A stretch of 45,755 nt of DNA from Lachnospiraceae bacterium (GTDB lineage: Bacteria > Bacillota > Clostridia > Lachnospirales > Lachnospiraceae), in contig JAFUNC010000003.1 of the NCBI GenBank assembly GCA_017473115.1, positions 1-45,755 of the forward strand, in the 5' to 3' direction. The translations under genes were made by a program, and so were the position numbers. This document shows, in pieces, positions 1-45,755 of this stretch. Below the pieces are notes generated by a model, which made no database searches, had not been told where the DNA came from, and saw only the letters and a program-made list of their open reading frames with translations. The stretch's first letter is position 1. The number at the start of each line of letters is the position of its first letter.

Positions 1-49
1 CAGAGGACTGAAAATCCTCGTGTCGCTGGTTCGATTCCGGCTCTGGGCA
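1..49 (+). tRNA. tRNA-Phe (GAA), 3' part
   Basis: The window opens inside a tRNA gene. The anticodon arm is visible as stem GAGGA, loop CTGAAAA, stem TCCTC, giving anticodon GAA for phenylalanine. The T arm follows as GCTGG, TTCGATT, CCGGC, then seven acceptor bases and an A discriminator at 49. CCA is not encoded, so it must be added by the CCA-adding enzyme, a candidate for which lies at 36160. The acceptor 5' strand and D arm lie upstream of the window. Confidence 0.93.
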
Positions 50-53
50 TTTT

Positions 54-85
54 AAATTGGAGTTCGTAAGAACTCTAATTTTTTT
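54..85 (+). terminator. Intrinsic terminator after tRNA-Phe
   Basis: A stem of about 13 pairs (core GAGTTC, loop GTAA, GAACTC, extended by A/T pairs) runs into a run of T. It directly follows the tRNA and separates it from the exporter operon. Confidence 0.88.
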
Positions 86-93
86 ATTCAAAA

Positions 94-121
94 CTGACCG
101 AACGGTCGGTCACAGTATGAA
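94..121 (+). promoter_or_regulatory. TetR-type operator inside a candidate promoter of the exporter operon
   Basis: Bases 95-112 are a perfect dyad, TGACCGA, ACGG, TCGGTCA, of the kind bound by TetR-family repressors. It overlaps a weak candidate promoter with -35 CTGACC at 94-99, a 16-base spacer and -10 TATGAA at 116-121, so a bound repressor would block polymerase. The TetR gene at 4153 is the obvious candidate binder. The dyad is seen directly; the promoter and the partner are inferred. A leader of about 175 bases follows before the exporter start, and I see no further conserved structure in it. Confidence 0.72.
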
Positions 122-300
122 CACAAATGTAATATATACTATGCAGGTATGTTTTGGTGTATTTTTAAATAATTACAATGTTCTGCATTGAATACCAAAT
201 ATCATATTGTAAGTGCAGCGGATATTGAGATTAAGCAATTTAGCAATTATTGATATTTTTATATCAGAAATATAAGCGGAAAAATAAATGGAGGCGTAAT

Positions 301-3300
301 ATGTTTTCAAAATTTAGTGTAAAAAAACCTTATACTGTATGGGTTGGTGTCGTTTTGATATTGGTATTAGGTGTTGTTTCGCTTATGCGAATGACTACAG
401 ATCTTTTACCGAATATGAGTCTTCCCTATGCTTTGGTTATTACAACCGATCCGGGTGCAAGTCCTGAAGAAATTGAAAAGAGTATAACGGCTCCTATTGA
501 GGCGGCGATGGCGACCACATCTAACATTAAATCAGTTAGTTCGGTTTCATCCAACAGTTATTCCATAGTTATTTTAGAGTATGAACAGGAAACCAATATG
601 GATTCTGTTGTTATTGAAATGCAACAAAAACTGGATCAGTTAAAAGGTGGTTGGGCGGATACTGTCAGTGCGCCTATGATTATGCAGTTAGATCCCAATA
701 TGCTTCCGATTATGGTTGCATCTGCCGATATTGAAGGTATGTCGCAAATTGAAATTGCGGAATATGTTGAAAATGAATTAAAGCCTAATTTAGAAAGTGT
801 TGAAGGTGTTGCAACCGTAAGTTTGACCGGTACCGTTGAAGAACGTTATACGGTTATTATTAATGAAGATAAGGTAAATGCATTAAATGATAAAATGCAG
901 GCGGAGATTTCTGAGGAATTGGAGGATGCTCGAAAAGAATTAGAGGATGCCCGTGCAGAAGTTGAAGACGGTTTAAAAGAATTAGAAGACGGACAGAATA
1001 AATTAGCCTCTGAGATGGCTGAAGCCACCAATAAAATTGTAAACGGTAAAATAGAGATATATGTTGGTGAAGCTACAATTACTCAGACCTTGCCGGAATT
1101 AAAAGAGACAAAGAAAACTTTAGAAACTGTAGTTAAAACATTGAATGATACCTATCAGTCAGCACTTAAATTACAGCAAACGATTGAGTCAATGGACCAG
1201 TTGCTTGCCATAGAAGACGATACAATGTTCCAAGCAGCATCCGGCGGAATGTCACGTGAACAGGTAAAAGCAGCACGTGATATGGCAGCTATGAGTTTGG
1301 ATGCTTTGGATGCAGGGCTTTCTACAATTTCCGGTGCAATTAAAGACTTAAATGTAACCATTAATTCCTATAAAGATATTCCGGCCGCATTGGAGAAATT
1401 AACGAAAGCACAGGCCGATTTGAATTCCGGAATTGCAGAGATGGAAAAAGCGCAGGGCAAAATTGCAGAAGGTAAAGAGCAACTGAATGAAGCATATGTT
1501 ACTTTAACTGAGACTCAGATTAAGACAATTTTTGAATTAAGCAGTTTGGAAGCAACCTTGAATTCTGCTTTGGCACAGATTGAAATGGGTGAAACCCAAT
1601 TGGAAGATGCAGAAGAATCTGCTTTGGAATCAGCTGATTTGACCCAGATTCTTACTGTAGATATGATTAATAACCTCTTTATTGCACAGAATTTTTATAT
1701 GCCTGCAGGATATGTAATGGATGGCGATACACAATATATGGTTAGTGTAGGTGATGAGGTATCATCTTACAGTGACCTTTCAAACCTTGTTTTAATGGAC
1801 ATGGGAATGGATAGCGTCGGCGTGATTCGCTTAAAAGATGTTGCAGATATTTCATTGGTAAATAATGCTGCAGACTCGTACTCCCGCGTAAACGGAAATC
1901 CTGCAATTATGCTTTCTTTTGAAAAGCAGACCGGCTATTCTACCGGTGAAGTAACCGACAATCTTTTGGAGAGATTTGAAAAGTTCGAAGAAACGAATCC
2001 GGAGTTAAACATAGCGGTCTTAATGGACCAAGGTGTTTATATTGATATGATTGTGGAATCGGTTTTGCAGAATATGCTTGTGGGTGCGGCATTGGCTGTC
2101 ATTATTTTGATCATATTCTTAAAAGACTGGCGCTCTACGTTTGTGATTGCCTGCTCAATTCCTATGAGTGTGGTTTTTGCCATTGTTTTGATGTATTTTA
2201 CGGATATTACATTAAACCTGATTTCATTGTCCGGTTTGGCACTTGGTATTGGTATGCTTGTGGATAACTCTATTGTAGTTATCGAAAATATCTATCGTTT
2301 AAAAAAGTTAGGTATGTCTGCTAAAAAAGCGGCAGTGGAAGGCGCTTCTCAGGTAGGTGGTGCAATTATTGCATCTACATTAACCACTATTTGTGTATTT
2401 GCGCCGATTATTTTTACGGATGGTATTACGAAACAGTTATTTGTGGATATTGCGTTGACAATTACTTATACACTGGTGGCAAGTTTAATTGTTGCGTTAA
2501 CCTTTGTGCCTATGATGGCATCCGGTATGCTTAAGAATGCAGAGGAACCGAAAACAAAATTATACGACAAGTTCAGAGACTGGTACGGAAATATGTTGCA
2601 TTATATTTTGCGTATGAAGCCGTTGGTGTTGATTTTATCATTAGTTTTATTGGTTTTAAGTACTTGGGCAGCTTTTTCCAGAGGTTTTACATTTATGGAT
2701 ATGGAAATGGAAGCAGATCAGATTTCTATGACTGTAGGGCCGAAAGAAGAAGAAGTTCTTACTTTCGACGAATTAAAAGCATTAGCGGATGAAACCACCG
2801 CAGCAATTTCGGACATTGAAGGTATTGACACCATTGGTGCAATGGCCGGAGGCGGCGGAACCATGAGTCTGATGGCAACAGGAACAGATTCGGTTACCTA
2901 TTATATCCTTTTAGATCCGGAAAGTGATCGTTCCATGTACGATATTATTGATGAAATAAAGGAAAAGACAAAGGACATTGACGGTTTGGTTAATATCAGT
3001 TCAGAGTCTTCAGATATGACAGCGATGTTAGGTAGCGGTCTTAGCATCCAGGTACAGGGGCGAGATTTGGATAAATTGGAAGAGATTGCTGTAGATGTGG
3101 CTAAAATCGTGGAGGACACGGAAGGTACTATTGATGTAAATGACGGATTGGAAGATACAACAGCCTCCCTTACCATTCACGTCGATAAAGAAAAAGCAGC
3201 AAAATATAAAATGACGGTCGCGCAGGTATTCCAGTTGGTATATATGGAAATGGCAGCGGACACCGCTTCCACACAGGTTTCGACCGATGTTAAAGATTAT

Positions 3301-4131
3301 GACGTATATGTCATGAGCGAGGAACAGGCGGAAGTAACTTTAAAAGATATTAAAAAAATAACCTTCCCTTACACCAATGAAGACGGTGATGAGGAGACAA
3401 TTAAAATCACTGAAATTGCAACATTTGAAGAAGGTATTTCCATGAATTCCATTAATCGTTCGGGACAGACACGTTACATTAATGTAACTGCGGGTATTGA
3501 TGAAGGTTATAATGTAACCTTGGTAAGTAATGAACTTCAGGAAAAACTGGATCAATATGAACTTCCGGAAGGTTATACCTTAAAAATGGCCGGTGAAGAC
3601 GAAATGATTATGGATGCAATGGAACAGTTGGTATTAATGTTAATTCTGGCAATTATTTTCATTTATATGGTAATGGTTGCACAGTTCCAGTCGTTATTAT
3701 CGCCGTTTATCATTATGTTTACAATTCCGCTGGCGTTTACGGGCGGTTTTGGAGCGTTGTTCTTCAGTGGTTACGAAGTCAGCGTAATTGCAATGATTGG
3801 TTTTGTAATGCTGGCAGGTATTATTGTAAATAATGGTATTGTTATGGTTGACTTTATCAATCAGTTGCGTCGTGAAGGTATGGCCAAGAAGGAAGCGATT
3901 ATCGAGGCAGGAAGAGCACGTTTGCGACCGATTCTTATGACTGCATTAACTACAATTCTTTCAATGATTCCTATGGCTTTGGGAATGGGAGAAGGTTCCG
4001 AAATGATGCAGCCGATGGCAATCACCATGACAGGCGGTTTGGTTTATGGTACTCTTTTGACTTTGATTGTTGTGCCCTGTATTTATGATATTTTTAATAA
4101 GAATAAGAGTATGGTAGAAGAGGAATTGTAG
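301..4131 (+). CDS. RND-type efflux transporter with a long coiled-coil insert
   Basis: A protein of 1276 residues related to the HAE1/AcrB/SwrC type of RND permease, which exports amphiphilic compounds or lipids using the proton gradient. The ATG at 301 is chosen because GGAGG lies at 290-294; an upstream in-frame ATG at 250 lacks a site. TM1 is near residues 11-30, TM2-6 near 590-753, and TM8-12 near 1107-1270, the usual duplicated layout. The TM4 segment LVDNSIVVIEN keeps one acidic residue where AcrB has an Asp pair. The first extracytoplasmic loop carries an insert at about residues 194-447, rich in E, K, L and A with repeats such as ELEDARKELEDARAEVEDG, and predicted to be coiled coil. 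Classical RND pumps need an outer-membrane partner; in a Gram-positive cell this insert may replace the adaptor function. It is followed closely by the TetR gene. Confidence 0.9.
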   Translation: MFSKFSVKKPYTVWVGVVLILVLGVVSLMRMTTDLLPNMSLPYALVITTDPGASPEEIEKSITAPIEAAMATTSNIKSVSSVSSNSYSIVILEYEQETNMDSVVIEMQQKLDQLKGGWADTVSAPMIMQLDPNMLPIMVASADIEGMSQIEIAEYVENELKPNLESVEGVATVSLTGTVEERYTVIINEDKVNALNDKMQAEISEELEDARKELEDARAEVEDGLKELEDGQNKLASEMAEATNKIVNGKIEIYVGEATITQTLPELKETKKTLETVVKTLNDTYQSALKLQQTIESMDQLLAIEDDTMFQAASGGMSREQVKAARDMAAMSLDALDAGLSTISGAIKDLNVTINSYKDIPAALEKLTKAQADLNSGIAEMEKAQGKIAEGKEQLNEAYVTLTETQIKTIFELSSLEATLNSALAQIEMGETQLEDAEESALESADLTQILTVDMINNLFIAQNFYMPAGYVMDGDTQYMVSVGDEVSSYSDLSNLVLMDMGMDSVGVIRLKDVADISLVNNAADSYSRVNGNPAIMLSFEKQTGYSTGEVTDNLLERFEKFEETNPELNIAVLMDQGVYIDMIVESVLQNMLVGAALAVIILIIFLKDWRSTFVIACSIPMSVVFAIVLMYFTDITLNLISLSGLALGIGMLVDNSIVVIENIYRLKKLGMSAKKAAVEGASQVGGAIIASTLTTICVFAPIIFTDGITKQLFVDIALTITYTLVASLIVALTFVPMMASGMLKNAEEPKTKLYDKFRDWYGNMLHYILRMKPLVLILSLVLLVLSTWAAFSRGFTFMDMEMEADQISMTVGPKEEEVLTFDELKALADETTAAISDIEGIDTIGAMAGGGGTMSLMATGTDSVTYYILLDPESDRSMYDIIDEIKEKTKDIDGLVNISSESSDMTAMLGSGLSIQVQGRDLDKLEEIAVDVAKIVEDTEGTIDVNDGLEDTTASLTIHVDKEKAAKYKMTVAQVFQLVYMEMAADTASTQVSTDVKDYDVYVMSEEQAEVTLKDIKKITFPYTNEDGDEETIKITEIATFEEGISMNSINRSGQTRYINVTAGIDEGYNVTLVSNELQEKLDQYELPEGYTLKMAGEDEMIMDAMEQLVLMLILAIIFIYMVMVAQFQSLLSPFIIMFTIPLAFTGGFGALFFSGYEVSVIAMIGFVMLAGIIVNNGIVMVDFINQLRREGMAKKEAIIEAGRARLRPILMTALTTILSMIPMALGMGEGSEMMQPMAITMTGGLVYGTLLTLIVVPCIYDIFNKNKSMVEEEL

Positions 4132-4152
4132 GTTTAGAAACAGAGGTATAAA

Positions 4153-4803
4153 ATGGATATAAAAACAAATGGCAACGGTCTTCTGATGTTTGAAGGAATT
4201 GCCGAAAAAGAGATGCTGATGTATAAGGCCGTCATTGAAATGATACAGGAAAATTATGACATTAACAGTATCAAAGTAAGCGATATTACCGGTCGTGCCG
4301 GAATCGGTAAGGGCACGGCTTATGAATATTTCGGCAGTAAAGAAGAAATCATAGTAAAAGCATTATTTTATGACACATATGTCCATATTCTTAATGTGGA
4401 AAAAATAATGAAACAAAATAAAAATTTTAAAGAAAAATATTACCTTTTAATGGATTACTTGGAAGAAAAGTTACCCAATACCAAGGCTACCGGAAATTTG
4501 ATTAAAATTTTTATGGGTAACTACGAAGTAAAAGATAATTTCCGTATTGAAGTGGAAAAGATACAGCAAAGTACAACTTGCCCGATTTCTCATGTGGAAG
4601 GTATGATTGATGACTTTATGTTACAGGGATATGAGGAAGGTATTTTTAACCAGGGTAAAAAAGTTATGCGCAGAAGCGTATTTGCGACGCAGGTGACAGG
4701 TTATATTTACTGTATTATCAACCATTATTATGCGGGTGAGTTTACCAGAGAAGAAGCGAGAGATTTTTCTTATCAGGGACTTATTAAATTATTGAATGTA
4801 TAA
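4153..4803 (+). CDS. TetR/AcrR-family transcriptional regulator
   Basis: A 216-residue protein with an N-terminal helix-turn-helix at about residues 38-70, containing KVSDITGRAGIGKGTAYEYF and SKEEII, the typical TetR recognition helix region. The remainder is an all-helical ligand and dimer domain of ordinary length. It starts 21 bases after the exporter stop, so the two genes are probably co-transcribed. The perfect 18-base dyad at 95-112 ahead of the exporter suggests that it represses its own operon and is released by an exported substrate. The ligand cannot be read from the sequence. Family call is firm; target and role are inferred. Confidence 0.88.
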   Translation: MDIKTNGNGLLMFEGIAEKEMLMYKAVIEMIQENYDINSIKVSDITGRAGIGKGTAYEYFGSKEEIIVKALFYDTYVHILNVEKIMKQNKNFKEKYYLLMDYLEEKLPNTKATGNLIKIFMGNYEVKDNFRIEVEKIQQSTTCPISHVEGMIDDFMLQGYEEGIFNQGKKVMRRSVFATQVTGYIYCIINHYYAGEFTREEARDFSYQGLIKLLNV

Positions 4804-4868
4804 AAAGAATATTACGGCGAAGATTTAAGCATACTACCATCAAAGACTTGATTGGAGGTATGCTTAAA

Positions 4869-5300
4869 ATGAATTCGGATACAATTGCTTTATTAAAAGA
4901 ATGTGATGCCGGCTGTAAAATGGGCGTGGAAAGTATCAAACAGGTGCGCTCTTATGCAGAGGAAGGCCGTTTGTTGGCTGTAATCGATAAATATTTGGAA
5001 AGACATGATGATTTTGGCGATAAGTGTCACAGATTATTGAATCGGGCGCAGGAAACAACGCAGGACCCGCCTAAAATGGCCAGCGCATTTGCAAGAATTA
5101 CTACGGATATGAAGTTAATGATGGAGAAAGACTCCCACAAAATTGCAGAAATTCTTATTGACGGATGTAATATGGGTATTAAATCCATTACCGAAAATAT
5201 TAACAAATACAACAAGGCAGACGGCGAAAGTGTCTCCCTTGCCAAAGAACTTGTGGAGATGGAGCAGAAAATGTCACAGGATTTGTTGCAGTTTCTGTAA
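4869..5300 (+). CDS. Small helical protein, possibly ferritin-like four-helix bundle
   Basis: A 143-residue protein, entirely helical by inspection, with no signal or membrane segment. The ATG at 4869 is preferred because GGAGG at 4854-4858 sits ten bases upstream; the ATG at 4860 would be too close. The sequence begins MNSDTIALLKECDAGCKMG and has a spaced pattern of E, H and D residues (for example LERHDDFGDKCHRLL) resembling the DUF2383/ferritin-like fold that carries stress-related proteins. I do not see a complete ExxH metal set, so metal binding is unproven. It lies 65 bases after the TetR gene and may be the last gene of that operon. Function unknown. Confidence 0.6.
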   Translation: MNSDTIALLKECDAGCKMGVESIKQVRSYAEEGRLLAVIDKYLERHDDFGDKCHRLLNRAQETTQDPPKMASAFARITTDMKLMMEKDSHKIAEILIDGCNMGIKSITENINKYNKADGESVSLAKELVEMEQKMSQDLLQFL

Positions 5301-5363
5301 GAAATGATATAATAAGTTTATAAAAATTTTATAAATAAAGCGTATGCTGAATAAAATGCATAG

Positions 5364-5388
5364 AGCCGAAGTAGATCTTCGGCTTTTA
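5364..5388 (+). terminator. Intrinsic terminator after the 4869 gene
   Basis: A perfect 8-pair stem AGCCGAAG / CTTCGGCT with loop TAGAT, followed by a short T run. It ends the exporter-TetR unit. A small dyad AGACC-AA-GGTCT at 5420-5431 lies between this terminator and the DegV gene and could be an operator. Confidence 0.75.
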
Positions 5389-5464
5389 CATAATAGGCCC
5401 GGAACAGGGCGCGACAGTAAGACCAAGGTCTGCAATATTTTAATAAAAAGAGAGGATACAAACT

Positions 5465-6325
5465 ATGGCAAAAGTAAGAATTGTTTCAGACAGTACTTGT
5501 GATTTGTCTCCGGAATTAAAAGAAAAATATGACATTAAAGTCATTCCTTTGTGCATCGTTATGGATGACACGAGTTATTTTGATATGGTGGATGTGACTC
5601 CGCTTGAAATTTTTGACTGGGCGGATGCTAACAAAACTACACCTAAAACAGCAGCCGCAGGTATTGAAGAAGCCATTGAATTTTTAAAGCCTTTTCAAGA
5701 GGCCGGTGAGGATGTAATTTATATCGGCATTTCGGAAGATATGAGTACTACCTGTAATGTACTTCGCCTTGCGGCAAGTGAATTGGAATATGACAGAGTG
5801 TTTGTTGTTAATTCCATGAATCTGTCCACCGGTATCGGTTTACAGGTTTTAAGAGCGGCAGATATGGCAGCAGAAGGCAAGAGCGCGGAAGAAATCGTGG
5901 AAGCAATTTCTGAGGCAAGAACCCTTGTGCGCGCAAGTTTTGTCGTAGATAATCTTACGTACCTGGCAAGAGGCGGACGTTGTACTGCGGTTACCGCTTT
6001 GTTGGCAAACACTTTACAGTTAAAGCCCCGTATCGATGTTAAAATGGGTAAAATGGGCGTTGGTCAGAAATACAGAGGTAAGTACAACAAGGTCATCTTA
6101 AAATATGTCAAGGAAATGGAAGAGAAACTTCTTCGCGCCGATAAAACCCGCGTATTTGTAACGCACACAGATATGGATCAGGCAATTGTGGAAGAAATCA
6201 AAGAATATTTAAAAAGTCTGAATTACTTTGATGAAGTAATCGAAACCGTAGCCGGCGGCGTAATTTCCAGTCACTGCGGAAGAGGAACTCTGGGCGTATT
6301 ATTTTATGATACGAAGGAAGACTAA
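5465..6325 (+). CDS. DegV family fatty acid-binding protein
   Basis: A 286-residue protein of normal DegV length. The N-terminus KVRIVSDSTCDLSPEL is the hallmark DegV start, with the DST segment that contacts the fatty acid carboxylate. The GISEDMSTTCN and RASFVVDNLTYLARGGR segments are the other conserved blocks. DegV proteins of the FakB type bind a fatty acid for phosphorylation by FakA kinase, feeding exogenous fatty acids into phospholipid synthesis. No fakA is in the window, so FakB function is likely but not certain. GAGAGG precedes the ATG. It appears to be a single-gene unit, with a terminator on each side. Confidence 0.92.
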   Translation: MAKVRIVSDSTCDLSPELKEKYDIKVIPLCIVMDDTSYFDMVDVTPLEIFDWADANKTTPKTAAAGIEEAIEFLKPFQEAGEDVIYIGISEDMSTTCNVLRLAASELEYDRVFVVNSMNLSTGIGLQVLRAADMAAEGKSAEEIVEAISEARTLVRASFVVDNLTYLARGGRCTAVTALLANTLQLKPRIDVKMGKMGVGQKYRGKYNKVILKYVKEMEEKLLRADKTRVFVTHTDMDQAIVEEIKEYLKSLNYFDEVIETVAGGVISSHCGRGTLGVLFYDTKED

Positions 6326-6349
6326 ATTATATAAATATGCCGAAATTAG

Positions 6350-6392
6350 CACCTTTTTTATATCTTATACAGATATAAAGAAGGTGTTTTTT
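6350..6392 (+). terminator. Intrinsic terminator after the DegV gene
   Basis: A 15-pair stem, CACCTTTTTTATATC pairing with GATATAAAGAAGGTG with one G-U, loop TTATACA, then a T run. Confidence 0.9.
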
Positions 6393-6461
6393 ATATGCCC
6401 AAACAGGCTAAAAGCCAAAGAAAACAGATTGGAAAAAAGGTAAAATTTATGAAACTTTCCC

Positions 6462-6488
6462 TTGACAATATATATATATATATATAAT
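6462..6488 (+). promoter_or_regulatory. Promoter with a TA-repeat spacer
   Basis: A perfect -35 TTGACA at 6462-6467 and a perfect -10 TATAAT at 6483-6488 are separated by 15 bases, two short of the optimum. The spacer consists almost wholly of TA repeats. It drives the CAP lipoprotein gene, with a predicted leader of about 45 bases. Confidence 0.78.
6469..6486 (+). repeat. (TA)9 dinucleotide tract
   Basis: Nine uninterrupted TA units lie between -35 and -10. A gain or loss of one unit by slipped-strand mispairing would change promoter spacing by two bases; one extra unit would give the ideal 17. Confidence 0.95.
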
Positions 6489-6541
6489 GTATGCGGAAAT
6501 TTGGACGCAAAAATGTAAGTCACACAAGAGGAGAAATTAGA

Positions 6542-7738
6542 ATGGGCAAGAGAATTTATAGGAAAATACCGGTTGTTTTGGTGTTGATTGTTTTCATTAC
6601 TTCTGCACTGAGTGGTTGTATGTTCGTGGACTTTGACAATTCAAACAATACAAATCACTCTGTGGAATCTACACATGATGCAGATGAGTTGAATGCAAAA
6701 CCCGATGAATATGGAGAAGAGGATTCGGTTGTACAAGCAGATGATGCGGAAGGCGACGTTGCCGAAACAGAGGAGTCGGATGTAACAGATGCTGATATGT
6801 CAGAAACGGAAGAAAATGACAGTACAAATGCGGATGCTGTTGAAAAATATGCTTTCAACAGCATCGAAGCAATTTCTGAAATCTGTGGTTTAAAGGCTAC
6901 AGTTGAAAAGAGAGTTGCTAATTGCTATGTAGATATGGAGAACACCGACAATCCTTATGATGTAACATGGGATTATGGTGAAGACTATAATGCATATGTA
7001 GATGCTTGTGATTGGTCATTGGTATTCGACGCTGATTACTATATGGATACTTTTCCTATGCTTGCCATGTTGTATCATTACGATGAAGATTTACTTTTAG
7101 TACATTTTCAGACTGTAGGTATTCACGAAGGTCGTCAGGGTTCTGCTGATTTCAATGTAAGCGCATATGCAACAAATGCCGATTCTGAATTGTACGATAC
7201 ATTTGGTCGTAAGTTTGAAGGATATTATATTTATTACATGCTTAACTATGAAACTGAAAAGAATATTGACACTGTGAATAACGCAGACGGTTCTGCAACT
7301 CTTGTTCAATATACTCAAAAACTCACTGCTCTTCAGGAAGCAGAATTAGAAGGTATTAACGAGTATAGAGCCGAATTAGGTCATGAACCTTTGGTATTCG
7401 ACTCTGAACTTGCTGCTGCAGCAAATCTTCGTGCATATATGAACGCTTCTTCAAGTATGGGTGGACATGATTGGGCTAATGCGAATACAGATGATATTTA
7501 TTCTTGGATTCGTATTTTAGGTGCTGATACTTTCAGCGAAAATACTGTCACTATACGCCATGCTGTATATAAAGGCGCAACACATGTTGAAGATTATGCA
7601 GATTCTGATGCACATTATGAAGCTATGACTGACAGTCGATTTGACTTTACAGGTATTTCTAATACTTATACAGGCGCGGATTTGACTTCTCAGTTTGATG
7701 TATTCACAGGTGAATTAGATACACCTACTCACAATTAA
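6542..7738 (+). CDS. Surface lipoprotein with a CAP (SCP/PR1) domain
   Basis: A 398-residue predicted lipoprotein. The ATG at 6542 follows GAGGAG; an earlier in-frame ATG at 6491 overlaps the promoter region and is rejected. The signal peptide ends in a lipobox SALSGC with Cys26 as the lipidated residue. Residues about 35-100 form an acidic, low-complexity D/E/T/S linker. Residues about 159-226 (FDADYYMDTFPMLAM, then HFQTVGIHEGRQGSADFNVS) match a surface module often repeated in Clostridia cell-wall proteins. Residues about 264-393 form a CAP domain, with INEYRAELGHEPLVFD and a later SEN motif. CAP proteins are secreted with varied roles, so the exact activity is unknown. The neighbouring promoter suggests switchable expression. 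Confidence 0.85.
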   Translation: MGKRIYRKIPVVLVLIVFITSALSGCMFVDFDNSNNTNHSVESTHDADELNAKPDEYGEEDSVVQADDAEGDVAETEESDVTDADMSETEENDSTNADAVEKYAFNSIEAISEICGLKATVEKRVANCYVDMENTDNPYDVTWDYGEDYNAYVDACDWSLVFDADYYMDTFPMLAMLYHYDEDLLLVHFQTVGIHEGRQGSADFNVSAYATNADSELYDTFGRKFEGYYIYYMLNYETEKNIDTVNNADGSATLVQYTQKLTALQEAELEGINEYRAELGHEPLVFDSELAAAANLRAYMNASSSMGGHDWANANTDDIYSWIRILGADTFSENTVTIRHAVYKGATHVEDYADSDAHYEAMTDSRFDFTGISNTYTGADLTSQFDVFTGELDTPTHN

Positions 7739-7812
7739 AGATAGTATGGTTGTGTTAATTTGTTTAACAATTAATCTCTAAATAAAACATAGAACAAAAA
7801 GGGGGATAAGAG

Positions 7813-8781
7813 ATGTTTTGTGGTAAATGTGGTGCCGAAAATCCGGAAGGAAGTAAATTCTGTACAAAATGCGGATATCAATTTCGGACAAGAGTAACAG
7901 AAAATCAAGAAATAAAAAGTACCAATGTTTCTTCGATGCCGACAACGGGAAAGGCTCCGGCTAGCCCGGCACAAAAAACCGTGAAAAAATCCGGTGGTAA
8001 ATGGAAGTGGATAGTAGGTATTGGAGCGCTTTTCGTTGCAGTGGGAACTATTTCATTTGGTATGCTTCTGATTTTTATAGTTGGTGTGGGAATTGCTACT
8101 TCAGATGACAGTACAGTTGCAAGTGTATCTGATGGTGAAAACGCTAATGCAAGTGATTTGGATGCATTAGTGGAAGATTTACCGGTAGTGGAAGGCTTGG
8201 GACAGGCCAGCGGTAAACCAAGAAATGATGCACAAGTAGAGCAGTTTACAGAAGTTTATGGCGGTGTTTGGTATGTTACCAAGGAATTTACCGCAGAAAA
8301 AGAATGGGTATATTACGAACTTGGCAAAAAATTAATGATTTTTGCATGGAATAACCTGAATGACTACTCTTATGATCCTATCATAGGTACCTATGAGATT
8401 CCTATGGAGCGAAGATTGTATTATAACGGACGATTAATCGATGTAGAAGATGCGGGTTCCAGAACAGAGTTTATTTACGGAGAAACCCAATATTTTGATG
8501 GTATTGATATTGATTATAATGAGAAGTTTATTGTGTTAACAGACACGGAAGTGGACTTGTCCGGCCTTGGAGGTCCCAAATTTGCCATTGAGGATTTCCG
8601 ATATGAAAATATCAATGGTAAGCATTATTTAATCAGTGATATTTATGGGTTTGCTTTGATGTGGGACGGTACATATCTGGAATATTGTGAGCCGGATACT
8701 TACGGTCATTTTCAGGGCTATTATGCATTCCGATATTACACTATTGATTCTATTATTAACCAGGAATGGAATGATGATTAA
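7813..8781 (+). CDS. Zinc-ribbon membrane protein with unnamed C-terminal domain
   Basis: A 322-residue protein. Residues 1-24 form a short zinc ribbon with two CxxC knuckles, CGKCG and CTKCG, after Met-Phe. A basic, proline-containing linker leads to a membrane segment near residues 64-95 (WIVGIGALFVAVGTISFGML). The outer part is about 220 residues. Its region from FTEVYGGVWYVTKEF through FAIEDFRYENINGKHYLIS resembles the C-terminus of the protein at 9996 (FLTAYSGTTYYTKEN and FDIRNFTYYEMDGKEYFVS), so I treat it as a shared domain. The ribbon should be cytoplasmic and the large domain outside. The start has a GGGGGATAAG site. It heads a closely spaced three-gene set. Function unknown. Confidence 0.8.
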   Translation: MFCGKCGAENPEGSKFCTKCGYQFRTRVTENQEIKSTNVSSMPTTGKAPASPAQKTVKKSGGKWKWIVGIGALFVAVGTISFGMLLIFIVGVGIATSDDSTVASVSDGENANASDLDALVEDLPVVEGLGQASGKPRNDAQVEQFTEVYGGVWYVTKEFTAEKEWVYYELGKKLMIFAWNNLNDYSYDPIIGTYEIPMERRLYYNGRLIDVEDAGSRTEFIYGETQYFDGIDIDYNEKFIVLTDTEVDLSGLGGPKFAIEDFRYENINGKHYLISDIYGFALMWDGTYLEYCEPDTYGHFQGYYAFRYYTIDSIINQEWNDD

Positions 8782-8793
8782 GGAGGATAACAT

Positions 8794-9981
8794 ATGATTT
8801 GTAATAAATGTGGTGCGACCTGCGCGGATGATTTGAATTTCTGTGAAAAGTGCGGAAACTCTCTGCAAGAGCAGAAAGTAGGCACTGATGTGATGAAAAC
8901 CTCAGTGCAGGAAACTGATGTGCCCCAAAGAGAAAATGTATCTGCAAATCAAAATGATACAAAAAAAGGAACAACGAAAACCGTTATTATAATTGCGGTT
9001 ATTGTAGTTATCTTTTTTCTGGCACTTGTTTTCTTGCTTGTGGGTGCGGGAATCATTGTTTTGGTTGCGACGAGTTCGTCAGATTCGCAGAGTGAGGGCG
9101 CTATGATAGCCGAGGATAGTCAAAACGAGGAACGGGATGTGAACTTAAGCAATCTTAATGTCGGTGATATTGTAGTGCTTGGTGTATATGAGCAGGATGG
9201 AAATTCTTCCAACGGCGCTGAGCCTATCGAATGGGATGTTATCGCAGAGGAAAACGGCAGATATCTTCTTTTATCCCACTATGTATTAGAAAGCAAACCT
9301 TATGATAACGGTATGGCAGATGATACGGTAAGTGCCAATGAAAGTGCTAACGCAGGCTTCTGTACCTGGGAAACATCTACTGTACGCAGTTGGTTGAACG
9401 GAGAGTTCTATAGCACTGCTTTTAATATGGAGGAACAGCAGTATATTTGTATGGTAACGAATACGACAGGGGACTGGGCCGAAATTAATGACGGAACTAT
9501 GGGTACCGACGGATATTGGGATGGAGGACTTGGCGGTGGCGACACGCAGGATAAGGTATTCTTGCTCAGCATTGAGGAAGTCCGAAAATATTTCCGTGAT
9601 GATATCATACCCGTAACACTTCCGAGAACCGGCATCATAATACCGCAGTTATTGGTATCGCCTACTGAGTATACAATGGAAGTAAGCGACAGGGAATTTT
9701 ATGGAACACTTAGTGACTTTAATCCTTATGCAAGACTGAATGCGGAGGGCTATGACGAGGCAGATACGGTTTGGAATGATTATTATTACGGAAATGTACA
9801 TGAGGATTATATTAATAACGGATATTACTCATGTTGGGGGCTTAGAAGTCCGGGATGTTATGTAGATAACGCGTCATTTGTAGAAATGAAGATGGATGGA
9901 AAGCCGGGGATATTTGATGCAGACCCCATTACCATGCCGGAAACCGGTATCCGACCGGCTATCTGGGTAGAGTGTGACTAA
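8794..9981 (+). CDS. Zinc-ribbon membrane protein with DUF6273-like domain
   Basis: A 395-residue protein beginning 12 bases after the previous gene, with AAGGAGG-like sequence before the ATG. Residues 1-24 are a zinc ribbon with CNKCG and CEKCG. One membrane segment lies near residues 62-92. From about residue 115 the protein matches the DUF6273 type: a GDIVVLGVYEQDGN start, PIEWDVI, TVRSWLNGEFY, later WGLRSPG, and a final ETGIRPAIWVE. The domain is commonly found on Clostridia surface or secreted proteins and has no defined activity that I know of. The pairing of an inner zinc ribbon with an outer domain suggests a protein that reports across the membrane or anchors at it; this is inference. 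Confidence 0.83.
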   Translation: MICNKCGATCADDLNFCEKCGNSLQEQKVGTDVMKTSVQETDVPQRENVSANQNDTKKGTTKTVIIIAVIVVIFFLALVFLLVGAGIIVLVATSSSDSQSEGAMIAEDSQNEERDVNLSNLNVGDIVVLGVYEQDGNSSNGAEPIEWDVIAEENGRYLLLSHYVLESKPYDNGMADDTVSANESANAGFCTWETSTVRSWLNGEFYSTAFNMEEQQYICMVTNTTGDWAEINDGTMGTDGYWDGGLGGGDTQDKVFLLSIEEVRKYFRDDIIPVTLPRTGIIIPQLLVSPTEYTMEVSDREFYGTLSDFNPYARLNAEGYDEADTVWNDYYYGNVHEDYINNGYYSCWGLRSPGCYVDNASFVEMKMDGKPGIFDADPITMPETGIRPAIWVECD

Positions 9982-9995
9982 AGAGGAGAAGAAAG

Positions 9996-11459
9996 ATGAG
10001 CGAACAGAAAGAAAAGAAAAATGGTAAGGCCAATTATAAACTAATAGCCATTGTTGCAGGAATATTATTGCTTCTGTTTTTGGGCATTGTTCTTATTGTA
10101 GGTATTGTACTTGCAGTTGTTTTATTGGGAAATAAAAGTGATTCCGATAGCAGCCAGGGAGGAGGCTTATTTGGAGGAGCAGAGGAATCCACCGGCAGTT
10201 ATTGGGATGAAAGCATTCGTGTTGGTGATGTGGTAGAGTTCGGTACCTATGAGCAGGATGGTAATACCGGAAACGGTGCAGAGCCCATTGAATGGGTGGT
10301 AGTCGACAAGGATGGTGATAATTATTGCTTAATAAGCCGTTATGTTATTGATTGCCTGCCTTATGACGATGGCACCGGTCAGAATTCGGATTCCTCCGGC
10401 TTGGCTCATGAAGGTCTTGTATATTATGAGAATGCTTATATCAGAAAGTGGATAAATGATTCTTTTGTGCCGGAAGCGTTCGGAGATAAGGAAATGCAAT
10501 ATATTTTACCGGTATCCGTAAAGGAAGACGGGATTACTGCCATCAACGGCAATACCTATGCAACTGATTATGCGTTTATTCCAAGTTATAGCGAGATTGA
10601 AGAGTTCTTCGGAGAGACCGGCTGGTTAGGAATCAACGGTCAGTGGATATGCCCGCCTACTTCATATGCAAAGGGAGAGGGTTGTACTTACGTAACATCA
10701 ATGGATTTATTAGATTCCTGGAATTCTGTTCAGCCGGAATCGATGCAATTTACTTCGGAGGCAATTTACAATCCGAGTTGTTTTGAGACGATTACACAGG
10801 GAGCAACGGATGAAGATTATATGATGCAGGGCGAATTTGCCGTATATTGGGTCAGAGATCGAGTATACGATCAGCAGGTTGCAGCGGATAATAGTTTTGT
10901 TGTTCTTGCCGATGGTGCATTGGGTTATAAAGCGATGTATCAATCATATGGTGTACGTCCGGCAATTTATGTTACGATTACAAATCCGACCGCTTCAGAA
11001 GGTGAAATGTCCGAAGGACAGCCTGCAAAAGATTTTTTAACGGCATATAGCGGAACGACGTATTATACCAAAGAGAATGAATACGGTCAACAAGAGTCAA
11101 TGTGGATCGATGCCGCGCAAATTCATTTCTATATTTGCAGTTACGGGTTAACAAACGATATTGAAGAGGCTTCTTACCATGGAGCATTAAAATGCTTTGA
11201 CGGAAGTTTCGACATTCGCAATTTTACATATTATGAGATGGACGGTAAAGAATATTTTGTCAGTGAAAGCGATTATTTTAAATTAATGTATGATTCCGAT
11301 GAGCAAAAGTGGACAACCTACTCAAATTCTCCCAGTGTAATAGCCGCAGCCGAAAAATATGGAATGAGTGGAAACGGCGGTGCGATGGGATATGAATATC
11401 ATTCGGAAGAGGATATATATGATGAAGACGGATGGGTTATATTGTTTGAGTATTATTAA
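9996..11459 (+). CDS. Membrane-anchored DUF6273-like protein with a second C-terminal domain
   Basis: A 487-residue protein, the last of the three-gene set, starting 14 bases after the previous stop with AGAGGAGAAG before the ATG. It lacks a zinc ribbon; the N-terminus is a short Lys-rich cytoplasmic tail followed by a membrane segment near residues 16-45. A DUF6273-like domain follows (GDVVEFGTYEQDGNTGNGAE, AYIRKWINDSF, YGVRPAIYVTI at its end, about residues 70-330). Residues about 345-460 hold a domain resembling the C-terminus of the 7813 protein. It thus combines the outer domains of its two neighbours, which suggests domain shuffling within the locus. Function unknown. Confidence 0.82.
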   Translation: MSEQKEKKNGKANYKLIAIVAGILLLLFLGIVLIVGIVLAVVLLGNKSDSDSSQGGGLFGGAEESTGSYWDESIRVGDVVEFGTYEQDGNTGNGAEPIEWVVVDKDGDNYCLISRYVIDCLPYDDGTGQNSDSSGLAHEGLVYYENAYIRKWINDSFVPEAFGDKEMQYILPVSVKEDGITAINGNTYATDYAFIPSYSEIEEFFGETGWLGINGQWICPPTSYAKGEGCTYVTSMDLLDSWNSVQPESMQFTSEAIYNPSCFETITQGATDEDYMMQGEFAVYWVRDRVYDQQVAADNSFVVLADGALGYKAMYQSYGVRPAIYVTITNPTASEGEMSEGQPAKDFLTAYSGTTYYTKENEYGQQESMWIDAAQIHFYICSYGLTNDIEEASYHGALKCFDGSFDIRNFTYYEMDGKEYFVSESDYFKLMYDSDEQKWTTYSNSPSVIAAAEKYGMSGNGGAMGYEYHSEEDIYDEDGWVILFEYY

Positions 11460-11501
11460 AATATAGAGTAAAGCAAAAGAAAGTTGTATACGAAAGAGTA
11501 C

Positions 11502-11529
11502 AAAGCCTTGCAGATTTGCAGGGCTTTTT
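11502..11529 (+). terminator. Intrinsic terminator after the DUF6273 set
   Basis: Stem AAAGCCTTGCA / TGCAGGGCTTT around loop GATT, followed by T5. It closes the 7813-11459 transcription unit. Confidence 0.88.
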
Positions 11530-11570
11530 GTTTTTATCGTTTCTTGTCTTTTTTCCTCCGCCGAAACCCC

Positions 11571-11599
11571 TAGACCATAGACATAAAATGTGGTATTAT
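11571..11599 (+). promoter_or_regulatory. Candidate promoter for the glycosyltransferase gene
   Basis: TAGACC at 11571-11576, a 17-base spacer, and TATTAT at 11594-11599. The match is moderate. The rest of the 11530-11742 gap shows no repeat or gene that I can identify. Confidence 0.4.
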
Positions 11600-11742
11600 T
11601 ATATGGTGTAACCTTGTCGTATTATGCTCGGTTTTTAAAGCAGAAAAAGAATTGTTTATTTTAATGCGAGTCCGGCAAAGATGATAGAAAAAAGATTGGA
11701 AGGAACACGAAAAGTATTCAAATAATACGTTGTGTAGCGACT

Positions 11743-13380
11743 ATGAACAAGATGAAAGAAAAAAAGCAGATATGGATTGGATTGGTATTATTATTGACAC
11801 TTGGAATTGCGTCTTTTATATACTGGTCCACGCAAAAGGAAGTTTGGTTCTGTGATGAGATATACAGTTATGAATCTGCCAACGGTTTTGAGCAGAGTTG
11901 GCCGGCAACCAATGTTGCACAGTGGATGACCGGTGAGGATGTGGAAGACTTTTTCTCGGCAGACGGTGACAGTTTATCATTGAAGCGCATCAGTGATGTG
12001 TTATACGGTGACCATGTCCCTTTGTTTTTCTGGCTGTTTCGTATGGTATCTCTTTGGTTTTTTAAGGGAAGCGGAACTATTTGGATCGGTCTTACCATTA
12101 ATTTAGTATTTTATATCTTGTACTTAACCGTAGGTTATTTATGGATGTCTAAGTTAACGAAGAACCCGGTTGCGGCAGGCTTCATTCTGTTGATTGGAGC
12201 CGTATTGACCAAAACCATGATATCGCAAACATCCATGTTGCGTATGTATGTGATGCTTGCATTAGCCGAGTTGCTTTTGATTTTGGTCGGAGCGCGGATT
12301 TTGCGGGAGATAAAAGGCAAAAAAATGAAAGCCGCGACTTTCATATACATGTTTCTCTTTAGTGTGTTCGGCTTGTTGACACATTATGATTATTGGGTGT
12401 TTTATGCGGTAACGGCGACGGTGTTCTGTTGCTGGCTGCTCATCAAAGCACTTCAAAAGAAAAAGCAGTTTTGGAAATCAATCGAATTAAAATACGTAAT
12501 GGCGTGGGTAGGCAATTTTATAGCATCGTTAGGTACAACTATTGCAATTTTCCCGTACTGCCGCTGGAATTTAAACAAAGGAAAGGGACAGACGGCATTG
12601 CATTCGCTGGTTGTTTTTTCGGAAGAAAAAGCAGACCTTCTTACCTGGGGTATGGAGCGTTTGAAATCTTCTTTCCTCGGAGACGGATTCCCGATGATTG
12701 CAGGGCTTCTCATTATGCTTGGATGCGTAACCGGCGGTGCCATCGTTTTATATAAGAGAAAAGAAAAAGAAAAATGTGCCGGCTTGATTATTACAATCAT
12801 TATTTCGCTGGTGTATCAGTTTTTTATCTGTTTTACCATGCCTGCTGTGGCGGAAGAACGCTATTTGTGGGGAACTTTTACGCTGATTCATCTATGTGTT
12901 TTATGGTCTGCGTATTTATTGGCAGATGCTTTGTGTAAAAAGATAAAAGATGCTAAAAAAAGTAAAATCTGTAAATCCGTCATCTGTGGTGTCGGCGCGA
13001 TTGTTATCATTGCGGTACAGATTTTGATTGTTGACGGCGGTAATAACATTCCCTATCTGTTTCATCCGGATAAGGATGTGAAGTTGTTGGAGGAAAACAG
13101 CAATATTCCCTGGGTAGTATACGGCCCCACCGGAGGTGTGTACTCCTATTATGACTGGATGATGGCAGAGGAGATTTGCTTCTTATCTCCCGATGAAACC
13201 GCAGAGGACGCATTGGCGGTTCAGCAGTTGAGTGACCGGGAGAGATTTGTAATGTATGCGTATCCGGAATATGAAGAGTTGGCACTGAATTTCTTTGAAC
13301 GTGAATTGGAAAAAGAACTTAAGTGTGAGGAATTGACAAAAAGTACCAATTTAACGGTATACGTGATTAGCGCGGAATAG
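11743..13380 (+). CDS. GT-C fold membrane glycosyltransferase (family 39-like)
   Basis: A 545-residue integral membrane protein with about ten hydrophobic segments between residues 10 and 440 and a soluble C-terminal part. After the first membrane segment the loop reads FCDEIYSYES; a DE pair here is the usual catalytic signature of lipid-phosphate-sugar-dependent GT-C enzymes such as the PMT/ArnT group. Then follow GDHVPLFFWLFR and SQTSMLRMYVM, also typical positions. Such enzymes transfer a sugar from a polyprenyl carrier to a protein, lipid or wall polymer outside the membrane. The acceptor is unknown. The ribosome binding site is weak and the ATG at 11752 is an alternative start. It probably shares a transcript with the decarboxylase gene 30 bases downstream. 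Confidence 0.75.
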   Translation: MNKMKEKKQIWIGLVLLLTLGIASFIYWSTQKEVWFCDEIYSYESANGFEQSWPATNVAQWMTGEDVEDFFSADGDSLSLKRISDVLYGDHVPLFFWLFRMVSLWFFKGSGTIWIGLTINLVFYILYLTVGYLWMSKLTKNPVAAGFILLIGAVLTKTMISQTSMLRMYVMLALAELLLILVGARILREIKGKKMKAATFIYMFLFSVFGLLTHYDYWVFYAVTATVFCCWLLIKALQKKKQFWKSIELKYVMAWVGNFIASLGTTIAIFPYCRWNLNKGKGQTALHSLVVFSEEKADLLTWGMERLKSSFLGDGFPMIAGLLIMLGCVTGGAIVLYKRKEKEKCAGLIITIIISLVYQFFICFTMPAVAEERYLWGTFTLIHLCVLWSAYLLADALCKKIKDAKKSKICKSVICGVGAIVIIAVQILIVDGGNNIPYLFHPDKDVKLLEENSNIPWVVYGPTGGVYSYYDWMMAEEICFLSPDETAEDALAVQQLSDRERFVMYAYPEYEELALNFFERELEKELKCEELTKSTNLTVYVISAE

Positions 13381-13410
13381 ATAAAAGGATTGTCCGATAG
13401 GAGGAACCGA

Positions 13411-14853
13411 GTGGAAGGAATGCTTAAAAAATTACAGACTTTAAGTGAATCAGACTTTTATCCTTATCATATGCCGGGACATAAAAGATGCGGCAATCCG
13501 TATTTTGCATTGGACATTACGGAAATTGACGGATTTGATAATTTGCATCATGCAACCGGAATGATTAAAAAGGCTCAAGAGCGCGCAGCCAAGTTGTACG
13601 GAACGCTGGATTCTTACTTCCTGGTAAACGGCAGTACCTGCGGTATTTTGACGGCTATGTTTGCATCCTTTCAGAAAGGCGATAAGGTGCTCGTGGCACG
13701 AAATTGCCACAAATCTGTTTATCACGCACTGGAAATCCGCGGATTGAGACCGATTTATATATATCCGGAAACGGACGAAGAATATGACATAAGCGTCGGC
13801 ATAACCGCAAAGCAGGTTGTGGAAGCAATAGAGCAACATAATGAGTATCGAAAGGAAAAGGGTCTTTCCATTGGCGTGTGTAATTATTATGACAGCATAA
13901 AAGGCATGGTACTTACTTCACCAACTTACGAAGGTATCACTTCTGATATAAAAGAAATAGCAGAAGTTCTGCATAAACGGGATATTATATTGATTGTGGA
14001 TGAGGCGCATGGAGCACATTTCGGATTCCACGAAGCGTTTCCGGAAAGTGCGATAAAACAGGGGGCTGATTTGGTAATACAGAGCCTTCATAAAACCCTG
14101 CCTTCTATGACGCAGACAGCACTTCTACATCGTTGTTCCGAACGGGTGTCGGTAGATCGAATACAGAAATATCTGGCGGTTTTCCAGACCAGCAGTCCGT
14201 CTTATATTTTTATGGCACATATGGATGAGTGTGTGAAAATGTTAGAGAAAAAGGGCCCTAAACTGTTTCAGGGATTTGCGGACAAGTTGGACGATTTTTA
14301 TAAAAGTTGCGAGGGATTAAAGCATATTAAAATACGCAGGACTTCCGATCCGGGTAAGATTCTTATTAAGGCAGAAGTCTGTAGCGGACGGGAATTATAT
14401 GATATTTTGCGGACGCGTTTTCATCTGCAGATGGAGATGTGTGCGGGAAATTATGTGTTGGGAATTATGACCATATGTGATTCCGAAGAGGGTTACAAGC
14501 GATTGCAGGATGCTTTATTTTGTTTGGATGATGAATTTGCCGGAATGTCGCTTGATAAGAACGAGGATGATAAAAGAAAGACACTTGTGTCACTTTTAAA
14601 CGAAAGACCCGACCAGTATTTTCGTGCTTATGAAGCGGAAACAAGGGAATTTGAGAGGATAACCCTTTCGAAAGCCGCCGGAAGGATGAGCGGAGAATAT
14701 TTGTATCTTTATCCGCCGGGAATTCCTTTTATCGTGCCGGGGGAGATTTTTACAAAAGAACTGGTAAAAGGGTTGAAATCTTTGCAGAAGATGGGCTATG
14801 AGTTACAGGGGACAACGGATCTGTCCGGAAAGACGGTTAAGGTAGTGATTTAA
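13411..14853 (+). CDS. Orn/Lys/Arg decarboxylase family PLP enzyme (YaaO-like)
   Basis: A 480-residue fold-type I PLP enzyme. I choose the GTG at 13411, because AGGAGG lies six bases upstream at 13399-13404; this yields the usual short-form length. Conserved blocks are YPYHMPGHKR near the N-terminus, LVNGSTCGI, VDEAHGAH, and SLHKTLPSMTQ, whose Lys should bind PLP. The C-terminus has YPPGIPFIVPGE. The family decarboxylates arginine, lysine or ornithine for polyamine synthesis; substrate cannot be decided from sequence alone. In Bacillus the same gene (yaaO) leads the tmk-yaaR-holB cluster, as here. Confidence 0.92.
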   Translation: MEGMLKKLQTLSESDFYPYHMPGHKRCGNPYFALDITEIDGFDNLHHATGMIKKAQERAAKLYGTLDSYFLVNGSTCGILTAMFASFQKGDKVLVARNCHKSVYHALEIRGLRPIYIYPETDEEYDISVGITAKQVVEAIEQHNEYRKEKGLSIGVCNYYDSIKGMVLTSPTYEGITSDIKEIAEVLHKRDIILIVDEAHGAHFGFHEAFPESAIKQGADLVIQSLHKTLPSMTQTALLHRCSERVSVDRIQKYLAVFQTSSPSYIFMAHMDECVKMLEKKGPKLFQGFADKLDDFYKSCEGLKHIKIRRTSDPGKILIKAEVCSGRELYDILRTRFHLQMEMCAGNYVLGIMTICDSEEGYKRLQDALFCLDDEFAGMSLDKNEDDKRKTLVSLLNERPDQYFRAYEAETREFERITLSKAAGRMSGEYLYLYPPGIPFIVPGEIFTKELVKGLKSLQKMGYELQGTTDLSGKTVKVVI

Positions 14854-14910
14854 GGGTAAAGTTTTTATAAAAAAGAAAAACAATAACGTATGGAATCATT
14901 GGGGGATGAA

Positions 14911-15510
14911 ATGGGAAAAATCTTTTATTTAATGGGTAAAAGTTCAACCGGAAAGGATACGATTTATAAGCATATCCTTACGGAAAACAAGTTTAAATTA
15001 CGTAAGATTGTGCCTTACACAACGCGACCTATTCGTGAAGGTGAGGAAGACGGCAGAGAGTACTTTTTTATTGATGATGCGGAAGTGCGTAAGTTGGCGG
15101 ATGAAGGCCGTATTATTGAACTTCGCGCATATACAACATTCCATGGTACTTGGAAATATATGACCGTGGACGATGGACGTATTAACCTGAAAAAACACAA
15201 TTATTTGATTATAGGAACGTTGGAATCTTATAAAAAAACCGTGGAATATTACGGGCAGGATGTGATTGTGCCGATTCTTGTGGAAGTTGACAATGGTGTC
15301 CGTTTGCAGCGAGCTTTAAACAGGGAGCGCAATCAGGCTGTGCCGAAGTATCAGGAAATGTGTCGCAGGTTTCTTGCGGATGAAGAGGATTTTCGTCAGG
15401 AACTGATTGACGAAGCAAATATTCCCAGAATTTTCGTTAATGAAACATTAGATGTATGTATTGCGGAAATTGAGGACTATATAAAAGAGAATTTAGAGCC
15501 GATAGAATAA
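14911..15510 (+). CDS. Guanylate kinase-like P-loop protein
   Basis: A 199-residue nucleotide kinase-like protein. The ATG at 14911 follows GGGGG at a good distance; the upstream ATG at 14890 does not have one. The P-loop is GKSSTGKDT. The segment PYTTRPIREGEEDGREYFFID matches the GMP-binding region of guanylate kinases, with its TTR and the GxExxGxxYxF pattern. It is unlike a standard Gmk in having an altered P-loop and an RERNQAVPKYQEM region, so it may be a paralogue with a different substrate. It occupies the position that thymidylate kinase holds in Bacillus, between yaaO and yaaR. True activity uncertain. Confidence 0.75.
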   Translation: MGKIFYLMGKSSTGKDTIYKHILTENKFKLRKIVPYTTRPIREGEEDGREYFFIDDAEVRKLADEGRIIELRAYTTFHGTWKYMTVDDGRINLKKHNYLIIGTLESYKKTVEYYGQDVIVPILVEVDNGVRLQRALNRERNQAVPKYQEMCRRFLADEEDFRQELIDEANIPRIFVNETLDVCIAEIEDYIKENLEPIE

Positions 15511-15586
15511 GAAGAGGTTTGGGGACCAAAAGTGAACGGGCATTAGGTTATAAGAGAAACCGATAAAGATTGAGGGAGGTGCCGGT

Positions 15587-16027
15587 ATGGATATAAAAGT
15601 AAATAATGTACAACAAGTCACACAACCGGCGCAGACCAATCAGGTACAAACCGGTGATCAGGGATTTAAGTTTGCTTTGGCAAGCAACATTGCGGAGCAT
15701 GAATTACAGACAAGGCTCACGCTGATGATGGAAGAGATTACCATGCAGGGTAAAAAAGTGGGAAAACGCATGGATATCCGCGAAATGAAAAAATACCGGA
15801 TGCTGATTAAGGATTTTATGAATGAAATCGTAACACATTCTCATGAATTCAGCAGAGAAAATTATCTGGACAGACGCGGACGTCACCGTGTTTACGGCAT
15901 TATCCGCCGTGTGGACGAACTTTTGGATTCTCTGGCGCAGGAACTTGTCAAAGATGAGCAGGACAACATAGCAATTTTAAATACAATTGATGAAATCAGG
16001 GGATTGTTATTGGACGTATTTACGTAG
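15587..16027 (+). CDS. yaaR: YaaR family protein (DUF327)
   Basis: A 146-residue soluble helical protein whose motifs ([52 protein letters not shown]) match the YaaR/DUF327 family. Its position between a nucleotide kinase and holB is the conserved Firmicutes order. Molecular function is unknown in the family. GAGGGAGGTG precedes the ATG; the start is clear. Confidence 0.9.
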
Positions 16028-16042
16028 ATGGAGGTGACAGGA

Positions 16043-17032
16043 ATGGCAACTTTTAAGGATATCGTAGGACAGGAGCATTTAAAGGAACAATTACAGAAAA
16101 ATATGAAAGAGGGTAATGTATCGCATGCATACCTGATTAATGGTGAACTTCGCTCCGGTAAGGAATTTATCGCGAAGATTTTTGCGGCTGCCCTTCAGTG
16201 TGAGGATGAATTAAATCCTCCGTGTCAGTCATGTCAATCTTGCGTGAAGGCTTTCAGCGGGAATCATCCGGACATTATTTTTGTGTCTCATGAGAAACCC
16301 AATACCATTGGCGTTGAGGATATCCGTACCCAGATTAACAATGATATTATGATTAAGCCTTATCAGGGTCCGTACAAGATTTATATTATGAACGAGGCGG
16401 AGAAGATGACCGTACAGGCGCAGAATGCCCTTTTAAAAACCTTGGAAGAGCCGCCTGCCTACGCTGTAATACTTCTTTTAACCACATCCATGGAAGCAAT
16501 GTTACCTACGATTATCAGTCGTTGCGTAAATCTTTCCATGAAGCCGGTACCTGACAGGGTATTAAAAGAATTCTTGATGCAGGAGATGCGTGTTCCTGAT
16601 TACAAGGCTGACATAAGTGTCGCATTTGCACGCGGAAACCTTGGCCGTGCGAAAGTAATGGTATCCAACGAAGACTTTGATAAAATGCGTGATGATGCCG
16701 TAACACTTTTAAAATACATCGATGAAATGGAAATGCACGAAGTGGTTGCTGCAATCCAAAAAATCAAAGAGTATAAGTTTGATATTGAGGACTATTTGGA
16801 TATTATTTCCATCTGGTACCGGGATGTACTTTTATTTAAGGCAACAAACGATGTAAACGGCTTGATTTTTAAGAATGAAATACAGTATATTAAAAAGGTG
16901 GCAAAAAAGTCATCCTACGAAGGAATCGAGAATATTATAGATGCGTTGGAGAAGGCGAAGGCACGACTCAGAGCCAACGTAAACTTTGATTTGACCATCG
17001 AGCTTTTGCTTATGACAATCAGAGAAAACTAG
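16043..17032 (+). CDS. holB: DNA polymerase III subunit delta prime
   Basis: A 329-residue AAA+ protein starting MATFKDIVGQEHLKEQL. The ATG at 16043 has GGAGG eight bases upstream; an in-frame ATG at 16028 would precede that site. A four-cysteine zinc module is visible (LQCEDELNPPCQSCQSC), as is the sensor region LLKTLEEPPAYAVILLLTT and ISRCVNL, standard for the clamp-loader delta prime subunit. The subunit helps load the sliding clamp in replication. The P-loop position (LRSGKE) is degenerate, as usual for delta prime. Conserved neighbours yaaR and ricT support the call. Confidence 0.95.
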   Translation: MATFKDIVGQEHLKEQLQKNMKEGNVSHAYLINGELRSGKEFIAKIFAAALQCEDELNPPCQSCQSCVKAFSGNHPDIIFVSHEKPNTIGVEDIRTQINNDIMIKPYQGPYKIYIMNEAEKMTVQAQNALLKTLEEPPAYAVILLLTTSMEAMLPTIISRCVNLSMKPVPDRVLKEFLMQEMRVPDYKADISVAFARGNLGRAKVMVSNEDFDKMRDDAVTLLKYIDEMEMHEVVAAIQKIKEYKFDIEDYLDIISIWYRDVLLFKATNDVNGLIFKNEIQYIKKVAKKSSYEGIENIIDALEKAKARLRANVNFDLTIELLLMTIREN

Positions 17033-17053
17033 TTTAGAAAGGTATTATAATAC

Positions 17054-18295
17054 ATGATAAAAGTAATCAGCGTCCGTTTTCGGACAGGAGGAAAGATTTA
17101 TTTTTTCGATCCTCTTGAATTTGAGATCAAAAAAGGCCAGCACGTAATTGTCGAAACGGCCAGAGGAATGGAATACGGTCTTGTGGTAAGTGATATCCGT
17201 GAAGTAGAGGAAGAGCGTGTTGTCCAGCCGTTAAAGCCGGTAATCCGTGTGGCAACGCCCGCAGACGATAGGCAGAATGCAGAGAATCTTGAGAAGAAAA
17301 AAGAAGCATACGATATTTGTCTTGAAAAGATCCGCAAGCATGAATTGGATATGAAACTTGTGGATGCGGAATATACTTTTGACAATAATAAGGTGTTGTT
17401 CTATTTTACGGCGGACGGAAGAATTGATTTCCGTGAGTTGGTAAAGGATTTGGCAGCCGTTTTTAAAACACGTATTGAATTGCGTCAAATCGGTGTCCGC
17501 GATGAAATTAAAATTATGGGCGGTATCGGTGTATGCGGACGTGTTTTATGTTGTCACTCCTATTTGTCCGAGTTTGTTCCGGTGTCCATTAAGATGGCAA
17601 AAGAACAGAATTTATCTTTGAATCCCACTAAAATTTCCGGTGTATGCGGACGTCTTATGTGTTGTTTAAAGAATGAGGAAGAGATTTATGAGGAACTGAA
17701 CCGTAAACTTCCCAACGTAGGTGACAGTGTTACTACAGACGACGGATTACAGGGCGAAGTTCACAGCGTAAATGTATTACGACAGAGAATTAAGGTTCTG
17801 ATTGAAGAAGGTGATGAGAAGGAATTAAAAGAGTATCACGCGGATCAATTGACTTTTAAGAAGAAATATGTAAATAAAGATAAGTCTGATTTGTCTTCGG
17901 AAGAGTTGGCAGAGTTAGAGAAATTAGAACGCCAGGATGCGGAAGATGCAGAGAAAGACGGAACGGAAGACAGACCGAAGAAGCCTCATTATGAGAAGAA
18001 GAAATTCGAGCATAACAACGACAAGGGCGGACATCACAGACACCATAACGGCTCAGAAGATGTAACATCGGAAAATGCAGCGGCGTCAAACGGCGGAAAA
18101 GACGGAGAACGAAGAGAGCACAAACCTCATTACGATAAGAATAACCGTCATAACCGCGTAGAAGGTGAGAATAACCAACAGGGCGGTAATGGCGAAGGTA
18201 ATCAGGAAAGAAGCGGTAAGCATCATCGTAACCGCAGAAACCGACATCATCGTCGGGACAGACAAGAAGGAAATAGTGGCGGAAATGACAACTAA
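17054..18295 (+). CDS. ricT: RicT (YaaT), PSP1-domain regulator of RNA processing
   Basis: A 413-residue protein. Residues 1 to about 270 are the PSP1/RicT domain, with conserved cysteines in GGIGVCGRVLCCHSYLSEF and SGVCGRLMCCLKNEEE. In Bacillus RicT works with RicA and RicF in a complex that binds iron-sulfur clusters and stimulates RNase Y-dependent maturation, and affects sporulation, competence and biofilm. Residues about 300-413 form an unusually long, low-complexity tail rich in His, Arg, Asn, Gly and Lys (for example KHHRNRRNRHHRRDRQ). The tail may bind RNA or metal. The gene end overlaps trmN6. Confidence 0.93.
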   Translation: MIKVISVRFRTGGKIYFFDPLEFEIKKGQHVIVETARGMEYGLVVSDIREVEEERVVQPLKPVIRVATPADDRQNAENLEKKKEAYDICLEKIRKHELDMKLVDAEYTFDNNKVLFYFTADGRIDFRELVKDLAAVFKTRIELRQIGVRDEIKIMGGIGVCGRVLCCHSYLSEFVPVSIKMAKEQNLSLNPTKISGVCGRLMCCLKNEEEIYEELNRKLPNVGDSVTTDDGLQGEVHSVNVLRQRIKVLIEEGDEKELKEYHADQLTFKKKYVNKDKSDLSSEELAELEKLERQDAEDAEKDGTEDRPKKPHYEKKKFEHNNDKGGHHRHHNGSEDVTSENAAASNGGKDGERREHKPHYDKNNRHNRVEGENNQQGGNGEGNQERSGKHHRNRRNRHHRRDRQEGNSGGNDN

Positions 18296-19055
18296 TCTCA
18301 AGGAAAATGAGCGGCTGGATTGTCTGCAGCGCAAAGGATATCGGATTATTCAGGATCCCGGCAGATTTTGTTTCGGAATGGATGCCGTGCTTTTGGCAGA
18401 GTTTGCGAAGGCGAAACCGGGAAACAGAATTCTGGATATCGGTACCGGCACGGGGATTATACCTATTCTTATGGAGGCTCGGTATGATTGCGGAAGCTAT
18501 GTCGGTCTTGAAATCCAGGAAGAAAGCGCTGAAATGGCTTGCAGAAGTGTGGAACTGAACGGTCTGCAGGATAGAATTTCAATCGTAAACGGAGATATTA
18601 AGGAAGCAGAAGCATATTTTGAGGCTGCTTCCTTTGATGTTATTACCTGTAATCCGCCGTATATGATTGGACAGCACGGTCTGACAAATCCGGAGGAGCC
18701 CAAAGCCATTGCGCGACATGAAATAAAGTGCACGTTGGAGGATATTATATCCAAGGGCGCAAGACTTTTAGTACCGGGAGGAAAATTTTATATGGTGCAC
18801 AGACCGTTTCGTTTGGCTGAAATTATGACACTTATGTCACGATATAAAATAGAACCCAAGCGGATGCGTCTGGTATATCCCTACGTGGACAAAGAGCCTA
18901 ATATGGTACTGATAGAAGGGGCACGGGGCGGCAAATCAAGAATGACCGTGGAAAAACCCTTAATTGTATATGAAAAACCGGGAGTATATACCCACGAGAT
19001 TTATGAATTATATGGTGAGACAGCAGAACAGAGTATGTTGAATGGACCTGAATAA
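18285..19055 (+). CDS. trmN6: tRNA1(Val) A37 N6-methyltransferase
   Basis: A 256-residue SAM-dependent methyltransferase. The start at 18285 (MTTNLKENERLDCLQRKGY) overlaps the ricT stop by 11 bases, indicating translational coupling; longer in-frame versions run back into ricT and are rejected. The SAM motif is DIGTGTGIIPI and the N6-adenine catalytic motif is NPPY (CNPPYMIG). Family members (YabB/TrmN6) methylate A37 of tRNA-Val. Position between ricT and rsmI is the conserved one; the GIY-YIG gene (yazA) found between them in Bacillus is absent here. Confidence 0.9.
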   Translation: MTTNLKENERLDCLQRKGYRIIQDPGRFCFGMDAVLLAEFAKAKPGNRILDIGTGTGIIPILMEARYDCGSYVGLEIQEESAEMACRSVELNGLQDRISIVNGDIKEAEAYFEAASFDVITCNPPYMIGQHGLTNPEEPKAIARHEIKCTLEDIISKGARLLVPGGKFYMVHRPFRLAEIMTLMSRYKIEPKRMRLVYPYVDKEPNMVLIEGARGGKSRMTVEKPLIVYEKPGVYTHEIYELYGETAEQSMLNGPE

Positions 19056-19094
19056 AAGGGATGTTCGAGAAGAAATCTGCAGAAAGGAGATTCT

Positions 19095-19937
19095 ATGACC
19101 GGAACTTTATATTTATGTGCAACGCCCATCGGAAATCTGGACGATATGACTTTCCGTGTTTTGGATACTCTGAGAAGTGTGGATGTTATCGCGGCGGAGG
19201 ACACCAGAAACAGCATTAAACTTTTAAATCGGTTTGAAATTAAAACACCGATGACAAGTTACCATGAGTACAATAAGGTGGAGAAAGCCGAAAAACTCAT
19301 TGCTATGCTTCAGGAGGGTAAGAATATTGCATTGATTACGGATGCGGGAACGCCGGCTATTTCGGATCCCGGAGAAGTCCTTGTTCAAATGTGCCATCAA
19401 AGCGGTGTGCCCGTTACATCGTTGCCCGGGGCCTGTGCCTGTATCACAGCATTGACGTTATCGGGTCTTCCTACAAGAAGGTTTTGCTTTGAAGCTTTTT
19501 TGCCTTCGGATAAAAACGAACGCAAGGCAATTCTTGAAGACTTAAAAGAAGAGAGCCGTACCATTATTTTATATGAGGCACCTCATCATTTGAGAGGTAC
19601 GTTGGCAGAACTCTATGAAACACTGGGGAATCGTAAAATTACTTTGTGCCGGGAACTGACAAAGAAATTTGAAACCGTAATGCCGACAACTCTGTCAGAT
19701 GCAATTTCTTTTTATGGGGAAAATGAACCCAAAGGTGAATATGTTCTGGTGCTGGAAGGTAAAAGTTTCGAGGAACGCAAAGAAGAGAAACAGAAGGAGT
19801 GGCAGCAACTGTCTATTGAGGAACATATGTCATTTTATGAAAGTCAGGGAGTGGACCGAAAAGAAGCAATGAAAAAGGTGGCGAAGGACCGTGGCTTATC
19901 AAAAAGAGATGTTTATCAATATCTGTTAGAAAAGTAG
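19095..19937 (+). CDS. rsmI: 16S rRNA (cytidine1402-2'-O)-methyltransferase
   Basis: A 280-residue tetrapyrrole methylase-fold enzyme. Signature segments: LYLCATPIGNLDDMTFR, VIAAEDTRNS, LITDAGTPAISDPG, VPVTSLPGACA, and EAFLPSDKNER. RsmI modifies C1402 of 16S rRNA in the decoding centre. AAAGGAG precedes the ATG. The C-terminal helix (RKEAMKKVAKDRGLSKRDVY) is typical. It ends the decarboxylase-to-rsmI operon; no strong terminator follows, and an acpP promoter begins directly at its stop. Confidence 0.95.
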   Translation: MTGTLYLCATPIGNLDDMTFRVLDTLRSVDVIAAEDTRNSIKLLNRFEIKTPMTSYHEYNKVEKAEKLIAMLQEGKNIALITDAGTPAISDPGEVLVQMCHQSGVPVTSLPGACACITALTLSGLPTRRFCFEAFLPSDKNERKAILEDLKEESRTIILYEAPHHLRGTLAELYETLGNRKITLCRELTKKFETVMPTTLSDAISFYGENEPKGEYVLVLEGKSFEERKEEKQKEWQQLSIEEHMSFYESQGVDRKEAMKKVAKDRGLSKRDVYQYLLEK

Positions 19938-19966
19938 TTGACAAAGTACAATGCAAATAATATACT
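19938..19966 (+). promoter_or_regulatory. Strong promoter of acpP
   Basis: Consensus -35 TTGACA at 19938-19943, 17-base spacer, -10 TATACT at 19961-19966. The -35 begins immediately after the rsmI stop codon. Confidence 0.88.
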
Positions 19967-20030
19967 CATAGCGTAATAAGGGAAAATACATAGTAGAAAT
20001 CCCAAGTTTCTCAGCAAAGGAGTTACAAAT

Positions 20031-20261
20031 ATGTTAGAAAAGATTACAGAAATTATCGTAGAACAACTTAACATTACAGGTGTGGAAATCACAGAGGATA
20101 CCTCTTTAAAGGATGATTTAGGAGCAGACTCTCTTGATTTATTGGAACTGGTTATGGCTTTTGAATCAGAGTATGGTGTAGAGATTCCTCCCGAGGATTT
20201 GGAAGGTGTTAGTACTGTAGGCGATATTATCGAATACATTTCTAAAAAAGAAGCAGAATAA
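20031..20261 (+). CDS. acpP: Acyl carrier protein
   Basis: A 76-residue acidic protein. The GADSLDLLELVMAFE segment holds the Ser that receives the 4'-phosphopantetheine arm. It carries growing acyl chains in fatty acid synthesis. AAAGGAG precedes the ATG and a near-consensus promoter drives it alone, separate from any fatty acid synthesis genes, which are not seen in the window. Confidence 0.96.
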   Translation: MLEKITEIIVEQLNITGVEITEDTSLKDDLGADSLDLLELVMAFESEYGVEIPPEDLEGVSTVGDIIEYISKKEAE

Positions 20262-20280
20262 TTTTGTAAAAAATAAAAGA

Positions 20281-20312
20281 AACTCCATCGGCAACGGCCG
20301 GTGGAGTTTTTG
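20281..20312 (+). terminator. Terminator, probably bidirectional
   Basis: A 12-pair stem AACTCCATCGGC / GCCGGTGGAGTT (one G-U pair) around loop AACG, with T5 on the plus side and a U-rich tail also on the minus side (TCTTTTATTTTTT). It separates the convergent acpP and AraC genes. Confidence 0.88.
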
Positions 20313-20349
20313 TGTTTGAATGGGAAAATCAGTATGTAGCATGCATCTT

Positions 20350-21123
20350 TTAGTCTGGCTTTTTCATGCCTTCCTGGGTAAAATTCTTTCGGAAGTTCTG
20401 GTCTCGGTACACCTTCGGGGTACAACCGGTCTCTTTCTTAAATATGCTGGTAAAATGGCTTTGGGAAGAAAAGCACAAATGGTTTGAGATTTCTTCATAA
20501 GAATATTCCGAAAACTTCAGCATATTTTGGGCGGCTTCAATTCTGCGGGAGCGGATGTACGCACTGACAGAAGTGCCGGTTTCTTTTTTAAAAAGTTTGG
20601 AGAGATAGGTTTCGCTGATTCCTACATTTTCCGCTATGATTTTTACCGTTAAAGGCTTATGGAGATTATCATATATGTAATCAATGACGCGCACGATATT
20701 TTTGGAATAAATGTTAATCTTCTTCATCTGTTTCATGCGCTTACAATAATCCACCGCCATTGTATACTGGAGTTTCTTTAAACTTTCGGTGGTGGTACAA
20801 TGGTCCGCCTTTTGAATATAGTAGTCACTTAAAGAGTAGGCCATTTCGTGGTCCATTCCGCCTTCGATACAGAAACGTGCTACCATGGCGGTTGCAATGA
20901 TGAAATGATACAAGAGATTTCTGACAATATTGTCGGAAAGCACACCTTTTCCTTGAAGTGTTTCTTTTTGGAATTTCTGCATCTCTTCCTCAACAATGTC
21001 GAGGTTTCCGTTTTTTACCGCATCATAAAAGGACATTTCATTTTCGAAAGAACGGTACTCCACAACGGATTCCTTGGCAAGGTACAGTTTATGGTTAATG
21101 CCTTTGTCTTTACGTTTGTTCAT
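20350..21123 (-). CDS. AraC family transcriptional regulator
   Basis: A 257-residue regulator on the minus strand. The C-terminal 100 residues carry both AraC helix-turn-helix motifs: VKIIAENVGISETYLSKLF and YEEISNHLCFSSQSHFTSIF followed by KKETGCTPKVYRD. The N-terminal region (about 150 residues, helical, with NIVRNLLYHFI) is a ligand or multimerisation domain of a type common in Clostridia, not a sugar-binding cupin. AAAGGAG is present upstream of the ATG. It is transcribed divergently from the DUF1846 gene. Target genes are unknown. Confidence 0.92.
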   Translation of the reverse strand: MNKRKDKGINHKLYLAKESVVEYRSFENEMSFYDAVKNGNLDIVEEEMQKFQKETLQGKGVLSDNIVRNLLYHFIIATAMVARFCIEGGMDHEMAYSLSDYYIQKADHCTTTESLKKLQYTMAVDYCKRMKQMKKINIYSKNIVRVIDYIYDNLHKPLTVKIIAENVGISETYLSKLFKKETGTSVSAYIRSRRIEAAQNMLKFSEYSYEEISNHLCFSSQSHFTSIFKKETGCTPKVYRDQNFRKNFTQEGMKKPD

Positions 21124-21221
21124 AAGCGTTTCTCCTTTGGCGTGAATGGTTTGCGCTCTGTATTTTCAGATTTGTTTGTCAATGGAATGTTTCCGGCCCC
21201 AAAGTGGCCTCCGGTATTTTT

Positions 21222-21249
21222 ATTATAACAAAGATATGCGGAAAAACAA
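21222..21249 (-). promoter_or_regulatory. Promoter of the AraC-type gene
   Basis: On the minus strand, TTGTTT (plus 21244-21249), a 16-base spacer and a perfect TATAAT (plus 21222-21227). The leader is about 90 bases. Confidence 0.6.
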
Positions 21250-21292
21250 GGAAAATGGCAGATTTTTTATATGAAAAAATATAAATGTAATA

Positions 21293-21321
21293 TTGATTTT
21301 CGTGCTGAAATTAGGTATGAT
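21293..21321 (+). promoter_or_regulatory. Promoter of the DUF1846 gene
   Basis: TTGATT at 21293-21298, a 17-base spacer, TATGAT at 21316-21321. Together with the divergent promoter at 21222-21249 this accounts for the 21124-21447 gap; I see no further gene in it. Confidence 0.65.
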
Positions 21322-21447
21322 TAAATTTGTATTTTATAAGTGAAAAAAGAGTGTAAAAGAAAAGAAAACGGCGAAAAGTACTTTGTAAATCAGGTAAATT
21401 GATTGCTGTTCGGTAAAGAAAGAATTGAGAAGAGACGGAGACGTATC

Positions 21448-22932
21448 ATGAAGAAAATCGGTTTTGACAATGACAAATATCTTAAAATGCAGTCTGAACG
21501 TATCAAAGAGCGCATTGCCGCTTTTGGCGGTAAGTTGTATCTGGAATTCGGCGGCAAATTGTTTGATGATTTTCATGCGTCCAGAGTTTTGCCCGGTTTT
21601 AAGCCCGACAGTAAAATCGACATGCTGGTACAGTTAAAAGACCAGGCTGAAATTGTAATCGTAATCAGTGCCGGAGACATCGAGAAAAATAAGGTACGTT
21701 CCGATATCGGTATTTCCTATGATATGGATGTATTGCGTCTGATTGATGCGTTCCGCGGATACGGTTTGTATGTGGGAAGTGTTGTTTTGACTCAGTTTGC
21801 CGGACAGTCTAGCGTGGTGGCATATCAGAATAAATTAGAGTCATTGGGGCTGAAAGTATATCGTCATTATCATATTGAAGGATATCCTTCCAATATTCCT
21901 CACATTGTAAGCGAAGAGGGATACGGAAAGAATGAATACATTGAAACCAGCCGTTCTCTGGTGGTGCTTACGGCTCCGGGACCGGGAAGCGGTAAAATGG
22001 CAACCTGTCTTTCTCAGATTTATCATGAATATAAAAGAGGAATTAAGGCGGGGTATGCTAAGTATGAAACCTTCCCTGTGTGGAACCTCCCGTTGAAACA
22101 TCCCGTAAACTTAGCGTATGAAGCAGCGACTGCGGACTTGAACGATGTGAATATGATTGATCCCTTCCACTTGGAGGCTTACGGTGAGACAACCATAAAT
22201 TACAACAGAGACGTGGAAATTTTCCCTGTGCTTAATGCTATGTTTGAAGAGATTATGGGTGAATCTCCTTATAAATCACCTACTGACATGGGTGTCAACA
22301 TGGTAGGATACGGTATTATCGATGATGAGGCTGTAAGCAAAGCGGCCAAAGAGGAAATTATCCGTCGGTATTATAATGCATTGTGTGCAAAGCGTCAGGG
22401 TAGTTCTGATGATGTGCAGGTAATGAAAATTGAACTTTTGATGAAACAGGCAGGCATTACCGTGGAAGACCGTCCGGTAATCGGTGCGGCTAATTTAAGA
22501 GCGGAGGCCACCGGAGAACCGGCAGCGGCGATGGAATTGCCGGATGGTGAAATCATTACCGGTAAAACCAGTGAACTTCTGGGAGCATCCTCGGCACTGC
22601 TTTTAAATGCGTTAAAAAAACTGGCCGGTTTGGATGATGAAGTACATTTAATTGCACCTACCATTATCGGACCGATTCAGGAATTAAAAATTAAGCATCT
22701 GGGGAATGCGAATCCCAGACTTCATACCGATGAAGTGTTAATTGCATTATCAATCTGTGCAACGACGGATGAGAAGGCCAAACGTGCCATGGAACAGTTG
22801 CCGAATTTGAAAGGTTTGGAAGTGCACTCCAGCGTAATTTTATCGCAGGTAGATAAAAATGTATTCCGCAAACTGGGAATTAACTTAACTTGTGAACCGG
22901 CATACCAGACTAAGAAACTGTATCATAAATAA
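21448..22932 (+). CDS. DUF1846 domain-containing protein
   Basis: A 494-residue protein of the exact length typical for the DUF1846 family. It starts [20 protein letters not shown]; the ATG at 21448 has ACGGAG upstream and matches the family N-terminus, so the in-frame ATG at 21403 is rejected. The [20 protein letters not shown] segment is a P-loop-like glycine-rich motif, and [32 protein letters not shown] is the strongest family block, here quoted only by residues about 200-235. Structures of family members show a Rossmann-like fold, but no defined reaction is known to me. It is a single-gene unit between its own promoter and a terminator. Confidence 0.9.
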
Positions 22933-22938
22933 ACGATT

Positions 22939-22968
22939 AAGACTGTCTGTAACAGGCAGTCTTTTTTT
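22939..22968 (+). terminator. Intrinsic terminator after the DUF1846 gene
   Basis: Stem AAGACTGTCTG / CAGGCAGTCTT with loop TAA and a T7 run. Confidence 0.92.
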
Positions 22969-23127
22969 GATGCAGCGAAATTTGGGGGAAGAATATTTCT
23001 TCCTGATAATACGGATTATTGTATTATCTGTGAAAAAAGTTTAATATTTTTATGATGAAATTGTGAGTAAAGTGTGATAAGATACTTTTTGTAAGTGTAA
23101 ACTTTTCTAAAGAGGAGGAATTAAATT

Positions 23128-23799
23128 ATGCAGTACGAAATTAAAGGTGCACCGTTTCCCGTTGCAGTATTAAACGTTGCAGCAGGCGAAGCAATCAAGT
23201 GTCAGGCAGGTGCTATGTGTTGGATGTCACCCAATATGCAGATGGAAACATCAGGTGGCGGAATCGGTAAAATGTTCGGTAAGGCTCTTACCGGCGAAGC
23301 ACTTTATGAAAACAAATATACCGCACAGGGTGGTCCCGGTATGATTGCAGTTGGTTCAGGTGTTCCCGGAAACATTCTTGCAATTGATTTAACAGGCGGT
23401 AAGACTATTATTGCGCAGAAGAAGTCTTTCCTTGCATCTGAAATGGGTGTAAATTGTGAAATTCAGAAGAACTTCAATGGAGCAGGTCTTTTCGGCGGTG
23501 GCGGTTTCATTATGCAGAAGTTTACCGGCCAGGGTATGGTATTTATCGAAGTTGACGGTAGCATCGTAGAATACGAATTACAGCCCGGACAGCCTATGAA
23601 AATTGATACAGGATGTCTTGCAGCAATGGAAGGCACTGTACAGATGAACGTAGAAAGAGTACAGGGATTCAAGAACGTTGTAGCAGGTGGTGAAGGACTC
23701 TTCAATACCACTCTTGTAGGTCCCGGACGCGTTTGGTTACAGACTATGTCTATTCCCAGTCTTGCAGGTGCTCTTGCTCCTTATATGCCTGCTAAATAA
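23128..23799 (+). CDS. AIM24 / TIGR00266 family protein
   Basis: A 223-residue beta-rich, glycine-rich protein. MQYEIKGAPFPVAVLNV and AGEAIKCQAGAMCWMSPNM at the N-terminus and GPGRVWLQTMSI near the C-terminus are typical of the AIM24 (TIGR00266) family. The biochemical function in bacteria is unknown; the mitochondrial homologue AIM24 is linked to inner-membrane organisation. AGAGGAGG precedes the ATG. Codon use is more biased towards preferred codons than in nearby genes, which suggests strong expression. Terminators before and after indicate a monocistronic gene. Confidence 0.88.
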   Translation: MQYEIKGAPFPVAVLNVAAGEAIKCQAGAMCWMSPNMQMETSGGGIGKMFGKALTGEALYENKYTAQGGPGMIAVGSGVPGNILAIDLTGGKTIIAQKKSFLASEMGVNCEIQKNFNGAGLFGGGGFIMQKFTGQGMVFIEVDGSIVEYELQPGQPMKIDTGCLAAMEGTVQMNVERVQGFKNVVAGGEGLFNTTLVGPGRVWLQTMSIPSLAGALAPYMPAK

Positions 23800-23831
23800 T
23801 GTAGTGCAGCAGAAGAAATACATACAAATAC

Positions 23832-23863
23832 AAAGCCATCGGCCATGCGCCGGTGGCTTTTTT
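23832..23863 (+). terminator. Intrinsic terminator after the AIM24 gene
   Basis: Stem AAAGCCATCGGC / GCCGGTGGCTTT (one G-U), loop CATGC, then T6. Confidence 0.92.
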
Positions 23864-23878
23864 ATTTGCGGTTTGCTC

Positions 23879-23907
23879 TTGTGTATAAAATCATAATGCG
23901 ATAAAAT
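23879..23907 (+). promoter_or_regulatory. Candidate promoter of the diguanylate cyclase gene
   Basis: TTGTGT at 23879-23884, a 17-base spacer and TAAAAT at 23902-23907, about 75 bases before the start codon. Confidence 0.55.
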
Positions 23908-23982
23908 AAAAGTCTGACAACGTTGCGTAAAAAGTATATAAGATTCGGCAGAGAAACTTGAAGGACAAGCAGGGGGACTATT

Positions 23983-25275
23983 ATGGAGAAAAAAGCGAGA
24001 AGCAGTATATACAAAACAATACCGGCAATGGCAATTGTGCCGTTGATGTTATTTGGCCTTTTGGTATTGATTATTTGTTCTTGGCGTTTCAATGGTGTAA
24101 TGCATGAAAAAGTTGAGGATGAACTTCAGAATATTGCGGCTTCCGTGGCAGCAACATACGATACGGTCTATCCGGGGGAATATCGATATGAAGCCGTAAA
24201 TAACATTGCATATTATTACAAAGGTGACGAAGAAATCACCGGTGATTTTACCATTATCGACAGTTTAAAAGATGCCACCGGAGCGGAAATTACCATCTTT
24301 TATAAAGATGTCAGAATGTTGACTACCATAAAAGATGATGAAGGAAAGCGTTTCATCGGAAGCGGCGTCAGTACGGTAATCTGTCAGGATGTATTGGATT
24401 TAAAAACAGCCAAATTTTATGACGGGGTAGTAATCGGAGATTATACATACTGTGCCTATTATATGCCGCTTTTGACCGAAAACGGCGGTTGTATCGGTAT
24501 GATTGCCGTGGCAAAACCTTCGGAAGTGATTAAAGATTTGGTATTCAAAGCAGTAATTCCCATTGCATTTGTGATTGTGGCGGCTATGCTGGTTGCAGGT
24601 TTTATTTCGTTCCGTTATGCCAAAAATCTGGCAACGGCTATCGGAAATCTGCAGAAGGCGTTGGCGAATGTTGCCAAGGGTGAATTGTCGAAAGAACCTC
24701 ATTATACGGTTATGGGACGTAATGATGAGATTTCGGATATGGGCAAATCCGTTGTTTCCATGCAGAAGTCTCTACACGTACTTATTGAGAGAGATGCCTT
24801 AACGGAGTTGTATAATCGTCGCTGCGCAAACCAACGCTTGAAAAAAATGATGAAGAAGGCGGAAGATACCGGAACGAAATTCTGTATTGCCATCGGAGAT
24901 ATCGACTTTTTTAAGAAGGTAAATGATACCTATGGTCACGAAGTGGGGGATAAGGTGCTGGTGGCGGTGGCTAAAGCGATGAAAGCAACCATGACCGGTA
25001 AGGGGTTTGTGGCCCGTTGGGGTGGTGAGGAATTTCTGCTTGTATATGATGAAACCGAGTACAAGGAAGGTTTGGCAAAATTAAAAGCGGTTCTGGATAA
25101 TGTGCGTAAATTGGAAATTCCCGATGAACGCTTCGAGATGCCCATTAAGGTAACCATGACATTCGGTATTACCGCAGGCGGTGCAGAAGATGATATGGAT
25201 CAGTTATTACGCATCGCGGATGAAAGATTATATAGCGGCAAGAGCGGCGGAAGAAATCAAATTGTGGGTGAGTAG
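23983..25275 (+). CDS. Membrane diguanylate cyclase (sensor, HAMP, GGDEF)
   Basis: A 430-residue protein. TM1 lies near residues 10-33 and TM2 near 188-208; the roughly 150-residue outer domain between them is Cache-like (VEDELQNIAASVAATYDTV, ITIFYKDVRMLTTI). A HAMP linker follows at about 210-260. The GGDEF domain has RWGGEEF with the catalytic GGEEF, IGDIDFFKKVNDTYGHEVGD for Mg-GTP binding, and ERLYSGKSGGRNQ at the end. It should make cyclic di-GMP from two GTP upon a signal outside the cell. I see no RxxD inhibitory site at the expected place before GGEEF, so product inhibition is probably absent. The alanyl-tRNA editing gene follows after two bases. Confidence 0.93.
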   Translation: MEKKARSSIYKTIPAMAIVPLMLFGLLVLIICSWRFNGVMHEKVEDELQNIAASVAATYDTVYPGEYRYEAVNNIAYYYKGDEEITGDFTIIDSLKDATGAEITIFYKDVRMLTTIKDDEGKRFIGSGVSTVICQDVLDLKTAKFYDGVVIGDYTYCAYYMPLLTENGGCIGMIAVAKPSEVIKDLVFKAVIPIAFVIVAAMLVAGFISFRYAKNLATAIGNLQKALANVAKGELSKEPHYTVMGRNDEISDMGKSVVSMQKSLHVLIERDALTELYNRRCANQRLKKMMKKAEDTGTKFCIAIGDIDFFKKVNDTYGHEVGDKVLVAVAKAMKATMTGKGFVARWGGEEFLLVYDETEYKEGLAKLKAVLDNVRKLEIPDERFEMPIKVTMTFGITAGGAEDDMDQLLRIADERLYSGKSGGRNQIVGE

Positions 25276-25277
25276 GA

Positions 25278-26525
25278 ATGAATAATAAAAGAGTGAATTC
25301 CGGCATGACGCAGGTTCTTTATGAAGATGATGCATATACAAAAGAATGTGTGGCAAAAGTGTTGGAATGCAGGGAAAGAATCAAAGATACCGGTAAAGAT
25401 GAAGCGAAAACAGTATATGGTATCGTTTTGGATTGTACTCCGTTTTTTCCGGAAGGCGGCGGACAACCTGCGGATAAAGGTGTCGTAATTCTTGAAAATA
25501 ATGATGTATTACAGGTTTTCGACGTACAAAAAGAGGATGGAGTGATTGTACATTATGTCTCCAACCCCATAGAAAAGGGTAGCGTCATTACTGCGCAATT
25601 AAATTGGGCAGTGCGTTATGAAAGAATGCAGAATCATTCCGGTGAGCATTTGTTCTGTGGCCTGATTCATAAACTGTACGGATATGAAAATGTAGGTTTT
25701 CATATGTCGGCTAATTGCGTGACTGTGGATGTAAACGGCGTTTTGACTGCAGAGGATTTTGCAAAACTTGAGATTTTGGCAAATGAAGGAATTGACCGTA
25801 ATGTTGCTATTTCGGCAGTGTATCCGGATTCGCCGGATGAATTGCAATATCGCAGTAAATTGGATTTGACCGAGGAGATTCGCGTCGTACTGATAGAAGG
25901 ATATGATGCCTGTGCCTGTTGCGCTCCCCACGTAAAGACTACGGGAGAAATCGGGTTGATTAAGGTAATGGATTTTATGAGTCACAGAGGAGGTACCCGA
26001 TTTACTTTAAAAGCAGGAAAGTGGGCAAGAGAAGACTATGGCATTTTGCATGAAGAAATCGGTCAAATGATGCGGCTGTTTTCTGCTAAGCGGGAAGCGT
26101 GCCATTTGGCGGCGGAGCGGGTAAGCCGTCAGATGAAGGAGCAGCAGGAAACTATTACATCGCTGAAAAAACAGATTACGGATTTGTACAGAAATCAATT
26201 AAAAAAGGCAATAGAAAACAATCCGGATAATAAGTGTCATGTGATTTTTGATGCGTCCTTGGATGAGGTACAAATGCGTACCCTGATTAACGAAGGGGTT
26301 TTGACAGCACCCGGTATCGTGGCTGGTTTTGCGGGGACTGACGATAGCGGTTATCGCTATATCATCGGTAAAAATGAGGCGGCAGAAGAGCCGGATTTAC
26401 GTGCCTTTGCCAAGGAGATGAATGCAGCGTTAAACGGCAGAGGCGGCGGAAGCATTAAGATGATTCAGGGAAGCGTGACTGCAAAACGCGCAGAAATTGA
26501 AGCGTGGTTAAAGGATTATCAGTAA
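25278..26525 (+). CDS. Alanyl-tRNA editing protein (AlaX-L-like, DHHA1)
   Basis: A 415-residue free-standing editing protein. The N-terminal fold has FFPEGGGQPADKG, the zinc motif MQNHSGEHLFCGLIH (HxxxH) and ACACCAPHVKTTGEIGLI with the Cys and His that complete the zinc site. A coiled region then leads to a DHHA1 domain at about residues 310-415, with GRGGGSIKMIQGS. Such proteins hydrolyse Ser or Gly mischarged on tRNA-Ala. It starts two bases after the cyclase stop, so the two are likely translated from the same transcript. Confidence 0.92.
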   Translation: MNNKRVNSGMTQVLYEDDAYTKECVAKVLECRERIKDTGKDEAKTVYGIVLDCTPFFPEGGGQPADKGVVILENNDVLQVFDVQKEDGVIVHYVSNPIEKGSVITAQLNWAVRYERMQNHSGEHLFCGLIHKLYGYENVGFHMSANCVTVDVNGVLTAEDFAKLEILANEGIDRNVAISAVYPDSPDELQYRSKLDLTEEIRVVLIEGYDACACCAPHVKTTGEIGLIKVMDFMSHRGGTRFTLKAGKWAREDYGILHEEIGQMMRLFSAKREACHLAAERVSRQMKEQQETITSLKKQITDLYRNQLKKAIENNPDNKCHVIFDASLDEVQMRTLINEGVLTAPGIVAGFAGTDDSGYRYIIGKNEAAEEPDLRAFAKEMNAALNGRGGGSIKMIQGSVTAKRAEIEAWLKDYQ

Positions 26526-26606
26526 TTATTTTTATAAAGCAGTAAAAGAAAGAACTGCGGACAATGACGCAATGCGCCATAGTATTTATGCAGGCGGGAG
26601 TAAGAT

Positions 26607-27341
26607 ATGTCAAAAAACAGAATTTTTAGAATTGTATGTTTTATTATATTTGTGGTTGCTGCCATGTCGGTAATATGTCTGGAGAAAGCAGATGATATTG
26701 CTTACGATGCGGATGTTGCAGCGATGAAAGCCATGGAGAGCAGTAAATATGTTATCGTAACAGAAGAAAAGGATTATATTGCGTTTGAACCGGCGGGAGG
26801 ATTTTATAATAAGGGAATCATTTTTTATCCCGGCGGAAGCGTAGAACCGGAGGCATATGCACCCCTGATGCATGCCGTGGCAGAAGAAGGATATCTTTGC
26901 GTCATTGTTAAAATGCCGTTAAAACTGGCTGTTTTGGATGTAAATAAGGCGGATGTGGTGCGAAAGGATTACGGCAATGTGGCAGATTGGTATATGGCCG
27001 GACATTCCCTGGGCGGTGCCATGGCATCGGCTTATGCATATGAAAATGCAAGCAAACTGCAGGGAGTTATTTTGCTGGCTGCGTATTCTACGGAGGATTT
27101 GTCCAAAGAAAAGTTGGATGTATTGAGTATCTATGGTTCTGCAGACGGCGTGTTAAATTTGGACAATTATATGGAGTATAGAAGTAATCTTCCGGCTGAT
27201 GCCGTTGAGATTCTGATTGAGGGTGGCAATCATGCCAATTTCGGTAATTACGGTGCGCAGAGTGATGACGGTGTTGCCGGAATTACGGGAGAAGAGCAAC
27301 AGGCGATTACAGCGGGAGCCATTTGTGAGATGCTGAAATAG
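26607..27341 (+). CDS. Membrane-anchored alpha/beta hydrolase
   Basis: A 244-residue protein with an N-terminal signal anchor (residues 7-25, IVCFIIFVVAAMSVICL). The hydrolase fold shows the nucleophile motif AGHSLGGAMAS, a likely acid in YGSADGVL, and the histidine in EGGNHANFGNYGAQ, the set expected for the alpha/beta hydrolase 5 type. The substrate is unknown; the enzyme probably acts outside the membrane. GGGAG precedes the ATG. It may be co-transcribed with the DMT exporter 73 bases downstream. Confidence 0.85.
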   Translation: MSKNRIFRIVCFIIFVVAAMSVICLEKADDIAYDADVAAMKAMESSKYVIVTEEKDYIAFEPAGGFYNKGIIFYPGGSVEPEAYAPLMHAVAEEGYLCVIVKMPLKLAVLDVNKADVVRKDYGNVADWYMAGHSLGGAMASAYAYENASKLQGVILLAAYSTEDLSKEKLDVLSIYGSADGVLNLDNYMEYRSNLPADAVEILIEGGNHANFGNYGAQSDDGVAGITGEEQQAITAGAICEMLK

Positions 27342-27414
27342 GACGTTGTGTATTGGGGAAATAAAGGGTTTCAATTCCGTGATTCCGGTGACGGAATCAG
27401 AAAGAAGTGTAAAA

Positions 27415-28266
27415 ATGAAAAACAGACAAAAAGGAATTTTGTGCATTATCGGTTGCGCTTTCTGCTTTGCTTTGATGAATTTGTTTGTAAATCTGGCAGG
27501 AGATGTGCCCGTAATACAAAAAGCGTTTTTCCGCAATGCGGTGGCGCTGATTTTTTCCGGAATTGTATTATTTAAAAATACCACGAAAGAAGAGAGAAAG
27601 GTAACCAAAGATAATTTTTGGTTACTCTTTTTGCGTTCCTTTGCCGGCGGTATCGGGTTTGTGTGTAATTTTTATGCCGTGGACCATATGAATATTTCAG
27701 ATGCGTCTATGTTAAATAAGTTAGCGCCTTTTTTTGTAATTATTTTCTCGGCGATTTTCTTAAAAGAAAAGGCGAACTGGTTTCAGTGGCTTTCAGTCAT
27801 ACTTGCTTTTGTCGGAAGCCTTTTTATCGTAAAGCCTACCTTTGGTATGGAAGTGATTCCGGCAGTGGCCGGTTTAATCGGAGGCCTGGGTGCGGGTATC
27901 GCATATACCTGCGTGCGAAAACTGGGCCAAAAAGGGACGAAAAGTACGTTTATTGTGTTTTTTTTCTCAGCATTTACCAGTGTGATTCTGGCACCGATTG
28001 TGATTTGCAACTATCAACCCATGGAATGGTGGCAATGGGGCTTTCTGCTTCTGACCGGACTTGCGGCCTCCGGCGGACAGTTTTGCGTGACGGCGGCATA
28101 TACTTACGCGCCGGCGAAGGAGATTTCGGTATACGACTACTCCCAGGTGATTTTTGCTGCAATTCTGGGATTCTTTTTCCTAAATCAGGTGCCTGATGTG
28201 TTTAGTATTATCGGATATGCCATTATCATTGTGGTTGCGATTGTTATGTATATCAGGCAGAAGTAA
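27415..28266 (+). CDS. DMT superfamily transporter (EamA domains)
   Basis: A 283-residue integral membrane protein with ten predicted membrane segments arranged as two EamA repeats. Segments include LVNLAGDVPVIQKAFFRN, VDHMNISDASMLNKLAPFFV, and WFQWLSVILAFVGSLFIVKP, typical of the first repeat. Substrates of such exporters range from amino acids to metabolites; none can be assigned. ATG 27415 starts MKNRQKGILCIIG; the ribosome site is weak (AGAAAGAAG). A perfect hairpin GATTCCG-GTGA-CGGAATC lies just ahead at 27381-27398. Confidence 0.88.
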   Translation: MKNRQKGILCIIGCAFCFALMNLFVNLAGDVPVIQKAFFRNAVALIFSGIVLFKNTTKEERKVTKDNFWLLFLRSFAGGIGFVCNFYAVDHMNISDASMLNKLAPFFVIIFSAIFLKEKANWFQWLSVILAFVGSLFIVKPTFGMEVIPAVAGLIGGLGAGIAYTCVRKLGQKGTKSTFIVFFFSAFTSVILAPIVICNYQPMEWWQWGFLLLTGLAASGGQFCVTAAYTYAPAKEISVYDYSQVIFAAILGFFFLNQVPDVFSIIGYAIIIVVAIVMYIRQK

Positions 28267-28435
28267 CCAATTATCACAAGCCTAAAAGTTATTGCAGGTA
28301 TGAAATAGCAAAAAAACGTTATGAACCAAATAAAATATACGCGGAAACTTAGTGCATTTTGTCGTTAAATGGGTTATAATGTATGTGTATAGGTGTTTAA
28401 AAGGGGACAACACTTTTACAAAAACGGGAGGCCAT

Positions 28436-30394
28436 ATGAATTATATCTTTCATTATGATATAGCGGCGATTCTCATATGCATTATCGTGGGGGGACTTTT
28501 CTTTTCCAAGAAACATATTCCCAGTCAATCCAATCGTTTGTTTTTATGTATAGGGGCACTGATTATTACTGCCTCTCTTTTTGATGTTATTTCAGTATAT
28601 TCTTTAAATCATATTGAAGTTTTTCCCATGTGGTTAAATTACATTATTAATCAAATCTATTTCTTTTCCTTTAACTGTACATATGTGATTTATTTTATCT
28701 ATCTGCTTCTGATTACGGAACGCCATAAAGGCAGATACGGTAAAATCATGAAAAAAATAAATACGGTTGTATTAATCTTTATTACGGTGGCAATTGCGAT
28801 AACACCTTGGGCAAAAACCATATTTTACTTTGAAAACAACGAGTATAAGCACGGCTTTTTACACACCATTTTGTATGCGGTGGCGTTTATAATGTTAGCC
28901 GGATGTATTTTTACCGTTTTGACTTCCAGACGTAAAATCAACAATATGCATTTGATTACCACATGTACGATTGCAATCATTTCCATCGTGGCAATTATGA
29001 TACAACTTATTTGGAATGAATTGCTTTTGGTAAATTTTGTGGCTTCTCTTTTGTTTTTTATGCTGTTCCATTCCTTGCAGAACCCGGATGATTATCTCGA
29101 CAAAGAGTTGGATATTTTTAACATAAAGGCCTTTTTGCGGGAAATTACCAAGCGGGCTGACAAAAAGAAAGAGTTTACCGTACTTGCTTTTGAAATCGAA
29201 GGTTTGCAGTTTGTGGATCAGCTTATGGGTGTGGAGAGCAGTAATGAATTGCTGGCTACAGTGGTAAAAGATTGTACCAAAGGGCTCAAAGGTGATATGT
29301 ATCACTTGGAAGGTCCCCGTTTTGCTTATATATTTGATAAAAACAGTAAGGATGCAGAAGAACATGCGGATTGGTTAAAATGGAGATTTGTCACAGCCTT
29401 TCATGTGAACCGTGTGGCGGTTAACCTGACGATGCGTATGTGTACCGTAGATTTTCCTGAAGTGGCGGAGTCCAGCGAAGAAATACTGAATGCAATCAGT
29501 TCCGGTCTCGATGAAGCAAAAGAGGAGAATTCCTATGATGTAGTGGTGACAACCAGGGAAAGTACGGAGAAACATCAGAGAAGCGCCATTATCAGTCATA
29601 TTTTAAAAAGTGCGGTACGAAATAAGAGTTTTGAAGTATATTTTCAGCCGATTTATTCCATTGATGACAAGGCTTTCAGTGCGGCGGAAGCATTGGTACG
29701 CCTTCGTGACGAAGAGTTAGGATTTATTCCTCCGGATGAATTTATTCCCATTGCGGAGCAAAACGGTCTTATTCTGGAGGTTGGAGATATTGTTTTCCAT
29801 AAGGTATGTGAGTTTTTACAGTCTGCCGATGCCAAGGATTTGGGCATCCGTTACGTGGAAGTCAATCTTTCCATGGTACAGTGTTTGCAGGAGGATTTAC
29901 ATAAGCATCTCAAATCAATTATGGACCGATACGGGATTCCTTATAATATGATTGATTTTGAGGTGACGGAAACTTTTTCTGCTGTGGATAATAAGATTCT
30001 GGTTAACAATATGGACCGACTGATTGATTCCGGTTGTACTTTTGCCGTAGATGATTACGGTACCGGTTATTCCAATACGGATTATTTGATTGAACTTCCG
30101 TTTGAGTTGGTGAAATTGGATAAAAGTGTGGTTTGGGCCGCAACAGATAATGAAAAGGCAATGAAGGTATTAGAGCATACTGCGGCTATGATTAAAAGTC
30201 TCGGACTTAAAATTGTGGCAGAGGGTGTGGAAACATTTGAACAGGCGCTGATGCTTCGAAGTGTGGGCTGTGACTTTTTACAGGGTTATTATTTCTCGAA
30301 GCCCATACCACCTGCGGAATATGTGGAATTTATGCGGAACGCGGAGCAGTGCATTAAGGAAAAATTGACAGATCGTCTGGCGATGCTTTCTTAA
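28436..30394 (+). CDS. Cyclic di-GMP phosphodiesterase, degenerate GGDEF plus EAL
   Basis: A 652-residue protein. The ATG at 28436 follows GGGAGG; an upstream in-frame ATG at 28352 has no site. About seven membrane segments occupy residues 1-215. The GGDEF region (about 230-385) is degenerate, with LEGPRF where GGDEF is expected, so it is inactive or only binds GTP. The EAL domain (about 395-640) keeps all key residues: AEALVRL, VEVNLS, EVTET, AVDDYGTG, LDKSVV, AEGVE and LQGYYFSKP. It should therefore hydrolyse cyclic di-GMP. It counterbalances the cyclase at 23983. A TATAAT box lies at 28375-28380 without a clear -35. Confidence 0.92.
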   Translation: MNYIFHYDIAAILICIIVGGLFFSKKHIPSQSNRLFLCIGALIITASLFDVISVYSLNHIEVFPMWLNYIINQIYFFSFNCTYVIYFIYLLLITERHKGRYGKIMKKINTVVLIFITVAIAITPWAKTIFYFENNEYKHGFLHTILYAVAFIMLAGCIFTVLTSRRKINNMHLITTCTIAIISIVAIMIQLIWNELLLVNFVASLLFFMLFHSLQNPDDYLDKELDIFNIKAFLREITKRADKKKEFTVLAFEIEGLQFVDQLMGVESSNELLATVVKDCTKGLKGDMYHLEGPRFAYIFDKNSKDAEEHADWLKWRFVTAFHVNRVAVNLTMRMCTVDFPEVAESSEEILNAISSGLDEAKEENSYDVVVTTRESTEKHQRSAIISHILKSAVRNKSFEVYFQPIYSIDDKAFSAAEALVRLRDEELGFIPPDEFIPIAEQNGLILEVGDIVFHKVCEFLQSADAKDLGIRYVEVNLSMVQCLQEDLHKHLKSIMDRYGIPYNMIDFEVTETFSAVDNKILVNNMDRLIDSGCTFAVDDYGTGYSNTDYLIELPFELVKLDKSVVWAATDNEKAMKVLEHTAAMIKSLGLKIVAEGVETFEQALMLRSVGCDFLQGYYFSKPIPPAEYVEFMRNAEQCIKEKLTDRLAMLS

Positions 30395-30454
30395 GAACGG
30401 AAAAAAGAAAGCAGATTACCTTTGCCTTAATTTTTCCGAAAGGATAAGAAACCA

Positions 30455-31891
30455 ATGAGCAGAAAATTTGATACTAAAGTACAGGTTTTGAAATATAAAG
30501 TACTTCGAGAAGTGGCAAGGCGTGCATGGGAAGGTAATTTGGAAAATGCGGCATTTGAAATTCCGAAGGCAATCGTGCCCGGAAGAGAGCCTACCATGCG
30601 TTGTTGCGTTTATAAAGAGAGGGCAGTACTGGGCGAGAGCGTTAAGATTGCAATGAATACCACGATGGATGATAAGGGTTATAAAAGGGTTGTAAATGTC
30701 ATTGACATTGCCTGTGATGAGTGCCCTGTAGGCGGTTATGAAGTTACCAATGCCTGCCGTGGTTGTATTGCTCATCGATGCGGTGATGTGTGTCCCAGAG
30801 ACGCCATTACCTATGATGCGAATCAGAATGCGCATATTGATAAAAGTAAATGTATTGAATGCGGAAAATGTGCTCAGGTATGCCCGTACAGTGCAATCAA
30901 GCATAATGTACGTCCCTGCCAGAATGCCTGCAAGGTAAAAGCAATCAGTATGGACGATAATCAGGCTGCTTTTATCGACGAGCAGAAGTGCATCTCCTGC
31001 GGGGCCTGTGTATACCAATGTCCCTTCGGAGCCATTACGGATGCATCTTTTATCATAGACGCAATCGAACTGATAAAAAACAGTGACAATAATCGTAATT
31101 ATAAAGTATATGCGTTGGTGGCTCCGGCCATTGCCAGCCAGTTTAAATATGCCAAACTCGGCCAGGTGGTAACCGGACTTCGTGAAATGGGCTTCCATAA
31201 TGTAGTGGAAGTTGCCATGGGAGCGGATATGGTGGCGGATTCCGAAGCCAGGGAGTTGGTAGAGAAAGGATTTTTGACCAGTTCCTGTTGTCCTGCATTT
31301 GTGCAATATATTAAGACGCAGTTCCCGGATATGGTGAAGCATATTTCTCACAATGATTCACCGATGGTTGTATTGAGTAAGGTGTTAAAAGAAAAGCACC
31401 CGGATTGTAAAATTGTGTTTATCGGACCCTGTACCGCAAAAAAAGCAGAGTTCCAGCAGGAGAATATACGTCCTTTTGTAGATTGTGTGCTGACGTTTGA
31501 AGAATTGCAGGCATTGTTTGACAGCAAGGATATCGATATTACAACCCTTGAGGAAGGTCATATGTATTTTGCTTCTTACTTCGGAAGAATTTTTGCCAGA
31601 AGCGGCGGACTTACAGAAGCGGTTGAAGAGGCTTTGAAAGAACAGGGTGTGACGGATTTCGAATTGCGCCCCGTGGTTTGTAACGGTATTGCAGAATGCA
31701 AGATGACATTACTTAAAGCGAATAAAGGTATTGATGTAGGCAATTTTATCGAAGGTATGGCCTGTGTAGGAGGTTGTGTCAACGGAGCGGGTTGTCTTAC
31801 CCATAGTGAACGTAATAAACTGGAAGTAGATAAAAGCGGTAATGAAGCACTGGAGAAATCCATTTCCAATGTGTTGAAAATTCTGCAGTAG
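30455..31891 (+). CDS. Monomeric [FeFe] hydrogenase, group B-like
   Basis: A 478-residue iron-sulfur enzyme. The N-terminal half carries several Cys clusters: NACRGCIAHRCGDVCP, KCIECGKCAQVCP, RPCQNACKV and KCISCGACVYQCP, enough for about three ferredoxin-type 4Fe-4S clusters. The H-cluster half has L1 TSSCCPAF, L2 GPCTAKK and L3 EGMACVGGCVNGAG. The L1 PAF form and the L3 variation from the classical PGW type fit the group B enzymes of Clostridia. Reaction: reversible proton reduction to H2, or an H2-sensing role. No maturation genes (hydE, hydF, hydG) lie nearby. Start at 30455 with AAAGGATAAG upstream. An 8-pair hairpin (30398-30438) lies directly before the ribosome site. Confidence 0.9.
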   Translation: MSRKFDTKVQVLKYKVLREVARRAWEGNLENAAFEIPKAIVPGREPTMRCCVYKERAVLGESVKIAMNTTMDDKGYKRVVNVIDIACDECPVGGYEVTNACRGCIAHRCGDVCPRDAITYDANQNAHIDKSKCIECGKCAQVCPYSAIKHNVRPCQNACKVKAISMDDNQAAFIDEQKCISCGACVYQCPFGAITDASFIIDAIELIKNSDNNRNYKVYALVAPAIASQFKYAKLGQVVTGLREMGFHNVVEVAMGADMVADSEARELVEKGFLTSSCCPAFVQYIKTQFPDMVKHISHNDSPMVVLSKVLKEKHPDCKIVFIGPCTAKKAEFQQENIRPFVDCVLTFEELQALFDSKDIDITTLEEGHMYFASYFGRIFARSGGLTEAVEEALKEQGVTDFELRPVVCNGIAECKMTLLKANKGIDVGNFIEGMACVGGCVNGAGCLTHSERNKLEVDKSGNEALEKSISNVLKILQ

Positions 31892-31957
31892 GATTGGATT
31901 TTATGAAATTTTAACTGTTTTTATGATCCGAATAAGTTATAATGTAGTTAATAAGTT

Positions 31958-31985
31958 TGTCGGTTTAGAGGGGAATAAACCGGCA
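31958..31985 (+). promoter_or_regulatory. Leader hairpin of the chemoreceptor gene
   Basis: A 10-pair stem (TGTCGGTTTA with TAAACCGGCA, one G-U) exposes the loop GAGGGGAA. A TATAAT -10 box lies upstream at 31938-31943, so the hairpin sits near the 5' end of the transcript, 44 bases before the start codon. A GGA in a hairpin loop is the kind of site that CsrA binds; no csrA is in the window. Confidence 0.5.
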
Positions 31986-32028
31986 GATACGGATAAAAGG
32001 GAAAATAAATTTAAAGCGGAGGTTACAT

Positions 32029-33519
32029 ATGGCAAAAAGAGACTTATCCATCAAACAAAACGCAGATATCAGTCGTAATAAGACTGCATTAATCTGTATG
32101 ACAATTACAACCTTGTTGTTGGCAGCGGCATATTTTCTCGAGGTGTTAAAAGATGCAAGAACCATAGGAGACTATGCGATTTTGGCAGCGACCTGTCTTG
32201 TTCCGCCTGTAATCGGTTGGATTATGTATAAGATTAAAAAGGACAATGCTATTATTCGTTATGTTCTCGGTGTCGGATTTTTGGTGTTTTATTCCTATTT
32301 GATGTTTAATACCACATCGGCGTTGGCATTCTGTTATATCGCCGTTGCATTCATTGTATTGATTGTATATGTGGATATGAAATTGAGTATTGTAATGAGT
32401 GTATATGCATTTTTGCTGAATGTTGCCGTTATTATTAAAATGGCCGTAACAGCAGGATTATCCGCAGAACAGATTTCCAATACGGAAATTCAGATTGCAT
32501 TTTTGATTTTTATGAGCGTATTCGGTATTGTATCCATCAGTAAAGTGGCTCAAATCGGTAAGGTAACGGCCGATAAGGCGGATGAGCAAAGAGTACAGTC
32601 TGAGAAACTTTTGCAGACAACTTTGGAGGTTGCCACCAGTATTACAGGCAGTATTGAAGTAGCGGCTACGGAAACAGACACACTTGGAAAAGCAATTGAA
32701 GCAACCAAGTATGCAATGGAAGATTTATCCGGCGGTGCAGGAGATACGGCAGCAGCCATTGCGGAACAGCAGTGCAGTACGGAAGAAATAGACGGTTATA
32801 TCAAAGGCGTCGGTTCTTCTACAGAAGAAATTGTGGCGGAAATCGGAAATACGGAAGACAGCATCAATGTGGCTGATGGTGTAATGAATGAATTGCTTGA
32901 GCAGGTAAAAGTATCCGAAGAAAAGGGTGCTTTGGTTGCGAAAGAAATGGATGAATTAAAAGAATATGCCACACAGATGGTTACCATTGTTAATTTGATC
33001 AGTAAGGTTGCAAGACAGACATCCATGTTGGCCTTGAATGCAAGTATCGAAGCTGCCAGAGCAGGAGAAGCAGGAAAAGGTTTTGCAGTGGTTGCGGGAG
33101 AAATTTCTGATTTGGCATCCCAGACCAATCATGCTACCGACGATATCAATAACTTAATCGGTAATGTCGGCAAATCTCTGGATGAAGTAGTGGAAGCGGT
33201 AAACGAATTATTGGAAAGCAATCAGAATCAGAATGAATTCGTTGGACAGACGGCAGAACACTTCCGAGAGATTGAAAACAGTGCCCGTAAAATTTCTGAA
33301 CAGGCAGTACAATTAAAAGAAGCGGTTGAGTCCGCATCTGCGGCAAATTCCGCCGTTGTGGAAAGTATCCAGAATGTATCTGCAGTAACCGAAGAGGTAA
33401 GTGCCAGTGCAATTGCTACTTTGGAGAGTTGTGACAGAAATCAGGAAAGCATTCAGAAACTGGCTGAAATTATGGAAAACCTTCGTGCGGAAGCAGTTAA
33501 GTTACAGCAGGAAGATTAA
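32029..33519 (+). CDS. Methyl-accepting chemotaxis protein
   Basis: A 496-residue receptor. Residues about 15-170 contain roughly six membrane segments and no sizeable outer ligand domain, so it probably senses within the membrane or at the energy level. The signalling hairpin tip LISKVARQTSMLALNASIEA ARAGEAGKGFAVVA is seen at about residues 323-357, flanked by long coiled coil with candidate methylation Glu/Gln positions. The receptor controls CheA kinase and thus flagellar or other movement. A cyclase and phosphodiesterase lie in the same region. GCGGAGG precedes the ATG. Confidence 0.94.
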   Translation: MAKRDLSIKQNADISRNKTALICMTITTLLLAAAYFLEVLKDARTIGDYAILAATCLVPPVIGWIMYKIKKDNAIIRYVLGVGFLVFYSYLMFNTTSALAFCYIAVAFIVLIVYVDMKLSIVMSVYAFLLNVAVIIKMAVTAGLSAEQISNTEIQIAFLIFMSVFGIVSISKVAQIGKVTADKADEQRVQSEKLLQTTLEVATSITGSIEVAATETDTLGKAIEATKYAMEDLSGGAGDTAAAIAEQQCSTEEIDGYIKGVGSSTEEIVAEIGNTEDSINVADGVMNELLEQVKVSEEKGALVAKEMDELKEYATQMVTIVNLISKVARQTSMLALNASIEAARAGEAGKGFAVVAGEISDLASQTNHATDDINNLIGNVGKSLDEVVEAVNELLESNQNQNEFVGQTAEHFREIENSARKISEQAVQLKEAVESASAANSAVVESIQNVSAVTEEVSASAIATLESCDRNQESIQKLAEIMENLRAEAVKLQQED

Positions 33520-33530
33520 TTTTTCGACAG

Positions 33531-33559
33531 TTGATACAATATTTCATTTTGTGTATAAT
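33531..33559 (+). promoter_or_regulatory. Strong promoter of the transporter gene
   Basis: TTGATA at 33531-33536, 17-base spacer, perfect TATAAT at 33554-33559. Predicted start of transcription falls at about 33566, inside the following hairpin. Confidence 0.85.
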
Positions 33560-33562
33560 AAT

Positions 33563-33611
33563 AAGGCGTGTGTATTTTATCGTGGATAAAAGCATGCGCC
33601 TTGAATTTTTT
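33563..33611 (+). terminator. Terminator-like hairpin at the 5' end of the transporter transcript
   Basis: A long near-perfect stem begins AAGGCGTGTG and closes with GCATGCGCCTT, with inner stem TTTTATC-GTG-GATAAAA and then T6. It may terminate the chemoreceptor transcript, but it lies just downstream of a strong promoter, so it could also attenuate the transporter or protect its 5' end. It excludes the upstream in-frame ATG at 33568. Confidence 0.8.
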
Positions 33612-33627
33612 GCGAATGGAGATTTTT

Positions 33628-34995
33628 ATGAAAAGAGAGCGATTAGGGAGCCGTTTGGGCTTTATTCTGTTAAGTGCCGGATGTGCCATTGGTATTGGTA
33701 ATGTTTGGAAGTTTCCTTATATGGTAGGGCAGAACGGCGGAGGGGCCTTTGTTTTAATCTATTTATTTTTCCTGATTATTATGGGTGTTCCGGCCTTGAC
33801 TGTAGAATTTTCTTTGGGGCGTGCCAGTCAGAAGAGTCCTGTTAAAATTTACAAGGAATTGACTCCTGATAAAAAAGTATGGAATATCCACGGTTATCTG
33901 GCAATGGCAGGTAATTATATCCTTATGATGTTTTATACCTGTGTAACGGGCTGGATGTTACAGTATTTTGTAAAAACCGCTGCAGGAGAATTTGAAGGAG
34001 CGGATGTGGCAGGTATTTCTGCGATTTTTAACGAAATGCTTGGAAAAACTGGTGAGATGATTGTTTATACGTTTGCAGTAATTATTATATGTTTTGGAAT
34101 TAATTCCATTGGCGTACAAAAAGGCCTGGAACGAGTTACCAAATATATGATGATTGCGTTGCTTGTGATTATGGTGGCACTAGCAGTGAACAGTATTTTC
34201 TTAAAAGGCGGAGCAGAAGGTCTTAAGTTTTATTTGGTGCCCGATTTTGCAAGAATGCAGGAAGTGGGTATCGGAAAGGTAATTGTTTCCGCAATGACCC
34301 AGTCTTTCTTTACATTAAGTCTCGGTATCGGTTCCATGGCAATCTTTGGAAGTTATTTGGATAAAGAAAGAAGTTTGATGGGAGAGGCAATAAATGTAGC
34401 GGCACTTGATACTTTTGTGGCTTTTGTGTCCGGTCTTATAATGTTTCCCGCTTGTATGGCATACGGCGTAGATGTGAACTCGGGTCCGCCTTTGATTTTT
34501 GAAACGCTGCCCAATATTTTTAATCATCTTCCTATGGGACGTCTTTGGGGAAGTTTATTCTTCGTATTTATGAGTTTTGCAGCATTATCTACCGTACTTG
34601 CAGTTTTTGAAAATATTATTTCCTGTACGATGGATGTGACAGGCTGGAGTCGTAAAAAGACCTGTATTGTGAATGCCGTTGCTATGATGGTGCTTGTTCT
34701 TCCCTGTATTTATGGATATAGCATCTGGTCCGGTTTCCATCCTTTGGGCGGCTCATCCACCGTACTGGATTTGGAAGACTTTGTCGTAAGCAATATTTTA
34801 TTGCCCTTGGGTACGTTAACCTATGTGGTATATTCAACCGTAAAATACGGCTGGGGCTGGGATAAGTTTATGGCAGAAGCCAATGCCGGCAAGGGTATAA
34901 AGGTGAAAAAATGGATGCGTCCGTATATGACCTTTGTGTTACCGGTTATGATTTTGATTTTATTCATATATTCGATGATTGATGTATTTATGTAA
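33628..34995 (+). CDS. Sodium-dependent transporter (NSS/SNF family)
   Basis: A 455-residue membrane protein with about 11-12 segments, the length typical of bacterial NSS transporters. The signature at the N-terminus, GSRLGFILLSAGCAIGIGNV then WKFPYMVGQNGGGAF, contains the Na-binding and substrate-binding unwound helix region. Substrate is likely an amino acid or a related amine; it cannot be read exactly. ATG 33628 has GGAG upstream. It has its own promoter. The D-type palindromic element lies directly after the gene. Confidence 0.95.
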   Translation: MKRERLGSRLGFILLSAGCAIGIGNVWKFPYMVGQNGGGAFVLIYLFFLIIMGVPALTVEFSLGRASQKSPVKIYKELTPDKKVWNIHGYLAMAGNYILMMFYTCVTGWMLQYFVKTAAGEFEGADVAGISAIFNEMLGKTGEMIVYTFAVIIICFGINSIGVQKGLERVTKYMMIALLVIMVALAVNSIFLKGGAEGLKFYLVPDFARMQEVGIGKVIVSAMTQSFFTLSLGIGSMAIFGSYLDKERSLMGEAINVAALDTFVAFVSGLIMFPACMAYGVDVNSGPPLIFETLPNIFNHLPMGRLWGSLFFVFMSFAALSTVLAVFENIISCTMDVTGWSRKKTCIVNAVAMMVLVLPCIYGYSIWSGFHPLGGSSTVLDLEDFVVSNILLPLGTLTYVVYSTVKYGWGWDKFMAEANAGKGIKVKKWMRPYMTFVLPVMILILFIYSMIDVFM

Positions 34996-35034
34996 TATTG
35001 AATGTTGAAAATACGATTATCATTTTAGTAAGTA

Positions 35035-35190
35035 TAAAAGAAACTGCTTTCGGATTTGCTTAAGGACCGTTTGGTGTGCGTTGGTGCTTAGTGATAAATT
35101 GAATGCAATTCAATTTGAACTTAGCATCTGTTACATACACAATCGAGCGAGAGCGGGTACGTAGCAAAGCGAAAAGCAGTTTTTCTATAG
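35035..35190 (+). repeat. Divergent palindromic element (copy D)
   Basis: The stretch folds on itself almost end to end: outer arms AGAAACTGCTTTCG (35039-35052) and CGAAAAGCAGTTTTTCT (35170-35186), further matched arms TTTGCT / AGCAAA, GTGTG / CATAC, and a tip of AAATTGAAT-GCA-ATTCAATTT. It shares with copy A the pieces ACCGTTT, GTTACAT and CGAGCG..GAGCGG in the same order. It ends 14 bases before the HAD gene start. Confidence 0.75.
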
Positions 35191-35204
35191 ATAAGGAAAG
35201 TAAA

Positions 35205-35909
35205 ATGAAAGCAATTTTATTTGATATGGACAGGACCTTGGTTCCTATGGATGAAGAAATGTTTATCAAAACATACTTCGGCGGTCTTGCCCGGAAATTA
35301 TGTCCGGTAGGCGTTGAGAAAGATCCGTTGATTGCGGCGATTTGGAAGGCTACGGGCGGAATGATTCGAAACGACGGAAACCATACCAATTATGATATTT
35401 TTTGGAACGTATTTGCCGAGGAGTTAAAAGTGGATGCCGCTCCTTTTATGGAGGCGTCAGATGCCTTTTACAGACAAGAATTTTACGATGTGAAAAAAGT
35501 TACCGGTGAAAACCCGTTGGCCGCAGAAGCCATAAAAGCGGCAAGGGAGGCGGCAGACTATGTTGTACTTGCATCCCAGCCGATCTTTCCCATGGCTGCC
35601 CAGTTGGCAAGAGCCTCTTTCGTCGGGCTAAAAAAAGAAGACTTTGATATGATTACCGCGTATGAAACCGAATGTTATGCAAAGCCTAATCCGAAGTATT
35701 ATGAGGCAATTTGCAAGCGTCTCGGCGTAGAGCCTAAAGATTGCCTGATGATTGGAAATGACGAGAAGGAAGATATGTATGCGGCATCCCAAGCAGGCTT
35801 AAACTGCTACCTTGTAACCGACCATATCAATGCAAGAGAAGAGTATCCCTGGGATGGACTTCGAGGCACATTCAAGGATATGATTGAGATGTTGAAAACT
35901 TTAAAATAA
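35205..35909 (+). CDS. HAD family hydrolase
   Basis: A 234-residue HAD phosphatase. Motif I is DMDRTL (ILFDMDRTLVPM), motif II lies at ASQP, motif III includes AKPNPKYYEAI, and motif IV is GNDEKEDMYAA. The substrate is unknown. ATG 35205 follows AAGGAAAG; an in-frame ATG at 35103 falls inside the palindromic element and is rejected. The gene is flanked on both sides by palindromic elements (copies D and A), an unusual arrangement. Confidence 0.9.
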   Translation: MKAILFDMDRTLVPMDEEMFIKTYFGGLARKLCPVGVEKDPLIAAIWKATGGMIRNDGNHTNYDIFWNVFAEELKVDAAPFMEASDAFYRQEFYDVKKVTGENPLAAEAIKAAREAADYVVLASQPIFPMAAQLARASFVGLKKEDFDMITAYETECYAKPNPKYYEAICKRLGVEPKDCLMIGNDEKEDMYAASQAGLNCYLVTDHINAREEYPWDGLRGTFKDMIEMLKTLK

Positions 35910-35918
35910 ATTTGACTC

Positions 35919-36129
35919 GATTTGTTTATGTGTCGAAAATAAAAACAATATACGTGGATATTTTTATTCCATAAAGAACCGTTTTCGACTGTGTCAGCAC
36001 TTAACGAGCAGAAATGTAATGCACTGCGAGTTTAGTACTGTTACATCAGTCGAACGAGCGGGAGCGTGTTCTGTTGGAATATAAAATAATCCACGTAATG
36101 ATATTAAAGTAAATTCACAGAAACAAACC
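35919..36129 (+). repeat. Palindromic element, copy A
   Basis: A 211-base element filling the gap between the HAD gene and cca. Far arms GATTTGTTTATGTG (35919-35932) and CACAGAAACAAACC (36116-36129) pair at 12 of 14 positions. Near arms TACGTGGAT (35951-35959) and ATCCACGTA (36089-36097) pair perfectly. The inside pairs ATTCC/GGAAT, AGAAC/GTTCT and CGACTG/CAGTCG. In the minus direction the core contains CAGTCGAAAACGGTTCTTT, identical to copies B and C. Confidence 0.93.
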
Positions 36130-36159
36130 GCAGATACACTATTTGAAAGGAGGTATCCC

Positions 36160-37482
36160 ATGAAAATAAACATGCCGCAGGAAGTAAAAGAGATTATCGC
36201 AACGTTACAAGCGAATCATTTTGAAGCTTATGCCGTGGGCGGATGTATCCGGGACTCGATTTTAGGACGTGAACCGAATGATTGGGATATTACAACCTCC
36301 GCATCTCCTGAAGAAGTTAAGGCGTTGTTTCGCCGGACCATTGATACCGGTATTGAGCACGGCACCGTAACGGTTATGGTGGATAAAACAGGTTACGAAG
36401 TGACCACATACCGTATTGATGGTAAGTACGAGGACGGAAGACATCCCACGGAAGTTACATTTACAAGGAATCTGAAAGAAGATTTGCTGCGCAGGGATTT
36501 TACCATTAATGCCATGGCGTATAACGATACGGACGGACTGGTGGATATTTTCGGCGGAATGGAAGATATTGAAAGTAAGGTAATCCGATGCGTGGGAGAC
36601 CCGAAGGCCCGTTTTACGGAGGATGCCTTGCGTCTTTTACGTGCAATTCGCTTTGCGGCACAGCTGGGATATGCCATTGAAGAGAATACCAGAGAGGCTA
36701 TGAAAGAGATTGCCGGCAATCTTAGTAAAATCAGTGCCGAGCGTATACAGGCAGAACTGGTAAAAACCGTAATTTCGCCCAATCCTATGCTTTTAAAAGA
36801 TGCTTATGAATTGGGTCTTACCAAGATTTTCATGCCGGAATTTGATTTGGCGATGGAGACCGAGCAGCATAACCGTCATCACCAATATACCGTTGGAATG
36901 CATTCTCTGGTGGCAATGGAACATATCCGTGCCGATAAAATCCTTCGCCTTACCATGTTGATGCACGACTTGGGCAAGCCCCGTTGCATTACGACGGATG
37001 AGGAGGGAATTGACCATTACTATGGACATCCGGTCGTATCAGCGCAAATTTCAACGGAAATTTTACAGCGTCTGAAATTTGATAATGATACCATTCGTAA
37101 AGTGAGAATTCTGGTGCGCTATCATGATGAGAGAATTGCATCCGGCGTCAAATATATGCGTCGCGCAGTGGCACGCATCGGAGAAGAAGCGTTTCCGGAA
37201 TTGTTTGAAGTGCAGGAAGCGGATATTTCGGCACAGAGTGATTATAAAAAAGAAGAAAAAATTGCCACATTGGAGGCAAATCGCAGAGATTATGAAGAGA
37301 TACTCGAGCGGAAACAGTGTGTTTCCAAGGCCACTTTGGCGGTAAACGGCAAGGATTTGATTGATTGCGGAATGAAACCAGGCAAGGAAATCGGATTGGT
37401 TTTGGATGCCATGTTAAAAGACGTCATCGAAGAACCTTCCCATAATGAGAAAGAATATCTTTTAAAGAAATTCCTGCCCTGA
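36160..37482 (+). CDS. cca: CCA-adding tRNA nucleotidyltransferase
   Basis: A 440-residue class II nucleotidyltransferase. The catalytic region is GGCIRDSILGREPNDWDI, with the Asp pair DWD; then RRDFTINAMAY, RLLRAIRFAAQLGY and AERIQAEL follow as the other family motifs. An HD domain carries LMHDLGKP at about residue 270. The enzyme adds or repairs CCA at tRNA 3' ends, needed here because the tRNA-Phe gene lacks CCA. A perfect AAAGGAGG precedes the ATG. Confidence 0.94.
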   Translation: MKINMPQEVKEIIATLQANHFEAYAVGGCIRDSILGREPNDWDITTSASPEEVKALFRRTIDTGIEHGTVTVMVDKTGYEVTTYRIDGKYEDGRHPTEVTFTRNLKEDLLRRDFTINAMAYNDTDGLVDIFGGMEDIESKVIRCVGDPKARFTEDALRLLRAIRFAAQLGYAIEENTREAMKEIAGNLSKISAERIQAELVKTVISPNPMLLKDAYELGLTKIFMPEFDLAMETEQHNRHHQYTVGMHSLVAMEHIRADKILRLTMLMHDLGKPRCITTDEEGIDHYYGHPVVSAQISTEILQRLKFDNDTIRKVRILVRYHDERIASGVKYMRRAVARIGEEAFPELFEVQEADISAQSDYKKEEKIATLEANRRDYEEILERKQCVSKATLAVNGKDLIDCGMKPGKEIGLVLDAMLKDVIEEPSHNEKEYLLKKFLP

Positions 37483-37487
37483 TTTTA

Positions 37488-37516
37488 ACATACTTTTCCA
37501 AAGGTACTCATACAAT
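37488..37516 (+). promoter_or_regulatory. Candidate sigma-E sporulation promoter
   Basis: ACATACT at 37488-37494, 14-base spacer, and CATACAAT at 37509-37516. The -10 is an exact match to the mother-cell sigma-E pattern and the -35 is near. It stands 98 bases before the CotS-like gene. Confidence 0.6.
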
Positions 37517-37614
37517 AACATAGCGAAAGACGTGAATTGGTCTTGGAGTTCGGAGAAGAGAATTCCACAGCCGTCTTTGCGCAGTGTAAGTATGACAGCC
37601 GGGAGGGAAAGAAA

Positions 37615-38607
37615 ATGAATGACAGGGCCATCAGCCTATTGGAAAACTATGATTTTACGGTGATAAAAGCCCATAAGGTGCGGGGGGCCTTTGTGTGCGA
37701 AACGGATAAAGGACTGAAAATTATGAAAGAATATCAGGCACCGGTATCCAAATTAGCGTTGATGGATGTGTTGCTTCGCGGAATGTCCGACCGGTCTGCC
37801 GTTTTTGTGGATACTCTTGTGGCGGATCAGGAAGGAAACTTTATTTCCTATGACCGTGACGGTATGGGATATGTGGTAAAAGATTATTTTGAGGGCCGGG
37901 AATGTTCGCCCAGAGACACCGGGGATTTAAAACTTGCCATGCAGGCTTTGGCAATGCTTCATGAAGGGCTTTACTGGCCTGAGGATGAGATGCCCAAGGG
38001 ACTGCACCGGTTTGATTTGAAGGAAGATGTGGCCAGACAGAATAAAGGCCTTAAGAAAATCCGCTCTTTTATCAGAGGACGGGGTTGTAAAAGTGAATTC
38101 GAACTGGCATTACTGGATGCATACAATCTGTTTCTTGCGCAGGCATTGCGGGCGGAAGAACGGATTGCAAAAGAAGATTTCAGCGACTTTTATGCCGTGG
38201 TGGAGAAGAAAAAGCAGTTTGCCCACGGAGATTTTCAGTACCACAACGTACAGTTCGGAAAAGAGCGTTCTGCCATCCTTCATTTCGAGAAATGTCAGTG
38301 GGACAGCAGGGTAAGAGACGTGGCACTGTTTCTTCGTAAAACCTTGGAAAAAGCAGACTGGGATGTCGGGCTCGGAAGCAGCCTTTTGCAGGAATATGAA
38401 GCAATCAATCCTTTGTCGGACAGTGAAAGAAGGCAACTGTTTTATCGTTTGGCTTACCCGGAGAAATTCCGCAAAATTGCTAATTTTTATTATAATTCCA
38501 ACAAAGCCTTTTTAACAGGGCAGTATCTGTCAAAACTGGAGAATATTTTACGGTTGGAGAAGTCAAAGGACGTTTTTTTGCATAACGTATTCGATGATGT
38601 GATTTAA
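37615..38607 (+). CDS. CotS-like spore coat protein of kinase fold
   Basis: A 330-residue aminoglycoside phosphotransferase-like protein. The ATG at 37615 follows GGGAGGG; an earlier in-frame start has no site. The catalytic loop reads AHGDFQYHNVQFG. The metal-binding position, normally an I-D-F-D in CotS, reads LHFEKCQWD, so the metal Asp is replaced and activity may be lost. The following VRDVALFLRK is typical of CotS. Such proteins belong to the spore coat. The upstream sigma-E-like promoter at 37488 agrees with a sporulation role. Confidence 0.82.
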   Translation: MNDRAISLLENYDFTVIKAHKVRGAFVCETDKGLKIMKEYQAPVSKLALMDVLLRGMSDRSAVFVDTLVADQEGNFISYDRDGMGYVVKDYFEGRECSPRDTGDLKLAMQALAMLHEGLYWPEDEMPKGLHRFDLKEDVARQNKGLKKIRSFIRGRGCKSEFELALLDAYNLFLAQALRAEERIAKEDFSDFYAVVEKKKQFAHGDFQYHNVQFGKERSAILHFEKCQWDSRVRDVALFLRKTLEKADWDVGLGSSLLQEYEAINPLSDSERRQLFYRLAYPEKFRKIANFYYNSNKAFLTGQYLSKLENILRLEKSKDVFLHNVFDDVI

Positions 38608-38705
38608 ATGCTTCGCCGGTAATGACAAAAGTGCTGTTGCACAATGCGCGAATGTGATAGAATGCAGTATAACAAGTGAAAAAATGTCGCCTATGGAGGG
38701 CTGCA

Positions 38706-40232
38706 ATGAAGAAGTACTTAAGTATTATTCTGATGTTTCTGCTGTGTTTTAGTCTGGCTTCCTGCCAACAGGAGAGTGCACCTGTGGTGGAGCCGCCTAC
38801 AGAGGAACAGCCAAGTGCAAATTACATATATGAAGACCGGGTTATTCTTGTCACAGCGGATGCCGGAGAGCAAAGCATTACGTTCCAGAACTTGGAGACG
38901 GGGCTGCGCTACACCTTAAACTATGACGGTGTTACGTACTTTTATGATAAGTACGGCAGTGCCATGTCCGCAAAGCAGGTTCGTTGCGGTGTAATTGCGG
39001 ATATTACTTTTGATAAAAGTTCCAAGAAGTTATTGTCGCTGAATGTGTCGCCGGATTATTTTGTGTATTCCGATATTACCTTTGAGGAATTTATCAAAAA
39101 TGAAAGTCGTCTTATGTTTTTGAACGAAGAATATAAGTTGGATGATTTTCTTGCAATTTCGGACGGGAATATGAATCTGGATAAAATGGAACTTGCCAAG
39201 GGAGATGTAATTACCATCTGCGGCAAGGACCATACGATTTACAGTATTTATCTGCAGAGCGGTCACGGATACCTGCGTCTGGAAAATGATGAGTATTTCA
39301 TAGGTGGCTGGATTGAAGTGGGGAATAAAATCATCCGTTCCGTATCCGAGGATATGTTGCTTACGGTGCCGGAGGGCTCGTATGAAGTTCTGGTCAGCAA
39401 TGACGGTATTACCGGTGTAAAAAGCGTTACCATTGGCCGTAACCAGGAAGTAACCCTCGATTTGGGTGATATTGATGTGGAAAAGAAATTCGGCAATGTT
39501 TTATTTGTGTTGAATCCTTCCGATGCGGAATTATTTGTGGACGGAGCCAAGGTGGATACGGGTGCTCCCGTGTCTATGGAATACGGTATCCATCAGTTGA
39601 TTTGCAGGGCGGAAGGATATGAAACCACCGCAAGTTATATCAAGGTGGGTGAGCCGTCGGCCTCCATTACATTGACGCTGACCAAAGAGGCTGATGATGA
39701 CGAAGACGAAGATTCCTCAGAGGAAGATAGTTCGGAGAGTAGCAGTCAAAGTTCTGAAAGCAGCAGTCAGTCATCGGAAAACAATAGTGCGACTTCGGAA
39801 AATAACAGTTCTGAAAATAGCAGTCAAAATTCTTCCGAGAGCAGCAGCCAAACATCTTCGGAAAATCATTCCGACGCCAACGGAACTTCCGAAAACAGTA
39901 ATCAGTCATCTTCGGAGAACAGCACGGAATCCAATACGGACAGTTCGGAAAACAGTAGCCAGCCATCTTCCGAAAATACCGGTGTAACCGGCAATTCCGG
40001 TACTGCAAGTACCACTGCTAAAATGTACGTGGACGGGCCTGCCGGTGTCGAAGTATATGTAGACGGAAGTTATGTGGGTATCGCTCCGGTTTCCTTTACC
40101 AAACCTCAAAGCGGCGTTGTTATTACCTTACGTAAAACCGGCTACCAAACCAGAAGTTACACCCTCCAATTAGATGATAACGACAAGGACGTAAATTATT
40201 CCTTCTCTGAATTAATAGAGATTGGGCAGTAA
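38706..40232 (+). CDS. PEGA-domain lipoprotein with Ser/Glu-rich linker
   Basis: A 508-residue predicted lipoprotein. ATG 38706 follows GGAGGG; a GTG upstream is rejected. The signal peptide ends LASC with lipidated Cys20. A beta-rich region follows, then PEGA-type domains at about residues 262-320 (PSDAELFVDGAKVDTGAPV) and 438-503 (GVEVYVDGSYVGIAPVSF). A further PEGA-like stretch (LTVPEGSYEVLV) precedes them. A linker at about residues 332-428 is made almost wholly of Ser, Glu, Asn and Gln (SSESSSQSSENNS). This looks like a surface stalk that spans the wall; the linker may be glycosylated. Function unknown. Confidence 0.85.
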   Translation: MKKYLSIILMFLLCFSLASCQQESAPVVEPPTEEQPSANYIYEDRVILVTADAGEQSITFQNLETGLRYTLNYDGVTYFYDKYGSAMSAKQVRCGVIADITFDKSSKKLLSLNVSPDYFVYSDITFEEFIKNESRLMFLNEEYKLDDFLAISDGNMNLDKMELAKGDVITICGKDHTIYSIYLQSGHGYLRLENDEYFIGGWIEVGNKIIRSVSEDMLLTVPEGSYEVLVSNDGITGVKSVTIGRNQEVTLDLGDIDVEKKFGNVLFVLNPSDAELFVDGAKVDTGAPVSMEYGIHQLICRAEGYETTASYIKVGEPSASITLTLTKEADDDEDEDSSEEDSSESSSQSSESSSQSSENNSATSENNSSENSSQNSSESSSQTSSENHSDANGTSENSNQSSSENSTESNTDSSENSSQPSSENTGVTGNSGTASTTAKMYVDGPAGVEVYVDGSYVGIAPVSFTKPQSGVVITLRKTGYQTRSYTLQLDDNDKDVNYSFSELIEIGQ

Positions 40233-40243
40233 ATTTTTTGGGA

Positions 40244-40467
40244 GTTCTAATTCGTTTATTGGTATTATAATTATATAAAACTGCGTGAATTATTTTGTAT
40301 TCCAACAGAACACGCTCTCGCTCGTTCGCCTGATGTAGCAGTACTAAACTCGCAGTGCATTTCATTTCTGCTCGTTAAGTACTGACACAGTCGAAAACGG
40401 TTCTTTATGGAATAAAAATATTCACGCAGTCTTACATTGCACAAAGTGCAAATAAACGAATTAGAAC
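40244..40467 (-). repeat. Palindromic element, copy B
   Basis: A 224-base element filling the gap before mazG, in the opposite orientation to copy A. Far arms GTTCTAATTCGTTTATT (40244-40260) and AATAAACGAATTAGAAC (40451-40467) pair perfectly over 17 bases. Near arms ACTGCGTGAAT (40280-40290) and ATTCACGCAGT (40420-40430) pair perfectly over 11 bases. The core (40295-40415) is nearly identical to A and C. A small hairpin TTGCAC-AAA-GTGCAA lies at 40437-40451. Confidence 0.95.
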
Positions 40468-40494
40468 GCGAAACGCAAATATAAGGAGCATTCT

Positions 40495-41205
40495 ATGGTA
40501 AACAAAGAAAAATATACGTATGATGATTTTCTGGAGATAATTAAGGCGTTAAGAGCGCCGGACGGTTGTCCATGGGACAGGGAGCAGACCCATGACAGCC
40601 TTCGTCCCTGTATGCTGGAGGAAGCGTATGAATTTTTGTCTTCCGTGCGTATTTTGGAGGAAACCGGCAGTGCGGACAATATGTGCGAGGAACTGGGCGA
40701 TTTGCTTCTGCAGATTGTGATGCATGCGGAGATTGCCGACGAAGAAGGTCTTTTTGCCATGGAAGATGTGGTGAATGAAATCAGCCGTAAAATGGTACGT
40801 CGCCATCCTCACGTATTCGGGACTACGGAAGTTTCCGGCGTATCCGATGTTTTAAACAACTGGGATGATATTAAGAAGAAAGAAAAGGAAGGCAAGACTT
40901 GGATTGAGTCGCCTCTGCGGGAGATTCCGGCAGAACATCCTGCTCTTACCAGAGCTTCCAAAGTACTGAAAAAGGTCAATAAGGTATACGAGCCGATTCT
41001 TCATTACGAAGCATCTTTGGACAAGTTAGGAGCAAGTATTGAGACTTTAAAACAGCAGGGCGGGGATATTTCCCAAGAAGCGTTGGAGAGAGAACTGGGC
41101 AAAATGCTGATGGAACTTTCCGCGATTGCGGCAGAGAAGAAAATCTATTCCGAGCAGTTGCTGATTGATTGCGTGGAAGAAACCATTCGGAAGTATGAAA
41201 AATAG
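40495..41205 (+). CDS. mazG: MazG nucleoside triphosphate pyrophosphohydrolase
   Basis: A 236-residue MazG protein. Conserved segments: ALRAPDGCPWDREQTHDSL, LEEAYEFL and EELGDLLLQIVMHAEIA, which carry the Mg-binding acidic residues, and RRHPHVFG. It hydrolyses NTPs or dNTPs to monophosphates, cleaning the nucleotide pool. Bacillus YabN has an extra N-terminal methylase domain, which is absent here. TAAGGAG precedes the ATG. The mazG-hup-rqcP order matches the spoVT-yabN-yabO region of spore formers. Confidence 0.94.
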   Translation: MVNKEKYTYDDFLEIIKALRAPDGCPWDREQTHDSLRPCMLEEAYEFLSSVRILEETGSADNMCEELGDLLLQIVMHAEIADEEGLFAMEDVVNEISRKMVRRHPHVFGTTEVSGVSDVLNNWDDIKKKEKEGKTWIESPLREIPAEHPALTRASKVLKKVNKVYEPILHYEASLDKLGASIETLKQQGGDISQEALERELGKMLMELSAIAAEKKIYSEQLLIDCVEETIRKYEK

Positions 41206-41258
41206 CATAGAACGGGAATAAAAAGACGAATGTAGGATGTTATGTAACCAAAAGTTAA

Positions 41259-41284
41259 AAAACCCCGAAAAATCGTGGTTTTGT
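41259..41284 (+). terminator. Weak terminator-like hairpin after mazG
   Basis: Stem AAAACCCCGA / TCGTGGTTTT with loop AAAA and one mismatch. The T stretch is short, so termination may be partial. Confidence 0.5.
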
Positions 41285-41295
41285 CCAAGTTTTTC

Positions 41296-41341
41296 TTGAC
41301 AAATTACGGAAAAACAACTATAACTAGTATAGTGGTTGTTT
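41296..41341 (+). promoter_or_regulatory. Strong promoter of hup overlapped by a dyad
   Basis: TTGACA at 41296-41301, 17-base spacer and TATAAC at 41319-41324. Overlapping the -10 and start region is a dyad: AAACAAC (41312-41318) with GTTGTTT (41335-41341), and ACTATA (41317-41322) with TATAGT (41328-41333), centred on ACTAGT. It could be an operator, perhaps of HU itself or another regulator. Confidence 0.78.
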
Positions 41342-41396
41342 ACACGACCAAGTTAACTAAAAAACATCCTATAAAAGTAAGAGGAGGAGTTCAATA

Positions 41397-41672
41397 ATGA
41401 ACAAGACAGAATTAATCGCAGCTATGGCTGATCAGGCAGGATTATCTAAGAAAGATGCAGAAAAGGCTTTAAAGGCTTTCACAGACATCGTAGCAGATGA
41501 ATTAAAGAAGGGCGAAAAGATCCAGTTAGTTGGTTTCGGTACTTTCGAAGTTGCTGAAAGAGCAGCTAGAGACGGTAGAAATCCTTTAACAGGTAAGGCT
41601 ATGAAGATTCCCGCTTCTAAGGCTCCTAAGTTCAAAGCTGGTAAGGCTTTAAAGGATATGATCAACGCTTAA
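41397..41672 (+). CDS. hup: HU family DNA-binding protein
   Basis: A 91-residue nucleoid protein. MNKTELIAAMADQAGLSKKD at the start, GFGTFEVAERAARDGRNPLT for the arm with the conserved RNP, and the K-rich C-terminus are typical of HU. It bends and packs DNA as a dimer. GAGGAGG precedes the ATG. Codons are strongly biased, fitting high expression from its promoter. Confidence 0.97.
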   Translation: MNKTELIAAMADQAGLSKKDAEKALKAFTDIVADELKKGEKIQLVGFGTFEVAERAARDGRNPLTGKAMKIPASKAPKFKAGKALKDMINA

Positions 41673-41695
41673 TTGTAAGTTAGATTATGAATTCA

Positions 41696-41723
41696 AAAGA
41701 CCGACTTTATGTCGGTCTTTTTT
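41696..41723 (+). terminator. Intrinsic terminator after hup
   Basis: Perfect 10-pair stem AAAGACCGAC / GTCGGTCTTT, loop TTTAT, then further T. Confidence 0.93.
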
Positions 41724-41793
41724 ATACCGAAATATTATCGGTTGAGAGTGGTGTTATTTTGCTCGGAATATACTATTTTTATGGAGAACAACG

Positions 41794-42033
41794 ATGAGAC
41801 TTGATAAATATTTAAAAGTGTCCAGATTAATCAAACGAAGAACCGTGGCCAATGAGGCCTGTGACGCGGGCCGTGTGACGGTGAACGGCAAAGTGGCCAA
41901 GGCATCCCAGGATGTGAAGGTAGGCGATAAAATATCCATCAAATTCGGGGATAAAACCGTGGATGCGGAGATTTTATCCGTACAGGAAACAGTTCGTAAG
42001 GAAGAGGCTAAGGATATGTTTCGGTATCTGTAA
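41794..42033 (+). CDS. rqcP: RqcP (YabO), S4-domain ribosome quality control factor
   Basis: A 79-residue S4 RNA-binding protein, MRLDKYLKVSRLIKRRTVAN then ACDAGRVTVNGKVAKAS, of the YabO/Hsp15 type. In Bacillus this protein (RqcP) works with RqcH in adding alanine tails to nascent chains stuck on the 50S subunit. Its location after mazG and hup and before the spore gene yabP is conserved. TATGGAG precedes the ATG. Confidence 0.93.
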   Translation: MRLDKYLKVSRLIKRRTVANEACDAGRVTVNGKVAKASQDVKVGDKISIKFGDKTVDAEILSVQETVRKEEAKDMFRYL

Positions 42034-42053
42034 AACAGTTGCGGAGGAGTATT

Positions 42054-42878
42054 ATGATTCATCAAACATTTCAAATTGCGGTTGAAGGTTCACAGCCAAA
42101 CACCAAACTGGTGACCTACCTGTTGGAACAGTCACCTGAAATTGCGGCACCGCCAAGACCGCTTGTGCTGATTTGTCCCGGAGGCGGTTATTCCTTTACC
42201 AGTGATAGAGAGGCGGAAGCAGTCGCGTTAAAATTTAATGCGGCAGGTTTTCATGTTGCGGTTCTGCGCTACAGTTGTGCGCCGGCAGTGTATCCCACTG
42301 CGCTTTGCGAGGTTGCCTACAGCGTGGCGCTGATTCGTCAAAATGCCGATGCATGGAATGTAAATCCGGATAAAATTGTAGTGCAGGGGGCTTCTGCAGG
42401 CGGCCATTTGGCGGCCTCCTATGCGGCCTTTTATCAGGAAGATTTCCTTGGAAAACTCACCGGACTGTCTGCCAAAGAACTTCGTCCCGCAGGGTTAATG
42501 CTTAGTTACCCGGTGATTACCTCCGGAGAATATGCGCATCAGGGCTCTTTTGAATGCCTGCTTGGGAAATCATATGCGGACTTAAAAGATGAGCCTTTGC
42601 TTCGCAAACTTTCTCTGGAAAAGGCGGTTCATAAGGATATGCCTCCTGTATTTTTGTGGCATACCTTCTGTGATACCACTGTCCCGGTGGAGAATTCACT
42701 CTTATTTGTGAGTGCATTAAAAGAAAAAAATATCCCCACGGAATTTCATATGTTTCCGCGGGGGGCTCATGGTTTGGGCCTTGCAAATCATCTTACGGTT
42801 ATGCACGATGGGTATGGCTTACAACCGGAATGTGAAATATGGATTGACCTTGCCATCACGTGGCTGTCTAATTTATAG
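42054..42878 (+). CDS. Alpha/beta hydrolase, esterase-like
   Basis: A 274-residue cytoplasmic esterase-like enzyme. ATG 42054 follows GGAGGAG. The oxyanion region is CPGGGYSFTSDREAE, the nucleophile elbow is QGASAGGHLAASYA, the acid lies in HTFCDTTVPVENSL, and the His in RGAHGLGLA. The set resembles bacterial acetylesterases active on acetylated sugars. It starts 20 bases after rqcP, so it probably shares its transcript, and it interrupts the usual rqcP-yabP adjacency. No signal peptide is seen. Confidence 0.9.
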   Translation: MIHQTFQIAVEGSQPNTKLVTYLLEQSPEIAAPPRPLVLICPGGGYSFTSDREAEAVALKFNAAGFHVAVLRYSCAPAVYPTALCEVAYSVALIRQNADAWNVNPDKIVVQGASAGGHLAASYAAFYQEDFLGKLTGLSAKELRPAGLMLSYPVITSGEYAHQGSFECLLGKSYADLKDEPLLRKLSLEKAVHKDMPPVFLWHTFCDTTVPVENSLLFVSALKEKNIPTEFHMFPRGAHGLGLANHLTVMHDGYGLQPECEIWIDLAITWLSNL

Positions 42879-42886
42879 AAGATACC

Positions 42887-43789
42887 CTATCGTATGGCCG
42901 GCGTATACAATCTTTTATCCAGGCCGTCAATGGTACATTCCAAGATATAAATCGGTTGATAGAAGCCTTTGGAGTCTACTTCATACGAAAGGAAAATATT
43001 GTTTACCACAATATGTTCGGGCTCGTGGGCAGGCTCATAGAGAAAGATGCCGTCAGCAATGCGCAGATAGGCTTCTTCTTCCGTAATAATGGGATATTCT
43101 TTGTAGACTTCGCCGTTTGGAACGATATACACGGGAGCGGTTTCTTCTCCCGCGTCAAAGGCAGTGTTACAGGTAACCGAGGCGGGATGGGCCCTCATGA
43201 TATGGTGGCATTGTAAGTTGCCCGGTTCCTGAAAATGATGCACGGTAAAAATACTGAAAAAAGCAACCGCAGTTATGATAAGCGGAAGTTGATACAGAAG
43301 AATCGGTTTGCCGGAAACCGGTTCTTTTTTGATTCTTTTATGAATAAAATCCGCCAAACGGTAGAATCCGTATCCAATCAGGGTTCCCAGCGTATTGTTT
43401 ATCAAATCATCGGTTTCAAAAATTCCCCGTCGAAGCACTAACTGGCTTACTTCAATCAGTAAACTGAAGGTCAGGCCGGCGAAAGCGGTGGGGCCGAATT
43501 TTAGGAATATTTTATGAAGATAGGGAAGAAGAAGCCCGAAAGGAACCATCATAAAAATATTCAAAATCAAGTTACGCCAACTCGCGTCTTCGTATTGATA
43601 CCAGGCTTCCATATAAGAATAAAAGGGCATCAGGCGGAAGAAATCGCTTTGATTGTTATAGCGCCCCAAAAGGGTAACGCCGAATACCATAAAATGATAG
43701 CCGGTAAATATAAGATAGAGCAGAATGTCCGGCAGAGACACTTTCTTTTGCTCTTTTGGATTTTTTGTATTCGAGTCCGCAGCACGCAT
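42887..43789 (-). CDS. VanZ family protein with C-terminal extension
   Basis: A 300-residue membrane protein on the minus strand, converging with the esterase (8 bases between stops). Membrane segments lie near residues 20-42, 73-92, 97-117, 130-147 and 168-185. The VanZ signature is visible as NLILNIFMMVPFGLLLPYL and LLIEVSQLVLRRGIFETDDL. A roughly 110-residue outer C-terminal part (AYLRIADGIFLYEPAHEPEH) is unusual for VanZ. VanZ proteins give low-level teicoplanin resistance in some hosts; chromosomal members have unknown roles. AAAGGATG precedes the start. Confidence 0.88.
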   Translation of the reverse strand: MRAADSNTKNPKEQKKVSLPDILLYLIFTGYHFMVFGVTLLGRYNNQSDFFRLMPFYSYMEAWYQYEDASWRNLILNIFMMVPFGLLLPYLHKIFLKFGPTAFAGLTFSLLIEVSQLVLRRGIFETDDLINNTLGTLIGYGFYRLADFIHKRIKKEPVSGKPILLYQLPLIITAVAFFSIFTVHHFQEPGNLQCHHIMRAHPASVTCNTAFDAGEETAPVYIVPNGEVYKEYPIITEEEAYLRIADGIFLYEPAHEPEHIVVNNIFLSYEVDSKGFYQPIYILECTIDGLDKRLYTPAIR

Positions 43790-43854
43790 AAATCTTCATC
43801 CTTTCGTGCTTTTTATTTTACGCCTGATGCCGTAAATAAGCAACAAAGATGTGT

Positions 43855-43883
43855 TCATATTTGTGTCGCCACGGGAATATAAT
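43855..43883 (+). promoter_or_regulatory. Candidate sigma-E promoter of yabPQ
   Basis: TCATATT at 43855-43861, a 14-base spacer and AATATAAT at 43876-43883. The -10 matches six of eight sigma-E positions. yabP is sigma-E-dependent in Bacillus, so the pattern fits. A sigma-A reading would need an 11-base spacer and is unlikely. Confidence 0.55.
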
Positions 43884-43906
43884 ATACAAGGTTATGGAGG
43901 TACGGT

Positions 43907-44203
43907 ATGGAAGATTTGAATTATGGCGGCAAAACCGGCAGGGCACATAAAGTAATGCTGATGGGACGTAAGACCTGCGGCTTAAACGGCATTGTGGATG
44001 TGCTGGCGTTTGATGTAAATGAAATGATTATGGAGACCGAGCAGGGAATGCTTATGATAAAAGGAAGTGAACTTCATGTAACCCGCCTTTCCCTGGAAAA
44101 GGGTGAAGTGGATTTGGAAGGCAGGGTCGACAGCCTTGTGTATTCCGATGTTTCTACGCCGGCAGCAAAAGCAGAAGGATTTTTTGGTAAACTCTTCCGT
44201 TAA
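43907..44203 (+). CDS. yabP: Sporulation protein YabP
   Basis: A 98-residue protein of the YabP/YqfC family (HKVMLMGRKTCGLNGIVDVL and YSDV near the end). YabP and YabQ are required for spore cortex formation in Bacillus and act in the mother cell. ATGGAGGTACGG precedes the ATG. The gene overlaps yabQ by one base. Its presence indicates a lineage that forms, or formed, endospores. Confidence 0.93.
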   Translation: MEDLNYGGKTGRAHKVMLMGRKTCGLNGIVDVLAFDVNEMIMETEQGMLMIKGSELHVTRLSLEKGEVDLEGRVDSLVYSDVSTPAAKAEGFFGKLFR

Positions 44204-44736
44204 TGGAAATAAGCGGTGAAATTTTAAATGAAATCAGACTGTTTGCCAATTCCGTAGTGCTCGGTGCGGGACTGACGTTTGTATATGACGGCTGGATAAT
44301 TTGCCGGAAAGTTTTTAAGCATAATACTTTTATGGTGTCTCTGGAAGACCTGAGTTTCTGGCTCTTTACCGCAATTGTGGTATTTCTTGCCTTGCGGGAG
44401 CAGAATAACGGGGTGTTGCGCTGGTTTCTTGTGGTAGGTGCGGGAATCGGCATGCTTCTGTATAAAAGCGGAATAAGTCGATTTTATGTAAATTACCTTA
44501 GCAAGGCAATACAACATCTTGTGGTTTACATAAAAAGAATAGCATATTTTGTATTTAAACCAATAAAAATTGCAAAAAAGCACGTAAATTCGGGCTTTTT
44601 GCAGGCAAATAATGGAATAAAAAAAGTTACCATAATGTTAAAAAATCGGTTGACGGTTTGCATAAAATGGTTTACAATTGCATTATGTAAACACAATGGA
44701 GAGAATGGTGATTTACATAACGAAGAGGAAACTTAG
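44203..44736 (+). CDS. yabQ: Spore cortex biosynthesis protein YabQ
   Basis: A 177-residue membrane protein overlapping yabP by one base (TAATG), indicating coupling. Membrane segments lie near residues 13-33, 44-62 and 70-88; a Lys-rich helical tail follows. FANSVVLGAGLTFVYDGWII and SLEDLSFWLFTAIVVF are the family blocks. YabQ is located in the forespore-surrounding membrane and is needed for cortex formation in Bacillus. The following gene is divIC, the conserved order. Confidence 0.92.
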   Translation: MEISGEILNEIRLFANSVVLGAGLTFVYDGWIICRKVFKHNTFMVSLEDLSFWLFTAIVVFLALREQNNGVLRWFLVVGAGIGMLLYKSGISRFYVNYLSKAIQHLVVYIKRIAYFVFKPIKIAKKHVNSGFLQANNGIKKVTIMLKNRLTVCIKWFTIALCKHNGENGDLHNEEET

Positions 44737-44750
44737 TGGGGGATACGCAA

Positions 44751-45062
44751 ATGGCTACACGGCGTAAAAAGGCTGCGTACCGTAAGAATCATCGCAATCG
44801 TACCGGTATCATTCTGGTAACGACTGTGGTTGCTCTTATGATGTTGGTGGTTGGTGTGCAGACACACCAGTTAAAACAGCAACAGAAAGCATACGCGGAA
44901 GAAGAACAATATTATATGGATTTGATTGCGCAGGAAGAAGCCAGAAGCCTTGAAATTGCGGAGTTTGAGAAGTATACTCATACAACGGCATATATCGAAG
45001 AAGTGGCAAAAGCCAAGTTTGGTCTTGTAAAAGACGGCGAAATCCTTTTTGTAGCAGAATAG
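44751..45062 (+). CDS. divIC: Septum formation initiator (DivIC/FtsB)
   Basis: A 103-residue bitopic protein. ATG 44751 lies eight bases after GGGGG; a GTG at 44736 overlaps the yabQ stop and is rejected. A basic N-terminal tail, one membrane segment (GIILVTTVVALMMLVVGV) and a coiled coil (LKQQQKAYAEEEQYY) are visible, with a C-terminal KAKFGLVKDGE motif. DivIC joins the FtsL/DivIB complex at the division septum. Confidence 0.95.
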   Translation: MATRRKKAAYRKNHRNRTGIILVTTVVALMMLVVGVQTHQLKQQQKAYAEEEQYYMDLIAQEEARSLEIAEFEKYTHTTAYIEEVAKAKFGLVKDGEILFVAE

Positions 45063-45069
45063 AATGTAC

Positions 45070-45096
45070 AGCCCGACAAATACGTCGGGCTTTTTT
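45070..45096 (+). terminator. Intrinsic terminator after divIC
   Basis: Perfect 8-pair stem AGCCCGAC / GTCGGGCT, loop AAATAC, then T5. Confidence 0.93.
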
Positions 45097-45100
45097 GTGC

Positions 45101-45305
45101 CACTATTTGTGTTTTGCAAGCGCGATGATGTATGGAGTATTTTATATTCCAAAAGAACGCGCTCGCGCTCGTTCGACTGATGTAGCAGTACTAAACTCGC
45201 AGTGCATTTTATTTCTGCTCGTTAAGTGCTGACACAGTCGAAAACGGTTCTTTCCGGAATAAAAATATCCATACATCGTGACGGAAGGAAAAATACAAAT
45301 CAGTG
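45101..45305 (-). repeat. Palindromic element, copy C
   Basis: A 205-base element, same orientation as copy B, beginning four bases after the divIC terminator. Far arms CACTATTTGTGTTTT (45101-45115) and AAATACAAATCAGTG (45291-45305) pair with one bulge and one G-U. Near arms GATGTATGGA (45127-45136) and TCCATACATC (45268-45277) pair perfectly. The core (45146-45260) is nearly identical to A and B, apart from a few base changes. No gene is seen within it. Confidence 0.93.
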
Positions 45306-45324
45306 AATTGGAACAAAAAACCGG

Positions 45325-45371
45325 TTGCATTTTTGCGAAAAAGGAGTAAACTAAAAGCAAACAGATGTTCG
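45325..45371 (+). promoter_or_regulatory. Candidate promoter with LexA-like site
   Basis: TTGCAT at 45325-45330, 16-base spacer, TAAACT at 45347-45352. Just downstream lies CAAACAGATGTTCG at 45358-45371, one base off the CGAAC-N4-GTTCG SOS box of Gram-positive bacteria and positioned over the expected transcription start. This fits damage-controlled expression of the polymerase gene that follows. Confidence 0.5.
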
Positions 45372-45429
45372 ACAACAGATGCCTGTGCGGATCAGGGTTT
45401 GGAGTTTTTATGTGAGGAAAGGAGAGGCC

Positions 45430-45755
45430 ATGGCAGAGAACCGAAGTTATATATGTATCGATTTGAAGACGTTCTACGCTTCGGTGGAGTGCGTGGACAG
45501 AGGGCTGGACCCGATGACCACCAATCTGATTGTGGCGGATGCGGAGCGTTCGGAGAAAACCATCTGTCTGGCGGTTTCTCCGGCGATGAAGGCGCAGGGT
45601 GTGAAGAACCGGTGCAGGGTGTTTGAGATTCCGAGGCATATTCAATATATCACGGCCCCTCCCCGTATGAAGAAGTATATCGAGGTGTCGGCGAATATTT
45701 ATGAGATTTATTTGAAGTATATTTCCAAGGATGATATTCATGTGTATTCCATCGA
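45430..45755 (+). CDS. Y-family DNA polymerase (ImpB/MucB/SamB type), 5' part
   Basis: The first 108 codons of a gene that runs past the window end. The N-terminus SYICIDLKTFYASVECVDRG carries the catalytic Asp and the FYASVE motif of Y-family (DinB/UmuC) polymerases, and the window stops within the second acidic motif (HVYSI plus a partial Asp/Glu codon). These enzymes copy damaged DNA with low fidelity. LIVADAERSEKTICLAVSPA is typical of the UmuC-like type in Clostridia. AGGAGAGG precedes the ATG at 45430. The LexA-like site at 45358 suggests SOS control. Confidence 0.9.
   Translation, partial: MAENRSYICIDLKTFYASVECVDRGLDPMTTNLIVADAERSEKTICLAVSPAMKAQGVKNRCRVFEIPRHIQYITAPPRMKKYIEVSANIYEIYLKYISKDDIHVYSI

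What the first reader, a model, noticed from the sequence alone, without database searches (positions are those of the whole stretch)
35919..45305. Dispersed palindromic elements with compensatory changes in their arms
Copies A (35919), B (40244) and C (45101) share a nearly identical core of about 120 bases, including CAGTCGAAAACGGTTCTTT and CTCGTTAAGT. The outer arms differ completely in sequence between copies (TACGTGGAT, ACTGCGTGAAT, GATGTATGGA), yet within each copy the left and right arms are perfect complements. A second, far set of arms is also complementary within each copy. Ordinary terminal inverted repeats of a transposon would be the same in every copy. The pattern suggests either selection for a folded RNA or cruciform, or replication through a hairpin intermediate that rewrites one arm from the other. 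I do not recognise the family.
Basis: partly seen in the sequence, partly recalled or inferred. Interest (0 to 1): 0.85.

Follow-up and report, generated by a model that had tools for sequence, protein, structure and literature searches.

The report
Dispersed hairpin elements with rewritten arms
A gut bacterium carries about 46 scattered copies of a hairpin-forming DNA element whose centre is kept similar between copies while its two arms change freely yet stay complementary, which gives a natural test of how palindromes are maintained in genomes.

Summary
Copies A, B, C and a missed fourth (D, 35038-35186) belong to a family of 46 copies in this 2.23 Mb genome, found in 27 of 31 same-genus genomes and 25 of 295 of the order, all one family. 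No Rfam match at threshold. Pairing covaries: 44 of 50 pairs change on both sides, no shuffle of 500 as high. The core looks like a selected single-strand fold: GNRA loop in 212 of 221 rows, GU over AC. The arms do so less: unfitted counts give GU 29, AC 35 and 65, 42, although model-fitted alignments give 133, 42. Core sameness is largely explained by exchange: in 16 of 21 same-site comparisons the core is closer to a paralog than to its ortholog, the arms to the ortholog. Sites are polymorphic. Best reading: small non-autonomous hairpin elements, with a folded core exchanged between loci and arms kept palindromic largely by strand-symmetric arm-to-arm copying. The mobiliser is unknown; Y1 transposase is missing from several carriers.

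The parts
35914..36133 (+). Copy A, whole element including far arms (far arms imperfect)
   Evidence: (R1 hit 35934-36105 +)
35951..35970 (+). Copy A left inner arm (TACGTGGAT... to ATTCC)
35971..36075 (+). Copy A core; tetraloop GGGA in the 3' hairpin
36076..36097 (+). Copy A right inner arm
40244..40467 (-). Copy B, whole element; far arms are a perfect 17-nt pair
40280..40303 (-). Copy B inner arm (ACTGCGTGAAT... to ATTCC on + strand)
40304..40408 (-). Copy B core; tetraloop GAGA on the sense strand
40409..40430 (-). Copy B inner arm, other side
45099..45314 (-). Copy C, whole element (far arms imperfect)
45127..45150 (-). Copy C inner arm (GATGTATGGA... to ATTCC on + strand)
45151..45255 (-). 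Copy C core; tetraloop GCGA on the sense strand
45256..45277 (-). Copy C inner arm, other side
35038..35186 (+). Copy D, a fourth and more diverged copy not in the finding (R1 hit 35023-35191); absent from the same site in G027, present in G001

Best explanation
A family of small (about 150-260 bp), non-coding, dispersed hairpin elements of Lachnospiraceae. SHOWN: 46 copies here; a conserved core fold (a long hairpin and a short hairpin with a GNRA tetraloop, closed by a long stem); presence/absence differences between related species; cores resembling paralogs while arms resemble the same-site ortholog; arm mismatches with little or no strand preference in unfitted counts. INFERRED: the core is the recognition structure (as RNA or single-stranded DNA) by which an unidentified enzyme working in trans spreads the element. 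The arms need no particular sequence. They drift, and arm-to-arm template switching during replication (quasipalindrome correction) copies one arm onto the other from time to time, so each site ends with its own near-perfect palindrome. Gene conversion between copies overwrites cores but not arms.
For: Copy number and spread: (40 hits in G316). Fold: 44 of 50 pairs change on both sides, 47 of 50 in 106 rows from 80 loci of named genomes. Core selection: GNRA 46/46, 67/69 and 99/106 rows; GU:AC 41:6, 35:7, 50:26 over the whole core. Arms: in 18 same-site alignments one-sided changes GU 29, AC 35, other 76, compensated doubles 25 against about 4 expected, 10 of the 25 transversions; clean helix context in three sets GU 65, AC 42, other 74 beside 8,892 Watson-Crick pairs; control on 137 terminator-like stems GU 59, AC 24. 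Own-genome folding energies do not favour a strand (mean -89.6 sense, -89.2 antisense; sense better in 12 of 28). Core exchange: 16 of 21 same-site comparisons. Polymorphism. Template switching between inverted-repeat arms is a described mechanism (PMC8604942, passages read; PMC7202029, start of abstract in a search listing).
Against: Model-fitted alignments show a sense bias in the inner arms too: P1 GU:AC 17:7, 55:12, 61:23; the fitting favours GU, by how much was not measured. Arms of some GC-rich relatives carry sense GU in an unfitted count (L071 11:0, L070 7:1, L077 4:0). No mobilising protein was found and no target-site duplication was resolved. One-sided arm changes (140 of 866 pairs) outnumber compensated ones (25), so upkeep of the arms is partial. 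No bias to the G-rich replication strand (17 of 40, 20 of 46). Core orientation to the flanks is the same in all 20 same-site pairs listed that carry the element (strands), although template switching can also invert spacers. One core pair (P5, position 4) is C.A in 76 rows and never U.G, opposite to the sense bias. In 8 of 8 single-hit genomes the element lies between genes codirectional with its sense strand, which would suit a cis-acting RNA. Choosing the best of 45 paralogs favours the conversion reading somewhat, and selection may add to core sameness.
Confidence: 0.46

Rival explanations
1. A structured RNA family (trans-acting or cis-acting) selected as RNA along its whole length, arms included; copies are repeated RNA genes or leaders.
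For: Covariation throughout; GNRA in 212 of 221 rows, sense GU excess in the core and, in fitted alignments, in the inner arms; sense GU in arms of some GC-rich relatives; in 8 of 8 single-hit genomes both neighbouring genes run in the sense direction; in two species the element precedes the same RfbB-like gene with different arms (L365, L367).
Against: In the own genome gene orientation around copies is mixed (-- 16, ++ 13, +- 9, -+ 8 of 46), and in six further loci from genomes with more than one hit only 1 of 6 is codirectional (L372-L377). Unfitted arm counts give GU close to AC and few GU, while terminator-like stems in the fetched loci show the RNA bias. Promoters were not searched for.
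Confidence: 0.3
2. An ordinary MITE whose terminal inverted repeats have simply diverged; complementarity is residual and the core is young.
For: Ten of 46 copies score at least 8 of 11 with a GTCCCRATTTG-type end on both sides; presence/absence between species.
Against: Independent divergence would destroy complementarity; compensated double changes are about six times chance. Same-site copies in different species show that many sites are old while cores differ. No target-site duplication resolved.
Confidence: 0.12
3. A REPIN-like element moved by a REP-associated Y1 (HUH) transposase.
For: Dispersed, hairpin-forming, compensatory changes; [quoted passage not shown] Some carriers do have a Y1_Tnp gene (G001, G011, G012, G014, G316).
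Against: Y1_Tnp (PF01797) has no match in the carriers G000 (85% complete), G019 (74%), G027 (97%, 33 hits), G077 and G178 (100%, at least 9 hits each, where scoring stopped at 9); 5 of 14 control genomes rang. Here the centre is conserved and the ends vary, the reverse of REPINs. No strand bias relative to replication.
Confidence: 0.04

Closest known systems
REPINs (REP doublets forming hairpins) with RAYT transposases, PMC3116915 (passages read)
   Same: Short, dispersed, hairpin-forming, non-coding, compensatory changes in stem positions
   Different: In the passages the two ends are highly conserved (16-mers 71 bp apart) and the spacer varies; here the core is conserved and the arms vary, and the element is longer. 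No Y1 transposase in several carriers.
MITE-like small bacterial repeats (PMC2229807, start of abstract only; bcr1 of Bacillus cereus recalled)
   Same: Small, multi-copy, presence/absence between relatives
   Different: No constant terminal repeats and no resolved target duplication; arms specific to the site; cores exchanged between copies
Inverted-repeat arm homogenisation by template switching (PMC8604942, passages; PMC7202029, start of abstract) and actively maintained long inverted repeats of worms (PMC1803023, abstract)
   Same: Repeat structure better conserved than sequence; one arm copied from the other
   Different: In what I read these are separate loci without a shared core; here about 46 dispersed loci share one core fold
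Repetitive hairpin-forming elements of sponge mitochondria (PMC2800124, passages read)
   Same: Dispersed hairpin elements invading intergenic regions
   Different: The main text has no occurrence of 'compensatory'; no conserved GNRA core or core exchange in the passages read
attC folded recombination sites of integrons (recalled, not searched)
   Same: Function through a folded strand, sequence free but structure kept
   Different: attC sites flank cassettes in arrays with IntI; these copies are dispersed. IntI was not tested.

Membership tests
REPIN/RAYT | A cognate Y1 (RAYT/TnpA-REP) transposase in the genome | tested here: not met
   PF01797: no match in carriers G000, G019, G027, G077, G178; match in carriers G001, G011, G012, G014, G316 and in G025, G028 without R1 hits; 7 of 16 genomes in all; 5 of 14 controls rang
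REPIN/RAYT | Conserved ends, variable spacer | tested here: not met
   Conserved centre and variable ends in the alignments; arm against core identities
MITE | Constant terminal inverted repeats shared by copies | tested here: not met
   Only 10 of 46 copies score at least 8 of 11 at both ends with the commonest end motif
MITE | Target-site duplication | tested here: inconclusive
   Eleven sites read against relatives by eye; flanks too diverged or no duplication seen
MITE | Short, dispersed, polymorphic insertions | tested here: met
MITE | Autonomous parent transposon with the same ends | not tested
   No dedicated search was run
Any Rfam family | Match to a curated covariance model | tested here: not met
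   No hit over the element at gathering score in the window. At E up to 1 in 10 loci the only overlap is L023 1434-1673 with plant miRNA MIR2646, 27.5 bits against a gathering score of 245
Intrinsic terminator | Short GC-rich hairpin followed by a T-run in fixed orientation to the gene | tested here: inconclusive
   Long branched hairpin, orientation to genes mixed; T-runs were not counted and the terminator scan was not run
Cis-regulatory leader RNA | Fixed position and orientation relative to a gene class | tested here: not met
   Own genome 13 of 46 ++; six multi-hit loci elsewhere 1 of 6; but 8 of 8 in single-hit genomes, with differing Pfam families downstream
Self-cleaving ribozyme | Cleavage activity | not testable with these tools
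   No call bears on it

The most novel reading that the evidence does not exclude
A mobile element whose heritable unit is a folded core alone: the core is copied, as RNA or single-stranded DNA, from one resident hairpin into another, overwriting its centre and leaving the local arms, so the element spreads by core replacement rather than by cut-and-paste of fixed ends.
Probability: 0.15. Interest if true: 0.9.

Novelty: new variant of a known kind. Interest (0 to 1): 0.66.

Why it matters
Covariation is usually read as proof of a functional RNA. Here is a large natural data set in which stems covary strongly while the arms, counted without a model, carry few GU pairs and little strand preference, and the core carries more. 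It offers a practical control (GU against AC) for telling RNA selection from DNA-level palindrome upkeep, a multi-copy system for measuring arm-to-arm copying in natural genomes, and an element of Lachnospiraceae that no Rfam family describes.

Tried and rejected
Arms as pre-existing host palindromes into which the core inserted: rejected as the general rule, because at the L036 site the empty relative G001 lacks the arm sequences and G019 lacks them at the L087 site; partial overlap of outer arms with native flank at L044, A and L033 (by eye) remains suggestive only. A tRNA-derived arm in L076, suspected by eye: ARAGORN found no tRNA in L062-L085. Lagging-strand insertion bias: none. Y1 transposase: missing from five carriers, present in five others. 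Plasmid, phage and viral-contig carriage: no match. A gene neighbour shared by all single-hit genomes: none.

Counts replaced or trimmed. Whole-local-alignment arm count (GU 70, AC 114 in G000; GU 137, AC 142 in same-genus and one other) was replaced by stricter counts because it includes unpaired flank. A first ortholog count found no core limits in 6 of 18 pairs and left one near-identical pair out of its total; one search uses all 18, four of them with a short left flank. In one search opposite-strand shadow rows were dropped first (3 from A2, 6 from A3). One search included the 3 shadow rows; one search does not. One search used 97 of the 106 hits (hits cut off by a locus end or partial were left out). 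Searches used 80 of the 113 stretches.

Odds.

Literature: seven searches listed no paper that I recognised as describing this family. PMC8040213 (passages read) reports 250 palindromic candidate RNAs from human microbiomes; supplementary files are capped at 0 look-ups here, so an unnamed earlier listing cannot be excluded.
Full report
WHAT IS THERE. The inner arms are perfect complements within each copy; the far arms are perfect in B (17 nt) and imperfect in A and C. The B region folds far better than shuffles on both strands (z -7.0 and -11.5). A search of the own genome with the 114-base core gave 28 matches. A covariance model (R1) built from these gave 57 matches, of which 12 are opposite-strand shadows of the palindrome, leaving 45; one more appeared when the fetched loci were searched, giving 46 distinct copies. 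One of them, D, lies in the window at 35038-35186.

THE FOLD. In the sense orientation (A and D are +, B and C are -) the element reads: long stem P1 (the arms); P2; a long hairpin (P3, P5, P6) with recurring internal loops (a U.U mismatch, a tandem GA step, a two-base bulge); a short hairpin (P7) with a tetraloop; back through P2 to P1. On the 46 copies, 44 of 50 pairs change on both sides, 95.9% of cells pair (71.8% shuffled, 33-45% slid), and 0 of 500 shuffles reach the covariation score. On 106 rows from 80 loci of named genomes (80 of the 113 stretches) it is 47 of 50 pairs. These alignments were fitted to the model, so they lean towards it.

DISTRIBUTION. R1 matched 28 of 61 genomes: 27 of 31 of the same genus and one other of the same family. 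It matched 25 of 295 genomes of the order, all of the same family (stricter filters). That the window's own family is Lachnospiraceae is inferred from these titles and from L276, whose two hits match those of the G001 locus L104 in place and score. No match in viral contigs (exact pattern), plasmids or phages. No Rfam hit at threshold; at E up to 1 in ten loci the only overlap is a 27.5-bit match to a plant miRNA family with gathering score 245.

IS IT AN RNA? The core says largely yes for the sense strand. The P7 loop is GNRA in 46 of 46, 67 of 69 and 99 of 106 rows (a few rows occur in two sets), with position 2 never T among the GNRA loops. GU against AC over the whole core is 41:6, 35:7 and 50:26, in all 126:39; without the variable-length P3 and P3a it is 86:22 (fitted alignments). 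One pair contradicts this: P5 pair 4 is C.A in 76 rows, otherwise nearly always C-G or T-A, never T.G. Folding energies of 28 own copies do not favour either strand. The arms are less clear. Counted without the model, 18 same-site alignments (866 arm pairs) have one-sided changes GU 29, AC 35, other 76; compensated doubles 25 (15 transitions, 10 transversions) against about 4 expected; non-complementary doubles 10 (four of the 18 have a short left flank). In clean helix context across 46, 68 and 97 copies, GU is 65, AC 42, other 74 beside 8,892 Watson-Crick pairs, so GU is under 1%. Against this, the fitted alignments give inner-arm GU:AC of 17:7, 55:12 and 61:23, and some GC-rich relatives carry sense GU in an unfitted count (L071 11:0). 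A control on 137 terminator-like stems from the fetched loci gives GU 59, AC 24, other 24 beside 1,386 pairs, so counts of this kind can see RNA selection, although stem detection differs between the two.

WHY CORES AGREE AND ARMS DIFFER. Twenty-one same-site comparisons (18 distinct own copies) against G001, G019 and G027: in 16 the own core is closer by more than 0.02 to a paralogous core in the same genome than to the ortholog, while in all 16 the arms are closer to the ortholog, marginally in some; in 14 of 21 the same holds for the core in the other genome, of which only fetched copies were compared. Choosing the best of 45 paralogs favours paralogs somewhat; the arms are the internal control. 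Block replacement of P3 with its partner strand is visible in L035/L059 and L043/L104. So many sites are old, cores are exchanged, arms stay.

MOBILITY AND LOSS (read by eye). B is absent from G001, G019 and G027. A is absent from G019, reduced in G027, and in G001 a related element of another subfamily sits there. C is absent from G027; flanks in G001 and G019 could not be joined up. D is absent from G027 and present in G001. L036 and L044 are absent from G001 and G027; L033 is absent from G019 and G027 and present in G001; its neighbour (189718) is absent from G027 and present in G001 and G019. L052 is absent from G027 and L041 from G001. L087 is present in G027, absent from G019, and in G001 has lost its right half. 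Some absences are therefore deletions. Short hairpins remain at 'empty' sites B and L033 in relatives. No target duplication could be read.

WHAT MOVES IT. Unknown. Y1 transposase is missing from carriers G000, G019, G027, G077 and G178 and present in carriers G001, G011, G012, G014 and G316. Sense orientation is unbiased to the G-rich strand (17 of 40 in G316; 20 of 46 here). Flanking genes are mixed in the own genome, but codirectional in 8 of 8 single-hit genomes and 1 of 6 other fetched loci.

JUDGEMENT. I favour a small hairpin element with a selected core and arms kept palindromic largely by strand-symmetric copying (0.46), over a whole-length RNA (0.30). The step from near strand symmetry to template switching is inferred from the mechanism described in PMC8604942 (passages read).

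Noticed in passing
L227, L242, L256, L229, L209, L219, L279, L266, L217, L237 and others; own genome C2:189396(-)/189718(+): Close pairs of elements (under 600 nt apart, look-alikes merged) are divergent in 15 of 18 cases, tandem in 3, convergent in 0; two of the 15 are one site in two species. Beyond 600 nt there is no bias (14 pairs). Unexplained.
   Followed up: partly
L364-L371 (single-hit genomes): In 8 of 8 genomes with one hit the element lies between two genes codirectional with its sense strand; L365 and L367 share the site upstream of an RfbB-like gene but not the arms.
   Followed up: partly
L093-L100, and G001 at site A: A second subfamily with a different apical hairpin (loop like GTATTTT, no tandem GA step) sits in the same genome and, by eye, in G001 at the site of copy A.
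   Followed up: partly
site B in G001 and G019: A small hairpin ATAGGCGGATT-RTAT-AATTCGCCTAT sits where copy B is in the window; possibly a deletion footprint.
   Followed up: no
L269: A MAG titled Bacteroides sp. carries the motif; mislabelling or transfer not checked.
   Followed up: no
L077: Partial repeats of arm sequence downstream of the element, as if palindrome-mediated rearrangement had occurred.
   Followed up: no
window 9159-9251 and 10220-10312: A 93-nt direct repeat, 72% identical, inside two neighbouring ORFs (8794-9981 and 9996-11459).
   Followed up: no
window 45070-45096: A terminator-like hairpin with T-run ends just upstream of copy C.
   Followed up: no
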